From Caldilineaceae bacterium (GTDB lineage Bacteria > Chloroflexota > Anaerolineae > Caldilineales > Caldilineaceae): a stretch of DNA of 64,000 bases. The translations under genes and the position numbers were made by a program. How positions within the stretch are numbered: position 1 is the first letter of the stretch; each line of letters opens with the position of its first letter. Positions 1 through 64,000 of this stretch are shown here, in pieces. Below the pieces are notes generated by a model, which saw only the letters and a list, made by a program, of their open reading frames with translations, ran no database searches and was not told where the DNA came from. Location: positions 1 to 64,000 of the forward strand of contig JAPOVP010000083.1 in NCBI GenBank assembly GCA_026708085.1. The letters are read 5' to 3'.

Positions 1-255
1 GGGGGCTCCGCCCCCGCAACGCCCCCTCTCCTACAACCTCGCGTCGTAGCCAGTGGGTGGGCAATACGAAATTGGCGGCCCGTGTCGGCCCACGCTACGC
101 CCCGCCTGCTGGCAGATACCGAAAATGTGCCCAGCGCGAGCAAGACAGGCGAGGCCACTCCCATATATGCCCAACGTTCACCGCGATGACCATCGACAGC
201 CCGCTACAGAATTACTGACGGTACATTCCCCCCAGACAGACCGCACACAGTACAC
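1..255. repeat. Dispersed GC-hairpin repeat, copy A (5' end cut by window edge)
   Basis: Starts gggggctccgcccccgcaacgccccctctcctacaacctcgcgtcgtagccagtgggtgggcaatacga and continues near-identically with 46572-46818 over about 250 bp. Confidence 0.9.
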
Positions 256-303
256 ACACAGAACATGGCTTAGTAGCTACAACCTGACAACTGAAAACTG
301 CTG

Positions 304-1167
304 TCAAACCTCCAACCTGTAAAAGCGCGCCCCATTGTCGTGCATGATCTTCTGCTGGTCCGCCGCGCTCAAGTGGCTGATGCTGTCCTGGACAATGTCG
401 AACCAGGTAACGTAGTCCGCGGCCATGTCGACCACCGGCCAGTCGGAGCCGAAAACCACCCGGTCTGGCCCGAAACAGTCGAGCACGTGCTCGATGTACG
501 GTCGCAGCTCATCCCGGTTCCAGTTCTCGTGGTCCGCCTCCGTCGTCACGCCGGAGAGCTTGCAGTGAATATCCGGCCGGCTGGCCAGCTCGCGCAGCTG
601 GTCCTTCCACGGCTGCATGATGCCGTCCGCGATGCCCGGTTTGCCGATATGATCGAGCAGGAAGGAGACATCCGGGCACTGCGCCACCAGCTCCAGTACA
701 TCCCCCATCTGTGGATGGTAAATGCACAGGTCGAAACTGAACCCGTACTCCGGCAGCAGCTGCACACCGCGCACAAAGTCTGGCGCGGTACAGAATCCAA
801 GCGGCTCGTCCTGGATCAGGCGGCGAATGCCCTTGACCAGCGGCAGCTCCGCCAGCGCTTCCAGAAGCGGCCGGGCGCCCTCGCCGTCCTGCAAGGGCGC
901 GCTCGCCACGATGCCCCGAATGCGCGGCTCCTCCTGCGCCAGCTCGGTGACCCACTCCGCCTCCCGCAGCGCATGCGCCGGCAGACAGTCGGCCTCCTCG
1001 AAGACGATCGCGGCCAGCTCCAGCGAGACACCTTCCCGCGCCCGTTCCAGGTCGGCCGGCAGATGGGGATGGGCGATCGCCGGCGCGCCCGCCAGCCACG
1101 GATAATCGATCACCGAACCGTCCCAGAAATGCACGTGGGTATCCACATAGCGTCGGCGCTCAGTCAT
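304..1167 (-). CDS. Amidohydrolase family 2 (TIM-barrel metal-dependent hydrolase, fuconolactonase-like)
   Basis: ORF 287 aa; YVDTHVHFWD N-terminus, LDHIGKPG, CKLSGVTTE, FGSDWPV motifs. Confidence 0.88.
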   Translation of the reverse strand: MTERRRYVDTHVHFWDGSVIDYPWLAGAPAIAHPHLPADLERAREGVSLELAAIVFEEADCLPAHALREAEWVTELAQEEPRIRGIVASAPLQDGEGARPLLEALAELPLVKGIRRLIQDEPLGFCTAPDFVRGVQLLPEYGFSFDLCIYHPQMGDVLELVAQCPDVSFLLDHIGKPGIADGIMQPWKDQLRELASRPDIHCKLSGVTTEADHENWNRDELRPYIEHVLDCFGPDRVVFGSDWPVVDMAADYVTWFDIVQDSISHLSAADQQKIMHDNGARFYRLEV

Positions 1168-1483
1168 GATGGAATACCTCCTCCATCTCTGCCCAGCGCT
1201 CGCCTTCGGCCGCGCTCTCCACCGGCTCCTGGCAGGGATCGGTCAGCTTCCACCACGCCTGTGTAACCGGGTCGGCCGCCATCTTCGCCATATCGGCCTC
1301 GTAGTCGTCCCCCACATACTCATAGTAGGCGAACAGATAGCCGTCGCGCATGAAGATCGTGTAGTTGCGCATATTACAGTCGCTGATCTTCTGCAATACT
1401 TCCGGCCAGGTGTTGGCGTGCAGATGTACGTAGGCGTCCTCCAACTCCGGCCTGAGGTGAATGACCATTCCGTATCGTTTCAT
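1160..1483 (-). CDS. L-rhamnose mutarotase family protein
   Basis: ORF 107 aa; MKRYGMVIHLRPELEDAYVHLHANTWPEVL and TQAWWKLTDPCQEP motifs; overlaps the next gene by 8 nt. Confidence 0.9.
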   Translation of the reverse strand: MKRYGMVIHLRPELEDAYVHLHANTWPEVLQKISDCNMRNYTIFMRDGYLFAYYEYVGDDYEADMAKMAADPVTQAWWKLTDPCQEPVESAAEGERWAEMEEVFHHD

Positions 1484-1528
1484 CGGGCTCCCCCTGTTGT
1501 CATGGCCGGCGATCCCTGGCCGCCGCCT

Positions 1529-2563
1529 TTACAGCAACGGCAGGTTCACCGTCTTCCCGCTGCGCCGGCTGCGATGGACCGCCTCGGTAAACTCCATGTA
1601 CTTCACGCCCGTGGCGAAATCGGTATGGGTGATCACTTCCTGCCCGCGGATCGCGCTGATGAACTCTTCCTCCACGCGCCAGCCGCCCACCTCATGCGTG
1701 GGTATATCGATCTCGCTCAGGCCGCTGTCGTCGCGCTGTCCGCCCGTCAGGACATCACCGCTGAAATGCAGTGTGCCTTCACTGCCGTATATCGTCGCCG
1801 AGGGCGGATCACCGAATCCTGTCACATTGCTCACCTGAATGTGCGCCTGCCCGCCGCCGGCCAGGTCGGCGATGATATCGATGTGATCGGGGATGCGTAC
1901 GCCCATCATGCGCCCCTCTTCATCCTGGCGCACCGGCGTGAAAGTCTTCCCTTTGGCGACCACGCTGGTGACCTCGCCGACCCAGCGCATCATCGCCTCA
2001 TACCAGATACCCATCGTCATCACGTTCAGCCCGCTGTAGTCCATATTATGGCGCCAGTGCATCTCAACGTCCTTGTCGATGAAGGTGCCGCCCGCGCGGA
2101 CGTCCACCACCAGCACATCCCCCAGCCAGCCGTCGCGGATCAGCCGCTGGATCGTGCGGTCCACGCGCAGGCTGAACGGTGACGGCACGATCTGCGCCAC
2201 CAGGTGCGGCCGGCTGCGCAGCGCGTTGTACATACTGTGGGCCTCCGACGCGTTCATCGCCATGCGCGCCTCGCACATTACGTGCTTATCCGCCTCCAGC
2301 GCGGCCACCGTGAGGAGACGGTGCATGTACGGCCATGTGCCGATCACCACGGCGTCCACGTCCTCGGCCTGCACGACATCCTGCCAGTTCGTGCACACCC
2401 GCTCGATGCCGAACCTCTCTGCAACCCTTTCGCCTGACTCTTGGCTGCGATTGCAGACCGCGACGATCTCGACGCCTTCGATCGCCTGCAGGCCCGGAAT
2501 ATGCCGGTCACGCGTGTTGGCCCCTGCGCCGACAACGCCGACGCGGATAGTATCCTGAGTCAT
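1529..2563 (-). CDS. Gfo/Idh/MocA family oxidoreductase
   Basis: ORF 344 aa; IRVGVVGAGANTRDRHIPGL Rossmann motif, VMCEARMAMNASEA. Confidence 0.92.
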   Translation of the reverse strand: MTQDTIRVGVVGAGANTRDRHIPGLQAIEGVEIVAVCNRSQESGERVAERFGIERVCTNWQDVVQAEDVDAVVIGTWPYMHRLLTVAALEADKHVMCEARMAMNASEAHSMYNALRSRPHLVAQIVPSPFSLRVDRTIQRLIRDGWLGDVLVVDVRAGGTFIDKDVEMHWRHNMDYSGLNVMTMGIWYEAMMRWVGEVTSVVAKGKTFTPVRQDEEGRMMGVRIPDHIDIIADLAGGGQAHIQVSNVTGFGDPPSATIYGSEGTLHFSGDVLTGGQRDDSGLSEIDIPTHEVGGWRVEEEFISAIRGQEVITHTDFATGVKYMEFTEAVHRSRRSGKTVNLPLL

Positions 2564-2633
2564 TCCTTCCTCCTGAATTGGGATGTTGTGGCTAATCTAT
2601 GGGAGTGAAGCTGCGCTTAACAATTAACTGCGA

Positions 2634-2966
2634 TCACGCATCGCCGTCTGGGTTTGCATAGGCTTCAGCCAGATACTCATCGTGATTCACGGAGAGATCG
2701 TCGACCCCGCAGGCGAAAGCCCCAACAATCGAGAGGGCGCGTCGTCTCCGCTCCTCTCGGTCGGCGCTGTCCGCACTGCAGTTTATCTGATTGACGTCAC
2801 AGGGATCTTTCACCGTGGTTGGTAGAAGAGACGCCTGTTTGTGTGCACAACTCATGCTTTGGCCTCGACTATCTCTTCTGCTTTGTGAAGCTCTGTCTGG
2901 ACTGTGGAAGGCAGGTAAGCGCATCCAAGCGCATTCTATCATATGTGCTGCGAACATACACGGCAT
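2634..2966 (-). pseudogene. Possible orphan/truncated VapB-like antitoxin fragment (only the C-terminal ~40 aa look antitoxin-like)
   Basis: C-terminus RRRALSIVGAFACGVDDLSVNHDEYLAEAY resembles the C-terminal tails of CopG/VapB antitoxins; N-terminal part of the ORF is not family-like. Confidence 0.4.
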
Positions 2967-3149
2967 GGGAGGGACTTTGGCGCGTCAGGAAAATGGAGCC
3001 AAAGTAGGAGGAACAGATGCATCGACGCCATGACGCGGCGATAGTGGACGGGGGACTTTTGGGCGGAATGCCTGCTCCTTGACAGGAGATCAGGTGGTTG
3101 ATACATACCGCGCTTTCTCGATGAGTGACTAAGAAGGTCCGTTGTGCCT

Positions 3150-4301
3150 TTACATTTCCTTCAAGTCAAAGAGTACATTTTGAAGCCGGCTCGTCAACAA
3201 ATCTATATGTTTTGCAGCATCTTCATATCGAATCGTCCAAGCTCTGGCTGATTTTGGTTCAAGATATTCAACAAACTTGTCTTTTTGGAACTCCCCGACA
3301 TACTTGTCCAGACAGTCCCGCAACTGCTTCTTACCTGGCGGAAGGTAATCGTAGATTGCCGCGCCGAACACGATGTTTTTGAATCCCATCCAGCCTAGCC
3401 GATTGGGTATAGCATGCAGCCAAGCAACCGTAACAGGCTGACCAAATTGAGAGCATGGTATGCGAATACTGACGCTGCTTGAACCCCAAAACTGCGTTGC
3501 CCCTGCCGCTGTGCCCGCGTCCAAGAGCCTTTTGGCCGCATCGCGCGCTTCCTCGTTGGGGAGGTTTTCCAAGAATGAAGCCCGGGTCAGCAGTCGGCGC
3601 CGCGTATCACTAATAGCTGAAGGGCCTGTCGTTGCGGCGGTTCGTCCAATCACGCGAGGCACTAAAGTCTGGAACGACTTGCCGCGGAACTGTTTGATCT
3701 CAACGGCCAGTACCTCGATATGAGGCATCTGGCCGTTGAGAAATTCAACCACTCGTTCTAATGGATCGGGGATCTCATCGGCTACGAAGAGCAAACGCAT
3801 CCTCTGGGCGGCAAGGTTTGTCGCTACAGCATCCCAAAAGGCATCGACATCCGGTTCGGAATCGGTTTCCAGGAGATTCGCAATCTGTTCACTAGGATCG
3901 AACCCCAAGGCATCGCCAGCGTTTTCGAAGGTCTGGCGTAGTTCGTGAACGGTCCAGGTCGTTGCCGCATGGGCTGCGTATTCCAGCATCTGACCGACAA
4001 CACTACGCCGGAGTTGGGGATTCGCTCCGCGCTTGACTTCCACGAGCGTGGGTACAGCGTCCTGGTCGATTATCAGATGGTCCACCGCCCAGCGGTCGGA
4101 CGCGTCCGGCTGATCGGCGATGCCTTTCTCTCGGGTAATTAAGAGCCACCGTCTGGGATCATCGGGGCGCACCTGTTTGCCGTCCAGAAGTTCCGGATAT
4201 TTGGCAATCAGTGCTTGTAGTTTTTCTTCACTAGAGAAGGACTCCTCTTCAAGAGGCTCTAACCCTTTGTTATCGTCGAGTGTGTAAATTCGTTCGGACA
4301 T
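3150..4301 (-). CDS. PD-(D/E)XK nuclease-like protein (DUF91/NucS-like N-terminal domain)
   Basis: ORF 383 aa; AVDHLIIDQDAVPTLVEVKRGANPQLRRSVVGQMLEYAA fits a D-x(n)-E-x-K core. Confidence 0.65.
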   Translation of the reverse strand: MSERIYTLDDNKGLEPLEEESFSSEEKLQALIAKYPELLDGKQVRPDDPRRWLLITREKGIADQPDASDRWAVDHLIIDQDAVPTLVEVKRGANPQLRRSVVGQMLEYAAHAATTWTVHELRQTFENAGDALGFDPSEQIANLLETDSEPDVDAFWDAVATNLAAQRMRLLFVADEIPDPLERVVEFLNGQMPHIEVLAVEIKQFRGKSFQTLVPRVIGRTAATTGPSAISDTRRRLLTRASFLENLPNEEARDAAKRLLDAGTAAGATQFWGSSSVSIRIPCSQFGQPVTVAWLHAIPNRLGWMGFKNIVFGAAIYDYLPPGKKQLRDCLDKYVGEFQKDKFVEYLEPKSARAWTIRYEDAAKHIDLLTSRLQNVLFDLKEM

Positions 4302-4581
4302 GTCTCATTTCCTTTTTTGCGCATATTCACGACGCATACTCGGGGATTCGGGAATGTCTAGGAGCCCAAAGCCCCCTGCAGGTCTACACTATCTCAAGTC
4401 TCGATTCCCCTTGGATTACGTCAAAACATATGATGGTTGGCAGGAAAACTTATCTCTAGATTCTATAGTATTAGGAAGAGATTACTCTAGTGGCATGCCT
4501 CTTGTCGTTGGCCTCCGTCCCCAGTTGCTGGTATGATCCCACCGTAAACAACACCAACTCCTCAGAGGAAGCGAGAATAAA

Positions 4582-5943
4582 ATGACCGTTGCCCCTTCCA
4601 TCTCCGAACTCGACGTCCGCGCCCTCTGGCATCCCCTTACCCAGCATAAGCCGCTCGCCGGCACACCGCCTACCCTCATCGTCCGCGGCGAAGGCTGCTA
4701 CCTGGAAGACGACCAGGGCCGCCGTTACCTTGACGCCATGGCCGGCCTCTGGTGCGTCAATATCGGCTACGGGCGCAGCGAACTCGCCGAAACCGCCGCC
4801 GCGCAGATGACAGAGCTCCCCTATCTCGCGCCCACCATGACCCACGCGCCCGGCGCCCAGCTGGCGGACAGGATACTGGACCTCCTCGGCTGGCCCGGAC
4901 GTGTCTACTTCTCCTCCAGCGGCTCTGAGGCCAACGAGGTCGCCTTCAAGGTCGCCCGACAGTACCATCTGCAATCCGGCAACCCGGGCGGCGCCACCCG
5001 CTACAAGATCATCTCCCGCCACCGCGCCTACCACGGCAACACGCTCGGCGCCATGAGCGCCACCGGCCAGGCCGAACGCAAGATCGGCTATGGGCCGATG
5101 GCGCCCGGCTTCATTCACGTTCCGCCCCCCTACCCCTACCGCGCCCACCCCAAACTCACCCCGGCGGAGCACGGCCTCGCCTGTGCACAGGCGATCGAAG
5201 AGACGATCATCTACGAGGGGCCCGAAACCGTCGCCGCGGTCCTGATGGAGCCGATCATCTCTGGCGGCGGCGTCCTCGTCCCACCGGATGAGTACCTGCC
5301 GCGCGTGCGCGAAATCTGCGACGAGTACGGCGTGCTGCTCATCTTCGACGAGGTCGTCTCCGGCTACGGCCGCACCGGCAAAATGTTCGGCCACGACCAC
5401 TGGGACGTAAAGCCCGACATCATCACCATGGCAAAGGGGCTTTCGAGCGGCTACATGCCTCTCGCTGCGACCGCCGTGCAGGAATATATCTTCGATGTCT
5501 TCATGGGCGAGGCTGGCGACCTGACCCACTTCCGCCATATCAACACCTTTGGCGGCCACCCGGTCAGCACCGCGGTCGGACTGCACAATCTGCAAATTGT
5601 CGAGGAAGAAGGTCTGGTGGAGAAAGCCCGCAGCATGGGGGACTACGCGCTGGGGCAACTGCAAAATCTGGCGTCGCACCCGTGGGTGGGCGAAGCCCGC
5701 GGCCGCGGGCTGCTCCTGGGCGTCGAACTGGTGGCCGACAAGGGTACCAAACAGCCCCTCGACGACGCTGAAGTGCTGGCGGTCCTGGGCCGCTGCAAAC
5801 AGGCCGGCGTCATCCTCGGACGCAACGGCAACACCGTACCCGGCCTGGGCAACATCCTGATCATGGCCCCGCCGCTCGTCGCGACCGAGTCCGATATCGA
5901 TCTCCTCATCGAGGCGCTGGTTTACGCCCTGGGAGAAAAATGA
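4582..5943 (+). CDS. Class III PLP-dependent aminotransferase
   Basis: ORF 453 aa; HPLTQHK, YFSSSGSEANEVAFK, LIFDEVVSGYGRTGKMFG, MAKGLSSGYMPL. Confidence 0.95.
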   Translation: MTVAPSISELDVRALWHPLTQHKPLAGTPPTLIVRGEGCYLEDDQGRRYLDAMAGLWCVNIGYGRSELAETAAAQMTELPYLAPTMTHAPGAQLADRILDLLGWPGRVYFSSSGSEANEVAFKVARQYHLQSGNPGGATRYKIISRHRAYHGNTLGAMSATGQAERKIGYGPMAPGFIHVPPPYPYRAHPKLTPAEHGLACAQAIEETIIYEGPETVAAVLMEPIISGGGVLVPPDEYLPRVREICDEYGVLLIFDEVVSGYGRTGKMFGHDHWDVKPDIITMAKGLSSGYMPLAATAVQEYIFDVFMGEAGDLTHFRHINTFGGHPVSTAVGLHNLQIVEEEGLVEKARSMGDYALGQLQNLASHPWVGEARGRGLLLGVELVADKGTKQPLDDAEVLAVLGRCKQAGVILGRNGNTVPGLGNILIMAPPLVATESDIDLLIEALVYALGEK

Positions 5944-5992
5944 CGCCGGCAGCCGCTGCATCCCTTGGCCGCCGACCTCTCATAACAGAATA

Positions 5993-7333
5993 CTAACCCC
6001 GAATATCCAGCCTCTCCCGCCGTAGCCACTGGCTGACCGAGTCCCGTTCCGAAACGCCCGGATGCGGATCGCCCGGGCTGTCTACGTACGCGCCCTCCGG
6101 CGCCGGCACCGGTCCCCGCAGCAGGGGGTCATCGGTGCGCTCCATCCATGACGCGAGCCGTCCCCGCATCTCCGCCAGCGCTTCCGCGTAATCCGGATCG
6201 TTCACCAGGTTGCACGCTTCGTTCGGATCATAGATCAGATCGTAGAGCGCCTCCTGGTGCACCTTGTGCTCGGCCAGACCGTTGTCCATCAGATACTGCT
6301 TGCTCGGCCCGTTGTCGATATTGGGCATCGTCGTCGTCGCCCACGCATCGAAACGGCGGATGTACTTCCAGCGCTGCGTGCGCACCGCCCGTTTCGGTTC
6401 ATAGCCGGCGTGATAGCTCACCTCCCCGAAGATCTCTTCGTTGATCTCGTCCACCGTACCCGCCACCAGCGGCACAACCGAGCGCCCTTGCAGCCATGCC
6501 GGCGGCTCCACGCCCAGCAGCTCGCACAGCGTCGGGTAGATGTCAATCTGCGAAACCATACCGTCCACTACCTTGCCGCCGCTGAACCCCTGCGGCCCGC
6601 GCATGATCAGCGAAACGCCGAAACCGTGATCGGTCAGCGTACACTTCATGCCGGGAAAGGCCAGCCCGTGGTCGGTCGTGTAGATGAACAGCGTATCCTC
6701 GGCCAGCCCCGCCTCCTCCAGCGCGTTCAGAACGATCCCGACTTGGTCGTCCAGGATCTTGGCCATGCGCTTGTAGGAGGCCATATCATAACGGGTCTCC
6801 GGCGTATCGGGCAGCGGCGTCGGCGGCAGCGTATAACGCACGTCCTCCTCGTCGCTCGGCTCCGGAAAGACGCGATGCGTCTCCGAGTAGCCCACGGCCA
6901 GGAAGAAGGGCCGGTCATGCTCCCGGTTGATGAACTCGACCGCAGCCTCCGTTCTGTATTCTGGACCCCGGGACCCGGGCGGGTCGGCTTCGGCGATCCA
7001 TTCGTAGCCCAGCGTGCGGGTATCGAGCGTCAGGTGTTGAAAGCCGCACAAGGCCGTGCGGTAGCCGTGGCTGCGCAGAAAGTTCGCCAGATGCCGTTCG
7101 GGATGCTGCAGAAAGAAGTCCCGGTTCGCCAGTCCCAGCTGTCCGCAGGAGTGCGAGCTCTGGCCCGTGAGCAGACAGGCCCGGCTCGGCGAGCAGGTCG
7201 GCGCCGCGCTGAACGCCTTACGGAAGAGAACGCCCTCCTCCGCCAGCCGCTGCAGATTGGGCGCGGGCACCGCATGGCCGTAAGGCTGCAGGTACCGGCC
7301 CGTGTCGTGCGAATGCAGGTAGATAATGTTCAT
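5993..7333 (-). CDS. Sulfatase (Cys-type, formylglycine-dependent)
   Basis: MNIIYLHSHDTGRY start at 7333; CSPSRACLLTG active-site motif (C-x-P-x-R); TTDHGLAFPGMKCTLTDHG. Confidence 0.92.
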   Translation of the reverse strand: MNIIYLHSHDTGRYLQPYGHAVPAPNLQRLAEEGVLFRKAFSAAPTCSPSRACLLTGQSSHSCGQLGLANRDFFLQHPERHLANFLRSHGYRTALCGFQHLTLDTRTLGYEWIAEADPPGSRGPEYRTEAAVEFINREHDRPFFLAVGYSETHRVFPEPSDEEDVRYTLPPTPLPDTPETRYDMASYKRMAKILDDQVGIVLNALEEAGLAEDTLFIYTTDHGLAFPGMKCTLTDHGFGVSLIMRGPQGFSGGKVVDGMVSQIDIYPTLCELLGVEPPAWLQGRSVVPLVAGTVDEINEEIFGEVSYHAGYEPKRAVRTQRWKYIRRFDAWATTTMPNIDNGPSKQYLMDNGLAEHKVHQEALYDLIYDPNEACNLVNDPDYAEALAEMRGRLASWMERTDDPLLRGPVPAPEGAYVDSPGDPHPGVSERDSVSQWLRRERLDIRG

Positions 7334-7501
7334 TTGAGGATTCCTCAATACCGTGTGTGCGGGACAACCATAGCCGCCTGTGCGGCGGGGTCCCATCTAC
7401 GTGAACTGCTCGACGGAGCATGCAAAATCATCATGGCACGGCTTATGTAAGCGGCGCAAATCACTCCTCCCAGCCGACTCCTGCGCCTACGCTAGCCACT
7501 G

Positions 7502-7539
7502 ACCCCTCATCCCAAACCCCTAACTCCTAACCCCTGCAG
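7502..7539. repeat. Degenerate heptamer tract (ACCCCTN type) ending in CTGCAG
   Basis: ACCCCTC ATCCCAA ACCCCTA ACTCCTA ACCCCTG CAGT. Confidence 0.8.
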
Positions 7540-8926
7540 TTTTCGCCGACTCGCGTCCCCAAACTGTCAGTAGCATAAATGCCGCCAGCGTACAGATGGC
7601 CGACACCGGTCCCAGCCCCCACACCCCGAAGCGTGTGTACATCCACGGCCCGGTAAATCCGGTGAGGGTCATCCCCACCAGGTTGATCGCCACCGCCAGC
7701 GACAACACCTTGCCCCGCCGGTCCGGAGCCTGTTCGCTGACCAGAGCGACGGCGCTGACGAGGCCGTACTCAAATGTAAATCGCATCAGCAGCAACGCCG
7801 CGACGACCGGCAACAGCCCGATATTGACGGCTGGGAGAGAGAGGTATACTAGCGCTGAACCGAGAATGCCTGCCTGAAATGATCGCTTCTTGCCCACCCG
7901 GTCCGCGATCAATGAGACGAGAACAGCCCCCGCCAGGTCCGCTGCGCCCTGCAACAGGGCCACCAGGCCCAAGGTAGTTGCCGTCAGGCCGTATTCGGTC
8001 TGCAGCCAGACGCCGTGAGCAATGAGGACGTGGCCCTGGCTGAAAAGAAAGAGACTGTTCGCGCCGATTATCATGTAGGCCGAGAGCCGGTTTGGGCCGA
8101 GATCGAATAGACCGGCGATATGTCGCGCCGCGCCGGAAACGAGTCGTGAAAGGTGAAGAGTAAGAGACGGCGTGACCCCCTTCCCAAGGCCCACCTCCGT
8201 ACTGCCTTCTTCACCTGCAACGCCGACCTGCTCCGGCCCGTTCTTTGCGCCGGCGCCCGCCAGTGAAGGGTCTGCGCCCCTCGGTACTTTCGGCAGAAAG
8301 CCAAGCAGGGCCCAGCCGGCCAGTATGGCAACGCCCAAAACGATAAAGGGGAGTTGCCAGCTGAAACGGTCGAAAAGCAACCCCATCAGCGAAAGGCCGA
8401 ATATCCCCGCCAGGGCCCAGGAATACTCCAGAATACCGAAGCCGCGCGCCCGCTGCGCAAAGGGCAGCTGCGCGCTGATGTAAGCCTGAACGGTCGGCAG
8501 GAAACCGGTCAACCCCACACCTGACAGGACCATCCCGGCCGCCACCGACCAGAACCCCGCGCCGCTGCCCAGCAAAAAGGTGCCGGCCGCGGCCAAAACC
8601 AGGGCCAGACGCATCACGCGCAGGTAGCCGTAGCGGTCCGCCGCGCTGCCGAACAGCGGCGCGCTCAGTCCCACCGCGCTGCGCAGACTCATCAGACGGC
8701 CCAGAACAACAACATCCAGGGCCATCCCCAGCGCAATGATCGGTAGAAAGGAGTAGAAAAGTTGGACCGTTGTGTCGACGACGATCCGGGTAGCCACACA
8801 GGCGGCCAGGATATGGCGGAAGCGGGAGAAGCCACGCGGCGCCTCCGCACGCGGTTGCCGGTTAGCCCTGGTTGAAGCCCATGTTCGCGCCCGGAAACGG
8901 GAAGAAAACCGTTGCCACACAGTCAC
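7520..8926 (-). CDS. Major facilitator superfamily transporter (paralog of 10403-11662)
   Basis: ORF 468 aa; multiple hydrophobic helices; PRGFSRFRHILAACVATRIVVDTTVQLFYSFLP. Confidence 0.9.
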   Translation of the reverse strand: MTVWQRFSSRFRARTWASTRANRQPRAEAPRGFSRFRHILAACVATRIVVDTTVQLFYSFLPIIALGMALDVVVLGRLMSLRSAVGLSAPLFGSAADRYGYLRVMRLALVLAAAGTFLLGSGAGFWSVAAGMVLSGVGLTGFLPTVQAYISAQLPFAQRARGFGILEYSWALAGIFGLSLMGLLFDRFSWQLPFIVLGVAILAGWALLGFLPKVPRGADPSLAGAGAKNGPEQVGVAGEEGSTEVGLGKGVTPSLTLHLSRLVSGAARHIAGLFDLGPNRLSAYMIIGANSLFLFSQGHVLIAHGVWLQTEYGLTATTLGLVALLQGAADLAGAVLVSLIADRVGKKRSFQAGILGSALVYLSLPAVNIGLLPVVAALLLMRFTFEYGLVSAVALVSEQAPDRRGKVLSLAVAINLVGMTLTGFTGPWMYTRFGVWGLGPVSAICTLAAFMLLTVWGRESAKTAGVRS

Positions 8927-8939
8927 TCGCCCCGGCAGA

Positions 8940-10367
8940 TCATCGGGTCGCCATTCTTAACCCGTCAAACCGGGCCTCACCCTGTGTCGCGAACAGGCCC
9001 AACGCGCCCTCGCGCCGGTCATAGATGCGGCCGGAGAGGGCGACCTGTTCATCGACATAGATGACCAGCGCCGTGCCGTCCACAAGTACCTGCACCTTCA
9101 GGGGTCTGTCCGGCTCCAGAACGACCCGGCGTTCTAACATAAAAGGTGGGTTCGTCGTGGTGACGCTGAAATGCGGCGACCAGCGGTCCAGCACGACCCG
9201 GTTCTTGGCCGGCTCCAGCCGCACCTGGTAGTAGGACTCCAGATCGTCGCTGGCGCGCAGCAGTAGGCCGCAGTTGGTCAACCCTGGCGCGAACGTCACG
9301 GTCGCCTCGATCATACACTCGTCCGGCATCTCCCCCAGCGTCATCAGCGCGTACCGGCCCACCGCAGACGTCCTGGCGCTCTCTCCCTCGACCTCCCAGC
9401 TGCCGAGCACCGGTTGCGGCAAAAGCGGCGCCGGCTTGGTAAACGCGCCAGCGACCGTCTCAGGAATGCGGACGCTCAGGGAGCCATCCGGCTGCGGCAC
9501 AACCTCGTGCACGACCAGGTTCCCGCCCCATAGCCATTCGCCGTCGTCCGACTCGTCCGCGCGCGTTGGCAGCCAGCCAAAGGAATAGCGCTGCGACTCG
9601 TCCCCCGCCGTCTTCCCCGCGCCGTAGGCAAGACCGTCGAACATGTCGTCGGCCGCAGAGGTCCACGGCCCCGCCAAACTGTGCGCCATACGGTAATGGG
9701 TGGCGATCCACTCCCTCGAGACCGAGTAGACCAGGTACCACAGTTCGCCGTGACGGAACAGGTCCGGGCAGGGATGCGCCCACACCTCACCCGGCTCCCA
9801 CAGCGGCGGCCGCCCCTCCCATGTCAACAGGTCGGAGCTGACGGCCAGGCCGATACAGCCCCGGTTGCGCACCGGGCCGCGATCCGTGCGCGCCGTCATC
9901 AGCATCCAGTACGCCTCTTCCGCCTCGTTCCAGAAGACAAAGGGATCGCGCCAGTCGTCCAGCTCATACCCAAGCTCTGTAGGCGGGAAGAACTTGAAGT
10001 CCGGGTCCTTATGCCACGTACGCAGGTCCGAACTGGTCGCGCGCATAACCACCTGAGCCGCCTTGCCGGTTCCGGCGAAGGATCGATTGATACCCGTAAA
10101 GTAGATGTAAAAGATACCGTCGCCCGCGACCACGGATCCTGTCCCGATTATGACGTCCTGCGCATCAGGCGTCCCATGCGTGATCGCCTCACCCCAATCC
10201 TCGAAGTTGACAAAGTCGCGCGTCACGAGGTGAAACCAGGGCATGCCCTGGCCATGGCCGCTTTCAGCCCCATATTCTTTGATGTAGAAAATGTGGTAGT
10301 CGCCCTCCCAATAGAAGGGGATGCAGTCACCCGCTACTCCGTCCTCAGGTCGGTAGAGAATTGACAT
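8940..10367 (-). CDS. Glycoside hydrolase family 32-like (five-bladed propeller plus beta-sandwich)
   Basis: ORF 475 aa; YRPEDGVAGDCIPFYWEGDYHIFYIKE, DWRDPFVFWNEAEEAYWML, AHPCPDLFRHGELWYLVYS. Confidence 0.82.
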   Translation of the reverse strand: MSILYRPEDGVAGDCIPFYWEGDYHIFYIKEYGAESGHGQGMPWFHLVTRDFVNFEDWGEAITHGTPDAQDVIIGTGSVVAGDGIFYIYFTGINRSFAGTGKAAQVVMRATSSDLRTWHKDPDFKFFPPTELGYELDDWRDPFVFWNEAEEAYWMLMTARTDRGPVRNRGCIGLAVSSDLLTWEGRPPLWEPGEVWAHPCPDLFRHGELWYLVYSVSREWIATHYRMAHSLAGPWTSAADDMFDGLAYGAGKTAGDESQRYSFGWLPTRADESDDGEWLWGGNLVVHEVVPQPDGSLSVRIPETVAGAFTKPAPLLPQPVLGSWEVEGESARTSAVGRYALMTLGEMPDECMIEATVTFAPGLTNCGLLLRASDDLESYYQVRLEPAKNRVVLDRWSPHFSVTTTNPPFMLERRVVLEPDRPLKVQVLVDGTALVIYVDEQVALSGRIYDRREGALGLFATQGEARFDGLRMATR

Positions 10368-10402
10368 GGTTTGCCCCCTATCTTATACGGCATTGAGAGT
10401 CG

Positions 10403-11662
10403 TCAGGCCGACTCGCGCCCCCAAAACGTCAATAACACAAACGCCGTCAGCGTGCCCACCGCCGCCACCGGCCCCAGCCCCCACACGCCGAAACGCGTAT
10501 ACATCCACGGTCCTGTAAATCCGCTGAACGTCGAGCCAAGCAGATTAAGCGCCACCGAAAGGGAGATGACCTTGCCCCGCCGGTCCGGCGCCTGCTCGCT
10601 GATCAGGGCGATCGCGCTGACAATCCCATACTCGAACACGAAGCGCAGCAGCACCATCGCGGCAACCACCGGCGCCAGCCCCACATTGATAATCGGCATG
10701 GAAACGTAGACCAGCAGAGACCCCAGCATGCCGAACTGTACAGCCCGCTTCTTGCCGATCCGGTCAGTTATAAGCGAGACGAGCACACTACCGCACAGGT
10801 CCGCGGCCCCCTGCGCAAATGCCACCAGCCCCAGGGTTTCCGGGACCAGGCCGTATTCGGTTTCCAGCCACGCGCCATGCGCAATCAGGATGTGGACCTG
10901 GCTGAAATAAAAGAGGGCGTTGGCGCTGATGACGGCCAGGGCCGCCCGCCAGTTGGGACCGAGATCAAAAAGGCCGGTGATAGTCTGCGCGCGAAGCGGG
11001 GGGAGGGAAATGAGAAGAGGAGTGACAGAACGGCTCCTGAGCCTTTTCCGGGCCGCCTCCCGACGCCGCGCCCTTTCGGGGTCCATTACCCGTACGCCGG
11101 CTGTCGCTTCCGGCAAAAGTCCGATTAGAACCCAGCCTGCCAGCATCGCCCCGCCCAGCACGAAGAACGGGAGTTTCCAGCTGAAGCGGCCAAAGAGAAA
11201 GCCCATCAGCGGCAGACCGACAATGCCTGCCAGTGCCCAGGAGTACTCCAATATCCCAATGCCCCGCGCTCGCTGCGCAAACGGCAGTCGCGCACTGATA
11301 TAAGCCTGGCAGGTCGGTAGGAAGCCCGTCAGCCCCGCCCCCGACACGATCATGCCAACGACGACCGACCAGATGCCCACCCCGCTGCCCAACAAAAACA
11401 TGCCCGCCGCCGTCAACAGCAGCGACAGACGCATGATGCGGCGATAGCCGAAGTTGTCCGCCGCCGTGCCGAACAGGGGCGCACTCAATCCCGCCAGGCT
11501 GCGCAGACTGACCAGACGGCCCAGGACAACGATATCCATCCCCAGCCCCAGCGCAACCGTCCGCAGGAAGGGGAAGAAGAGCTGTGTAGTTGTGTCGATT
11601 GCCAGGCGGGTGGCGATACAGGCCGCCAGGATATTGCGAAAACGGGCAAAGCCCCGCGGCAT
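10403..11662 (-). CDS. Major facilitator superfamily transporter (paralog of 7520-8926)
   Basis: MPRGFARFRNILAACIATRLAIDTTTQLFFPFLR start avoids overlap with the upstream gene; same C-terminus GFTGPWMYTRFGVWGLGPV as its paralog. Confidence 0.88.
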   Translation of the reverse strand: MPRGFARFRNILAACIATRLAIDTTTQLFFPFLRTVALGLGMDIVVLGRLVSLRSLAGLSAPLFGTAADNFGYRRIMRLSLLLTAAGMFLLGSGVGIWSVVVGMIVSGAGLTGFLPTCQAYISARLPFAQRARGIGILEYSWALAGIVGLPLMGFLFGRFSWKLPFFVLGGAMLAGWVLIGLLPEATAGVRVMDPERARRREAARKRLRSRSVTPLLISLPPLRAQTITGLFDLGPNWRAALAVISANALFYFSQVHILIAHGAWLETEYGLVPETLGLVAFAQGAADLCGSVLVSLITDRIGKKRAVQFGMLGSLLVYVSMPIINVGLAPVVAAMVLLRFVFEYGIVSAIALISEQAPDRRGKVISLSVALNLLGSTFSGFTGPWMYTRFGVWGLGPVAAVGTLTAFVLLTFWGRESA

Positions 11663-11693
11663 CTCTGCGCGCGCGTCAGCGCGCGGCGGCCCG

Positions 11694-12392
11694 TTACTCA
11701 CCGATCCGGCGCACGGTCGCGCCCGGTGGAGGGAAGAAGACAAAAGTCCGCGGATCGATCTCCTCATCGAACTTGATGAAGTCGAACCGCATACGGAAGC
11801 CGGTACTGCCTTCGATCGCCAGCGGATAGTAGGTGCTCCTGTCCAGCCAGACGGTCACCTTCTCTCCCGCCTCTTCCAGTGGACTCTGCCCGGACGGCAG
11901 CTGAATCTGCACCCGCAGCGCATTCCGGCCGGCCGCCGCTTCCTCGCCGACAATCTGCAGCTCTCCCGCGCGCAGCGCCGCCAGCACGTCATCCGGCATC
12001 GTTTCCAACAATGACGTACCGAAGCGCGAGGCTGTCGCCCCGCCGTCCTTCCGGTCGGTGACGGTGGCGAGATCCAGCACCGGGTCATACGTCCACGCCT
12101 CTTCTTCGTTGAACGTCATGATAAAGACCGCCTTGTGGTCCATTCCTTCCAATTCCGCCTCTGCCCGCAGATGCCGCGGCCGCTGCACCCACAGCTCGTA
12201 CTCAACCATTTGATCATTTTTTCCCAACTGCAGCCGCCCCTGCACAGTCTTCAGCTCCTCAAGCCGCGCCGCAACCTCATCCGGCAAACTCTCTGCATCC
12301 GGGATCCGAGTCGTGAAAGAGAGGACAGCCAGCCCAACAGCGGCCGCAAGGGCCAGCCCCACAAAAATTGCCGCGATCCGTTTGCGATCCAT
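11694..12392 (-). CDS. LolA-like / outer-membrane-lipoprotein-sorting-type protein, N-terminal membrane anchor
   Basis: ORF 232 aa; N-terminal TM, then VQGRLQLGKNDQMVEYELWVQRPRHLRAEAE ... VTVWLDRSTYYPLAIEG. Confidence 0.7.
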   Translation of the reverse strand: MDRKRIAAIFVGLALAAAVGLAVLSFTTRIPDAESLPDEVAARLEELKTVQGRLQLGKNDQMVEYELWVQRPRHLRAEAELEGMDHKAVFIMTFNEEEAWTYDPVLDLATVTDRKDGGATASRFGTSLLETMPDDVLAALRAGELQIVGEEAAAGRNALRVQIQLPSGQSPLEEAGEKVTVWLDRSTYYPLAIEGSTGFRMRFDFIKFDEEIDPRTFVFFPPPGATVRRIGE

Positions 12393-12484
12393 CCGAAAGT
12401 TTTCGGGTCTCAGTCAGTGATTTTTGGGAGGATGCCGCGCGACGTTATCCAGTTTCGGGCTCAGCGCGACCTGAAATTGGCAGA

Positions 12485-12950
12485 TCATCGACGCCGGCAC
12501 AGGTTTCTATTGCTCAGTAGTTTCTGGTGGGCGCTTGTAAAATCCTTGCGCTCGTATGTTGAGTACACTTTCCCGCGCGGTCTGTCAATCAAGAGCTTGT
12601 TTCCAAAATCCTCGTGTAAAGCCAGGTCGTTTGAGTACAAAAGGCGTGCGCCGCTGACCTGGGCCAGCGCGATCAAATGAATGTCGTTGGAACGGCATCT
12701 CCCCTCTCTGCCGAGTTCCTCCTCCCTCTGATCCACAGTGCCTGGCGTCTCCTGCCGTATTCTCCCTGCAAGAATCCCTTGCTGTATCCACTGCTGGGCC
12801 TTCACACAGTTGAGTCCGGCAAGAAGCTTCCTGCTAACTACAAGGCGAAGCAAGCTGGAATCAAGCCGTTCGAAAAACCTCCTGCCAGCTTCGGGTCGAT
12901 TGTCGCCAAAAGACTTCGTGCGAAACGTTTACATCAACAATCGCGCACAC
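12485..12950 (-). pseudogene. PIN-like domain protein, one-nucleotide frameshift at an A4/T4 run (12908-12911)
   Basis: Frame 1 from GTG at 12950 gives VCAIVDVNVSHEVF; after dropping one T it continues GDNRPEAGRRFFERLDSSLLRLVVSRK...CRSNDIHLIALAQVSGARLLYSNDLALHEDF (ORF 12485-12853). Confidence 0.75.
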
Positions 12951-12953
12951 TTG

Positions 12954-14315
12954 CTACAGCCCCAAAGACCTGGTCGTTTCTTCCATGAAGAATCTGCGGT
13001 AGCTGTCGGGCGCGTTCAAAACATTGCCCTCGTTGTCGATTCCCAGTGAATGGATCTGTACATCGAGACCGTCCCTTTCAAAATGAAGTATCGATACATC
13101 TTCAGGCTTCAAGGCGCCGCTCCCGTCGCGGACATCCATACGCACGCGATCTATGAGGTGATCGCTGTGCGTCTCTACGATGATTTGACGCTCCTTGCTT
13201 GCAATTTGACAGAACAGACTGCCTAGCGCAGCCTGCGCGCTGGGGTGGAGATGTACCTCTGGCTGTTGCCAGAGGAACAGAGGCGACGCGTCCGGCCGCA
13301 GCAACTCGGTTATCACCAAGAGCGCCTGGCTGACTCCGTATCCGACGTCAATGAGATTGCGCAACGGTCCCTTTAGGTTGGCCCCAGATTTTCTAATCTG
13401 AATCTGGAATGGTTCGCTATCTCTCTGCCCCAACCGCTTTATGGAGATTTCATCAAACAGGCCCGCGGCCTTGCCAAATTCCTGTAAGCGTCTCTTGAGT
13501 TCAGTCCACACTGTATTGCGCCGCGTGAACACGTCTGCAAGATACATCGGCACATAGTCACCTTCGGGGTCCCGGGTGAAACGAGATGGATCATAAGTGC
13601 GGTTCGGCTTGGAACGCACCGGCGCGCTGGCGAATGGGCGCACTCCGGATAACGAAAGATCAAACCAGGGAAATTCTCGGAGAACCTCTTTGTCTTCAGA
13701 GCTGATTGGAGGAGAGCCTTCCCGCGGTTCATACTCCGGGTCTCCTGCCTGGTTTCTCCCCGGAATTGAAGAGTTGCTAAAGTGAACATGCGGAGGAATC
13801 GTATGATCCTGAAGAGAGTATCGTTTTCCTCTGATCACCCTCTTTTCCCAACTTCCCCTGTGTGTCGCAGCCCTGAGAACATAGACATGGTTTTTTTCGC
13901 TGTCTTCCTCAAAGCTTTCTTCAATCCAGGTGTCGCCAAAGGCAAATCGCCTTCCAACAGGGACCGGAACTGCACCATCCTTTCCGAATGTTACGTCGAA
14001 TTTCTTGGATAAAGGCTTACTTGCCCTCTTGTGTGAATTCGGTCTCGTTGTACTGAATCCCGCAACGAAGGTTTCGGCTCTGCCGCCCCGCCCGCCTCGG
14101 AAGTGAGCGATCTCGTCGAAACTGCCAAGATCATACGGCTCTTCCTTGAAATCAGGGATCCTGTAGTCGTTGGCGAGTTCCCAAAGAGCGCGAATTATGG
14201 CCAGGAAGGAGGTCTTGCCTGTGCTGTTCTCTCCCACCAGAAGAGTTAAGGGCGCTAACTTGGCCGTCTGCTCCTCCCGGAAGCAGCGGTAGTCTTTCAG
14301 CCTGATCTCATCCAT
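12954..14315 (-). CDS. AAA/OLD-like ABC-type ATPase (AAA_15/AAA_21 type)
   Basis: MDEIRLKDYRCFREEQTAKLAPLTLLVGENSTGKTSFLAII (Walker A), DVGYGVSQ signature, LFLWQQPEVHLHP Walker B, VETHSDHLIDR. Confidence 0.9.
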   Translation of the reverse strand: MDEIRLKDYRCFREEQTAKLAPLTLLVGENSTGKTSFLAIIRALWELANDYRIPDFKEEPYDLGSFDEIAHFRGGRGGRAETFVAGFSTTRPNSHKRASKPLSKKFDVTFGKDGAVPVPVGRRFAFGDTWIEESFEEDSEKNHVYVLRAATHRGSWEKRVIRGKRYSLQDHTIPPHVHFSNSSIPGRNQAGDPEYEPREGSPPISSEDKEVLREFPWFDLSLSGVRPFASAPVRSKPNRTYDPSRFTRDPEGDYVPMYLADVFTRRNTVWTELKRRLQEFGKAAGLFDEISIKRLGQRDSEPFQIQIRKSGANLKGPLRNLIDVGYGVSQALLVITELLRPDASPLFLWQQPEVHLHPSAQAALGSLFCQIASKERQIIVETHSDHLIDRVRMDVRDGSGALKPEDVSILHFERDGLDVQIHSLGIDNEGNVLNAPDSYRRFFMEETTRSLGL

Positions 14316-14413
14316 GACAGTTCCCTTTCGCAAGACGTCCACATCGCGTCGTGTCGAACTGTCTGCAAAGGCAGCTCCCAATCGGCCGCTAACGCCGTGA
14401 TTATATCATTGCT

Positions 14414-15310
14414 CTACCGCGTCCGCTCCATGAACGCATGCAGCGCAGGCAGCATCCGCTCAGGCGCCTCCTCCGCCAAAAAATGCCCGCAATCCCTGAA
14501 CTCGTGCACCTCAAAGTCCGCCAGCTCCGCCTTCCACCGGTTCAGCTCCTTCTCCCGAAACGCGATGTCCTTGAACCCCCACAATAGCAGCGCCGGCTTC
14601 GCACTGAAAGCGGCCCGGTCTTCCCAGATCGACTCCAGCCAGTCGCTCGCACCGACGATGTACCTCGGAAACGCCGCGCACGCGGCCCGCGCCTCCGGCG
14701 TCGGCTGCGCATTGCGATAGTGCGCCATCACCTCCGCCGTCAGAATCTCCTTTGAGGCGACCGCCATCGGCAGCACCCTGTTCACGAAAAAATTGTGGCG
14801 CTTAATCAGGTACTGGCCCAGCCAGCTCGCCATGAAAAAGCTGAACATCACATAGTGCGGATCGCGTCCGACCGGCCAGCACCAGGTGTTCGTGATCACC
14901 AGCCGCTTCACCCGCTCCGGATGCTTTCGTGCGAAATCCAACCCAATCGGCCCGCCCCAATCCACCAGGTACAGGGTCGCGTCCTGCACGTCGAGATGGT
15001 CGAGCAAGGCAGCGGCCGCATCCGCATGGGCTTCAGGCCGGTAGTCGGCCGGTCGCTGACTGCGCGCTGACAGCCCGAAACCGATATGGTCGGGCGCAAT
15101 ACATCGATACTGCGACCGCAGATCCCTGATCAAATGCCGAAATTCAAAAGACCAGGTGGGATTGCCATGCAGGGAAACGATCGGCTCCCCCGCGCCCTCG
15201 TCAATGTAGTGCATCTCGTGGCCGGATGGAGTCGTGAAGAAACTGCTCTCGAAGGGGTATATCGCGTCAGACAGCCACGCGGGGCGCGCGGGGGATACGC
15301 TCTGGCTCAA
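14414..15310 (-). CDS. Alpha/beta hydrolase, haloalkane dehalogenase-like
   Basis: ORF 298 aa; LHGNPTWSFEFRHLI, LVDWGGPIGLDFA (Asp nucleophile), DCGHFLAEEAPE. Confidence 0.88.
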   Translation of the reverse strand: MSQSVSPARPAWLSDAIYPFESSFFTTPSGHEMHYIDEGAGEPIVSLHGNPTWSFEFRHLIRDLRSQYRCIAPDHIGFGLSARSQRPADYRPEAHADAAAALLDHLDVQDATLYLVDWGGPIGLDFARKHPERVKRLVITNTWCWPVGRDPHYVMFSFFMASWLGQYLIKRHNFFVNRVLPMAVASKEILTAEVMAHYRNAQPTPEARAACAAFPRYIVGASDWLESIWEDRAAFSAKPALLLWGFKDIAFREKELNRWKAELADFEVHEFRDCGHFLAEEAPERMLPALHAFMERTR

Positions 15311-15343
15311 TGTATATTCTCCTGTTGTGGATTGAAGGCAGCG

Positions 15344-18034
15344 CTACATCCAGATCCGGGGGGGAGCGTCGCCCTTGTCAGGAGGAGGCGGCAACTCGGA
15401 CTGCCCACTTTCAACGGAACCACTGTCAACGATATCATTTTCAACGGAACCTTTGCCGTTGGCCCCACTGCCGTTGGTCCCGCTGTCGACAGACCCGTTG
15501 TCATGATCGAGGGATGGAGAAGCAGCAAGCGACGCGGGCATTTCCTCTTCGTGTTCCGGGTCACTCTCTGCCGCGGTCTTGAGATAGACCTCCCGCCCCA
15601 GGCTCCGGCCCCGGTCAGGTCCCAGAATGCCGGCTGCTTCGAGCTGCTCTAACAGACGGCTGGCGCGGTTGTAGCCGACACGCAGCTTCCGCTGCAAAAT
15701 CGTCACCGAGCCGCGCCCGGCCTCCGACACGACCTGTACCGCTTCGTCGAAAAGTCCGTCGCGGCCCTCGCCGTCCTGCGTCTGATCATGCAGTGGGTTC
15801 TGCCCGTCATCCTGTTCAAGGAGTTGGAGAGATTCGCCCTCGCTTCTCTGCGTAGTGCCCTCCGCCGACGGCAGTTCGCGCTCTTCGATCGGTGAGGAGA
15901 GGGGATCAGGCGTGAAGAGCGGGATCTGTTCGCCTTCCAATCGCCCCTGTCCGTTCCCCTGCTGCTCCTGGATGTAGGTTTCCAGATTGTGGAAGTTCTG
16001 CCAGTAACGGACGATGCGGTTGGTCTCCGCATCATCCAGAAACGCGCCCTGCAGCCGCTCCAGCTTGCTCGCATCCGGCGCCATGAACAGCATATCGCCT
16101 CGCCCCAGTAGATTCTCCGCGCCCGGCACATCCAGCACCACCCGGCTGTCGATCTGGCTGGTCACCGCGAAGGCGATGCGGGCCGGGAAATTGGCCTTGA
16201 TCAGGCCGGTGATGACATCGACCGAGGGCCGCTGCGTCGCGATGATCATATGAATGCCCACCGCACGCGCCATCTGCGCCAGCCGGATCACGTGTTTCTC
16301 CACCTCCTCCGGCGCCGCCATCATCAGGTCGGCCATCTCATCGATGATCACGACGACGTAAGGCAGGATCTCCTCGCCCAGTTTGCGCAGATACGCGTTG
16401 AAGCGTTCCAGATCGCGTACGCCCGCCTTGTTGAGCAGCTGATAGCGCCGCTCCATCTCTTTGATGCACCAGAACAGCACCCCCGAGGCCCGCTCCACGT
16501 CGGTCACTACCGGGCTGAGAAGATGCGGCGTCCCGTTGTAGACAGTCAGTTCGACCATCTTCGGGTCGATCATCAGCAGGCGCAGCGTTTCCGGCGTGTG
16601 CGTCAAAAGCAGACAGCCGATGATCGAATTGATGCAGACCGACTTGCCCGTGCCCGTGGCGCCGGCGATCAGCAGATGGGGCATCCGCGCCAGGTCGGTG
16701 ACCACAGGCTTGCCCCGCACGTCCTCGCCCAGAGCGATGGGTAGGCGGCCCCCGACCTGTATGGTCTCGTACTCCTCGCTCTCCATCAGCTCCTTCAGGC
16801 CGACATTGTTGCTCTCCGTATTCGGCACCTCGATGCCGACGTAGCTTGTCCCTGGAATTGGCGCCTCGATCCGCACCGTGCGCGCCGCAAGCGCCAGGGC
16901 CAGATCGTTGCTCAGGCTGGCGATTTTGCTGACCTTCACCTTGGTGCGCTTCGTCTCCCCGCGTACCGTACGCTCGGTATAGCCCGGGCGGATCAGATAT
17001 TGCGTGACTGTAGGGCCGGCGTTGACCCCTTCAAAATCAGCGGGGACGCCGAACAGCGCCAGCGTCTCTTCCAGCAGCCGCCCCCGGTAGCGAATCAGAT
17101 CGTCGCTGTCGATCGACCGGTCCCAGAAGTCCAACATATCACTCAGCTGCGGGAGTTCCCACGCCGGTTCGACTTTCCCGTTTCGCTCTTTCAACTGCCG
17201 GTCGGCGCCCATCGCCGACACCTGACCATCGGAGCCGGCAAGCTCTTCCGACTGCATCGACGGTGCATCTTCGGCGGCGCGGCCAACCTGTCCTATGGGG
17301 AAAAGAGAAGTGGACTGAGGAGCCGGAGCATGGGTCTCGTTGCCCTCCTGTCTGGCCAGTTTCCTGGTTCTGAAAAGCTCTTTGCGCCTTTCTTGCCGCC
17401 ACAGCTCTTGCAGAACTCCCCGGACATCCTGGCCCATCGCGCCGCCCCCAGCCCAGAGACCATCCCAGAACCGGCGACCGGTGAGCAGCGTCAGACCCGA
17501 CAGCGCCACCACAAGAATTACCATCCACCCGCCCCAGCCGGGCAGCCCATCCGCCAGCGCATTCGCGAAGAAGAGTCCGAGCGCACCGCCGGCTCCCCCG
17601 TCGAGGACGCGCGCCGCCCGCGTCATGGGCGGTAGAAACAGCGTGATGGCGGCAATGTATGCCACAAAGATCAGAAACAGGCCCGTCGGAACCCGCCAGG
17701 GCAGGATCGGCAGCTCACTGCCCGACCGGCCTCCGTCACGGGATGAAGAAGCTCGACCTTTCGACCCTTCAATGGCGCGCAGAACCAGCCACAGGCCCAG
17801 GAAGCCGGTCAGCAAGGGTACGCCGGCCACACCGTCGCCGGTGGCAAAGCGCAGGAGATCGATCCACAGCCCCGTGACACTGCCGCGCGAATCAGTCAGC
17901 AGGCTCAACAGCGTAAAGACCGAAATCAACACCAGGCTGAGGCCGACAACCTCCACGCGGGCGATCGCCGTCAACCCGGCCAAAAACTGTTTCTGCGGGG
18001 CTGCTTTCTTCTTCGTACGCTTCTTGGCTGCCAT
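15344..18034 (-). CDS. ftsK: FtsK/SpoIIIE DNA translocase
   Basis: ORF 896 aa; four N-terminal TM segments, PHLLIAGATGTGKSVCINSII, VVIIDEMADLMM, ATQRPSVDVITGLIKANFPARIAF, gamma wHTH GSVTILQRKLRVGYNRASRLLEQLE. Confidence 0.96.
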   Translation of the reverse strand: MAAKKRTKKKAAPQKQFLAGLTAIARVEVVGLSLVLISVFTLLSLLTDSRGSVTGLWIDLLRFATGDGVAGVPLLTGFLGLWLVLRAIEGSKGRASSSRDGGRSGSELPILPWRVPTGLFLIFVAYIAAITLFLPPMTRAARVLDGGAGGALGLFFANALADGLPGWGGWMVILVVALSGLTLLTGRRFWDGLWAGGGAMGQDVRGVLQELWRQERRKELFRTRKLARQEGNETHAPAPQSTSLFPIGQVGRAAEDAPSMQSEELAGSDGQVSAMGADRQLKERNGKVEPAWELPQLSDMLDFWDRSIDSDDLIRYRGRLLEETLALFGVPADFEGVNAGPTVTQYLIRPGYTERTVRGETKRTKVKVSKIASLSNDLALALAARTVRIEAPIPGTSYVGIEVPNTESNNVGLKELMESEEYETIQVGGRLPIALGEDVRGKPVVTDLARMPHLLIAGATGTGKSVCINSIIGCLLLTHTPETLRLLMIDPKMVELTVYNGTPHLLSPVVTDVERASGVLFWCIKEMERRYQLLNKAGVRDLERFNAYLRKLGEEILPYVVVIIDEMADLMMAAPEEVEKHVIRLAQMARAVGIHMIIATQRPSVDVITGLIKANFPARIAFAVTSQIDSRVVLDVPGAENLLGRGDMLFMAPDASKLERLQGAFLDDAETNRIVRYWQNFHNLETYIQEQQGNGQGRLEGEQIPLFTPDPLSSPIEERELPSAEGTTQRSEGESLQLLEQDDGQNPLHDQTQDGEGRDGLFDEAVQVVSEAGRGSVTILQRKLRVGYNRASRLLEQLEAAGILGPDRGRSLGREVYLKTAAESDPEHEEEMPASLAASPSLDHDNGSVDSGTNGSGANGKGSVENDIVDSGSVESGQSELPPPPDKGDAPPRIWM

Positions 18035-18534
18035 ATCAGAAGTAGTTGGGTCGCCGCCCGTGGTAGGGAATCACACCGGCCGCTGAAGGTCCGATAGTTC
18101 ATTACGTGCTACGCGGGAAAGAACAAACGTTCCCAACACAGTATACCAATGAACTCGGATTTCACCAATCAGTTTCTAATGTATAAGCGCTCTGATACCC
18201 GACGTTTTGCCCGCGCTTTGCAACCGAACGATCGGCGTCTTCCCATCGCCACAGGATCTCCCCCTTGCCGCTTCCAAAAAAGGCTGGCATCAGGTTCAAT
18301 TGACTCGCGGAGAAGATCGCTCGAAACAAGAAAAAAATCAGGCCGCCGGTAGGTGAAATCGCACCATTCTCGCGCAATTCTCGTGACCGACGGCCATCAT
18401 CTGCGTCAAACCCTGAAAACCTTCTACGTGACCCTGCCTAGATAGATCAGATCTTGCACCTGTAACTTTCAGTTCAGAAAAACGTCAACGGGCCCTGGTC
18501 TGACCGCGCACTTGCTTTCAGGACCACCTGCCCC

Positions 18535-20280
18535 TTACACCTGGATCACCACCGGCAGGATCATCGGCCGCCGTCCCATCTCATTGCTGCAGAAGCTGGC
18601 CAGAGCATTGCGAACACGCCGCGAGAGCGCCGTCGGCGCCGCCTTCACTTTGACCTCGTTGCGCACGATCTCCTCTGCCCGCAGAATCAACCCCTCGTTG
18701 TCCCGGATATAGACAAACCCGCGACTGATAATCTCCGGGCCGTAAAGGATCGAGCCGTCGAATTCGTCCAGCGCCACGATGCACACGAGGAAGCCGTCAC
18801 TTCCCAGATGGCGCCGGTCGCGCAGAACCACGCTGCCGATGTCGCCCACGCCCAACCCGTCGACAAAAACGTGGCTGGCGCTCACGTGTTCGCCCAACCG
18901 CGCCTCGATCGCATCGGTCTCTTCCTCGAAATGGCCGAACTCGACCACCTGCCCGTCTTCGACGACGAAGACGTTCTCTGGCGCAATCCCGGCCTCCTCC
19001 GCCAGCTCTCCATGCAGGACAAGATGCCGGTATGCGCCGTGCACAGGGATGAAATAGCGCGGCCGCACCAGCTCCAGCATCCGGCGGTAGTCCTCCTTGC
19101 CGCCGTGTCCGCTCACGTGTACATCGTCCGACAGTTCGTGATAAAAGACCCTGGCCCCGCGACGGTACAGGTTGTCCACGGTACGGTTGAACAGCTCCTC
19201 GTTGCCCGGAATCGGTGTCGCGCTCAACACAACCGTGTCGCCCTTGCGCAGACTGATCTGACGCTGGTCCCCTATGCTCATGCGCACCATGGCACTGGTC
19301 GGCTCTCCCTGGCTTCCGGTGGCGATGATCGTCACCTGGTGAGAGGGCAGTTCTTCCATCTCCTTGGCCGTCAAAAGCTCGTCCTGCCGGATATCGAGGT
19401 ACCCGAGACCGATAGCGATCTTCACGTTGTTGACCATCGAGCGCCCAATCATCCCCACCCGCCGTCCATGCTTGCGGGAAATCGTGATGATCTGCTGCAC
19501 GCGGCTGATGTTGCTGGCAAACGTTGCCAGAATCACCCGCCCATCCACCTGCGAGAAGATACTGTCAAGCGTCTCCTCGACCTTGGTTTCGCTGGGCGTA
19601 CTGCCTTCCGCCTCTATATTCGTGCTGTCCCCCAGCAGCAGCAGCACACCCTCGTCACCCCAGCGCTCCAGCTTGTCCACCTCGGTCAACTTGCCGTCCA
19701 CCGGCGTATCGTCGAACTTGTAGTCGCTCGTCAGGATTATCCGCCCGGCCGGCGTGGAAACACCGACCCCCACACTGTCCGGGAAGCTGTGGCAGGTATG
19801 GAAGAACTCCACTGTGAACGGCTCCAGCGCGATCACATCACTTTCCGTCACCGTATGCAGTTCCGTCTGCGCCAGCAGGCCATGCTCCGATAATTTGCCC
19901 TGAAGCAGGCCCTTTGTCAGCGCAGTGGCATAGACCGGCGCATCCAGCCCCTGGTCGATCAGATAGGGCAATGCACCGATATGGTCCTCATGTCCGTGCG
20001 TCAGTACGATGCCGCGAATCCAGTCCAACCGGTCCAGCAGATACTCGGACTCCGGGATCACCACATCCACCCCGTGCATATCGCTGTCCGGGAACATCAG
20101 GCCGGCGTCAACGATGAGGATGTTCTCGCCGGACTCCAGTACCATCATGTTTTTTCCGATTCCACCGAGCCCTCCCAGCGGAATCACCCGCAGTTGCGTC
20201 GTGTCGGCGTCCACCTCGCGCGGACGGTCCGTTTCAATAGGTGCTACTTCCGTCTGTTCCATTCGATCTCTCCTTTGCAA
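18535..20280 (-). CDS. rnj: Ribonuclease J family metallo-beta-lactamase RNase
   Basis: ORF 581 aa; LGGIGKNMMVLE, LTHGHEDHIGALPYL, SVGVGVSTPAGRIILTSDYKFDDTPVDG, IPVHGAYRHL. Confidence 0.95.
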   Translation of the reverse strand: MQRRDRMEQTEVAPIETDRPREVDADTTQLRVIPLGGLGGIGKNMMVLESGENILIVDAGLMFPDSDMHGVDVVIPESEYLLDRLDWIRGIVLTHGHEDHIGALPYLIDQGLDAPVYATALTKGLLQGKLSEHGLLAQTELHTVTESDVIALEPFTVEFFHTCHSFPDSVGVGVSTPAGRIILTSDYKFDDTPVDGKLTEVDKLERWGDEGVLLLLGDSTNIEAEGSTPSETKVEETLDSIFSQVDGRVILATFASNISRVQQIITISRKHGRRVGMIGRSMVNNVKIAIGLGYLDIRQDELLTAKEMEELPSHQVTIIATGSQGEPTSAMVRMSIGDQRQISLRKGDTVVLSATPIPGNEELFNRTVDNLYRRGARVFYHELSDDVHVSGHGGKEDYRRMLELVRPRYFIPVHGAYRHLVLHGELAEEAGIAPENVFVVEDGQVVEFGHFEEETDAIEARLGEHVSASHVFVDGLGVGDIGSVVLRDRRHLGSDGFLVCIVALDEFDGSILYGPEIISRGFVYIRDNEGLILRAEEIVRNEVKVKAAPTALSRRVRNALASFCSNEMGRRPMILPVVIQV

Positions 20281-20663
20281 AGCAATACAGGCGGTACGCC
20301 TGCGTTGCCGTGAATTTCGTCTAACACAAAAACGCCGGGCAGCAACAGCTCCCAGCGCGAAAAAGAGTCTTCTATGTATAAAAGTTCAACATATACGCGC
20401 AGGGCGAGCAGAGGACGAAATAGAGGGGGAGCCCTTAATCGTTGACCCTTCGGCCGCCGTCAACTGCACAAACGCCCGCGCCGGCGGCCACACTCGCTCC
20501 TCAGATTCAGTTATTCCCCTCCATTGTACCTGTGAATCGTCCGTTTGTCTACTTTTTCCCGCAACGTCGGTGCATCCCAAAATGAGTGAGCTCTTCTACA
20601 CCTTCGGCAACAACCAAACCATAGCCATTCCGCGTTCAACTCTGAGCAGTGAAAGCGCCGCTT

Positions 20664-20830
20664 CTGACTACTGACAACTAACCACTGCAGTTTGGGGCGG
20701 TCGGGCCTTCGGCCCTCCCTTGTGCGGGGGGTTCCCCCCCGCAACGCCCCCCTCCTACCCCATGCCACCTTGGCGACGCGACGCCGGCATTGTGCCTATA
20801 CCACCGGTTTGCCCATCCACGTCGTGCCGC
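20664..20830. repeat. Heptamer tract plus GC-hairpin repeat, copy B
   Basis: CTGACTA CTGACAA CTAACCA CTGCAGT then ttggggcggtcgggccttcggccctcccttgtgcggggggttccccccc gcaacgcccccctcctac. Confidence 0.85.
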
Positions 20831-21004
20831 GTAGCCACCCGGCGCGCTAGCGCGTAGTCCGCACGCAAAAACTCGCGGGCAGGTCTGCAATGCCCGCGAG
20901 CGTCTCAACTCGTGCCCGGTTTTCTTACATGCCCGTTGCCGCGCGGGCGGGGATGTGGCCGGCTGCGGCCAAAACCGCTCGCGGCTTGTACAGGCCGCCG
21001 CTCG

Positions 21005-22366
21005 CTAATACACGCCCAGGTAGCGGTCCAACTCCCACTGCGTTACAAAGTTGCGATAGCTGTCCCACTCCTGTGTCTTCGCCTCGACATAACGCTCGAA
21101 AACGTGCTGGCCCAGCGCGTCCTGCACCACCTCGTCCTCGCGCAACGCATCCAGCGCCTCGCCCAGGTTGCCCGGCAACGTCTCCAGCCCGGAGCGGTCA
21201 CCGTTCATCTGGTAAAGGTCCTCCTCGGCCGGCATCGGCGGGTCCAGCTTGCGCTCGACGCCATCGAGGCCCGCTGCCAGCATCACCGCGAATGCCAGGT
21301 AGGGATTCGCGCTCGGGTCCGGGCAGCGTAGTTCGCAGCGCGTACTCTGCGTCCGGTTGGGATTAATGCGGGGGATGCGGATCAGCGCGCTGCGGTTTGT
21401 GCGCCCCCACGAGATATAGACCGGCGCCTCGTAGCCGGGCACCAGCCGCTTGTAGCTGTTCACCAGCGGCGCGATGATCGGCGTGATCGCCGCCGCGTGC
21501 GCAAGCTGTCCCGCGATGAAGTGCAGCGCCGTCTTGCTCAGGCCGTACTCATCGTCGGCGTCGTACATGCAGGTCTCATTCTCGCCATATCGCCACAGGC
21601 TCTGATGTACGTGCATGCCCGACCCGTTCACTCCGGTGATCGGCTTGGGCATAAAGGTACAGTGAAGCCCGTTCTTCTGCGCGATCGCCTTCAGCGTTGT
21701 CCGCAAAGTGATCGTGTTGTCCGCGGCCGCCAGCGCAGGACCGTACTGAAAGTCGATCTCATTCTGCCCGCTGGCGACCTCATGGTGGGATGCCTCGACC
21801 TTAATGCCCAAAGCGTTCAGCGCGTCCACCATCTGGCGGCGCACACCATGCGCCGAATCGGAGCTCACGTCGAAATAGCCCGCCTCGTCGTGAGGCGTCA
21901 ATGGGTAAAGGCTGTTGTCCTGGTGTCTCCGGAACAGGAAGAACTCCAGTTCCGGACCGACGAGGAAATCAAAGCCCAGCTCCTGGGCCCGCTTCAACTG
22001 CCGGCGCAGAATATAACGGGGATCGCCCGCAAAAGGATCTCCGTTCGGGGTGAACACATCACAGACAACGCGGGCCGTGGACAGCTCCATCTCCCAGGGG
22101 ATCGGCATGAATGTATCCAGGTCCGGCACCAGATACATGTCGCTCTCAGCGACGCGCGCGAATCCCTCAATCGAACTGCCATCGAACCAGACACCGTTTT
22201 CAACCGCCCGATCCCAGAGTTCAATCGGAATCGTTACCTGCTTGACAATGCCCACGATATCGCTGAACTGAAGACGCACAAAGCGCACATTGTGTCTCTT
22301 GATCGTGTCGTCGATCTTTTCCAGCGTCTCCATCAGTTTTTCGTCTGCAAATGCATCCAAGAGCAT
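21005..22366 (-). CDS. glnA: Glutamine synthetase type I (453 aa)
   Basis: VWFDGSSIEGFARV, GPELEFFLF, SHHEVASGQNEIDFQY, MPKPITGVNGSGMHVHQS, NPYLAFAVMLAAG. Confidence 0.95.
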   Translation of the reverse strand: MLLDAFADEKLMETLEKIDDTIKRHNVRFVRLQFSDIVGIVKQVTIPIELWDRAVENGVWFDGSSIEGFARVAESDMYLVPDLDTFMPIPWEMELSTARVVCDVFTPNGDPFAGDPRYILRRQLKRAQELGFDFLVGPELEFFLFRRHQDNSLYPLTPHDEAGYFDVSSDSAHGVRRQMVDALNALGIKVEASHHEVASGQNEIDFQYGPALAAADNTITLRTTLKAIAQKNGLHCTFMPKPITGVNGSGMHVHQSLWRYGENETCMYDADDEYGLSKTALHFIAGQLAHAAAITPIIAPLVNSYKRLVPGYEAPVYISWGRTNRSALIRIPRINPNRTQSTRCELRCPDPSANPYLAFAVMLAAGLDGVERKLDPPMPAEEDLYQMNGDRSGLETLPGNLGEALDALREDEVVQDALGQHVFERYVEAKTQEWDSYRNFVTQWELDRYLGVY

Positions 22367-22545
22367 ATCTGCCTTCCCCTTTCAGATCGTTTTCGGTATT
22401 TAGCTCTTATCGATAAAGTGAGCGGACATGAAAAACCAGAGCCTGAAATACTGAAAACTTGACAACCGTCAATATGAAAGAACAAGAGGGCAGACACAAT
22501 GCGCCGCGCCGCCCCCTTGTTGTTAAAATTATCGGTCCAACTCTT

Positions 22546-23961
22546 CTAGATGCCGTAGTACATCACGAATTCCTGCGGATGCGGGCGCAGGCGGACGGCA
22601 TCTACCTCTTCAAACCGCTTGTAATCGATGTACGCGTCCAGCAGGTCCGGCGTGAAGACGCCGCCTTCGAGCAGGTAGTCGTGGTCTTCCTCGAGCGCGT
22701 CCAGAACCTCGCCCAGGCTGCCCTTCACCAGCTCAATGTCCTCCATGACATCCTCTTCATACAGGTCCACCTCAGCCGGATCGCCGGGATCGATCTGGTT
22801 CTTGATGCCGTCCATGCCGGCCATCACCATCGCCGCGAAGGCCAGGTATGGGTTCGCGCCCGGGTCGGGGCAGCGGAACTCGATGCGCTTGCTATTCGGT
22901 GACTGGCTGTACATCGGGATACGGCAGGCGGCAGAGCGGTTGCGGGCGGAGTAGGCCACAACCACCGGGGCCTCATAGCCGGGAACCAGGCGGCGGTAAC
23001 TGTTGGTCAGGGGGGCGCAGAAGGCCAGCAACGAGTTGATGTGCTTCAGCAGGCCGCCGGTAAAGTACAGCGCCATTTCGCTGAGGCCGGCGTACTGGTC
23101 ACCGGCGAAAAGCGGCGTGCCGTCTTTCCAAAAGCTCAGGTGTGTGTGCATTCCCGAACCGTTATCCTCATACAACGGCTTCGGCATGAACGTGACCGTC
23201 TTGTCGTTCGCCTTGGCCACGTTCTTGATGACATATTTGTACAGCTGTACCTGGTCGGCCATCTGCAGGAGCGGCTTGAACTTCATGTCGATCTCAGCCT
23301 GGCCGGCCGTGCCCACCTCGTGGTGGTGCACTTCGATATCAATGCCCGCATCGATCATCTTGCGCGTCATCTCGGAACGGACGTCCTGCAACGTATCATA
23401 TGGGGAAACCGGGAAGTAACCCCTCTTAAGGCCAACCGAATGGCCGAGGCTCATCTCACCCGAGTTCCACGGCGCTTCCACACTGTCCACGTAGTAGCCG
23501 GCCGTGTGGCGGCCCGCCTCGTAGGAAACACCGTCAAAGATGAAAAACTCGGCTTCCGGCCCGACAAAGATCGTGTCGGCAATGCCATCGGCTTCGACGT
23601 ACCTGACCGCCTTGCCAGCGACGTTGCGGGGGTCGCGGCTGTAGGCTTCGCCCGTAAGCGGGTCATGGACGTTACAGATCGCGCTCAGCGTCGGCATGGC
23701 GCAGATCGGGTCAATGATCGCGGTCGTGGGATCCAACCGCAGCACCATGTCGCTGTTCTCGATGCTCTGGAATCCGCGAATCGACGAGCCGTCAAAGCCC
23801 AGCCCTTCGTTGACCGCATCATCCGCATCGAACTCTTCGACCGGCATTGTGAAGTGATGCCACTGGCCGAACAGATCAGTGAATTTGACATCCACCATCA
23901 GAATGTTGTTGTCCTGAATGGCACTGTTCAGATCTTCAATTGAACTTACGTTGAGTTTCAT
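22546..23961 (-). CDS. glnA: Glutamine synthetase type I (471 aa)
   Basis: LGFDGSSIRGFQSIENSDM, GPEAEFFIFD, VHHHEVGTAGQAEIDMKF, NGSGMHTHLSFW, FRCPDPGANPYLAF. Confidence 0.96.
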   Translation of the reverse strand: MKLNVSSIEDLNSAIQDNNILMVDVKFTDLFGQWHHFTMPVEEFDADDAVNEGLGFDGSSIRGFQSIENSDMVLRLDPTTAIIDPICAMPTLSAICNVHDPLTGEAYSRDPRNVAGKAVRYVEADGIADTIFVGPEAEFFIFDGVSYEAGRHTAGYYVDSVEAPWNSGEMSLGHSVGLKRGYFPVSPYDTLQDVRSEMTRKMIDAGIDIEVHHHEVGTAGQAEIDMKFKPLLQMADQVQLYKYVIKNVAKANDKTVTFMPKPLYEDNGSGMHTHLSFWKDGTPLFAGDQYAGLSEMALYFTGGLLKHINSLLAFCAPLTNSYRRLVPGYEAPVVVAYSARNRSAACRIPMYSQSPNSKRIEFRCPDPGANPYLAFAAMVMAGMDGIKNQIDPGDPAEVDLYEEDVMEDIELVKGSLGEVLDALEEDHDYLLEGGVFTPDLLDAYIDYKRFEEVDAVRLRPHPQEFVMYYGI

Positions 23962-24066
23962 TCCTCACTTAATCCTTTCAGAAATGGCGTGGGGTCCTTT
24001 TTGACCTGAAAATAAGACGATAGGACGATAACTACAGTAGTATACCCTGCCACCGACGGCGAACTC

Positions 24067-24094
24067 ATGGACAATCCGAATAACGATTGTCCAT
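24067..24094. promoter_or_regulatory. Perfect 10-bp inverted repeat ATGGACAATC-N8-GATTGTCCAT upstream of glnA (22546-23961)
   Basis: Direct reading: atggacaatc cgaataac gattgtccat, about 105 bp upstream of the start codon. Confidence 0.6.
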
Positions 24095-24330
24095 ATTTGT
24101 TTGTGCAGATTGCATGATGGCCGGAAATGCCGCTCTCCCTTCCCCCATTTCCCGCACTGCCTGCAACGCACGCGCCGTACGCAGCGCAACCCGCCTATCA
24201 TATCCATCCGGGACGTTACAGTCTAATTTCGCCCCCCACGATTTCACTGCTACACTGATGCCCTGACAACAGCAGCCTGACGCCGGACGTAACCAGCTTC
24301 CCTGCCGATCAACGATCATGAGCCGATGCC

Positions 24331-26529
24331 ATGTCGAAACTCGCCCTCTATGAAAAGAATCCCGCCGTCCGCATCGTAACCGGCGCCTGCCCGCATGACT
24401 GCCCGGATACATGCAGTTGGCAGATTGCTGTGGACAAAAAAAGCGAGCGGGCGCTGGATATCTGGGGCCGCGCCGACCACCCTGTCACGCAGGGCACGTT
24501 GTGCGGCAAGGTCGACCGCTATCTCGAGCGCGTCTACCACGCCGACAGGCTGACCCACCCCCTGCGCCGCGTCGGGCCCAAAGGCAGCGGCCGCTTTGAG
24601 CGCATCTCCTGGCGCGAGGCGCTGGCGGAGATCGCGGCGCGTCTGCAAGGCATCATCAACGAATGGGGACCGGAGGCGGTCCTGCCCTACGCCTACGCCG
24701 GCACCATGGGATTTCTGCAGCAGCACGGCATCTCCAACCGCTTTTTCCAGCAGATGGGGGCCAGTCGTCTCGCCTACACGATCTGCTCCGAGGCCGGCTT
24801 CGAAGGCTACCTCTATACCATCGGCTCGACCATTGGGATCGAGCCGGAGGATTACGCACACGCCCGCCTGATCCTGATCTGGGGCAGCAACACGCTCACG
24901 AGCAACCTGCACCTCTGGCCCTTCATCCAGGACGCGCGCAAACAGGGCGCACGCGTCATCGTCATCGACCCGGCCCGCACCCGCACCGCCAGGGCCGCCG
25001 ACGAGTGGCTGCCCATTCGCCCAGGGACCGACGGCGCCCTCGCGCTGGGCATGATGCACGAAATCGTCAACGCCGACCTGCACGACAAGGAATATGTGGC
25101 AGCCCACACGGTCGGCTTCGAGCAGCTGGCCGAACGCCTGCAGGAATGGCCGCCCCAGCGCGCGGCTCGGATTACCGGCATCCCGGCCGAACGGATCCGC
25201 GAACTGGCGCGCGACTATGCCGCGACGAGACCCGCAGCCATCCGCGTCAACTACGGCCTGCAGCGCCACTACGGCGGCGGCATGGCGATGCGCAACATCA
25301 CCTGTCTGCCCGCCCTGATCGGGGCATGGCGCGAACAGGGCGGCGGCATCCAGCTCAGCGTCAGCGGACAGCTGCGCCACCTCGAAAAGAGCGGCCTGGA
25401 ACGCCCCGACCTCCTCGCCGGACGCATCCCGCGCACCATAAACATGAACCGCCTCGGCGACGCGCTCAGCCTCGACCGCACCCGCCTCGCCGCGTCCCAC
25501 TACGCGCCCCGGCCCGTGGACCGCAAGCCCGCGCCCGACGATGCCGGCCCGCCGGTCAAGGCACTGATCGTCTACAACAGCAACCCCGCCGCCGTCGCGC
25601 CCGACCAGTCATCCGTCCAGGCCGGGCTGGCGCGTGAGGACCTTTTCACCGTTGTCCTGGAGCACTTCCAGACCGACACCGCCGACTATGCGGACTACCT
25701 CCTGCCCGCCACCACGCAGGCCGAGCACTGGGACCTGCAACGCATGTACGGCCACCATTTCTTAGCACTCAACCGGCCTGCGATCCCAACGGTGGGCGCG
25801 GCGCGGCCCAACAGCGCCATCTTCCGTGGCCTCGCGCAGGCCATGGGCTACACCGACAGCGGCTTCTACGAGGACGACGAGACCATCCTGCGTAACTTCA
25901 TCGAGGCGCAGCATCATCCCCTCTACGAAACGGTCACCTGGGAGGCTCTTCTGGAAAAGGGGTTCGTGCGTCTCAATCTGCCCCAGCCCTACCTACCCTT
26001 CGCCGAAGGCAACTTCCCCACACCGAGCGGCAAGTGCGAGTTCTACAGCGAACGCATGGCCCAGGACGGCTACGACCCGCTGCCCACCTACACGCCGCCC
26101 AAGAGTGAGGAGGGAGGGACGAGGAGTGAGGAGAAAGAGAACGGCAGCGTCCAGGCGGAGCAGGATCCGCATTCGCTTGCCTGTATTTCGCCGCCGGCCC
26201 ATTCCTTCCTCAATTCGTCCTTTTCGCACCTCGAGCGTTTCCGCGGCCGCGAGCGGGAGCCCCTGCTCTGGATCCATCCGCACGACGCCTCCGTCCGCCG
26301 AATCGAGGAGGGCGCCTGGCTGCGCGTCTGGAACGAGCTCGGCGAGGTCGAGCTCACCGCACGCGTCACCGAAGAGATCATGGCCGGCACAGTCCTCGCC
26401 CCCGGCATCTGGTGGAACAAACACAGCCCCGACGGCCGCAACGTCAACCAGCTCACCCCCCAGGACGAGACCGACATGGGCGCCTCCGCCAGCTTCTACG
26501 ACGTGCGCGTCTTCGTGGAGCCGGCGTAG
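24331..26529 (+). CDS. Molybdopterin-dependent oxidoreductase (DMSO reductase superfamily)
   Basis: ORF 732 aa; [84 protein letters not shown]. Confidence 0.94.
26103..26137. repeat. In-frame heptamer tract inside the molybdopterin oxidoreductase gene
   Basis: GAGTGAG GAGGGAG GGACGAG GAGTGAG GAGAAAG. Confidence 0.8.
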
Positions 26530-26581
26530 GGTGTAGTGGCTGGCAGACTAGCGGCCAAAATACAGAATCGTTATCCACCGG

Positions 26582-26756
26582 ATTAGTGCTGACGGCATTT
26601 TTGTGGCCGATGTGCCGGAACTGCACGGTAAACGGCGACACGCAGGAAATTGCCTTCCAAAGCATCAGCAGCTCAACAACGCATTGGATTGTCACGGCGC
26701 GCGAGTTTGACCACCCCAATTTGGAGCCAAAGGGCGATTGCCTGATGCTGGCCTGA
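26582..26756 (+). pseudogene. HicB-like antitoxin remnant, frameshifted
   Basis: One frame reads ISADGIFVADVPELHG; the next reads GDTQEIAFQSISSSTTHWIVTAREFDHPNLEPKGDCLMLA*, matching the HicB pattern DG.YVA.VPELPG...TAREFG.P.PEPKG..L..A. Confidence 0.65.
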
Positions 26757-26794
26757 GATGGCGGGAAGTTGAAGACAATGCGCAAAGGTGGAGT

Positions 26795-27025
26795 ATGCAA
26801 GCATTCCCGAGAATAACTTTCGACCCTACAGTGATGGGCGGCAAAGCATGTATCCGGGGACTGCGGGTGACGGTTGGAACCGTCGTAGGTCTTTTGGCGG
26901 CCGGACGATCAGCTGATGAGATCATAGCAGCCTACCCGTACCTTGAACGAGAAGATATCGACCAATCGTTAGCCTATGCGGCATGGAGGCTGGAAGAGCG
27001 GGAGGTTCCGCTATTCCTTCCATGA
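26795..27025 (+). CDS. DUF433 family protein (putative antitoxin), no toxin partner seen
   Basis: MQAFPRITFDPTVMGGKACIRGLRVTVGTVVGLLAAGRSADEIIAAYPYLEREDIDQSLAYAAWR. Confidence 0.85.
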   Translation: MQAFPRITFDPTVMGGKACIRGLRVTVGTVVGLLAAGRSADEIIAAYPYLEREDIDQSLAYAAWRLEEREVPLFLP

Positions 27026-27192
27026 CAGCTTAACTGTTGGTCTGGTGATGGGGATCAACTACACTGCACAAATGTCGTGAGCTTGTCCTATCTCGACTCT
27101 GGCTTCTGCAGGGGCTTGTCTAAGCGTCGACTAGGATCAACCCTATAACGGCCCTTCGATTCGAAAGTGATACTGGGGGCCCTCCTCCCCCC

Positions 27193-27978
27193 TCAATTCC
27201 CACTATACAAATTATCATGCAACGCCTTCGCATAGCGGTCGATGTTCCGCTCTCGGCGCCGACCGCCGCTCTCATCCAGCATCCGGTTACGCGCAGCCTG
27301 CGCCGGCGCACCGGGCACCTGCGTCGCGCCCACGCCCGGCACATCCACACGGTAGGACGCCGGTGCATCTGCCTGCCGCAGCTTCAGAATACTGTCCGCC
27401 AGGGCCGCGCCGGCCTCTTCCCGCTGCTTCAACGCCGTGCTCCCGATCAGATTCTTCACCTGCGTGATGATCCCCAGCAGGTCGTGCGTCGGCTTCGTCC
27501 CCGCCCCAATCATCAGCCCCGTAACCAGAATGTCCCACATATCCGGCACCTGGACCAGAAAACCGGGCAGCGTCTGGCCCAGATAGGCCATCAATCGCAT
27601 GCCGCTGTAGTTGGAGACCACAACGCCGAGGAAAATGCCCGCCAGCAGACTGGTGCTGCGCTTGAACGCCACGTAGCCGGGTGACTTGAGATCGCTGGGC
27701 CGCCAGCCCAAAAAGCGCAGCGCACCCCACTCCAGGTAGTGCCAGCCCAGCTCCATCAAGCGCTCAATCCCCGCCGCCGCCCCCAGCAGCGGGACCATCG
27801 CCGGCATCACCGTCGTTATCTCCGTTCCGACCGTCTGCTCCGTCCCTGCGGCCAGCGTCAACTTCGGCAGCGCACCCGCCAGAAACAGACCGCCGAAAAC
27901 ACCCCAACCCAACCGCCGCACCATTTTCATCCGCATACAAGTCTCTCCTACAGTTCTACAATCCTCAGTCACCGGCAT
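27193..27978 (-). CDS. Hypothetical membrane protein
   Basis: ORF 261 aa, four or so hydrophobic segments, coding-like composition; family not recognised. Confidence 0.7.
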   Translation of the reverse strand: MPVTEDCRTVGETCMRMKMVRRLGWGVFGGLFLAGALPKLTLAAGTEQTVGTEITTVMPAMVPLLGAAAGIERLMELGWHYLEWGALRFLGWRPSDLKSPGYVAFKRSTSLLAGIFLGVVVSNYSGMRLMAYLGQTLPGFLVQVPDMWDILVTGLMIGAGTKPTHDLLGIITQVKNLIGSTALKQREEAGAALADSILKLRQADAPASYRVDVPGVGATQVPGAPAQAARNRMLDESGGRRRERNIDRYAKALHDNLYSGN

Positions 27979-28013
27979 CCGGTTCCTGACGCTGCCTCGC
28001 CTCCAACCGCAAA

Positions 28014-29561
28014 TCAGGAGGCGGCCGCATACCGCTCTGCCAGTTCAACCAACAGCCGCACGCCGTATCCGGTCGCGCCCTTCGGCGTCTCCGCGTTGAT
28101 CCGGCTGTCGGCCAGCACCATATTGGCGATGTCCAGGTGGGCCCAGGGGTAGCCTTCAGTGAAATGCTCGATAAATTTCGCGCTGCTGCTCACGCCGGAG
28201 CGCCCGGCGCTGTTCTTGACCTCGGCCATGTCGCTCTTGATCGGCTTTTCGTACTCCGCATCCATCGGGAACGGCCACAGAAGGTCCCCGCTGTGGTCGG
28301 CCGCGGCCATCAAGTTTTCTTCCAAGGCGCTGTCGTTGCTGAAGAGACCGGCGCGAATATGGATTCCCAGCGCCGTCCCGATCGCGCCCGTCAGCGTCGC
28401 CAGGTCCACAACCGCGTCCGGGTCGAAACGGGCGGCATACGCCAGCGCGTCGGCCAGGATCAGCCGCCCCTCTGCGTCCGTGCTGATGATCTCCGCCGTC
28501 TTGCCGGTCATGCCGGTGACGATATCACCCGGCCGGAAGGCTTCGCCGTCCGGCATATTCTCCACACACGGCGCGATCCCGATCACACGCCGCGGGACGC
28601 CAAGCCGGCCGATCGCCTCCATCGCGCCGATCACCGCCGCCGCGCCGCCCATGTCGTCCTTCATCGCCCACATGCCGCCGGTGCGCTTGAGGCTGATACC
28701 GCCGGTGTCGAAGGTGATGCCCTTGCCGACAAAGATCAGCGGCGCCTCCGAACTGCCGGCCGGCGCATGCTCCAAAATGACAAACTGGGCCGGATTCACA
28801 CTGCCCTGGCTCACCGCCAGCAGAATCCCCATGCCCTCTTCCTCCATCGCAGCTTCGTCCAGCACGGTGCACTCGAGGCCGACGTCGGACGCCATCGCCC
28901 GCGCGCGGGCCGCCATCTCCACTGGCGTCAGGAGGTTGGCCGGCTCGTTGACGAGGTCGCGCGCGCTGCAGACCGCGCGGCCGATCGCCTCGCCCCGGGT
29001 TACCCCGCGGGCAACGTCCTCCAGTTTGGCCGCGCTGTACTCCACCACCGAACAACTCGTCAATCCCGAGTCGTCTTCCTTACGACCATAGCGTTTGGCC
29101 CGGTAACTGGCCAGAACTGTTCCCAGCGCCACCTCCTGCGCGGCCGCATCCGCGTCATGACCGGCGATTCCTGCGCCGTGGACGATCGTCGCCATCGATT
29201 TGACGCCCTTCAGCTTGGCCGCAGCCTGCGCCGCTACCGCTGCCGTTCTCCGGATCTGGCCCAGCCCAAACCCTTCGCTGCTGCCCAGACCCACGATCAG
29301 CACCCGCGGCGCGCGCAGCCCGCCCGAGTCAGCCTCTCCATCCCCAGCCGCGCCGCCATTCGCGCGCGCATAGAGGAGCGCGGTGGTCTCGGCCTCGCCG
29401 CTGAAATCTCCCTGCGCGATCAGGCGGCTGATCGCGCCGTTGAGCGCACGGTCGATCGCCCCGGTCGCGCCGCCGGGCGCGGTGACCCCCGCGAACAGAT
29501 TGATGACGATCAGATCCACATCGCTCTCAGCGATATTCCCCTGTTCTACCCGTAGTTCCAT
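28014..29561 (-). CDS. pepA: Leucyl aminopeptidase, M17 family
   Basis: ORF 515 aa; VGKGITFDTGGISLK, NMPDGEAFRPGDIV, NTDAEGRL-like STDAEGRLILADAL, GVSSSAKFIEHFTEGYPWAHLDIA. Confidence 0.95.
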   Translation of the reverse strand: MELRVEQGNIAESDVDLIVINLFAGVTAPGGATGAIDRALNGAISRLIAQGDFSGEAETTALLYARANGGAAGDGEADSGGLRAPRVLIVGLGSSEGFGLGQIRRTAAVAAQAAAKLKGVKSMATIVHGAGIAGHDADAAAQEVALGTVLASYRAKRYGRKEDDSGLTSCSVVEYSAAKLEDVARGVTRGEAIGRAVCSARDLVNEPANLLTPVEMAARARAMASDVGLECTVLDEAAMEEEGMGILLAVSQGSVNPAQFVILEHAPAGSSEAPLIFVGKGITFDTGGISLKRTGGMWAMKDDMGGAAAVIGAMEAIGRLGVPRRVIGIAPCVENMPDGEAFRPGDIVTGMTGKTAEIISTDAEGRLILADALAYAARFDPDAVVDLATLTGAIGTALGIHIRAGLFSNDSALEENLMAAADHSGDLLWPFPMDAEYEKPIKSDMAEVKNSAGRSGVSSSAKFIEHFTEGYPWAHLDIANMVLADSRINAETPKGATGYGVRLLVELAERYAAAS

Positions 29562-29617
29562 GTCCAGTGTCCTGTGGTAAATGTTCAGCGGTCAGTGTTC
29601 TGTGGTCAGTGCAGTCA
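29562..29617. repeat. Heptamer tract (GGTCAGT orientation) directly upstream of pepA
   Basis: GTCCAGT GTCCTGT GGTAAAT GTTCAGC GGTCAGT GTTCTGT GGTCAGT GCAGTCA. Confidence 0.85.
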
Positions 29618-29652
29618 CTGGCCATGAGACACTGTACGCCGGCTGTGGGGAG

Positions 29653-30861
29653 TTATAGATTCGTGCGTAGTCGCGTCGCCGCGGCCTCCAGAATCGCATC
29701 CGTCTTGCAGAAGCAGAAGCGGGCGACATTCTCGGCCAGATGGCTGTGTTCGGGGTTGTAAAATGCGGAGGGCGGGATCGCGGTCACGCCGATCTCTTTC
29801 GTCAGCCAGCGGCAGATCTGCACGTCGCGCAGATCGTCCGTGGGCAGAGGCGGGTCCAGGTCGGTCGTATCCACCAGAATAAAGTAGCTGCCGTGGGGCG
29901 TCACCGGCGGCAGTCCGACATCGTTGAGGGCCGACAGCAGGATTTCCCGTTTGCCCTGGTACATGACGCTCAGTTCATGCAGGTAGTTGCGCTCCTCCAC
30001 CTGCTCAAACGCCGCCCCCACCGCTTCCTGCAGGGGCGTTGTCACCGCGAAAGGGATCCATTGATGCGCCATCAGCACCGCGTGCGCCAGCGGTTCCGGC
30101 GCAATCGCCCAGCCGATCTTCCAGCCGGTCACCGAAAAGGTCTTGCCCGCGCTGCCCAGCGTAACCGTGCGCTCCCACATGCCCGGCAGGGTCGCAATCC
30201 GTACATGCGGCGTGCCGTCGTAGGTCATCCACTCGTAGACCTCATCGCTCAGCACCAGCAGATCATGCTCCTGCGCGACCTGCGCCAGCGCCAGCAGCTC
30301 CTCGCGGCTGTACATCTTGCCCACGGGATTGAGAGGCGTATTGATAATAATCAGTTTGGTCTTCGGGCTGATCGCGGCCCGCAAATCCTCCATATCGATC
30401 TGCCAGTCCGCCGCACTGGTGGCCCCTGGCATGGGCCGCAGCGGGACATAGACCGGTGTTCCGCCCGCCATGATCACCGACGGCGGATAGCTGTCGTAGA
30501 AGGGCTCGATCAGGATCACCTCATCGCCCGGGTCCACCAGCCCCTGCACCGTGGCGTAAATCCCCTCGGTCGCGCCCGTGGTCACAACGATCTCCGTCAG
30601 CGCATCCAGCTCGCGGTCGAAGACCGGGCTGTACACCGCCGCCAGCGCATTCACAAGCCGCGGGTGCCCGGCGCTGCGCGCGTACTGATTGTAGCCTGAG
30701 GCCAGCGCGGTGCGCGCCGCCTCAATCACAAAATCCGGCGCGGGAAAATCGGGGAAACCCTGCCCCAGGTTGATGGCATCGTATTCAAGGGACAGGGCCG
30801 AATACTCGGCGAAGACGGTCGTGCCGAAAGACTGTACCCGAACTGCTGCTGGCGTTGACAC
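29653..30861 (-). CDS. Class I/II PLP-dependent aminotransferase (kynurenine/DAP aminotransferase-like)
   Basis: Core AINLGQGFPDFPAPDFV, ARSAGHPRLVNALA, LIINTPLNPVGKMYSREEL, GSAGKTFSVTGWKIGWA; GTG start proposed at 30861. Confidence 0.93.
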   Translation of the reverse strand: MSTPAAVRVQSFGTTVFAEYSALSLEYDAINLGQGFPDFPAPDFVIEAARTALASGYNQYARSAGHPRLVNALAAVYSPVFDRELDALTEIVVTTGATEGIYATVQGLVDPGDEVILIEPFYDSYPPSVIMAGGTPVYVPLRPMPGATSAADWQIDMEDLRAAISPKTKLIIINTPLNPVGKMYSREELLALAQVAQEHDLLVLSDEVYEWMTYDGTPHVRIATLPGMWERTVTLGSAGKTFSVTGWKIGWAIAPEPLAHAVLMAHQWIPFAVTTPLQEAVGAAFEQVEERNYLHELSVMYQGKREILLSALNDVGLPPVTPHGSYFILVDTTDLDPPLPTDDLRDVQICRWLTKEIGVTAIPPSAFYNPEHSHLAENVARFCFCKTDAILEAAATRLRTNL

Positions 30862-31159
30862 GGTGGCGCGTTCCTTAAGACAGGTGGTTGAAGGCTCTTG
30901 CGACCGCACTGAATGCGCTCCTGCAAAAGTCCGAGTTTGTGGCTGGTGGTTGGTGTAAAATTCCGCTGGCCGCGCAGTACACGACAACTGGCAACCGATT
31001 TTTGACAATTACATTGGATGATAGCACAGGGGGGACGGAAAGTCATCTATAATCGCGCGCGGGGTGCATCGCAAAACGGGTGTGAACTTTCGTATACCTC
31101 TGGCAGCGACGAGACGATGGCCGGTCCGTGATCAACTCTGAGGCAGGGAAGAGTCGCCT

Positions 31160-31194
31160 CTGACCGTTGACAACTGCAGTGGTTCATGATCAGT
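31160..31194. repeat. Heptamer tract that switches strand sense at CTGCAGT
   Basis: CTGACCG TTGACAA CTGCAGT GGTTCAT GATCAGT. Confidence 0.7.
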
Positions 31195-31436
31195 GACTGG
31201 TGGCATTTCGTCAGGGCGATACGGGCCGTTCGGAGGCTCAGTCTGGTTGGCCTCTTTCCGCGTCTGTGATACCGTATTAGTTATGTCCGGCGCTGCCATG
31301 GAGGCGGGCCGGGTTGTTGAATTTTGGGACTAGTTCGACCGTCGCCACATGTTGGACGCTCCGGCCGAAAGTAGACTGGTCAAGAGGAATGTTCGCACGA
31401 AGCCAGGCGTAGACGCTGCCTGAGGCTGGAGCAAAA

Positions 31437-32735
31437 ATGAAGACAAAAGAGTCACTTGGCCGTGCCGGCGGCTGGATTGAGGCCGCGCTGGCAGGCTCAC
31501 TTTCACCCTCTGTGCGCCGGGTCATGCACATCGAGCTTTCGATGTCGCTGGCATACGGCGTCTTCTATGCCACGATCTTCCCCTTTACGCAGGTTGTGCT
31601 GCGTCGTATGGGCGCCACGGTTGATATGCTGGCGATCTATACGGCGCTGCTCTTTGTCGGCTCGGTCTTCACGTCGTTCAGCATCGTGTTGATGCGCCGG
31701 CGCCGTACAATCAACCTCATTGTTTTCTGCTGGCTGCTGGGGCGTTCGCTCTTCTTGCTGACCGCGTTTGTGACCGGTGCGGTGCAGCTGATGGCGATCA
31801 GCGTCGTATTTTGGCTGCTCGAGGAATTTGTGATCCCGGCCTATACGAGGGTCGTTCAGAAGATCTATCCCGAGAGCGGGCGGGGGAAGGTGATGTCGAC
31901 GGTGCAGATGGGGCGCGTTTCCACCATCCTCCTGGTCACGCCCCTGGCCGGATGGGCGCTGGACCAAGTTGGTTACCGGGTCCTGTTTCCCATCAGCGCC
32001 CTCTTTGGTATTCTGGCCACGCTCATTTTCACACGGATCGACTTGGACGAGGGAGAACTGCCGCCGCGCCAGACGAAGGCGTTCTCCGATCTGTGGCAAA
32101 TTGTTCGCGGCGACGGGAACTACGCAGTCTATCTGGTCAGTCACTCGCTGTTCGGGATGGGGGCACTGCTCAGCTGGCCGCTATTTCCCGTCGTGCAGGT
32201 GGACCGCCTGCAACTCTCGTATTCGGAAATTGGGTTACTGGGCCTGGTGGAATCGATCACCTGGTTCCTGAGTTATCTGCTTTGGGGGCGGATGATCGAT
32301 AGACGGGGCGGGCTATTCGTCATTCGCGCCATATGCGCCATCTCGATCGTTACGCCGCTCAACTACTTGTGGGCGCAGAATCTGTGGATGCTGCTGCCGT
32401 CGGCGATCGCACGGGGTCTGGGGATGGCGGGCTTTGAGCTGGGACGGATCAGCGCGGGAATTCAACTGGCGGATCCGGACAGAGTGACGGAGTATGCGGC
32501 GATCCAGTCGACTGTGGTTGGGTTGCGGGGCTTGGTGACGCCGTTCGTGACGATTGGACTGTTGCGTCTGGGCGCGCCGCAAAGTGCGGTGTTTCTGTTG
32601 AGTGCGGTTCTCCTGGTGATGAGTTGGGTCATCTTTGGGCGAGTTGAGGCGCCGACGCCGGGGGACGAAGGGTACCGTGAGCGGCAGCGGCTGCGGTACC
32701 GGTGGCCGTTCAGGAGGCGGATTGCGAGGTTGTAG
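31437..32735 (+). CDS. Major facilitator superfamily transporter
   Basis: ORF 432 aa with about 12 hydrophobic segments; MSLAYGVFYATIFPFTQVVLRRMGAT. Confidence 0.85.
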   Translation: MKTKESLGRAGGWIEAALAGSLSPSVRRVMHIELSMSLAYGVFYATIFPFTQVVLRRMGATVDMLAIYTALLFVGSVFTSFSIVLMRRRRTINLIVFCWLLGRSLFLLTAFVTGAVQLMAISVVFWLLEEFVIPAYTRVVQKIYPESGRGKVMSTVQMGRVSTILLVTPLAGWALDQVGYRVLFPISALFGILATLIFTRIDLDEGELPPRQTKAFSDLWQIVRGDGNYAVYLVSHSLFGMGALLSWPLFPVVQVDRLQLSYSEIGLLGLVESITWFLSYLLWGRMIDRRGGLFVIRAICAISIVTPLNYLWAQNLWMLLPSAIARGLGMAGFELGRISAGIQLADPDRVTEYAAIQSTVVGLRGLVTPFVTIGLLRLGAPQSAVFLLSAVLLVMSWVIFGRVEAPTPGDEGYRERQRLRYRWPFRRRIARL

Positions 32736-32986
32736 TTGGGGGGATGCAGCCTTTCATGTGGACGCTGTCTGAACCAGGTTCTGCAGGATTAAAGGTGATC
32801 GGTATATCCCTGTAATGAGGGGTGTTGCTCCGCACAGAAGGGGGATCGTAGGGGGACAACAATGAGGAATTCACACCGCAAGAACGGGCTCTTCAACAGC
32901 CCCACGCGCTCAGATCCCTACTGCCGCATATACGACTGTCGTTTGCTTAAAGAGCAACCGCTGTGGTATCTTTCTCTCTACGCCTT

Positions 32987-33061
32987 GCCCCCGTAGCTCA
33001 GTGGATAGAGCATCGGCCTCCGGAGCCGGGAGCACAGGTTCGAATCCTGTCGGGGGTACCA
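32987..33061 (+). tRNA. tRNA-Arg (anticodon CCG), CCA encoded
   Basis: GCCCCCG TA GCTC AGTGGATA GAGC A TCGGC CTCCGGA GCCGG GAGCA CAGG TTCGAAT CCTG TCGGGGGT ACCA folds as a cloverleaf. Confidence 0.95.
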
Positions 33062-33065
33062 TCAG

Positions 33066-33099
33066 GAGGAGTGAGAACCTCTCGCTCCTCTTTGTTTTT
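33066..33099 (+). terminator. Rho-independent terminator after tRNA-Arg
   Basis: GAGGAGTGAGA ACC TCTCGCTCCTC hairpin (one G-U) followed by TTTGTTTTT. Confidence 0.85.
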
Positions 33100-33110
33100 C
33101 ACCCTGCCCG

Positions 33111-33908
33111 TCACCGAAACAGGTCCTTCTCCGCCGGCCGCTGGATCGACCGCGCCGGCGCGTCGGCGACATCCGGCCGCCTGTAACCGCGCACAATCGC
33201 CGCCGGTCGCCCCTCACTGCTCTGGCCCATCACCAGCGTCGCCGCCGCGCACAGCTCATCGATGATGCACTCCTCGCTGGCGACCAGCTCATATCCGAAC
33301 AGGTCCGTCAGCCCCCGCTGGTCCCACAGCGCCGGCAGACCCGCACAGCCAATACAGACCCCGACCGTCCCCATCTTCCACGGACGCCCGTGACTGTCGC
33401 TGATCAACACAGCCACCGTGGCGCCGGTCTCTTCCAGGATCCGGTCGCGTAGCGCCGCCGCGCTCGCATCCGCATCCGCCGGCAGCAGCGCCACCGTCTC
33501 CTCCGCCTCCGGCGCCACATTCGAATGGTCCAGCCCGGCATGCGCGCACACCCAGCCGCTGCTCTGCTCGACGATCAAGACCCCCTCCCGCGCGCGCACG
33601 ACTGCATTACTGTCGTCCAGCACCGCCTGCACCACCCGCGCGTCCTTACCCGTCTCCTCCGCCAGGCGCACCGCCTCCTCGCCCGGCGTCACATCCGCCA
33701 GCCGCACCAGCCGCCCTTCTGCCTTGCTCACGATCTTCTGCGCCAGCACCAGAATATCCCCGGACGTCAGGGAGAGTCCCGCCGCCCCGGCCGCTTCCAC
33801 AATCAGCGCCGCCAAGTCATCACCCGGCTGCACAAGTGGAATGCCAGGGATCGGGAATATCCGGATGCCCTCCTGCTCGGGAGGGCCCTGCGAGAAGTTT
33901 CCGTCCAT
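33111..33908 (-). CDS. cofE: Coenzyme F420-0:L-glutamate ligase
   Basis: ORF 265 aa; IPGIPLVQPGDDLAALI, GDILVLAQKIVSKAEGRLV, VLISDSHGRPWKMGTVGVCIGCAGL. Confidence 0.9.
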   Translation of the reverse strand: MDGNFSQGPPEQEGIRIFPIPGIPLVQPGDDLAALIVEAAGAAGLSLTSGDILVLAQKIVSKAEGRLVRLADVTPGEEAVRLAEETGKDARVVQAVLDDSNAVVRAREGVLIVEQSSGWVCAHAGLDHSNVAPEAEETVALLPADADASAAALRDRILEETGATVAVLISDSHGRPWKMGTVGVCIGCAGLPALWDQRGLTDLFGYELVASEECIIDELCAAATLVMGQSSEGRPAAIVRGYRRPDVADAPARSIQRPAEKDLFR

Positions 33909-34822
33909 CAGAACCCCAACTCCTCGGTCACGCTGTCGTCGCTTCGGCCAAAATGCCAGTGCAAGAACGCCTCCAACACACCGCCGCCCACAGCCAGCGA
34001 CTTGTCCGAGATACGGAACGCGTACCCAGAGTCCCCGCGCGGATCGATATCGCCGATCTTGAGCCCCGGCTGCAGCGTTACACTCTCATGGATCAACCCG
34101 CGCAGCACACCGCTGAACGGCGCCAGCAGCGTCGTCTCCTCGCCCGAGGCCTGCACCACTGCGCCGTAAGGTGCTCCCTTCTCCACGCGGTCGCCGATGC
34201 ACGCCAATGCCTGAAGGCGCCCCGCTACAGGCGCGCGCAGCACGCGCGCCGCCGCAACGTCCTCTGCCGGATCGCCATCGCTGCCTTCCCCGGATTCCTG
34301 GCCGGTTGGCGGCGTCCTTATCGTGCCCGGCGTGCCCGTATCGGCTTCGGCCCCGCCCTCCCAGATCACCCGCCCCAGGTTGGGGCCGCGATTCGTCTCG
34401 ACCACCGCGTGGCAGTCAACGCCGGCCTCAAAACCCGGTCCCAGCGCCGCCACGAACTCCGCGCTCTCCAGCGTCGTGCCCGTATTGCACTTCGCCACAA
34501 TCGCGTCGATAACCGCCGACGGCGCCAGCTCGTCTATCGCCTCCATCTCCGGATCGACCAGGACCGGGATCTCCCCCGCATCCAGCACATCCGGCACGTC
34601 CGCCGCCAGCGCCCTGCGCGCCGTGACGTCTTCCACCTCATGCTCTTCGTCGTACACGGCCTGCGCAAAGGCCACCGTCCGCCTCACCGTCAGCGGGCGA
34701 GGCAGTTCGGTCATCACCACCGGGATGCCGCAGCGGTGCAGCCGCCAGGCCACACCGGTCGCCAGGTCCCCGGCGCCCTTGATCAGCACCAGCAGATCTT
34801 CAAATGGGTGTTCGTCTCTCAT
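33908..34822 (-). CDS. yqeB: YqeB/EF2563 family selenium-dependent molybdenum hydroxylase system protein
   Basis: ORF 304 aa; LVLIKGAGDLATGVAWRLHRCGIPVVMTELPRPLTVRRTVAFAQAVYDE. Confidence 0.88.
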   Translation of the reverse strand: MRDEHPFEDLLVLIKGAGDLATGVAWRLHRCGIPVVMTELPRPLTVRRTVAFAQAVYDEEHEVEDVTARRALAADVPDVLDAGEIPVLVDPEMEAIDELAPSAVIDAIVAKCNTGTTLESAEFVAALGPGFEAGVDCHAVVETNRGPNLGRVIWEGGAEADTGTPGTIRTPPTGQESGEGSDGDPAEDVAAARVLRAPVAGRLQALACIGDRVEKGAPYGAVVQASGEETTLLAPFSGVLRGLIHESVTLQPGLKIGDIDPRGDSGYAFRISDKSLAVGGGVLEAFLHWHFGRSDDSVTEELGF

Positions 34823-34999
34823 ATCGCAATGATTGTTGACGTACCGTTAAGCCATCAGTAGTATACACAGGGCACTGTAAAGTATACACAGCGCACAGTA
34901 AAGGAAAAACTACTGCGCATCCTTTTGCAGAGGCGCAAACACGCCCGCATCGCAAAGGCCCTGGCAGCGAAATCTACCATCTGTAGCGGAGCAGAACCG

Positions 35000-35644
35000 A
35001 TGACAGTCGTTATTGCGGCTGACCAAACCGGCGCCCTTGAACAGGCCGCGGCCGCAGTGCAGCAGGGCGCCGTAATCGGCGTCCCCACCGATACCGTCTA
35101 CGGCCTTGTCTGCCTTTACGGCAATGCCGCCGCCATCGACCAACTGTTTGCAGTCAAGGAGCGCCCGGACCATAAGGCGCTGCCCGTCCTGCTCGGTGAC
35201 GCCGAGCAGGCAAGCGCAGTAGTACGCACGACCGCCGACCCCGCGGCCCAGACCCTGATCGAACGCTACTGGCCCGGCCCGCTCACCCTCGTACTGCCCG
35301 CGCGCGGCCACCTTCCCGCCGCTCTCACCGCCGGCGGCGACACCGTCGGTGTACGCCTGCCCGCGCACCCATTCTTGCGCGCGCTCGCCCGTCGCGTCGG
35401 CCCCCTCGCCTCCTCCAGCGCCAACCGCAGCGGCGTCCCCCCATGCGCGACAGCCGCCGCCGTCCTCGACCAGCTCGACGGCCGCATCCCCCTCCTTATC
35501 GACGCCGGACCCGCCCCCCTCGCCCGGTCCAGTACCGTCCTCGACCTCAGCGGACCGCAGCCGCAACTGCTGCGAGAGGGCCCGATCGGGCCGGAGGAAT
35601 TGGCCGCGGCAGGGATACACGCCGGAGTGCTCAGTGAGAAGTGA
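35000..35644 (+). CDS. tsaC: L-threonylcarbamoyladenylate synthase (Sua5/YciO/YrdC family)
   Basis: GAVIGVPTDTVYGLVC, KERPDHKALPVLLGD, RYWPGPLTLVLPA, GVRLPAHPFLRAL, SSSANRSGVPP; ATG at 35000. Confidence 0.93.
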   Translation: MTVVIAADQTGALEQAAAAVQQGAVIGVPTDTVYGLVCLYGNAAAIDQLFAVKERPDHKALPVLLGDAEQASAVVRTTADPAAQTLIERYWPGPLTLVLPARGHLPAALTAGGDTVGVRLPAHPFLRALARRVGPLASSSANRSGVPPCATAAAVLDQLDGRIPLLIDAGPAPLARSSTVLDLSGPQPQLLREGPIGPEELAAAGIHAGVLSEK

Positions 35645-36842
35645 AACGCGAGACGCGGCGAGCGCAGGACGAGAAACTCTCTCTCCTCACTCCTCTTCAC
35701 TCTCTCCTCTCCTTATAGGTATCGACGCCTCCCGCAGCCTGCGCACCGAGCCCACCGGCACCGAATTCTATTCCCGCCAGATCATCGGCCACATGCTCGC
35801 CGCGCCCAGCGATCACGTTTCCTTCCGTCTCTACTCGCCCACAACGCCGACCGCCGAAGCAATGCGAGGCGCCGCCCCGCCCCCGCACGACCAATGCGCC
35901 GTCACCGTCCGCACGCTGCCCGGCAACCGCCTCTGGACCCACCGCACGCTCGCCTGGGAGCTCTGCCGCCGCCCGCCGCACGTACTCTTCGTGCCCGCCC
36001 ACGTCGTCCCCTTCCTGCCGCCGCCTCTCCTGCCGTCCACCGTCGTCACGCTCCACGATATCGGCTATCGCTACTTCCCTCGCTCACATACCCCCGTCCA
36101 GCGCCTCTACCTCGAGCTCTCCACCCGTTGGAGCGCCGCCGTCGCACAGCGCATCATCGCCGTCAGCCGCCACACCGCCGGCGACCTGCAGCGCTTCTAC
36201 GGCGTGCCCGAAGCCAAGATCCGTGTCATCCACGAAGCGCCGGTGCCGCGAACATCCGCTCCCGGCCAGGACGCGGCCGCTGCGCCTTCCTACCAGCGTC
36301 CATTCGCGCTCTACGTCGGCACCATCCAGCCCCGCAAAAACCTGCTGCGCCTGATCGATGCCTTCGCACGTCTCATCCAGCGGCAACAAATCGGCTGGGA
36401 TCTCGTTCTCGTAGGCCGCTGGGGCTGGCTCAGCCAGGAGTACGAACGCCATGCCGCCGCCAAAGGACTGGCCGGCCGCGTCCACTTCCCCGGCTATCTG
36501 CCCGACGCCGCCGTGGTCGCGCTCATGGGCAAGGCCCTTTTCTTCGCATTCCCGTCCCTGTTCGAGGGATTCGGACTACCCGTACTCGAAGCTCAAACCA
36601 CAGGAGTCGCCGTTATGTGCGCCAAAAACTCTGCCCTGCCCGAAATCGCCGGGGACGCCGCCCTGCTCGTCGATCCCGAGGACGTCGACGAAATCGCCAA
36701 GGCCATGCTGCGCCTCAGCCAGGACGAGAACCTGCGGCAGGAGCTGATCGCCAAAGGCTATGAAAATGTCAAACGTTTTTCGTGGGAAAAAGCCGCCCGC
36801 GAGACGCTGGCCGTGCTCGAAGAGGCCGCCGCCAAAAGATGA
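35634..36842 (+). CDS. Glycosyltransferase family 1 / GT4-like
   Basis: LLIGIDASRSLRTEPTGTEFYSRQII ... YVGTIQPRKNLLRLIDAF ... FPSLFEGFGLPVLEAQTTGVAVMCAKNSALPEIAGDAALLVDP; GTG at 35634 is the nearest canonical start before the conserved core. Confidence 0.9.
   Translation: MRSETRDAASAGRETLSPHSSSLSPLLIGIDASRSLRTEPTGTEFYSRQIIGHMLAAPSDHVSFRLYSPTTPTAEAMRGAAPPPHDQCAVTVRTLPGNRLWTHRTLAWELCRRPPHVLFVPAHVVPFLPPPLLPSTVVTLHDIGYRYFPRSHTPVQRLYLELSTRWSAAVAQRIIAVSRHTAGDLQRFYGVPEAKIRVIHEAPVPRTSAPGQDAAAAPSYQRPFALYVGTIQPRKNLLRLIDAFARLIQRQQIGWDLVLVGRWGWLSQEYERHAAAKGLAGRVHFPGYLPDAAVVALMGKALFFAFPSLFEGFGLPVLEAQTTGVAVMCAKNSALPEIAGDAALLVDPEDVDEIAKAMLRLSQDENLRQELIAKGYENVKRFSWEKAARETLAVLEEAAAKR
35682..35709. repeat. 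Heptamer tract at the tsaC/glycosyltransferase junction
   Basis: TCTCCTC ACTCCTC TTCACTC TCTCCTC. Confidence 0.75.
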
Positions 36843-37735
36843 GCTCTCCGCGGGAGCAGGGTTGGGCATCAATAAAGATTCTGGGCGTCCGCGTCGACTG
36901 CGTCGACTTCCAGCAAACCCTTGACGCAGTCAGCGGCTGGATCGCGCAAGCGCAGGCCGAAGAAAGAGCCAGGAGTCGTGAGAAGACTGAGAACACCGGT
37001 CTTTCCCCTGACAACCTTTCGGAAGATGAAATCAGCGGCGGGCAAACTCGCTCCTCACGCCTCGCTCCTCATTCCTCGCAGCCCACCCGCCAGGTCTGCA
37101 CCGTCAACCCCGAGTTCATCATGACCGCGCGCCGCCACCCCGCCTTCGCCCAGGCGCTCGCAGCCGCCGATCTCTGTACGCCCGATGGTGTCGGCGTCCT
37201 CTGGGCCGCACGCCGTGCCGGTGTACGCCTGAACGAACGCGTAACCGGCTCCGACGGCATATACCACATCTGCGAACGGGCCGCCGCCCAAGGATGGCGT
37301 ATCTTTTTCCTCGGCGCCGCCCCCGGTATCGCCAAGCGCGCCGCCGCCGAACTGGCCCGCCTCTATCCCGGCCTGTCCGTTGCCGGCACTCACGCCGGCT
37401 CGCCCGCCGCCTCAGACTGGCCAGAAATCCGCCAGCGCCTGACCGCGGCCCAAGCCGACCTGCTCTTCGTCGCCTACGGACATCCCCGTCAGGATATCTG
37501 GATTCACCAACACAGAGAGGAGTTGCCTGTCGCCGTCGCCCTCGGCATCGGCGGCGCCTTCGACTTCGTCGCCGGCACTGCCCCCCGCGCCCCGCACTGG
37601 CTACGCCGTCTCGGACTCGAGTGGCTTTACCGCCTCGCCCGCCAACCATGGCGCTGGCGCCGCATGGCCGCCCTGCCCCTGTTCGTACTGCTTGTCCTGC
37701 TGCAATGGGCCCGGCGGCGGCCGGCAAACGAATAG
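36839..37735 (+). CDS. WecG/TagA/CpsF family glycosyltransferase
   Basis: IKILGVRVDCVDFQQTLD, TVNPEFIMTARRHPAFAQALAAADLCTPDGVGVLWAAR, RIFFLGAAPGIAKRAA, VAYGHPRQDIWIHQ, ALGIGGAFDFVAGTAPRAPHWLRRLGLEWLYRLARQPWRW. Confidence 0.94.
   Translation: MSSPREQGWASIKILGVRVDCVDFQQTLDAVSGWIAQAQAEERARSREKTENTGLSPDNLSEDEISGGQTRSSRLAPHSSQPTRQVCTVNPEFIMTARRHPAFAQALAAADLCTPDGVGVLWAARRAGVRLNERVTGSDGIYHICERAAAQGWRIFFLGAAPGIAKRAAAELARLYPGLSVAGTHAGSPAASDWPEIRQRLTAAQADLLFVAYGHPRQDIWIHQHREELPVAVALGIGGAFDFVAGTAPRAPHWLRRLGLEWLYRLARQPWRWRRMAALPLFVLLVLLQWARRRPANE
37050..37077. repeat. In-frame heptamer tract inside the WecG-family gene
   Basis: GCTCCTC ACGCCTC GCTCCTC ATTCCTC. Confidence 0.8.
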
Positions 37736-37790
37736 CGCCACCCCCTGGTGAGCCCCCCCGCCGGCGAAAAACCCGATCCCCCCAGACCCC

Positions 37791-38576
37791 CTATTCGATA
37801 TAATCCGGGTCCCCTCGGACAAGGCCTTCCATTCCAGGCGGGATGTCACCAGTAAACTGGTTGCCGGTGAGATCAAACTCCGTCAGGTCGGGTAGCTTTG
37901 CCAGGTCGGGCGGGATCCTACCCGTCAATCGGTTATCGGCCACATACAGACTTGACAGTTTGGTCAGATTGCACAGTTCAGATGGCAACGCCCCTTCCAG
38001 TTGGTTGCTAGACAGTTCCAGCACTTCCAGGTCGGTAAGTTCACCCAGTTCGGGCGGGACGGATCCCGAAAGCTCGTTGTTATAGAAACTTAAGAGGTAC
38101 AATTTGGACAGTTGGCCGAGAGCCGGCGGTATGGGACCCGTCAGTCTGTTGTTTCCAAGATCCAGCTCGCATAGCTCAGAGAGCCTGCCCAATGCGGGCG
38201 GAATCGCCCCTGTCAGGCGGTTGCCGCTGAGACGCAGGACTTCCAGATTCCTGCATCGACCTAACGCCGGGGGTATGAGTCCGGTAAGTTGGTTGCCGTC
38301 AAGCTCCAACCAGTGCAACGCGGACAGTCTGGCCAGTTCAGCGGGAATCCTTCCGGCTAGCATCAGCCACGTCAGGTTCAAACCAATTACACGCAGCACT
38401 TTCTCCTCTGGGTCGGTGGCGACGCCTGCCCACTCGCTCACCGGCACGCGTCTATCCCAGTTCAACACGCCATTTCTGTCTAGCGTGCCCTTTACCCTCA
38501 GGAGGATGTCAAAGTCCCCTGACTGTCGGGGATGCGTTCCTTTACGCTTCCCTTGCCCTCTTCTTTGTTCGCTCAT
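37791..38576 (-). CDS. Leucine-rich repeat protein, plant-specific LRR type
   Basis: ORF 261 aa; repeats LELDGNQLTGLIPPALGRCRNLEVLRLSGNRLTGAIPPALGRLSELCELDLGNNRLTGPIPPALG. Confidence 0.93.
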   Translation of the reverse strand: MSEQRRGQGKRKGTHPRQSGDFDILLRVKGTLDRNGVLNWDRRVPVSEWAGVATDPEEKVLRVIGLNLTWLMLAGRIPAELARLSALHWLELDGNQLTGLIPPALGRCRNLEVLRLSGNRLTGAIPPALGRLSELCELDLGNNRLTGPIPPALGQLSKLYLLSFYNNELSGSVPPELGELTDLEVLELSSNQLEGALPSELCNLTKLSSLYVADNRLTGRIPPDLAKLPDLTEFDLTGNQFTGDIPPGMEGLVRGDPDYIE

Positions 38577-38631
38577 GTTCCTGCTTGCCCCTGCTTCAGT
38601 TCATCTACCGCGCTCTCGCTCCCCGCTGGCC

Positions 38632-38988
38632 TTACAACGCCACTGTGAATCGAGGTCCGCCGGTCAGTTGTGGACTGCCGCGTACCCCCGCCTTCCCTGG
38701 TTCCCGCAAATTGCCAGGCACAGAGGAGTTTCCTCCCGACAGTCGGTTCGCTGCAATGTACAGAATCAATGTACAGAATACTGTGCCCGCGAGCCCGTGC
38801 AAACTGTCCGCAGTCGCCTCCCGTCGGCTGGTCGCCCTGGAGTAGAAATGCACCATTCCTGAGATGGCCCCAATCACAGCCTCGCCCCTCTTGTCGAACA
38901 GTTTGGTCGATTTCGACAAGAGCCCGGCACGCGAAAAAAACTCGAAATGGCGAATGCAGTTTACATATGGCGAGAGGATGCCTGCCAT
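38632..38988 (-). CDS. Small hypothetical ORF upstream of the LRR gene, one possible TM segment
   Basis: ORF 118 aa containing LAGTVFCTLILYIAANRL; competes with ORF 38573-39010 in another frame; coding status uncertain. Confidence 0.25.
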   Translation of the reverse strand: MAGILSPYVNCIRHFEFFSRAGLLSKSTKLFDKRGEAVIGAISGMVHFYSRATSRREATADSLHGLAGTVFCTLILYIAANRLSGGNSSVPGNLREPGKAGVRGSPQLTGGPRFTVAL

Positions 38989-39019
38989 CTGCCTTCCACG
39001 CGTATGTCATCGCCGCCGC

Positions 39020-40363
39020 TCACTCCAACCACGCCGCGACCTGCTCCCCAACCCGCGCCACCGCGCTCGCGCCGTCCTGCTCGCCCGTCAGCACCCGGTT
39101 CACCTCAATAAAATAGACCAGCGAAATCTCAGTGTAATACCCACCCGTCATCGCCGCCGGCCGCGCCACCGCGTGCTCGGCCAGGCTCTCCGCGATCTGC
39201 GCCGCCGCCGGGATGCGCGCCTTCACATCCCCGTCTTCATACAGCACTGCGATCCCCGGCGGCGTACCGTCCGCCAGCGCCCGCCGCCGCTGCGCCCTCG
39301 CGTCCGTAAGACAGCGGGCCGCATCCGCCGCCGTATCCTTGTACCGGCTGTAACGGCTGACGCCAATCTGCTGCCCCCCAACTACGCTCGCATGTCGCCC
39401 CTCCGTGCCCTCCCCTCTGGGCAAACGCGTCACGCCAAACCGGTCGCGGATCGGGCTGTCCTCCGCCTGACCCAGCCCGTACGCATACGGCCAGTTGCGC
39501 ATGAAAGCCGCATTGCCATTCTGGAACTGCCAGCGCGCATCCTCCTCCTGGAAGACCGTCACCGACTCCGGGCTGATCGCGCCCACCCACGCTGCCGCCC
39601 TGTCAAGCGCACCGGCCGCGACGTCGTCCAAAGCCAACCGCCCCTCCGCATCCACGATCAGGCCGCCCCCCATACTCGCCTGCCACTCCAGCGCATTGAC
39701 CGTCAGACCCTCGTACACATTCCCCTGCCACACGTACCCCCAGAACTCCGCATTTTCGCCCCGCTCCCCCGCCTGAATCGCTGCCGCCATCTCCTCAAGC
39801 TCGCTCCACGTATCCGGCGGCGCCTCGAACCCGTACTTCTCCAGCAGGTCCGTCCGGTAGTAGAGCAGCCCGACGTCGCCCATCTGCGGCAACCCGACCA
39901 GCGCCTCGCCCACGCTGTTGTTCTCCAGGTAGATCGGGAAATACTGGCCGCGCTCCTCCGCCGTCAGATGCGGGTTCAGATCCAGTAAATGCGGCGCCAG
40001 CGTCCCCGACCAGACGACGTCAAAGTCGATCAGGTCGATGTCGTCCGATTCCGCCGGCAGAAACTGCAGATAAAGCCCCAACCGGTCCACCGGATTGGCC
40101 GGCGCCGGCAGCAGCTCGATTGCAATCCCGACCTCCTTGCCGCAGCGCGCAACGAGCTCCCTGTCCACCGGCCGCACAAAGGCCGGCCCCATCCAGCGCA
40201 AAATCGGCCTCGGCGGCGTCACCGCCACCGTCTCCACCGCCACCGCCGCCACGCCGTCATCCCCGCCGCAGCCCGCATACAGCAGCCCCGCGCCCAGCAG
40301 CAGCAAAAGGAAGAGGGTTCGGCTGGCCGCCCTTCTGCCTCCCATCCTTATCATCTGAACCAC
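39020..40363 (-). CDS. ABC transporter extracellular solute-binding protein (family 1, lipoprotein)
   Basis: LFLLLLLGAGLLYAGCGGDD lipobox; VGLPQMGDVGLLYYRTDLLEKYGFEAPPDTWSELEEMA. Confidence 0.93.
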   Translation of the reverse strand: MVQMIRMGGRRAASRTLFLLLLLGAGLLYAGCGGDDGVAAVAVETVAVTPPRPILRWMGPAFVRPVDRELVARCGKEVGIAIELLPAPANPVDRLGLYLQFLPAESDDIDLIDFDVVWSGTLAPHLLDLNPHLTAEERGQYFPIYLENNSVGEALVGLPQMGDVGLLYYRTDLLEKYGFEAPPDTWSELEEMAAAIQAGERGENAEFWGYVWQGNVYEGLTVNALEWQASMGGGLIVDAEGRLALDDVAAGALDRAAAWVGAISPESVTVFQEEDARWQFQNGNAAFMRNWPYAYGLGQAEDSPIRDRFGVTRLPRGEGTEGRHASVVGGQQIGVSRYSRYKDTAADAARCLTDARAQRRRALADGTPPGIAVLYEDGDVKARIPAAAQIAESLAEHAVARPAAMTGGYYTEISLVYFIEVNRVLTGEQDGASAVARVGEQVAAWLE

Positions 40364-40534
40364 AGCATAAGTCCAATAATCATTCGCAATCCTCTACGCC
40401 AAATGCAACCGCAGAGGCCGCTCCACACCGGAATTCGTCTTACCGGCGACTGATTCCTCCTCAACTGCCGCTTATGGGCGAAGGCGTCACTCTCTTCTCT
40501 CTCCTCACTTCCCTCCCTCTCTCCTCGATTTTCT

Positions 40535-40665
40535 GGGCGGTCGGGCCTTCGGCCCTCCCCTGTGCGGGGGCGGAGCCCCCGCAACGCCCCCGGTCTAGCT
40601 CGCGTCGCAGCCAGTGTGCGGGCAATTCGACTTTGGCGGCCCGCGGCCAAACACCTAATTCCATA
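40535..40665. repeat. Dispersed GC-hairpin repeat, copy C
   Basis: tgggcggtcgggccttcggccctcccctgtgcgggggcggagcccccgcaacgccccc...ctcgcgtcgcagccagtgtgcgggcaattcgactttggcggcccg. Confidence 0.85.
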
Positions 40666-40680
40666 CGAAGGAAGCTACTA

Positions 40681-40708
40681 AAAACTGAAAACTGAAAACT
40701 AAAAACTC
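40681..40708. repeat. Heptamer tract (AAAACTG type) overlapping the stop of the 921-aa gene
   Basis: AAAACTG AAAACTG AAAACTA aAAAACTC; stop codon of 40699-43464 lies inside it. Confidence 0.8.
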
Positions 40709-43464
40709 AAAAAGGAAACCGCCGCCGCCTCACCCGCCGCCAGCTCAACCTCCGCACTGACCGCCAGCTCCGGGCAGTGGACCAGGTACGCGCCCGGCGG
40801 AAATGGCCCGAACTCGGCGCGGTAGGACGGCTCCGACTCCCCGGCCTCGCTTGCCTCCAGCTCCTCCATGCCGCCGCCAGCACCCGTCACGATGATCGTC
40901 AGGTCGTGCCGCCCCGCCCACCGCACCAGGATCATCCCTGGTGTACCCGCGGCCGGCTGAATACGCGTCTGCCGGCGCCATCCCTCCTCCGACTGCCACA
41001 ATTGGATGCTCAGCCGGTCACCCGCGTCCAGGTGAATCCCCCGGCTGCCGAAACCCTCAGCGTAGAGGTCGTAGTCGCCGGCCGGCAGGCTGTCGAACCT
41101 GAACTCGCCCGAAGGTTCCACTTGCGTCACGTAGCGCTGCCCCTGCGCGTCCACCAGCGCCACCTGCCGCGAAGGCCGCGAGCCCCCCAACGGCTGCCTG
41201 GCGCGCGCAGAGGCGCCCGCCGTTCCTGGCTGCATCTCCCCTTGTAGACGCATTTCGCCCTGCAGCATCGCCGGATCCGGCAGCGCCGGCAGCGTCTCGT
41301 ACGGCAGCAGGATGAGATCGCAGCGGGGCTGGTTGCGCCCATCCAAAACAAGCGGGCGCGGCCAGTTCAGCAGCCGCCTCTGTTTCACATCCACATAATA
41401 TCTGCCGGCGGGCAGGCCTTTAAAAACATAGCCGCCCTCCTCGTCCACTTCCGCCAGGCGTTCACTCGGCCCCCCTCCCGGCTCCTCAGCCCGTAGCCGC
41501 ACAGTGCACCCTTGTCCGCCCTCCACGCTGCCGCTGATCGCCGACGCCCGCGGGGCGGCTCTCTTCTCATCATAAGAGTAGGCAAACAGCACTTTGGTCT
41601 CCACGCCCTCCTCGATGGAAACCTCGCAAGTCAGCGGCGTTGGACCGCTGTCCGGCAGCCCCAGCACCTCCAACCGGTAACTGCCGGCCGCCAGCGGACC
41701 CGTCTCGCACTGGGCTGTCCGCGCCTGGCTGCTACGCGCCAGCGGCACGACCCAACCCTTCTGGTCGCTGTCGCTGATGCGCAGCGCCGGTGGGCGCGTC
41801 CGCCGGCCCCCCTCTTCCGTCCCGCTCTCCGTACCTGTCGGATTCGGCATAAACTCCACGTCGCAGATCAACATGCCGTCATCCAACACGGGCCGCTTTT
41901 CGATCTCGAAACCCCATCCGTAAGCCGTCAGGTCGTAGGTCAACTCTTGGGCCGGTCCGAGATCGACTGCGTCTACACGGCTGCCCGCAGGTTCGATCAC
42001 CTCCAGGCTGTACCGGCCCGCCGGCAGATTCACAAAACGGTAGACGCCGCTCGTCCTGGCGATCGATTCATAAGCGAACCCGTCACTGTGCGTAAGCCGG
42101 ACCTGCGCGCCGGCCCCGCCCCGCACCTTGCCGCTCAACACGCCATCCCCCGTTGGCTGCAATCCGTAGCCCCTACTGGGAACGGGGACCTGACGTGAAC
42201 TCTCCTCTCGCCCTTCCCGCGCCCTCGGCCGTTTGGGCTCCGCCTTCAGCAGCGAAACGATCGGCAGCGTCGACCAGCCGAAAGTCTCCGCGACCGGAAC
42301 CGGTCCCGCCGGCAGCGAAAGCGGTTTCTCCTCTCCGGGTTCCTCGTCACTCTCTCCCCGCCTCTGCGGGCTGTACCAGGCGTTCTGCTCGTCTACCGAC
42401 CGTGATCCCTGCAGCGCCTCGTGCGCCAGCAGCCAGAAGGCCGTGCAGAAATAATAGTCCGGCGCCGGCGGCGTGCGGCGGCTCGTCCCCATCATCGCCC
42501 GGCAGATCTCCAACGTCTGCGCCGCATGCAGCGTCTGTGTCGTCCTCGGGTAGCGCGGGTCAGTGCTCTCATTCATCAAATAGCCGCTGGCCGTCGAAAG
42601 GATCGGCAGACTGCGGCCAGTCAACCGCTCCACGTCACCGTTCAAGCGTTCAAATGCCCGCCAATATACACCTTGCGCCGGCGCCTGACCTTCTGCCGGC
42701 ACAGCGCCCGCCTCCTCCCCCCGGCCGTCAGGCGCGTCGTCATCGGACCCGGCAGGTAGGTCACCACTGCTGTCCGCCGCCTGATGTCGCACGTCGTCGA
42801 CCCCCGCCGCCGGCCTCCCCTGCCACGCCTCCGCGGCCAGGGCCGCGTAAAACTCGCGCTCGGACGGCGCACCTCCGCTGCGGGCGTCACCGGGATAGTG
42901 CGGCGGACGGTTGCTCGAATAGTTGTGGATCGCCAGCCAGATCGGCTCGTCGAACAGCGCTTCGCCCCCGACGCGCGCGATCTCCTCCGCCAGCTGCCAG
43001 TCCCCCTCCGGCGTCAGCGCCGGAATCGCCGGCATCCCGCCCCGCTCCAGGATCGCCCCCATATTCGCCGCCGCCGCCCGCGCCGTCATCGCCAGCGCAT
43101 CCTCCGGCAGCCTCTCGCGTCCCCAGAAGGCGTCCCCGTCCGGCTCGCTGTCGAGTTCAAAGTAGCGCACACCGGCCTCGACCAGCCTCTCCACCTCCTC
43201 CAGTTCCGCGTCCGAGAGCCGCCCCGGTCCCGCTGCCCCCCGCACAATCTGAACGATCGGCATAATCTGCGCAGCCAGCAGCGCCCGCGACAGTTCCAGC
43301 GCACCGCGTTGGTCCGCAATCTTGACCCACTTCACACCTAGTGCCGTCAGTTCCTGCAGCCAGAACGTCTCCACCATCTCCGGCGCGGCCGCGCTCACGC
43401 CGGCGCACCAGTGGATGCCGATACCTGTGTCATCTGCAGGGCGGGGATAATCGTGCAACTCCAT
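40699..43464 (-). CDS. Large multidomain protein: TIM-barrel glycosidase-like N-terminus plus several carboxypeptidase-regulatory-like beta-sandwich repeats
   Basis: ORF 921 aa; N-term GIGIHWCAGVSAAAPEMVETFWLQELTALGVKWVKI, then YRFVNLPAGRYSLEVIE / YVFKGLPAGRYYVDVKQ / FRFDSLPAGDYDLYAEG repeats; no signal peptide obvious. Confidence 0.75.
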   Translation of the reverse strand: MELHDYPRPADDTGIGIHWCAGVSAAAPEMVETFWLQELTALGVKWVKIADQRGALELSRALLAAQIMPIVQIVRGAAGPGRLSDAELEEVERLVEAGVRYFELDSEPDGDAFWGRERLPEDALAMTARAAAANMGAILERGGMPAIPALTPEGDWQLAEEIARVGGEALFDEPIWLAIHNYSSNRPPHYPGDARSGGAPSEREFYAALAAEAWQGRPAAGVDDVRHQAADSSGDLPAGSDDDAPDGRGEEAGAVPAEGQAPAQGVYWRAFERLNGDVERLTGRSLPILSTASGYLMNESTDPRYPRTTQTLHAAQTLEICRAMMGTSRRTPPAPDYYFCTAFWLLAHEALQGSRSVDEQNAWYSPQRRGESDEEPGEEKPLSLPAGPVPVAETFGWSTLPIVSLLKAEPKRPRAREGREESSRQVPVPSRGYGLQPTGDGVLSGKVRGGAGAQVRLTHSDGFAYESIARTSGVYRFVNLPAGRYSLEVIEPAGSRVDAVDLGPAQELTYDLTAYGWGFEIEKRPVLDDGMLICDVEFMPNPTGTESGTEEGGRRTRPPALRISDSDQKGWVVPLARSSQARTAQCETGPLAAGSYRLEVLGLPDSGPTPLTCEVSIEEGVETKVLFAYSYDEKRAAPRASAISGSVEGGQGCTVRLRAEEPGGGPSERLAEVDEEGGYVFKGLPAGRYYVDVKQRRLLNWPRPLVLDGRNQPRCDLILLPYETLPALPDPAMLQGEMRLQGEMQPGTAGASARARQPLGGSRPSRQVALVDAQGQRYVTQVEPSGEFRFDSLPAGDYDLYAEGFGSRGIHLDAGDRLSIQLWQSEEGWRRQTRIQPAAGTPGMILVRWAGRHDLTIIVTGAGGGMEELEASEAGESEPSYRAEFGPFPPGAYLVHCPELAVSAEVELAAGEAAAVSFLSF

Positions 43465-43860
43465 AAGCGGTCATTATACAGCCGTTCACAGACCGTGACT
43501 AGCATTCACCCCATTCAACATCAAGCCGCCGCCAACACGCTTTGCAGCGTTTGCACCTCCCGGCGGATTGTCTATCTACCCTATAGTACTGTAAACTAAG
43601 CCCGAATACCGTCCGATCCGGCAATTCGGATGCAGCGCTTTTCTGTTGAATCCCGTGTGAACTGCATAATTCGTCGCCGAAACCGACGACTTTGGAGCCT
43701 GGCGTACACGCTTTGCGCGCACTATGCGTCATAATCGAGTAATCTGCCCGCATTCCGCACCGCTCGGTCGGCTTGCATGGCCGCTGGGCGCATCCGCAAC
43801 CGCCGAAACTCTGCCGGCCCCGGACCGCTCGTCATGAACCACCGATAAAAGGAAAGCCCC

Positions 43861-44814
43861 ATGCAAGAAGTGCAAGACGTCGCCAAACGCATCATTGCCA
43901 ACGTCGAGCAGGTTATCATTGGCAAAGATCGGGAAGTCCGCATGACCGTGGTCGCCTTGCTATGCGAGGGTCACCTTCTCATCGAAGATGTGCCCGGAGT
44001 TGGCAAAACGATGCTGGCGCGCGCCATCGCCCGTACCGTCGGCAGCACCTATCGCCGCATTCAGTTCACGCCCGATATGCTGCCCAGCGATGTCACCGGC
44101 GTAAGCGTCTTCAATCAGAAAAATCTCGAATTCGAATTCCGGCCCGGGCCGATCATGGCCCAGATCGTACTGTCCGACGAGATCAACCGCGCCACCCCTA
44201 AAACTCAGTCCGCTCTTCTCGAAGCGATGGAGGAGCGCCAGGTAACCGTCGACGGCACAACCTATGACATGGCCCGCCCGTTTCTGGTGCTGGCCACCCA
44301 GAATCCCATCGAATATGAGGGCACCTTCCCCCTGCCCGAGGCCCAGGTTGACCGCTTCCTGATGCGCATCCGCCTCGGCTACCCTTTGAAGGCGCACGAG
44401 GTCAACATCCTCGGTCTGCAGGCCCTGACGCATCCCATCGATAATCTCGAAAGAACCGTCTCTGTCGAAGAGCTTTCCAAGGCCCAGGAGGCTGTGCGCG
44501 ACATGTATGTCGACGACAGCGTCAAGGAATATATCGTCGACCTCGTCGCCACAACCCGCGACCATCCCGACGTCTACCTTGGCGCCAGCCCTCGCGGCAG
44601 TCTGGCCCTCTTCCGCGCCGCCCGCGCCTGGGCCGCGATCGATGGACGCGAATACGTGCTGCCCGACGATATTAAACTCCTCGCCGAGGCGACGCTTGCT
44701 CACCGGCTCATCGTCAGCCCCTCCGCCCGCATCAAAAATGTGGACGCCGCTCAGATAATTGAGGACGCGCTTGCACATACACCCGTGCCCGGCAGCCGCG
44801 TAAGAGCCAGCTGA
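43861..44814 (+). CDS. MoxR family AAA+ ATPase
   Basis: [65 protein letters not shown]. Confidence 0.96.
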
Positions 44815-44897
44815 ACGCCTATCGAAGTTTCCGTGTTTTCAGTCCATATCCCAGGTTGTTCGTCACCACGATGTGGCCACTGGCAGAATGACGCCAC

Positions 44898-44932
44898 AAA
44901 CTGAAAACTAGAAACTGAAAACCAAGAACTGC
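44898..44932. repeat. Heptamer tract between moxR and DUF58 genes
   Basis: AAACTGA AAACTAG AAACTGA AAACCAA GAACTGC. Confidence 0.8.
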
Positions 44933-44937
44933 CGTCA

Positions 44938-46239
44938 ATGTCTTCACGCCTCATTTTCCTGATCGTCGCTCTCGTCGCCGCCTGGGGCTTCGCGCTCAAC
45001 AGTGGGCGCCCTCTCGCCTTCAACCTCGCCTACCTCATAAGCGGCATCCTCGCACTCAGCTATTTCTGGTCCTGGACCAGCACGCGCGCCATCCATATCA
45101 ATCGGCATACCCGTGCCCGCCGCAGCCAGGTCGGCCAGCACTTCGAAGAAAGCTTCGAAGTGCGCAATCACGGACGGCTTCCCAAACTGTGGCTCGAAGT
45201 GCGGGACTTCTCAACCGTCCCCTTCCATGGCGCCAGCCGCGTCGTCAGCCACCTCCAGGGTCGGGCCCACCATCGCTGGCAGGTGCGGACCTACTGCCAG
45301 CAGCGCGGCTACTACCGCCTCGGCCCCATGCGCCTCCTCAGCGGCGATCCCCTGGGCCTCTTCTCCATCGACCAGACGCTGAGCCAGACCAGCGACCTCA
45401 TCGTCTATCCGGCCACCGTCACTCTCTCCGCCTTTCAGCCGCCCGCCGCCGACCTGGCCGGCGGCGAAGCCCTGAACCGCCGCGCCCAGTACATCACCAC
45501 CAACGTCTCCGGCATCCGTGAATACGCCCCCGGCGACAGCTTCAACCGCATCCACTGGCTGTCCACCGCCCGCACCGGGCGCCTTATGACCAGAGAGTTC
45601 GAGCTGGACCCCTCAGCCGACATCTGGCTCTTTCTCGATCTCCACAGCCGCACCGCCCACAGCCTTCCGTGGCGACTGACGCCCCCGGAGGCCGGCGTTT
45701 TCGGCCTCAGCGGCCGCAGACGTGACGATGCTCTGCAGCTGGCCCCCAGCACACTCGAGTACGCCGTCACCGCCGCCGCCAGCATCGCCCGCTATTTCCT
45801 GCTGCGCAACCGCGCCGTCGGCCTCATTTGGCACGGCAGCCAGCGCTACCTCCTGCAGATCGATCGCGGCGAACGCCAGATGCGCAAGATGCTGGAAGCC
45901 CTCGCCGTCGTCTCCGCCGAGGGCAGCATCACCTTCGACCAGCTTGTCGTGACCGAGGGCGTGCGCCTCAATCGCAACGATATGATCCTGGCCATCACCG
46001 CAGACCCCGACCCCGCCTGGGTGCGCGCCCTGCGCGAAATCCGCCGCCGCGGCGTCCACAGCGTCGCCGTCGTCATCGACGGCTCCACCTTCGGCGGCCA
46101 GGAGTCCTACGCGGAGCTGACCCACGAACTCGCCCTCTCCAACATCCCCGCTTATCAGGTCCAGCGCGACGACGACATCGGCGCCGTCCTCGGCCGCCCC
46201 AACAACGGCGACCAGCGCCCCGAAATCGCCAGCCTCTAG
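44938..46239 (+). CDS. DUF58 domain-containing protein
   Basis: ORF 433 aa; two N-terminal TMs; YAPGDSFNRIHWLSTARTGRLMTREFELDPSADIWLFLDL. Confidence 0.93.
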   Translation: MSSRLIFLIVALVAAWGFALNSGRPLAFNLAYLISGILALSYFWSWTSTRAIHINRHTRARRSQVGQHFEESFEVRNHGRLPKLWLEVRDFSTVPFHGASRVVSHLQGRAHHRWQVRTYCQQRGYYRLGPMRLLSGDPLGLFSIDQTLSQTSDLIVYPATVTLSAFQPPAADLAGGEALNRRAQYITTNVSGIREYAPGDSFNRIHWLSTARTGRLMTREFELDPSADIWLFLDLHSRTAHSLPWRLTPPEAGVFGLSGRRRDDALQLAPSTLEYAVTAAASIARYFLLRNRAVGLIWHGSQRYLLQIDRGERQMRKMLEALAVVSAEGSITFDQLVVTEGVRLNRNDMILAITADPDPAWVRALREIRRRGVHSVAVVIDGSTFGGQESYAELTHELALSNIPAYQVQRDDDIGAVLGRPNNGDQRPEIASL

Positions 46240-46506
46240 GGCAGAATCAGCCCAGCCCATCCCGCCTCAACCACAGCCCACAACACCAGCCACACAAGGC
46301 CCGCCCTCCAGCTTTCCGTGAATCAAAAAGAGCCGCTCCTGGCGGCCCCGCGTGAATCAAACCGCCGCGCAACAGCGGGGTTACTGAAAACCAAGAACCA
46401 GAAACGCAACTTCTAAGCCTTATTCAGTGCGCGATGCCGGACAAGGCGAGCTAAGTGCTCACCCCTCACTCCTCTCCGCACCTGTCCTTCTTCAATTGCT
46501 GCTTTC

Positions 46507-46820
46507 ACTGACCACTGATCACTGACTACTGCAGTTCTGGGCGGTCGGGCCTATTCGGCCCTCCCTTGTGCGGGGGCTCCGCCCCCGCAACGCCCCCTCT
46601 CCTACAACCTCGCGTCGTAGCCAGTGGGTGGGCAATACGACGGTGCCGCCCCGTGTCGGCCCACGCTTCCCCCGCCTCCTGGCAGATTCCGAAAATGTGC
46701 CAGCCGCAGGCAAGACAGGCGAGGCAACTCCCATATATGCCCAACGATCACCGCCTTGACCATCGAGAGCCCGCTACAGAAATGCTGACGGTACATTCCC
46801 CCCAGGCAGACCGTACACAA
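46507..46820. repeat. Heptamer tract plus GC-hairpin repeat, copy D (longest complete copy)
   Basis: ACTGACC ACTGATC ACTGACT ACTGCAG TT then gcggtcgggcctattcggccctcccttgtgcgggggctccgcccccgc...; about 250 bp near-identical with 1-250. Confidence 0.92.
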
Positions 46821-46885
46821 AAAAGTGGATTAGAAGTTACACCGACTGTTTATTTCGCCCCAGTCCCAAACCGGAAGAGAAACAA

Positions 46886-48052
46886 ATGATTCCATCCCGC
46901 GCCGTCACCTCAGGACCCAAGTACCATTGGTTCGGCTACTACGACAAACTCCAGTTCGATCCATCCGCCCGCTACGCCCTGGGCATGCAGGTGGACTTCG
47001 AACATCGCGCCCCAAAGCCGGAGGATGTAATCCGGGTCGGAATGGTCGATCTGGCGGACGGCGACCGCTGGATCGAACTGGGAGAAAGCCGCGCCTGGGG
47101 CTGGCAGGCCGGCTGCATGCTCCAGTGGCTGCCCCAATCGGCCCACGAAATCATCTGGAATGATAGGATAGACCGCCGCTTCATCAGCCACATCCTCAAC
47201 ATCGACACCGGCCGTACACGCACCTTGCCCCACCCCGTCTTCACCCTCAGCCCCGACGGCCGTACCGCGCTCTCCATCGATTTCAACCGCCTCGAAGACA
47301 TGCGCCCCGGCTATGGTTACATGGGCATCCCCGATCCCTGGCACAACGTGATGGCGCCCGCGGAGACCGGCATCCACAAAGTCGACCTTCGCACCGGCCA
47401 AAGCAATCTGATCGTCAGCTTGGCTAAAGTAGCGTCGATTCCCTACCCCCACGGTGAGATTCTGTCCGCAAAACATTATTTTAATGTTCTCATCTTCAAC
47501 CCCGGCGGCACGCACTTCCTCTTCCTCCACCGCTGGCGCTTCGGCGACGGACCCTTCCACACGCGCATGCTTACCGCCAAAGCGGACGGCTCCGATCTGA
47601 CAGTCGTCGACCACTCCGGCCGCACCTCCCACCTCATCTGGCGCGACGACAGCCATATTCTGGCCTGGTCCCACCGCCCCTCACACGGCGGCGCCTACTA
47701 CATCTTCCCCAACGCCGAAGACGGTTCTCGCGGCCCCGACCACATTGTGGGCAAAACCAGGATGCCGCTCAACGGCCACTGCACATATCTCTCCGACAAC
47801 AACTGGATCCTCAACGACACCTATCCACAGGGAGAAGAACGCCTTCAGGACCTCTACCTCTACCATGTCCCAACCGACCGTCGCGTCGACCTCGGCCGGT
47901 TCCACTCGCCGCCGCCTTACACCGACACCTTGCGCTGCGATCTCCACCCCAGTTCCAGCCCCGACGGCGCCAAAATCATCATCGACTCGACTCACGGCGG
48001 CAACGGCCGCCAGATGTATCTCTTCGAGCTAGGCAACCTGGTCAGCTCCTAA
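46886..48052 (+). CDS. TolB-like beta-propeller protein, oligogalacturonate lyase-like (paralog of 60373-61530)
   Basis: ORF 388 aa; TSGPKYHWFGYYDKLQFDPSARYALGMQVDFEHR; GGTHFLFLHRWRFGDGPFHTRMLTAKADGSDL. Confidence 0.75.
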   Translation: MIPSRAVTSGPKYHWFGYYDKLQFDPSARYALGMQVDFEHRAPKPEDVIRVGMVDLADGDRWIELGESRAWGWQAGCMLQWLPQSAHEIIWNDRIDRRFISHILNIDTGRTRTLPHPVFTLSPDGRTALSIDFNRLEDMRPGYGYMGIPDPWHNVMAPAETGIHKVDLRTGQSNLIVSLAKVASIPYPHGEILSAKHYFNVLIFNPGGTHFLFLHRWRFGDGPFHTRMLTAKADGSDLTVVDHSGRTSHLIWRDDSHILAWSHRPSHGGAYYIFPNAEDGSRGPDHIVGKTRMPLNGHCTYLSDNNWILNDTYPQGEERLQDLYLYHVPTDRRVDLGRFHSPPPYTDTLRCDLHPSSSPDGAKIIIDSTHGGNGRQMYLFELGNLVSS

Positions 48053-48148
48053 ACCTGTGCCCAGTGCACGGCAACCTCATCCAATCGTGCACAATCCCGC
48101 AATGCTGCCAGGATCAAATGAGTCCATCCCCAAATGCACTGTCCCGCC

Positions 48149-48260
48149 ACTAACCACTGACCACTGACCACTGCAGTTGTGCGGTCGGGCCTGGTCGGCC
48201 CTCCCTTGTGCGGGGGCTCCGCCCCCGCAACGCCCCCTCTCCTACAACATGCCTCATCGA
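48149..48260. repeat. Heptamer tract plus GC-hairpin repeat, copy E (short)
   Basis: ACTAACC ACTGACC ACTGACC ACTGCAG TTGTgcggtcgggcctggtcggccctcccttgtgcgggggctccgcccccgcaacgccccctctcctacaac. Confidence 0.9.
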
Positions 48261-48811
48261 CCGGGTGTCGATATTGGTGACGGGTGCCTATTCGAAGGTG
48301 TCTGGCCAGACCACGTCCCGCCAGCCCCCCGCAGACCACACTGAGGCACTCTCTCCTCGCCCTCGTGCCTGCCCTGCGTTTCTCCAAAAGCCTGCAAACG
48401 ACTTTAGCCACCACCGGCACGAATTCCCCGCCAGACTGTCCCACCCCAAAACTGGGATTCAACCCATGTAGGGGCGCCCCTTGTGGGCGCCCTTTCTGTG
48501 CTATAATGGCGCCAAACCAGAGAAGCTAACGCCCGTAACCTATCTCTAACGGCAAGCGAACCTTTGCAAAATCAGTACCATCGGCACAGAGAACTTCATT
48601 TCAGCGCAAAATGGCAAGACATAACGCCACTTGGCGCGAAGCGAAGCGACAAAAAAATTGTGTAATTATTTTACTTACGAGCGAAGTATCCCTGGGCTGC
48701 CTGAACTGTACATAAGCGAGGATCGGAGGTTGGTCTGGCCTCCTTCTCTGGATGCGGCAGTCCCATGGTCACGAACTTCAACACATGACTCCAAAATGTA
48801 GAGGTGCCAAT

Positions 48812-49039
48812 ATGCGTATAACCCTGACGATAGACGATGACGTGCTTGCGCTCGCACGAACTTTGGCGGATTACGACGGTTGCAGCCTCGAAAGTGCGAT
48901 TTCCGAGTTGGCCCGGCGAGGTTCCAAAGGAATCGAGACCCTGAAAGTCGACGAAGACATCCCTTCCTTTCGCGTCGCTCCTGATGCTGAGCCGGTAACA
49001 AACGAGGATGTAAGGACAGCCCTTAGCGACTGGCCGTAA
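48812..49039 (+). CDS. VapB-type ribbon-helix-helix antitoxin-like protein, no toxin seen downstream
   Basis: MRITLTIDDDVLALARTLADYDGCSLESAISELARRGSKG; ATG at 48812. Confidence 0.75.
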   Translation: MRITLTIDDDVLALARTLADYDGCSLESAISELARRGSKGIETLKVDEDIPSFRVAPDAEPVTNEDVRTALSDWP

Positions 49040-49040
49040 A

Positions 49041-49390
49041 CGCGCTCGTGAACGCATACAAACGCAAGCAAACTCTTGTCAACGCTCGCAGACTCTCATG
49101 AACGCATACAAACGCAAGCAAACTCTTGTCAACGCTCGCAGACGCTCGTGAACGCATACAAACGCTTGCAAGCTCTCGTGAACGCTCGCAGACTCTCATG
49201 AACGCATACAAACGCAAGCAAACTCTTGTCAACGCTCGCAGACTCTCATGAACGCATACAAACGCAAGCAAACTCTTGTCAACGCTCGCAGACGCTCGTG
49301 AACGCATACAAACGCTTGCAAGCTCTCGTGAACGCATACAAACACAAGTAAACTCTTGTCAACGCTCGCAGACTCTCGTGATCTCTCGTA
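49041..49390. repeat. Hierarchical tandem array: 10-bp unit, 50-bp unit, 150-bp higher-order unit
   Basis: Decamers aacgcataca/aacgcaagca/aactcttgtc/aacgctcgca/gactctcatg repeat with no indel over about 34 units; order ABCDE ABCDE' AFGDE | ABCDE ABCDE' AFG AB'CDE''. Confidence 0.95.
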
Positions 49391-49763
49391 TTCTCTTGCC
49401 CGACACTCTCACTAGCCGACCTGTACCAGCGACCCTACACCGTCGCCAGAACCGGGAGAATGAAAGACCTCGTTCATTCAACCCTCCCGGCGCTCATGAA
49501 AGATCGCTATCACACGAATTTGCTCTCGCCGTACCGTTCAATCGCCCGCAAGGTATTTCCGGCCCAAATTGAGGACCCACTTCCTGATTTTTCCAACATT
49601 GACGAGAAGGTTCTTTCCCTTTAGAATGACGCAGGCTACGCAGCAACCATGACCGCCAATTGCCATCACTAAGCCAGACGACAACGTCCCAGATTGCCCC
49701 TGATAGTGACGAATTGCAAAGGCAGTGGCGGCGAATCCCGCAGGCAACACAACAGAGGCTTCT

Positions 49764-50999
49764 ATGACTGGTCCATTCCGCCTTGCCAATGAAGTCGACA
49801 CAACCGGTTTCGGTGACACCGGAATGCGCCTCGGCGACCTCGACGGCGACGGCGAGTTGGAAGCGGTATTCTTCCAGGCCCGCGACTGCCACATCCCCCG
49901 CATGTCCGCCGGCGGCTACCGCCACGAGAAACAGGTGCACTGCGTCACCGCCATGAAGCTCGACGGCGACGTCATGTGGCAGGAAGGCGCCCCCCTCGGT
50001 ACCGGCCACTGGGCCATGCACGAAGTCGCCGCCGCAGTCAGCGACATCGACGGCGACGGCAAGCAAGAAATCGTCTACGTAACCGAGCGCGACGGCCGCA
50101 GCTACCTCAGAATCCTCGAGGGCGATCGCGGCTACTACCGCAAAGAGGTCGAGACCGGCCCCAACTGCGTACTCCAGCTCTGCGACATTCGCGGCCTCGG
50201 CGCCAGGCGCGACATCCTCGTCTCCACCTTCGTCAACCCCATCTACATCTACGACGACGACCTGAACTGCCTCTGGAACTGCCACTTCTACGGCGGCGCC
50301 GGCCATTCTCACGACTTCTACGACATTGACGGCGACGGCAAGGAGGAGGCCTTCATCGGCTACTGCTGCGTGCGCGCCGATGGCCTCAAGATCTGGTGGC
50401 GGCCCGATCTGGAGCCGCACCTCGAAGAGATGACACGCGCACCCCACGTCGATCACCTGCACGTCCACGACGTCGACGAAGACGGCAGGCCCGAGCTGCT
50501 CATGGTAGCCGGCAAAGACCTGGTCGTCCTCGACGCTGCCACCGGCGAAGACCGCTGGATCTTCGAAGGCACCCACATTCAGACCTGCGCCGTGGGCAAA
50601 TTCCTGCCCGACATGGAAGGGCAGCAGCTCTTCGTCACAGAGCGCCGCCTGCACGGCGAAGATGCCCACATCGGCTTCCGCGGCTACCTCGTCGACTGCA
50701 ATGGCAACGAGATCTGGCGCATGGAGAAGGCCGGTTATGGCCGCACGATCCGGCTGGCCGGCGCCGACGCCGATGTCATCTTCGCCGAGTGCCAGGGCAA
50801 AAAGCCCATGCTCATCGACGGGCACGCCAACATCATCCAGGAACTGGATATGCCGCTGCATACCTACGCCGAAGACCGCTTCGACGACGGCGACACCGGC
50901 GTGCGCGCCGTCTTCACGATCGCCGATACCAACGGCGACGGCAAACTGGAACTACTAGGCTACAACCGCACGCGCCTGTGGCATTGGGTGCAGGATTAG
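49764..50999 (+). CDS. FG-GAP/VCBS repeat protein (DxDGDG calcium-binding loops)
   Basis: MTGPFRLANEVDTTGFGDTGMRLGDLDGDGELEAVF, VSDIDGDGKQEIVYV, FYDIDGDGKEEAFIGY, HVHDVDEDGRPELLMV; no signal peptide. Confidence 0.85.
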   Translation: MTGPFRLANEVDTTGFGDTGMRLGDLDGDGELEAVFFQARDCHIPRMSAGGYRHEKQVHCVTAMKLDGDVMWQEGAPLGTGHWAMHEVAAAVSDIDGDGKQEIVYVTERDGRSYLRILEGDRGYYRKEVETGPNCVLQLCDIRGLGARRDILVSTFVNPIYIYDDDLNCLWNCHFYGGAGHSHDFYDIDGDGKEEAFIGYCCVRADGLKIWWRPDLEPHLEEMTRAPHVDHLHVHDVDEDGRPELLMVAGKDLVVLDAATGEDRWIFEGTHIQTCAVGKFLPDMEGQQLFVTERRLHGEDAHIGFRGYLVDCNGNEIWRMEKAGYGRTIRLAGADADVIFAECQGKKPMLIDGHANIIQELDMPLHTYAEDRFDDGDTGVRAVFTIADTNGDGKLELLGYNRTRLWHWVQD

Positions 51000-51095
51000 C
51001 GGAACTTCGTAGAAGAATTGCGTATTTCCTATCTTACTTATCCGACTGTCAGCGATGGGTAACATTGCAGGGACTCACAACAAAGGAGTGAATCG

Positions 51096-53117
51096 ATGAG
51101 GAGTCTGAGGACAAAGGAAAACTGGATTAACCGCCGGGAGTTTATGCGCGTTTCCGGTGTGGCCACCGCCGGTCTGGTGGCCGTAGCCTGTGGCGCCGGC
51201 GGCGAGCCGCAGGAAGAAATGGCAGCCGAACCGGCCGCCGAGGAAGCTCCCGCCGAAGAGGCCGCCCCCGCGGCGTCGGGCAGCATGTACAGCGAGGCGC
51301 CCATGCTGGCCGAAATGGTCGCAGCGGGAGACTTGCCCCCTGTTGACGAGCGGCTGCCCGCCAGCCCCGCTGTTTTGGAGGCGGTTGAGCAGGTCGGCAA
51401 GTACGGCGGTACCATCCGTCGCGGCTTCAAGGGCGTCTCCGACCGCTGGGGCCCGACCAAGATGCAGAACGAATCCCTCACCTGGTACAACATGGACCTC
51501 ACCCTCCGCCCCAACATGGTCGAATCCTGGGAGACCAACGAAGACGCCACCGTGTGGACATTCAACCTGCGCGAAGGGCTGAAATGGTCTGACGGCTCTC
51601 CGTTTGACAGCGACAGCTTCACTTGGTGGTACGAGAACCATTTCTCCAATACAGACCTTTCGCCGGCCGTATCGCGTCGCTGGGGAACGGGGACGCCGCG
51701 CGTGCCCATGGTAGTGTCGGCTCCCGACAAGACCACGGTGATGATGACGTTCGAACATCCCAAACCGCTCTTCGCCTTCGATGTAACGCGCTCGCACTGT
51801 TTCTCGCCCGGCCATTACATGAAACAGTTCCACATCGATCTGACCGATGACAAGGCGGCCCTGGAAGCCCAGATCGACGAAGCCGGCGTCGACTCCTGGG
51901 ATCAGTACTACATCGACCGCAACTGGTGGTACCTGAACCCGGATCGGCCCAACATCGGCCCCTGGCTGTCCAAGAATGAGCTCTCCTCCGAGCTGTTCCT
52001 CATGGAACGCAACCCCTACTTCTGGCAGGTCGATGAAGAGGGCCAGCAGCTGCCCTACATCGACAAGGTGACCCACCGCCTCTTCGACACCAACGACGTA
52101 TTCAACCTGCGCGTCATCAACGGCGAGGTCGACTTCCAGTCCCGTCACATCCAGACGGGCAACTTCACACTCTACAAGGAGAATGAAGACGCCGGCGAGT
52201 ACCGCGTCATTATCGGTACCTCGACCCGGCATGAAGTCGTGACCCCCAACCAGGGCGCACAGGACCCGCGCGTGCGCGAACTGTTCCAGAACCGCGACGT
52301 GCGCATCGCCATGTCACTGGCAGTAGACCGCGAAGCATTGAACGAGCTCGTGTGGGACGGCCTGTTGACACCGCGTCAGTACAGTCCCCTCGATCAGTCG
52401 CCCCAGTACTACGCCAAACTGACCGAAGCCTACGCCGGCTACGACCCCGACCGCGCCAACCAGCTCCTCGACGACGCCGGTTACGCCGAGCGCGATTCCG
52501 ACGGTTTCAGGCTTTGGAAGGACGGCAGTGGCGAGACGCTGAGCTTCATCATCGAGGGCACATCCCAGCCCGGCACGCCCGAAGAAGACTCGGTCCTCAC
52601 CATCATCAAGTACTATGCCGAAATCGGCCTCAAGGCCACCTACAAGGGCATGGAGCGCTCGCTGTACACCGAGCACTGGTCTGCTAATACCCAGGACGCA
52701 GTCTACTGGGGCGGGTATCGCGATCTGCTGCCGATTCTCACCCCCTCTCCCTGGATCGGCACCGAGCTCGACCGCCCCTGGGCCGGCGCCTTCGGCCGCT
52801 GGAAGGTCGACGAGAACGACGCCAATGGTGAACCGCCCCCGGACGGCCACTTCCTCTGGGATATCTGGGCGATCTGGGACCAGGTCAGCGCCGAGCCGGA
52901 TCCGGCCACACGCGACGAGCTCTTCTTCCAGATTCTGGACATCTGGGCCGAAGAGATCCCGATCGTCGGCTACCTCGGACAGTCCCCGGCCCTGATCATC
53001 ATGAAGAACCAGATGCACAACTACATCGGAGGCCAGCCGGTCAATGACGGGTTGGAGGACGAGCACTTCCTGAATCCGCAGCTGCTCTCCTGGGAAGATC
53101 CTGAGAATCACATGTAG
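51096..53117 (+). CDS. ABC transporter substrate-binding protein, peptide/nickel family 5 (Tat-type lipoprotein)
   Basis: INRREFMRVSGVATAGLVAVACGAGG; EDATVWTFNLREGLKWSDGSPFDSDSFTWWYE; DVRIAMSLAVDREALNELVW. Confidence 0.94.
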   Translation: MRSLRTKENWINRREFMRVSGVATAGLVAVACGAGGEPQEEMAAEPAAEEAPAEEAAPAASGSMYSEAPMLAEMVAAGDLPPVDERLPASPAVLEAVEQVGKYGGTIRRGFKGVSDRWGPTKMQNESLTWYNMDLTLRPNMVESWETNEDATVWTFNLREGLKWSDGSPFDSDSFTWWYENHFSNTDLSPAVSRRWGTGTPRVPMVVSAPDKTTVMMTFEHPKPLFAFDVTRSHCFSPGHYMKQFHIDLTDDKAALEAQIDEAGVDSWDQYYIDRNWWYLNPDRPNIGPWLSKNELSSELFLMERNPYFWQVDEEGQQLPYIDKVTHRLFDTNDVFNLRVINGEVDFQSRHIQTGNFTLYKENEDAGEYRVIIGTSTRHEVVTPNQGAQDPRVRELFQNRDVRIAMSLAVDREALNELVWDGLLTPRQYSPLDQSPQYYAKLTEAYAGYDPDRANQLLDDAGYAERDSDGFRLWKDGSGETLSFIIEGTSQPGTPEEDSVLTIIKYYAEIGLKATYKGMERSLYTEHWSANTQDAVYWGGYRDLLPILTPSPWIGTELDRPWAGAFGRWKVDENDANGEPPPDGHFLWDIWAIWDQVSAEPDPATRDELFFQILDIWAEEIPIVGYLGQSPALIIMKNQMHNYIGGQPVNDGLEDEHFLNPQLLSWEDPENHM

Positions 53118-53131
53118 GACGACGTAAAGCA

Positions 53132-53182
53132 CGGGTAACATGCCATAGCGTGCGCGCGCACGCTATGGCATACAAATACCCG
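53132..53182. terminator. Intergenic hairpin with a 32-bp perfect palindrome downstream of the first binding protein
   Basis: cgggta-ac-ATGCCATAGCGTGCGC|GCGCACGCTATGGCAT-acaaa-tacccg; palindrome 53140-53171. Confidence 0.7.
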
Positions 53183-53281
53183 CATTCGTGAAACGTATGC
53201 GGACGGCGCAACGGTCCTAATCCCCCACACACTGTCGCGCCGTCCAAATCCGGCGCTCACCAACCGAGACTGACAACCCCC

Positions 53282-53791
53282 ATGGCATCGACCGAACGGC
53301 GGGCCCGCCCGCGATTCACTTCCGTCAAAACGTACAAGCACGCCGCCGGCCATCCCACTTTCTGGTATCCGCCTGAATGGCAGCTCCAGGAGACCGATAC
53401 ACCCCATCCAGCCGTAAGCCTCTATCCGGATCCGTCCGATGAGGCCACCTTCATCTCCATCACAGTCCAGGACATGGGTCAGCCGCTTGCGGCGGAGGAA
53501 AGTGCGCTGCTCGCCGAAGGAATCGAGGAAGGGCTGAACCAACTTGATGAGTGCGTGGTCGAGAGGCTGGATGTCCTCGACGATGTGGGCGACTGGTGCC
53601 AGGAGTGGGTCTGCACCTTCATGCAGGACGGGACCACCCGCCGCCGCCGCGCCCGTCTCTTCTGCGCCGAAAAACATCTGTATTCGGTCGTGATCCAGGG
53701 GGCCACAAAAGAGCGCTATGAATACTGGCGCGGCATGATGGAATGGGTCATGTTGACCGTCTCGAATACCACTGTCGATCTGGGCTCGTAG
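53282..53791 (+). CDS. Hypothetical protein, PsbP/DUF1795-like fold suspected
   Basis: ORF 169 aa, GHPTFWYPPEWQLQETDTPHPAVSLYPDPSDEATFISITVQDM; lies between the two binding-protein genes. Confidence 0.6.
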   Translation: MASTERRARPRFTSVKTYKHAAGHPTFWYPPEWQLQETDTPHPAVSLYPDPSDEATFISITVQDMGQPLAAEESALLAEGIEEGLNQLDECVVERLDVLDDVGDWCQEWVCTFMQDGTTRRRRARLFCAEKHLYSVVIQGATKERYEYWRGMMEWVMLTVSNTTVDLGS

Positions 53792-53885
53792 ACCGCCTCG
53801 TTCAGGCCGTTCTCTGAACAGACTTTTTTTCCTGACATTCGAAACACTTCACTTTTTTCCATTCAAAAGAAAGGAACTGATCATC

Positions 53886-55907
53886 ATGAAGGACGGAATT
53901 GATCGTAGAACTTTCCTGCGGATGAGCGGCCTCTCGGCCGCGGCCGCAGTTGCTGCGGCCTGCGGCGCGCCCGGCGGCGACGCCGAACCGGAGGCCGCGG
54001 ACGAGGCCCCGGCAGCGGAGGAGGCCCCCGCCGCCGATTCGGGCACGATGTCCAAGTACAACGAGTCGCCCCTGCTAGCCGAGCGCGTCGCCGCTGGCAC
54101 GCTGCCGCCGGTCGATGAACGTCTCCCGGCCAACCCGGTGGTCATCGAACCCCTGGAAGAGGTCGGCCAGTACGGCGGCACCACTCGCGTTGCCATCGGT
54201 AACCCCAATCACCTCTTTGGCGATCCTCAGGCCGTCATGGGCACCGAACTGATCCTGCGCATCGCGCCCGACTTCTCCTCCATCACCAGCGGCCTGGCCG
54301 AGAGCTGGGAGTTCAACGAGGACGCCACCGAGCAGATCCTGCACCTGCGTGAGGGGCTCATGTGGTCCGACGGCGCGCCCTTCAGCGCCGACGACTTCAT
54401 GTTCTCCTGGCACGACCTCTGGCTCAACGAAGAATACGCGCCCGGCGGTCCTCCCACCGCCTGGAAGGCGGGAGCTTCGCCCGGTGGCGATCCGCTGCAG
54501 ATGGAGAAGATCGACGATTACACGATCAAGCTCTCCTTCTCCAAGCCCTATCCCCTGATCGTTCTCCACGAGACCTTCTACGCCGGTTCGCAGGGCGGCT
54601 TGTGGCAGCCCGCCCACTATCTTAAGCAGTTCCATCCCGAATACGGCGATGCCGACGAGATCGCCAAGATGACCGAAGAAGCCGGTTTTGAGGAGTGGCG
54701 CCAGCTGATCCGTGACAAGGGCCGTGTCGGCTCCACGATTCCTGCTCAAATAGGCCTGCCGGGAATGACCGCCTTCATCCGCGTCGACGACGCCCCTGAC
54801 CACCACACTTACGAGCGCAACCCCTACTACTGGAAGATAGACACCGCTGGCAACCAGCTGCCCTACATCGACAAAACGATCGTGTTCGTGATCGGCGACC
54901 GTGAAGTCGCCAATGCCAAGCTGATCGCCGGCGAGTTGGAATTCTCCGGCCGGCAGGCCGATCTGGCCAACATGGAACTGTACATGGCCAATCTGGAGTC
55001 GGCAGACCTGAAAATCAAGATGTGGAAGTCGACCTTCCCCGGCCGTACCATCATCGTTCCCAACCATACCCACAAAGACCCGCAGGTTCGAGAGTTCTTC
55101 GGCAACAAGGATGTACGCCACGCGATGTCGATTTCTATCAACCGCGAAGAGATCAACGACGTCGTCTACTTCGGCCTCGGCGAACCCCGCCAGTGGGCAG
55201 CCTGGCCCGGCTCCAAGTACTACGAGGAGGGCGATGAGTCCCACTGGGCCCAGTTCGACCCGGATATGGCCATGGAACTGCTTGATCAGGCCGGCTACTC
55301 GGAGAAAGACGCCGACGGCTTCCGCCTCTTCCCTGACGGCTCGCGCGTAAGTTGGGTAATCCAGCTCGACACCGAGCAGGCCGATGTCCTCGATGTCTTC
55401 GAACTGGTTGTCGAACAGTGGCGTCAGGTCGGCCTCGACCCGTCGCTCCGTCCAATCAACCGCTCCCATCTGAACGAACTGGTCGCCGCCAACGATATGG
55501 GTATGTCCGGCTGGGAAGGCGACATCTCCGACATTACCTGGGTCTGGTGCTCGCGGCTCAACCACCCCGGACAGTGCAACGTACCCTGGGGCAAGGGCTA
55601 TGACATCTGGCTGGACGGCGACCAGGAAAGTGAGATCGCCGTCGAACCGCCGGACGAGGTCGCCTGGGTCTACCACCGCTGGCAGGAAATGATCGACGCC
55701 GTCACCGAAGAGGAGCACGTCGCCATCGCCCGCGAGCTGTGGGAATGGTTCTACGACTACCTGCCCGGCTTCGGCACTGTCGGCATCCCCAAGCCGGTCG
55801 TCATGAAGAAGAACCTGACCAACTTCCCCGACGACGGTGTATGGGGCTTCTCAGTGATTCGGGCCGTCCCGGTACATCCCGAGCAGTTCTTCTATAAGCA
55901 GAGCTAG
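53886..55907 (+). CDS. ABC transporter substrate-binding protein, family 5 (Tat-type lipoprotein), paralog of 51096-53117
   Basis: IDRRTFLRMSGLSAAAAVAAACGAPG; EDATEQILHLREGLMWSDGAPFSADDFMFSWHD; DVRHAMSISINREEINDVVY. Confidence 0.94.
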   Translation: MKDGIDRRTFLRMSGLSAAAAVAAACGAPGGDAEPEAADEAPAAEEAPAADSGTMSKYNESPLLAERVAAGTLPPVDERLPANPVVIEPLEEVGQYGGTTRVAIGNPNHLFGDPQAVMGTELILRIAPDFSSITSGLAESWEFNEDATEQILHLREGLMWSDGAPFSADDFMFSWHDLWLNEEYAPGGPPTAWKAGASPGGDPLQMEKIDDYTIKLSFSKPYPLIVLHETFYAGSQGGLWQPAHYLKQFHPEYGDADEIAKMTEEAGFEEWRQLIRDKGRVGSTIPAQIGLPGMTAFIRVDDAPDHHTYERNPYYWKIDTAGNQLPYIDKTIVFVIGDREVANAKLIAGELEFSGRQADLANMELYMANLESADLKIKMWKSTFPGRTIIVPNHTHKDPQVREFFGNKDVRHAMSISINREEINDVVYFGLGEPRQWAAWPGSKYYEEGDESHWAQFDPDMAMELLDQAGYSEKDADGFRLFPDGSRVSWVIQLDTEQADVLDVFELVVEQWRQVGLDPSLRPINRSHLNELVAANDMGMSGWEGDISDITWVWCSRLNHPGQCNVPWGKGYDIWLDGDQESEIAVEPPDEVAWVYHRWQEMIDAVTEEEHVAIARELWEWFYDYLPGFGTVGIPKPVVMKKNLTNFPDDGVWGFSVIRAVPVHPEQFFYKQS

Positions 55908-55922
55908 AATCGAAAATAAGCA

Positions 55923-55962
55923 GAAGGCCGGCGGCCAGTTTCCTATTTGACCGCCGGCCTTC
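55923..55962. terminator. Intergenic hairpin between second binding protein and permease genes
   Basis: GAAGGCCGGCGG-N16-CCGCCGGCCTTC, perfect 12-bp stem. Confidence 0.8.
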
Positions 55963-56000
55963 AAATACGTTCCCCGTTAACTGTTCGTCATTACACTGTC

Positions 56001-56999
56001 ATGCGCGAATACATCCTGCGTCGCGTCCTTCAATTGATTCCGACGCTTATCCTCATTTCAATTGTCAGCTTTACGATCATCCAGCTCCCGCCGGGTGATT
56101 ACGTGACCACCTATGTGGCCAACCTGGCGGCGGCCGGCGAGGAGCTGAGCGAAGAGGAAATCGTGGCGCTGGAGGCCCACTACGGTCTGAACCAGCCGGG
56201 ATACATTCAGTACATCAAGTGGATCACGAACTTCGTGCAAGGGGATATGGGGCTCTCATTCTATTGGGATCGCCCCGTCAACAGGCTCATAGGCGAGCGG
56301 CTGATGTTGACAATGATCATGTCATTCTTCACACTCCTCTTCGTCTACGCCATGGCCATCCCCATCGGCATCTATTCCGCCGTGCGGCAATACAGCCTCG
56401 CCGACTATGTGTTTACCTTCATAGGCTTCATTGGTCTTGCGACGCCGAACTTCCTTCTTGCACTCATCTTCATGTACATAGGCATCAAAGCCTTCGGCGC
56501 CAGTGCCGGCGGCCTCTTCTCCACCGAGTTTCTCGACGCGCCTTGGAGCGTTGCCAGGGTCTGGGACATGCTCAAGCACATGTGGTTGCCGGTCGTGATT
56601 GTCGGCACCGCCGGCACCGCGGGGACCATCCGCGTGATGCGCGCGACGACACTCGATGAACTTGGCCGCCCCTACGTCGAGACCGCGCGGTCCAAAGGCC
56701 TGCGCGAAGGTCCGCTCACCATGAAGTACCCTGTGCGCGTCGCCCTCAACCCCATCTTGAGCACCGTCGGCTGGCGGCTTCCCGAAATCGTCTCCGGCAC
56801 CGTACTCGTGGCGCTCGTGTTGAACCTGCCCACGACCGGACCGCTGCTCTGGCGTGCGCTCATGTCCCAGGACCTCTACCTTGCCGCCAGCATGATTATG
56901 ATTCTGAGCACGCTCACTCTGATCGGCACTCTGATCTCGGATATCCTCCTGGCATGGGTCGATCCGCGTATTCGCTACGGGGAACGAGGTACGACATGA
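56001..56999 (+). CDS. ABC transporter permease (DppB/OppB type)
   Basis: MREYILRRVLQLIPTLILISIVSFTIIQLPPGDY; VMRATTLDELGRPYVETARSKGLRE. Confidence 0.95.
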   Translation: MREYILRRVLQLIPTLILISIVSFTIIQLPPGDYVTTYVANLAAAGEELSEEEIVALEAHYGLNQPGYIQYIKWITNFVQGDMGLSFYWDRPVNRLIGERLMLTMIMSFFTLLFVYAMAIPIGIYSAVRQYSLADYVFTFIGFIGLATPNFLLALIFMYIGIKAFGASAGGLFSTEFLDAPWSVARVWDMLKHMWLPVVIVGTAGTAGTIRVMRATTLDELGRPYVETARSKGLREGPLTMKYPVRVALNPILSTVGWRLPEIVSGTVLVALVLNLPTTGPLLWRALMSQDLYLAASMIMILSTLTLIGTLISDILLAWVDPRIRYGERGTT

Positions 57000-58183
57000 C
57001 CACTTCTGCCGCGCCCGAGCCGGCATCCTCGCCCTACGAAAGTGGAAACCTGTCCGATCTCCTCGAAGCCGAAGGCACGATTGGCGAATCCAGAACCCAG
57101 TTCCTCACGCCGCGACAGCTGATGCTGCTCCGTTTCAAGCGCAATAAGTTGGCTGTTATTTCGTTCTGGTTTCTCGCCCTTCTCTATATTTCAGCGCTGT
57201 TCGCCCCGGTCATCTCGCCATACGACAAAACGCACCGCTTCAACAAGCATCTCTATCTTCCTCCCAGAGAGATTCATATCATCAACGAGAACGGAGGACT
57301 GCAGCGTCCCTTCGTCTACGCGGTCAAGATCGAGACAAACAAGGAGACCTTTACTCGCGATTTTGTCGAAGACCGCAGCCAGCAGTATCCCGTCCAGTTC
57401 TTTGTCAAAGGGGACCCCTACAAGCTCTGGGGCCTATTCAGGATGGACTGGCATCTCTTCGGTGTCGAAAACGCCGAAGAGGTCGGCCCCATCTTTCTTC
57501 TGGGGGGAGACAAGTTCGGTCGGGATATCCTGGGCCGCGCCCTGTACGGAGGACGCATTTCCTTGACCATCGGTCTTGTGGGCGTCACCATCAGCCTCAT
57601 CATTGGCCTGCTCTTGGGGGGCTTGTCGGGGCTCTACGGGGGCGTCGTCGACAACCTCATCCAGCGGCTGATCGAGTTCATTCGATCGATCCCGACGATT
57701 CCTCTTTGGATGGGACTGGCCGCGGCTCTGCCGGCCGACTGGCCGCAAATCCGAATCTATTTCGGCATCACCATCATCCTTTCATTGCTCGCCTGGACAA
57801 CGCTGGCGCGCGTTGTGAGGGGGAAGTTCCTCTCCCTCCGCAATGAAGACTTTGTCCTCGCCGCCCAGTCTGCCGGCGCCAACCAATGGTACCTGATCTG
57901 GCAGCACCTCGTTCCCTCCTTTATGAGCTACGTGCTCGTGGACATTACCCTGGCCATTCCCGGCATGATCATCGGAGAAACCGCACTGAGCTTTCTCGGG
58001 CTGGGATTGGTATCGCCCACTGTCAGTTGGGGTGTGATGCTGAAAGACGCGCAGCAAGTCGTCGAGATCGCGATTCATCCGTGGATCCTGTGGCCCGCCA
58101 TGTTCGTGGTCGTCACCGTGCTGGCCCTCAACTTCATCGGCGACGGTCTGCGCGACGCAGCCGACCCGTACGCTGACCTGTAA
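56996..58183 (+). CDS. ABC transporter permease (DppC/OppC type)
   Basis: FKRNKLAVISFWFLALLYISALFAPVISPYD; GRDILGRALYGGRISLTIGLVGV; ATGA overlap with upstream permease. Confidence 0.95.
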   Translation: MTTSAAPEPASSPYESGNLSDLLEAEGTIGESRTQFLTPRQLMLLRFKRNKLAVISFWFLALLYISALFAPVISPYDKTHRFNKHLYLPPREIHIINENGGLQRPFVYAVKIETNKETFTRDFVEDRSQQYPVQFFVKGDPYKLWGLFRMDWHLFGVENAEEVGPIFLLGGDKFGRDILGRALYGGRISLTIGLVGVTISLIIGLLLGGLSGLYGGVVDNLIQRLIEFIRSIPTIPLWMGLAAALPADWPQIRIYFGITIILSLLAWTTLARVVRGKFLSLRNEDFVLAAQSAGANQWYLIWQHLVPSFMSYVLVDITLAIPGMIIGETALSFLGLGLVSPTVSWGVMLKDAQQVVEIAIHPWILWPAMFVVVTVLALNFIGDGLRDAADPYADL

Positions 58184-58259
58184 ATGGCAACTCCAGAGAA
58201 ACCGGTTTTGGTTGTCCTGCTTGCCCAACCGCCGCCGCCCACTTGTCACTGTACTTGAA

Positions 58260-59309
58260 ATGGATAACCTGCTCGAAGTCAGAAACCTGCAGACACACTT
58301 CTTCATGGCCGAAGGAGTCGCCAAGGCCGTCGATAGCACGACCTTTTCCATCCGCCGCGGGCAGGTCTTGGGCGTCGTCGGCGAAAGCGGCTGCGGCAAG
58401 AGCGTCACCGCCCGCTCGATCATGCGTATGGTGAGGCCGCCGGGCCATACAGTGGATGGCGAAATCTTTTACTCGCGAGACGACCAGAACGGGCAGGACA
58501 TGACTCTGGACCTGCTTCAACTTCCCGCCACGGGCACGGAAATGCGCGCGATTCGCGGCGGTGAGATCGCCATGATCTTCCAGGAACCGCGCGCCTCGCT
58601 CAGTCCGGTCCATCGTGTTGGCGACCAGATTACCGAAAACATCCTGCTGCACCAGTCCGTAACTCAGGCCGAAGCCGAAGATATCGCCATCGAAATGCTG
58701 CGGCAAGTGCATATTCCGTTGGCCGAGCAGCGTATGGACGCCTTCGCCCACCAGCTGAGCGGCGGTATGTGCCAGCGAGTCATGATTGCAATGGCCCTTT
58801 CCTGCCACCCCAGTCTCCTCATCGCCGACGAACCAACCACGGCCTTGGACGTGACCACCGAAGCCCAGATCCTGGAGCTGATGCAAGGGCTGCAGGCCGA
58901 TCTGAATATGGCTATCATGTTCATCACCCACGACCTGGGCGTCGTCGCCGATATGGCCGACGAAGTCGCGGTAATGTACCTGGGCAAGATCGTTGAACGG
59001 GGCGCGGCCGCAGACATCTTCCGCGACCCCAAGCACCCCTATACGATTGCTCTGCTGGAATCCCTGCCGCGCATGGATCAGAGGCGCGAATGGCTACAGA
59101 CAATTCGCGGCGTTGTGCCGGATCCCTATAGCACACTCAGCGGCTGTCCCTTTCATCCCCGTTGCGCCGATTTCATCGCCGGCGTCTGCGACGAAATCGT
59201 ACCCCAGCCAATAACTTTGGAAGACAACCGCGAAGTGCGTTGCCTCCTGTATACTGAACACGCACATCAGGAAAGCGCCCCAGTCGCAGAGGAAACCAGC
59301 CATCAATAG
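58260..59309 (+). CDS. ABC transporter ATP-binding protein (DppD/OppD type)
   Basis: [69 protein letters not shown]. Confidence 0.95.
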
Positions 59310-60339
59310 CGATTCAAACAGCTTTTCGCTCCTGGAAGTAAACGGGCTGAAAAAACACTTTCCGATCACAGCCGGACTGTTCTCCAAGGTCGTTAGCCAT
59401 ATCAAGGCCGTGGATGGCGTCGACTTTGCTCTGCAAAAGGGAGAAACGTTGGGCCTGGTCGGCGAGAGCGGCTGCGGCAAGACTACAGTGGGCCGCCTCA
59501 TCATGCGCTTGTACGAGCCCACAGCCGGCAACATTCAGTTTCGTCCTCAAGGCGAAGAGGGTGAGGATTACAACTTGGCCGCGCTGGACAACGCCGCCCT
59601 TCGTCCCGTGCGCTCCCACCTTCAGATGATTTTTCAGGACCCCTACACATCGCTGAATCCCCGCAAAACGATCCTCGATATCATCGGCGAGCCTCTCCGG
59701 CTGAACGGCATGAACAAGGGGTCCGAACTCGAGGACCGCGTGGTGGAGATGCTGCGCCTCGTAGGTCTCCGGCCCGAATACATCACCCGCTACCCCCACG
59801 CCTTCAGCGGCGGACAGCGCCAGCGCATCGGCATCGCCCGCGCCCTCATCCTCAATCCCACCCTCGTCATCGCCGATGAACCCGTATCCGCGCTCGATGT
59901 ATCAGTCCAGGCGCAGATCCTCAACCTGCTCAAATTCCTCCAACGCGAACTGGACCTGACCTACCTGTTCATCGCCCACGATCTTGGCGTAGTAAAGCAC
60001 ATCAGTGACCGGGTCGCGGTGATGTACGTGGGCAAACTGGTTGAGCTGGCTGACGCAGACGATCTCTATCGCAAACCTCTCCACCCGTACACGGAAGCGC
60101 TTCTCTCTGCCGTGCATGTGGCCGGCCCAACGCATAGCCAGTCCGAGCGCATCGTCCTGGAAGGTGAAGTAGCCGACCCCTCCAATCCCCCGTCCGGCTG
60201 CTACTTCCACCCTCGCTGCCGCTACGCCCAGGACCAATGTCACCAGGAAACGCCAAAGCTGCGAAACCTGACTGGCGAGAGATACGTTGCCTGCCACTTC
60301 GCCGAAGAGCTGGACCTGGCAGGCGCCGGCACCGCCTAG
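59302..60339 (+). CDS. ABC transporter ATP-binding protein (DppF/OppF type); 5' end uncertain
   Basis: Conserved start [53 protein letters not shown] lies upstream of the first in-frame ATG/GTG/TTG (GTG 59410); ATC at 59302 overlaps the upstream stop. Confidence 0.85.
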
Positions 60340-60372
60340 ACCCAACTGAAATCAAATGAGGAGAATGCGCTG

Positions 60373-61530
60373 ATGACCATGCGCCCCATCACTTCCGGCC
60401 CCAGGCATCACTGGTTCGGCTACTATGACAAGCTGCAGTTCGACCCCTCCAGCCGCTACGTACTCGGCATGGAGGTCGATTTCGAGCACCGCTCGCCAAA
60501 CGCAGAAGATGTGATCGGCATCGGGATGATCGACCTTACCGACGGCAACCGCTGGATTGAGTTGGGCGAGACAAAGGCCTGGTGCTGGCAGCAGGGCTGT
60601 ATGCTCCAGTGGATCCCCGGCTCTGACAGGGAGGTTGTCTGGAACGACCGCGTAGACGACGGCTTCGTCTGCCGCATCGTAGACGTGCACTCAGGCAAGA
60701 TGCGCACCGTCGACTGTCCAATCTATACCATCTCTCCCGACGGCCGCACCGCCATCGGCGCCGACTTCCGCCGCATAAACCACATGCGGCCCGGCTACGG
60801 CTACGCCGGCATCCCCGACCCCAACTTCGACCGTCTGGCGCCCGAAGACGTCGGCATCCACCGCGTTGACCTGGAGACCGGCCACGCCTCCCTTATCGTT
60901 TCCATCGCCCAGGTCGCCGCTATCCCCTATCCCCACATGGACATCAGTGGAGCCAGGCACTACTTCAATCACCTGCTCTTCAATACCGACGGCTCTCGCT
61001 TCATCTTCCTGCATCGCTGGCGGTTCGGCGATGCCGGTTTCAACACCCGCATGATGACGGCCGCAACTGACGGCTCCGACATCTACCCCGTCGACCAGTA
61101 CGGGCACACCTCTCACTTCATCTGGCGCGACCCCGAACACATCCTTGCATGGGCCCGCCATCCCTCGCACGGAGACGCCTTCTACATCTACCGCGACCGC
61201 ACGCAGGACGCGAAGGTTATCGGCAAAGGTGTGATGAAGCTGAACGGGCACTGCACCTATCTTGCCGACACAAACTGGATTCTCAACGACACCTATCCCG
61301 TACCCAGGGGCGACGGCAGGGTCCAGGAGTTATACCTTTACAATGTGGAGAGTGGCCAGAGGACGGAACTGGGAGAATACGCCTCATACCCGGAATATAC
61401 GGGCGAGTGGCGCTGCGATCTCCATCCGCGCTCCAGCCCGGATGGGAGGATGATCACAGTCGATTCAGTACATGGGGGTTACGGTCGTCAGATCTACCTG
61501 ATGGACATCTCCGCACACCAGGGCATCTAG
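60373..61530 (+). CDS. TolB-like beta-propeller protein, oligogalacturonate lyase-like (paralog of 46886-48052)
   Basis: ORF 385 aa; TSGPRHHWFGYYDKLQFDPSSRYVLGMEVDFEHRSPNAEDVIGIGMIDLTDGNRWIELGET. Confidence 0.75.
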   Translation: MTMRPITSGPRHHWFGYYDKLQFDPSSRYVLGMEVDFEHRSPNAEDVIGIGMIDLTDGNRWIELGETKAWCWQQGCMLQWIPGSDREVVWNDRVDDGFVCRIVDVHSGKMRTVDCPIYTISPDGRTAIGADFRRINHMRPGYGYAGIPDPNFDRLAPEDVGIHRVDLETGHASLIVSIAQVAAIPYPHMDISGARHYFNHLLFNTDGSRFIFLHRWRFGDAGFNTRMMTAATDGSDIYPVDQYGHTSHFIWRDPEHILAWARHPSHGDAFYIYRDRTQDAKVIGKGVMKLNGHCTYLADTNWILNDTYPVPRGDGRVQELYLYNVESGQRTELGEYASYPEYTGEWRCDLHPRSSPDGRMITVDSVHGGYGRQIYLMDISAHQGI

Positions 61531-61659
61531 TGGAGTAAGGAGGCGTCTGCCCTTGCCTCAGTGCGCGACTTTATCGGGAAAACGACTGTAAGACCTGTCC
61601 GAAATCAAGACTTCTTGCACGGATTACGCAGTGGAATCGCGCCAGTCTTGCCTGCTTTT

Positions 61660-61687
61660 GCGCAATACGAACTACGCAATACGCAAA
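61660..61687. repeat. Heptamer tract (ACGCAAT type)
   Basis: GCGCAAT ACGAACT ACGCAAT ACGCAAA. Confidence 0.75.
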
Positions 61688-61712
61688 AAGCCCTTCTCAA
61701 CCTGAACGCTCA

Positions 61713-62246
61713 TCAATTCCAGGTATAAGAACCCTTCTCGTCCTGGGGTATCGAGTCGAAGCTCTGCATCGCCTGCCGTCGTTCCGGTGTCAGTCCGGCG
61801 CGGCTGGCAATCTCCTCCGCAAGTTCGGGAATGAAGGGAAGGTCCTCCCGAAACAGTACGGTCGAGTCTTCCGGAGTGTAATGGATCTGCAAGTCCACGT
61901 CTTCTTGGCTAGCTTCCCTTCTGCGCACGACCACATCCAGGCGCGTCATGTTCCCCCACTCCCATCTGCGCGAGATCGCCCAGAAGCGCAACGGGCTCCT
62001 GATAACCAGCCCTTCATCCGAAACCTCGTATACGGTGCCTATGTCGATGACGTGCCCGTAAAGGAGTAGCGCGCCCCAGATCAGGAATGTCCAGGCGATG
62101 GCCTCCACAAAGAAAAGCCGGTCGATTCCCATTGTGAACGTCAAAGTACCCGCAATGAGCAGGGCGGCCGCCGATACCATCGACTTCGGTCGCCCTCGAA
62201 ATCTCACCGCTTCACGGATGTCATCTGCCTGAAGGGATTCAGCCAT
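61713..62246 (-). CDS. Hypothetical membrane protein, PH-like domain suspected
   Basis: MAESLQADDIREAVRFRGRPKSMVSAAALLIAGTLTFTMGIDRLFFVEAIAWTFLIWGALLLYGHV then EWGNMTRLDVVVRRRE. Confidence 0.6.
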   Translation of the reverse strand: MAESLQADDIREAVRFRGRPKSMVSAAALLIAGTLTFTMGIDRLFFVEAIAWTFLIWGALLLYGHVIDIGTVYEVSDEGLVIRSPLRFWAISRRWEWGNMTRLDVVVRRREASQEDVDLQIHYTPEDSTVLFREDLPFIPELAEEIASRAGLTPERRQAMQSFDSIPQDEKGSYTWN

Positions 62247-62443
62247 AGAACCATTCTGCCTTGAAAAGATGTGTTGATTGCTCTTCCACGCAACCGCGGG
62301 CAACCGTTCTCCATGTGCCCGGTGGGCTGCAACATTTGGACTGGAAATAGTATAGACTGAAGGGAGGAGTGAACAAAATCTGGCGGCCACCTGCGAACTG
62401 CAAATTAACCCGGTCATCCCGCTGGAATTCTGCTTCTGATTGC

Positions 62444-63910
62444 TCAGTCGGTAACCAGCCGGTATCCCCGTCCCCGGACCGTGGTGATATAGACAGGCTC
62501 TGACGGGTCTGGCTCCACCTTCTGCCGCAACCGGCTGACCAGCTTCTCGATGCGGGAATCGTCCACATCCGGCAACTGTTCGTCACCCCAAACCCCTTCG
62601 ACTATCTCGTATTTGTCTACAATGTTGTTGCTCATCAGGTAGAGTAGCTTCATCAACCGGAATTCGAGCTGCGTGAGGTCAACTGGACGGCCGCCCACGG
62701 TCACCTCCCCGCTCTCTTCATCTAGTCGAAGCCCTTCCCCCAAGGTCGCCGCAGTCTGGTGTGCCAAAACATACTCGGCAAAAAGACGGCTGAATGCACG
62801 TAACTCTTCCCGCTCTTGTACCAGGACGTGATGTTTCATCAGCTGCGACATTGAGGCCGCGTCAGGCTCCTGCCCGGAGAACAGGAGGCGCAAAGCCTCT
62901 TGCTGCTCGACAGAGCAGCTCTTCCATATCTTCTCGCCTTCGGATTGCAGGGTCAGATCGCTGCGTAGCTGTTCTATCAGACCCCTGAGAAAGGAGAAGC
63001 GATTCTGCTCGCCCTCACTGTCCCTATCCAGCGCCGCTTCCGCACGCGCCAGTATCCGGCTGACCCCGGTCAGATAGCCCGGATGCCCTCCCGTCCATTG
63101 GTAGACAAAGTCGATATCTTCCTCGAATGGAACGACGCCATTCTGCGCGCTGAAACGACGTAAGTACCGTTCCACGTCATGTCGGGGAAGGGGAGCAAGG
63201 TGCCAGGGATGGTGGGCAAACAACTCGCGGAATTCGCCGCTGTGGTCGCCGGGACGTAGCGTTGCCAGCGGCCGTACCGTTGCTGTAACAAAGACGAGCC
63301 GGTTGCCGTGCCGGTCCTTCTTGGCTCTCAAGTTGAGAAAAACGCGTGTGTCGATCCGCTGAAATGGCTCGTCAAATTCGTCGAACAGCAGGATCAGTTT
63401 GTACTCAGACTTGTGCAGCGCGGCGGTCAACCCGTTGCTGAAACTCAGAGGAACTTGAAAGACGTTGGCAGGGGCAATCAGGGCCTCGTAGGCCTCCTGC
63501 AGTTCCCGGCTTTCTGCCAGAACCGGGCTGCTCTCCTGCAGACATCTTAGCACCAACTCATAGAACCCCTGCTCCGTCATATCCAGCATGCGGTTACAGT
63601 CAATGTAAACCGGCAGAATCGCGCCGCCCTCTTCGCCCAGATGTTGCAGCCAGACATCGGCGTGGGCCAGTACCCGCATCAACGAAGACTTGCCCACATT
63701 GCTGAAGCCGGTTACCTCGACACAATGGGAACTGCTTAGCAACTGAATGATCGGCCCTACGTCGGTCTGCCTCATATCGCTTCCTTCGGACTGGCGCAGA
63801 GTCGTTGTCATAGGCCCCCCCGAACCACAGCCACTCGTGTCTTGATTCGCTACTGAGATTCTGTTTCCCACATTTTCAACAACTTGCCCGGACTCGTCAA
63901 ACAGTGGCAA
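62444..63910 (-). CDS. STAND/AAA-type ATPase with C-terminal OmpR/PhoB winged-helix DNA-binding domain
   Basis: VEVTGFSNVGKSSLMRVLA (P-loop), KLILLFDEFDEPFQ (Walker B), C-term VGGRPVDLTQLEFRLMKLLYLMSNNIVDKYEIVEGVWGDEQ...SRIEKLVSRLRQKVEPDPSEPVYITTVRGRGYRLV; start codon uncertain. Confidence 0.88.
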   Translation of the reverse strand: MPLFDESGQVVENVGNRISVANQDTSGCGSGGPMTTTLRQSEGSDMRQTDVGPIIQLLSSSHCVEVTGFSNVGKSSLMRVLAHADVWLQHLGEEGGAILPVYIDCNRMLDMTEQGFYELVLRCLQESSPVLAESRELQEAYEALIAPANVFQVPLSFSNGLTAALHKSEYKLILLFDEFDEPFQRIDTRVFLNLRAKKDRHGNRLVFVTATVRPLATLRPGDHSGEFRELFAHHPWHLAPLPRHDVERYLRRFSAQNGVVPFEEDIDFVYQWTGGHPGYLTGVSRILARAEAALDRDSEGEQNRFSFLRGLIEQLRSDLTLQSEGEKIWKSCSVEQQEALRLLFSGQEPDAASMSQLMKHHVLVQEREELRAFSRLFAEYVLAHQTAATLGEGLRLDEESGEVTVGGRPVDLTQLEFRLMKLLYLMSNNIVDKYEIVEGVWGDEQLPDVDDSRIEKLVSRLRQKVEPDPSEPVYITTVRGRGYRLVTD

Positions 63911-64000
63911 ATTCGGTACCGTCTTCCAGGAGAATGTCCGCCGTTAGTACCTCCAATACCGCTTCCGGCGTGGTCTGTCCGATACCGGCCACTACAGGAA
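63897..64000 (-). CDS. Partial CDS, C-terminal end of a protein running off the window
   Basis: Reverse frame reads PVVAGIGQTTPEAVLEVLTADILLEDGTEFATV* and overlaps the 62444-63910 ORF start by 14 nt. Confidence 0.55.
   Translation of the reverse strand, partial: PVVAGIGQTTPEAVLEVLTADILLEDGTEFATV

Follow-up and report, generated by a model that had tools for sequence, protein, structure and literature searches.

A putatively folded, strand-polarised cassette shared by two families of miniature transposons in Caldilineaceae

The five related stretches detected in a 64-kb window (the whole stretch of DNA that was analysed) are, with high probability, parts of a composite non-autonomous transposon, in which a MITE with IS66-type ends would carry an exchangeable, polarised fold cassette, be moved in trans and be subject to loss depending on its orientation. 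The kind of element is an ordinary one, an IS66-driven MITE, but its cargo is unusual in being folded (as predicted), strand-polarised and present in two families. MITEs have been described before, and so have transposons oriented by replication; what is new, as far as we found, is a polarised cassette common to two MITE families.

Results

Five copies in the window

All five copies (A to E) listed by a first-pass annotation of this DNA were recovered, every one of them on the + strand (Table 1). The order that it had described for B, D and E, heptamers-ACTGCAGTT-hairpin 1-hairpin 2-CAACGCCCCC, was also found, as was the tail of about 200 bp common to A and D (89-93% identity). Its view of the five as copies of a single repeat holds for the cassette but not for the element, as B and E belong to a second family with other ends. 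The interval assigned to D, 46507-46820, was too short, with the terminal inverted repeats (TIRs) lying outside it. The heptamer tract taken as a defined part of the unit does occur in B, D and E, but it alternates with a second spacer, a CT-rich tract that replaces the heptamers in many copies. The TIRs, the second family and the polarity relative to replication had all escaped the first-pass annotation.

Copy D carries the same ACTTCTAA variant at both ends, and its flanks differ, so that a target duplication is no longer recognisable. Copy A is devoid of its 5' half because contig C58 begins inside hairpin 2, the window starting at base 1. For copy B, a 3' end was not found, the tail being diverged.

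Table 1. Coordinates of the cassette-bearing elements in the 64-kb window and of their parts
Feature	Position	Strand	Remarks
Copy D, whole T-family (IS66-type) MITE	46406..46840	+	435 bp; 5' GCAACTTCTAAGCC, 3' GGATTAGAAGTTAC
5' terminal inverted repeat, copy D	46406..46419	+	
3' terminal inverted repeat, copy D	46827..46840	-	
Heptamer tract (ACTGACC)n, copy D	46507..46536	+	ends in ACTGCAGTT; variable spacer
Cassette of copy D, predicted three-way junction	46539..46596	+	outer stem GGGCG 46539-46543 / CGCCC 46591-46595; hairpin 1 46547-46561; hairpin 2 46569-46589
T-family tail, copy D	46597..46826	+	about 230 bp, without conserved ORF
Copy A, T-family MITE	1..280	+	5' half missing; 3' TIR 267-280
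Copy B, M family	20568..20755	+	5' end cGGTGCATCCCAAAATGAG at 20568 (TIR position from sequence); heptamers start 20664; cassette 20695-20750
Copy C, degenerate T-family copy	40535..40678	+	CT-rich spacer; cassette 40535-40590; tail shortened; 3' end remnant GGAAGCTAC at 40670-40678 (read from sequence)
Copy E, M family	48149..48465	+	heptamers; cassette 48179-48236; 5' end degenerate; 3' TIR ...CCCCAAAACTGGGATTCAACCC, last base 48465 (read from sequence)

The window also contains a heptamer/CTGCAGT stretch (31170-31204) opposite to all five cassettes, which breaks the heptamer polarity within the window, a gene pair duplicated at 46898-47826 and 60382-61298 (72-79% nucleotide identity), the first copy of which lies directly 3' of copy D, and a tandem array at 49045-49335 of about 5.8 copies of a 50-bp unit, with a 150-bp higher-order period (99% match).

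Ends and target duplications of the T family

When the copies were aligned with their flanks, sharp ends were evident, with GTRACTRCTAAGTCC at the 5' side and GGCTTAGTAGTTAC at the 3' side forming imperfect inverted repeats, and lengths of 373-454 bp. Among the two-ended copies of the window's own genome, the 8-bp target duplication was intact in 14/43 and kept 7/8 positions in a further 13/43 (a few loci overlap), such that at least 7/8 positions were kept in 27/43 two-ended relatives compared to 1.5% by random pairing. Neither was any frame conserved across the MITE copies, the longest stop-free stretch changing frame and strand between them, in agreement with the initial judgement that no ORF was convincing.

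The candidate autonomous partner was found in sister genomes as complete single-ORF IS66 elements. These are 1538-1569 bp long and have GTAACTACTAAGCC at either end; of 11 full-length elements measured, 9 are flanked by perfect (8/8) target duplications. The protein encoded by these elements matches PF03050 (5e-41) and NF033517 (5e-90), and PF13005 was matched as well. In the window's own genome, MITE-like ends lie beside transposase termini at contig ends, and four IS66 insertions are broken between contig ends whose 8-bp flanks match. A PF03050 search of this genome gave no match because the assembly contains the ends of the IS66 transposase gene but not its interior, and hence no complete copy. 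The first-pass proposal of a high-copy, non-autonomous MITE is thus upheld by the defined ends and 8-bp duplications seen across the genome copies and by the IS66-family partner.

Compared to the autonomous elements, the MITE ends are identical over 14 bp at the 3' side and at 11/14 positions at the 5' side. Judged by this likeness, A, C and D appear to be MITEs of an ISBst12-type IS66 element, and the T family is probably moved in trans by an IS66 transposase, because its ends and 8-bp duplications are those of the intact elements. Within the ISBst12 group, transposition has been demonstrated for ISDge4 of Deinococcus, which has ends GTGACTACTCAGCA / GTAACTGCTCAGCA and an 8-bp duplication (PMC12898284), a length typical of IS66 (PMC3281130, PMC12898284). 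The elements described here share with ISDge4 a single-ORF IS66 transposase, the 8-bp duplication and nearly the same ends, but ISDge4 is an autonomous element, whereas here the relatives of about 1.55 kb are putative partners of MITEs. A comparable dependence on a parental IS is described for MITECca01 (IS982 family, Cardinium), which is likewise short, non-coding and of high copy number (169 copies), although the parts of that report used here mention neither a folded cassette crossing families nor a replication polarity (PMC9769881).

As a separate observation, a 113-kb contig (C18 of G000; L062, L063) has opposite IS66 ends at its termini with the same 8-bp flank, CTTCTTTC, and could thus represent a circular replicon in which a single IS copy bridges the two ends.

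The cassette inside a second MITE family

The elements of the M family measure about 410-510 bp and have ends (GGGTGCATCCCA...) unrelated to those of the T family, with the same cassette inside. The relatives of its window copies, B and E, terminate in GGGTGCATCCCAAAATGGGG ... CCCCAAATCTGGGATGCACCC and are flanked by 8-10 bp duplications (e.g. GCGGCAAAG in L104). No autonomous partner or transposase for this family was found in the sequence examined. In sister species, the same cassette is joined to yet other tails. Heptamers plus hairpins constitute a cassette that has moved between MITE families, at least two of them, whose ends differ, probably by recombination inside the shared heptamer or CT tracts, and such a shared cassette can make two distinct MITE families look like one.

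Local amplification was also seen: at G012:C1:5106467-5107293 (L219), five cassettes are arranged head to tail with an exact 201-bp period.

Predicted fold and compensatory changes

The cassette of copy D was predicted to fold more stably than any of 200 shuffles (z -4.0 as DNA, -3.5 as RNA). Across 26 distinct cassettes picked for diversity, and subject to the tool's caveat on relatedness, 96.7% of the cells pair, double changes were found at four pairs (17 cells) and the covariation score was reached by 0/500 shuffles and was lower in slid controls, so the covariation that the first-pass annotation had proposed to look for is present. The patterns used to collect the cassettes demanded an intact hairpin-2 stem and, therefore, the independent evidence is that from hairpin 1 and from the closing pair of hairpin 2 only. 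Hairpin 1 appeared as GGGCC/GGCCC, GGCCGC/GCGGCC, GGGCGC/GCGCCC, GCCCGC/GCGGGC, GTGCC/GGCAC and GGGTC/GACCC, and the junction nucleotides were invariant. The predicted three-way junction is thus supported by compensatory changes.

Abundance and distribution

In the 6.24-Mb genome, the hairpin-2 core has 184 exact copies against none for a reversed control pattern, and there are at least 40 long copies with 87-95% identity, so that the repeat is not due to chance. Many contigs, C58 included, begin or stop inside a copy, and the repeat accounts for the fragmentation of these MAG assemblies at its copies.

Several species of the genus contain the core, whereas none of 149 other genomes sampled from the class does; G007 and G004, the latter a complete sister chromosome, lack the cassette too. 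Outside the class, a near-identical core, CTTGTGCGGGG..CCCCGCAACGCC, was detected in unrelated Proteobacteria, with four and three copies beside other hairpins in two Proteobacterial MAGs, and a diverged copy in a Paracoccus plasmid. No match was found in the phages searched, and the plasmids gave two weak matches, with the core only in that from Paracoccus. The likeness of the Proteobacterial core could reflect either shared ancestry or convergence. At L307, L370, L392-L398 and L400, the Proteobacterial and Paracoccus hairpins form arrays with a near-identical core, whose flanks (TTGTGCGGGG..CCCCGCAACG) are identical or alike.

Orientation along the chromosome

G012, a complete sister chromosome of 5,403,351 bp, has the cassettes on the + strand at 0.27-2.68 Mb and on the - strand at 2.79-5.31 Mb. 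With one tandem array merged, 64/67 follow two putative replication arms (p 7e-16), and none of 2000 shuffles with free breakpoints was as polarised. The two switch points are about 2.6 Mb apart, both at GC-skew flips, and one exception, at 4.07 Mb, is close to a sampled segment of inverted skew. The position of dnaA, the strands of tRNAs and those of genes did not place the origin of this chromosome. The dnaA gene, at 5.20 Mb, is near one switch point only, that where standard skew would put the terminus; either the origin is distant from dnaA, or this lineage has an inverted skew.

When local GC skew was used, the cassette was on the C-rich strand in 53/57 cases in the window's own genome, 40/42 in G012, 8/9 in G015 and 9/12 in G009. 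Further species gave 70/92, the bias being weaker in one of them (33/50). Both families showed the effect separately (36/40 for T alone, 17/18 for M), and heptamer tracts away from cassettes were also polarised (17/17). In contrast, autonomous IS66 elements, a small set pooled over several genomes, were oriented at random (11/20; Fisher p 0.006 vs. the T family). The direction of flanking genes was unrelated to that of the cassette (upstream sense 40/92, downstream 48/92), as judged with a crude gene caller whose long, spurious ORFs overlap many cassettes.

Polarity thus tracks the cassette and heptamer sequence, and neither the transposase nor transcription. It follows the cargo instead of the enzyme because two MITE families are polarised and the autonomous IS66 with the same ends is random. 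The ends of the autonomous elements are, however, more symmetrical than those of the MITEs, whose orientation could therefore also stem from their unequal ends.

An FtsK/KOPS-like polar octamer was considered and dropped, as the words of the cassette were not the most skewed ones outside cassettes. Of the octamers sampled, the heptamer word ACTGACCA had the strongest skew (44 to 2).

Discussion

The reading that we favour would have as its outer unit (A, C and D) a MITE bearing ISBst12-type IS66 ends, whose GTRACTRCTAAGYC ends would be bound in trans by the transposase of full-length IS66 copies in the genus and whose insertion would duplicate 8 bp of the target. The cassette inside would consist of a variable tract, of heptamers or CT-rich, followed by the three-way junction, with its two GC hairpins held in an outer stem, and this cassette would have passed between at least two MITE families by recombination. 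Copies persist almost only in the orientation that makes the written strand of the cassette the C-rich one of its replication arm; those in the opposite orientation would be lost during replication, when one template strand could expose hairpins or G-runs.

The usual explanation for transposons oriented by replication lies in the enzyme, through targeting of the clamp or the fork. The corresponding explanation here, that the transposition complex senses fork structure or the sliding clamp so that MITEs enter one way, is possible but rather doubtful. It has precedents in Tn7 (TnsE route) and IS200/IS605, whose orientation follows replication direction (PMC5371812), and in reports on several IS families (Gomez 2014, cited by PMC5371812 and PMC4549789), and the asymmetry of the MITE ends would fit it. 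However, unlike those systems, the autonomous IS is unbiased here and polarity follows the cargo: the same bias is seen in two MITE families with different ends, and even in heptamer tracts without a cassette. Orientation-dependent loss is preferred over directed insertion as the source of the polarity. This natural contrast between polarised MITEs with the cassette and a randomly oriented autonomous element that shares the ends splits cargo from enzyme, thus making insertion bias and orientation-dependent loss of hairpin DNA directly testable against each other by comparing young and old copies.

It is unlikely, although polarity along both chromosome arms, presence in unrelated MITE families, compensatory changes and invariant junction nucleotides would agree with it, that the cassette works as a strand-specific signal of the chromosome (in restarting replication, in segregation or in organising domains, for example) which is not bound to one transposon and which MITEs acquired or spread as its vehicles. 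The near-identical core in unrelated Proteobacteria would then point to a relationship with the hairpin arrays found there, but the distribution is patchy, as expressed by the absences from G004, G007 and the rest of the class sampled.

The first-pass annotation had also offered a structured RNA. A terminator, a 3'-UTR element or a small RNA would account for the stable RNA fold and the covariation, and in two Proteobacterial loci the fold begins a few bases 3' of a stop codon; no Rfam family was matched at gathering (only rpfG below threshold, 15.9 bits, E 0.59), orientation is independent of both upstream and downstream genes, and polarity tracks the replication arms. Thus, the structured part of that proposal stands with the covariation behind the three-way junction, whereas a role linked to a transcript is unsupported and seems to us very improbable.

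Finally, the REP side of the same annotation, i.e. REP/BIME-type palindromes moved by a RAYT (Y1) transposase, is scarcely credible. The short, intergenic, high-copy GC hairpins and the true REP-like repeats nearby (48467, and inside M-family tails) recall REPs, in which a palindrome of 20-40 bp is accompanied by a terminal tag, GTAG or CGTC (PMC3733652), but the cassette has neither tag, is flanked by TTGT / AACG in a polarised 58-nt unit with a predicted three-way junction, and travels inside inverted-repeat elements with target duplications.

The GTAG-tagged REP-like hairpins (GTAGGGGCAGGCCTTGTGCCTGCCC and relatives) provided four usable copies only as a polarity control. They are present in the window at 48467-48491 and, at many loci, are often nested in M-family tails.

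What the first reader, a model, noticed from the sequence alone, without database searches (positions are those of the whole stretch)
49041..49390. Nested 10-bp / 50-bp / 150-bp tandem array placed immediately after an orphan VapB-like stop codon
The array is built of decamers with no indel for about 34 units. Labelling them A=aacgcataca, B=aacgcaagca, C=aactcttgtc, D=aacgctcgca, E=gactctcatg, F=aacgcttgca, G=agctctcgtg gives ABCDE ABCDE' AFGDE, repeated once with a 20-bp deletion. So 5 decamers make a 50-mer and three 50-mers make a 150-bp higher-order repeat. A strict 10-bp register is close to one helical turn, so bound proteins or bends would stack on one DNA face. It begins one nucleotide after the antitoxin TAA at 49037-49039, where a VapC toxin would be expected.
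Basis: partly seen in the sequence, partly recalled or inferred. Interest (0 to 1): 0.72.

Follow-up and report, generated by a model that had tools for sequence, protein, structure and literature searches.

The report
Strand-oriented decamer repeats upstream of promoters
The nested 10/50/150-bp array is real and sits where relatives carry a toxin gene; it belongs to a repeat family scattered through one genus of mostly uncultured Caldilineaceae bacteria and, between genes that run the same way, it always points with them, which hints at a role in ending stray transcription rather than in binding the neighbouring antitoxin.

Summary
The array exists exactly as described: 34 decamers in perfect register, ABCDE ABCDE' AFGDE, then a second copy short of 20 bp. 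VapB is a true orphan: five relatives carry an intact 144-aa VapC at this spot, and the array replaces it from about the fifth codon. The decamer family, (T/C)(A/G)CGAG(A/C)GTT, is dispersed in all 17 genomes of the genus and at control level in 29 other genomes of the family. The genome richest in it has no VapB match. Spacing averages about 10.1, not 10.5, so sites do not stay on one DNA face. The surprise is polarity: in 22 of 22 independent co-directional gene pairs the array reads AACNCTC on the coding strand, and promoter-like sites of the next gene lie between array and gene. On that strand arrays are C-rich, G-poor and weakly structured. Best guess: Rho-loading boundary elements that stop read-through. 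Nearly as likely: neutral minisatellites tolerated in one orientation. The window's own array fails the canonical 11-13-nt cytosine spacing, and there are no expression data.

The parts
48812..49039 (+). Orphan VapB-like antitoxin gene, 75 aa plus stop
   Evidence: Weak Pfam VapB_antitoxin match, below cut-off; orthologous to vapB of intact vapBC pairs in five relatives
49040..49050 (+). Probable relic of the vapC 5' end between the VapB stop and the clean decamers
   Evidence: Comparison with GTGACCGCGCTACTGGATGTC at the start of vapC in G008 and G007, and with the longer relic in G006
49051..49390 (+). Decamer array, 34 units, nested 50-bp and 150-bp repeats; AACNCTC on this (coding) strand, GAGNGTT on the - strand
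   Evidence: polarity of the family
49599..49627 (+). Promoter-like site TTGACG-17-TAGAAT between array and FG-GAP gene
   Evidence: 10 of 12 consensus matches; the same site is recognisable at the orthologous place in G001, G006, G015 and G012
49725..50999 (+). FG-GAP repeat protein gene, first gene of the next unit, followed by a family-5 solute-binding protein gene
   Evidence: Pfam FG-GAP_3, and SBP_bac_5 for the next gene; synteny

Best explanation
The array is a locally amplified member of a genus-specific family of dispersed, polar decamer repeats that lie between transcription units, as a rule upstream of the next unit's promoter. Shown: dispersal, polarity relative to transcription, C>G and weakly structured composition on the coding strand, length change in the decamer register between relatives, and replacement of vapC. 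Inferred: RNA reading through from upstream carries (AACNCUCNNN)n, an unstructured C-rich, G-poor stretch that loads the termination factor Rho, so stray transcription stops before the next promoter; in the window it would close off vapB read-through in front of the FG-GAP/transporter genes. Inferred too: the 10-bp register and the 50/150-bp nesting come from repeated slippage or unequal exchange, not from a need for helical phasing.
For: 22 of 22 independent co-directional loci have AACNCTC on the coding strand, p = 4.8e-7. Promoter-like sites between array and next gene: 15 sense against 1 antisense; upstream of the array 10 against 8. Coding-strand C minus G +0.147 against 0.005 in control intergenic DNA, mean MFE per 80 nt -11.7 against -20.7, rut-like windows 0.49 against 0.28, and 0.001 on the other strand. 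C>G composition, lack of structure and spaced cytosines are how rut sites are recognised (PMC6407284; PMC9160355). The genome encodes Rho. Intrinsic terminators are rare in array loci (2 of 22) and controls (3 of 52). Next genes are of unrelated function and often typical operon heads: rpsL, znuA, fusA, solute-binding proteins.
Against: The window's array, with exact 10-nt spacing, scores zero under a strict 11-13-nt cytosine-spacing rule. About 18 of 43 loci are divergent, where no upstream unit ends; there the target would have to be antisense or pervasive transcription. The structural asymmetry is explained by base composition alone. No transcript data exist here.
Confidence: 0.38

Rival explanations
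1. A neutral or selfish minisatellite family without a function. It spreads between operons, grows by slippage, and survives only in the orientation whose transcript is weakly structured, because the other orientation is purged or never inserted.
For: Nested 10/50/150-bp growth and length change between relatives; unrelated downstream genes; copy number ranging from 2 to 275 hits per genome; it replaced a dispensable toxin gene; indel-free register not beyond the flank rate.
Against: Complete polarity in 22 of 22 loci needs strong selection or a strand-biased insertion process that has not been identified; no mobile-element partner was found.
Confidence: 0.35
2. A DNA-level element: phased binding sites for an unknown protein upstream of promoters (regulator or nucleoid protein), polar because it has to face RNA polymerase.
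For: Arrays lie upstream of promoters, pointing to the nearer gene in 14 of 18 divergent loci; GAG and GTT positions are the best conserved.
Against: Spacing is 10 with some 11 (mean about 10.1), so the DNA face is lost over long arrays; downstream genes share no function.
Confidence: 0.15
3. The array is an operator or titration site for the orphan VapB.
For: Adjacency; VapB-type proteins bind DNA (general knowledge); VapB still looks constrained in array-bearing genomes (dN/dS 0.26 for G000-G001).
Against: Arrays abound in genomes without VapB (G009, G014) and at unrelated loci; in G005 and G006 VapB is deleted or broken while the array is kept, longer than here.
Confidence: 0.02

Closest known systems
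REP/BIME elements of enterobacteria
   Same: Dispersed intergenic repeats, often in tandem mosaics; BIMEs are reported to act as transcription terminators and to cause transcriptional attenuation (PMC2965389)
   Different: BIMEs are palindromic units in alternating orientation; this family is a non-palindromic decamer in a single orientation, fixed relative to transcription
Rho utilisation (rut) sites
   Same: C-rich, G-poor, weakly structured on the RNA strand; regularly spaced cytosines (PMC6407284)
   Different: rut sites are not known to me as a repeat family; spacing here is 10 nt rather than 11-13
Bacterial minisatellites (VNTRs)
   Same: Nested tandem units that change in number between relatives
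   Different: Dispersed over many loci of a whole genus with complete polarity relative to co-directional genes
VapBC type II toxin-antitoxin module
   Same: VapB orthologous to the VapB of intact pairs in five relatives, at the same place
   Different: vapC is absent here; the array is not part of the module

Membership tests
Rho-dependent terminator (rut site) | C>G, weakly structured RNA on the transcribed strand | tested here: met
   C-G +0.147 against 0.005; MFE per 80 nt -11.7 against -20.7 in controls
Rho-dependent terminator (rut site) | Cytosines spaced every 11-13 nt over 78 nt | tested here: inconclusive
   Window array 0; family mean 0.49 of windows against 0.28 in controls and 0.001 on the other strand
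Rho-dependent terminator (rut site) | Transcript ends that depend on Rho | not testable with these tools
   No expression data; only the presence of a Rho gene was shown
REP/BIME | Palindromic units in alternating orientation | tested here: not met
   78 clusters, none of mixed strand; decamer not palindromic
Operator of VapB | Occurs only together with VapB | tested here: not met
   G009 and others have arrays but no VapB match
Intact VapBC module | PIN-domain VapC directly after vapB | tested here: not met
   No VapC trace in the window's locus; intact in five relatives, PIN domain in the G008 copy
Helically phased DNA sites | Spacing that keeps one DNA face (about 10.5 bp on average) | tested here: not met
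   548 x 10, 73 x 11, 7 x 9

The most novel reading that the evidence does not exclude
A bacterial genus has evolved a modular, expandable repeat family whose decamers, with a companion roughly 9-nt-periodic module, act as one-way transcription insulators in front of operon promoters, with Rho affinity tuned by gain and loss of 10-nt units: a repeat-built rut platform.
Probability: 0.3. Interest if true: 0.7.

Novelty: new variant of a known kind. Interest (0 to 1): 0.5.

Why it matters
The best-known dispersed bacterial repeats (REP/BIME) are palindromic, and what most such repeats do is debated. A non-palindromic decamer family with 22-of-22 polarity relative to transcription, confined to one genus and lying in front of operon promoters, is a clean case in which a transcription-boundary role can be tested against neutral spread. 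The locus is also a natural experiment in toxin-gene loss with antitoxin retention.

Tried and rejected
VapB operator: rejected, arrays abound without VapB. Helical-face stacking: not maintained. Structured RNA: z-scores of +3.15 and -2.47 lose significance against a null that permutes decamer columns and keeps the repeat; no Rfam family. Repeat protein: the 104-aa minus-strand ORF was not taken further. Replication-strand orientation: the GAG strand lies on the locally G-rich strand 32 to 12, but this is confounded by the repeats themselves, and gene polarity is complete whatever the skew. General intergenic strand bias: nearly absent in controls. Element tied to the preceding gene: weakened, since many loci are divergent. 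Hidden genes or tRNAs in wide divergent gaps: no tRNA in them and only low-scoring ORFs. Family as an assembly artefact: rejected. Selection on register: no support. Intrinsic terminators: rare in both sets, so not informative. Literature on Caldilineaceae tandem repeats or on the companion module sequence: nothing found in the held library.

Full report
Observation. Its self-similarity is far above anything else in the window. The VapB stop is at 49037-49039. The first bases after it look like a relic of the vapC start rather than array.

Where it lies. The order upstream gene - vapB - (vapC or repeats) - FG-GAP gene is kept in most genomes of the genus. Five relatives have an intact 144-aa VapC overlapping the vapB stop; the G008 copy carries a PIN domain. 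In G000, G001, G005 and G006 vapC is replaced by a decamer array, in G010, G012 and G015 by other repeats that include decamers or the companion module, in G013 it is missing without repeats; G009 and G014 lack both genes. The tree of flanking proteins suggests several separate losses, although G003 (vapBC intact) falls inside the array-bearing clade. VapB stays open in most of these genomes, dN/dS 0.25-0.48 on few substitutions, but is broken in G006 and mostly deleted in G005.

What the array is. DNA and pattern searches show a dispersed family, consensus (T/C)(A/G)CGAG(A/C)GTT, in all 17 genomes of the genus: 967 hits of a two-decamer pattern against 71 for the reversed control. In 29 other genomes of the family there are 4 hits against 7 in the control. 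A stricter three-decamer pattern also found a few single matches in unrelated phyla, which I did not follow. Three genus members are single-contig chromosomes, and two of these hold many arrays. Elsewhere the decamers are often embedded in composite units of about 102-139 bp with a TCTGAA...GGATG-type module, themselves in tandem. The window's array is the pure-decamer form, and its length differs between close relatives while the register is kept.

Polarity. After merging loci with homologous flanking genes, 55 independent loci remain. In 22 of 22 co-directional gene pairs the GAG strand is antisense to both genes. In divergent regions 14 of 18 arrays point, in the AACNCTC sense, to the nearer gene; three loci are convergent. 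Control intergenic DNA has almost no strand bias. Local GC skew, a proxy for replication strand, is a weaker and confounded correlate. Promoter-like sites lie between array and next gene on the sense strand (15 against 1) but show no bias upstream of the array, so the array is probably outside the next gene's transcript in those loci. In the window a site with 10 of 12 consensus matches stands at 49599-49627 and is recognisable in several relatives. Next genes have unrelated functions, many of them typical operon heads.

Mechanism. On the coding strand the arrays are C-rich, G-poor and weakly structured compared with control intergenic DNA. These are the features by which Rho utilisation sites are recognised (PMC6407284; PMC9160355). 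Rho is encoded, and intrinsic terminators detected by a simple scan are rare in both array and control loci. I therefore favour a one-way transcription boundary that loads Rho on read-through RNA. This is inferred, not shown. The window's own array, spaced at exactly 10 nt, fails the 11-13-nt rule as I coded it, and divergent loci need the further assumption that antisense or pervasive transcription is the target. A neutral minisatellite tolerated only in one orientation is nearly as likely. Structural asymmetry beyond composition is not significant under a repeat-preserving null, and the lack of indels is not significant given the flank rate.

Limits. Gene calls come from a hexamer model trained here; missed small genes could shift some intergenic classes. 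Orthologous loci were merged by protein similarity of flanks. Nearly all loci were found through the decamer pattern itself. There is no expression evidence.

Noticed in passing
L178, L180, L192, L143 (G012, G010): Tandem arrays of composite units of about 102-139 bp, each with decamers, a GGATG/GATGGGCTG-type module and, in some units, a 12-bp palindrome GAACTGCAGTTC, upstream of genes.
   Followed up: partly
L012, L019, L042: A second decamer family, GTCGGGTNAA, next to the main one, on the same strand; it too reads C-rich on the opposite strand.
   Followed up: partly
L178, L192: Downstream of the array, sequence that by eye resembles the C-terminal part of an ISAs1-type transposase, apparently decayed.
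   Followed up: no
L010, L012, L014, L017, L140 and others: Several arrays stand close to contig ends of short-read assemblies, as expected of repeats that break assembly, so copy numbers in drafts are lower bounds.
   Followed up: no
window 48812-49039: VapB remains open with dN/dS about 0.26 (G000-G001) although both lack vapC, which may mean a retained role such as repression or a second partner; few substitutions.
   Followed up: partly
L222 (G006): A decamer array lies upstream of the ribosomal protein S12 gene, after a very long co-directional gene (possibly rpoC, not checked).
   Followed up: no
L029, L036, L040, L043, L062: Single matches of the three-decamer pattern in records named Acidobacteria, Streptomyces, Bacteroidales, Myxococcales and Schlesneria; more than chance would predict for this pattern, so perhaps mis-binned contigs, transfer or convergence.
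   Followed up: no
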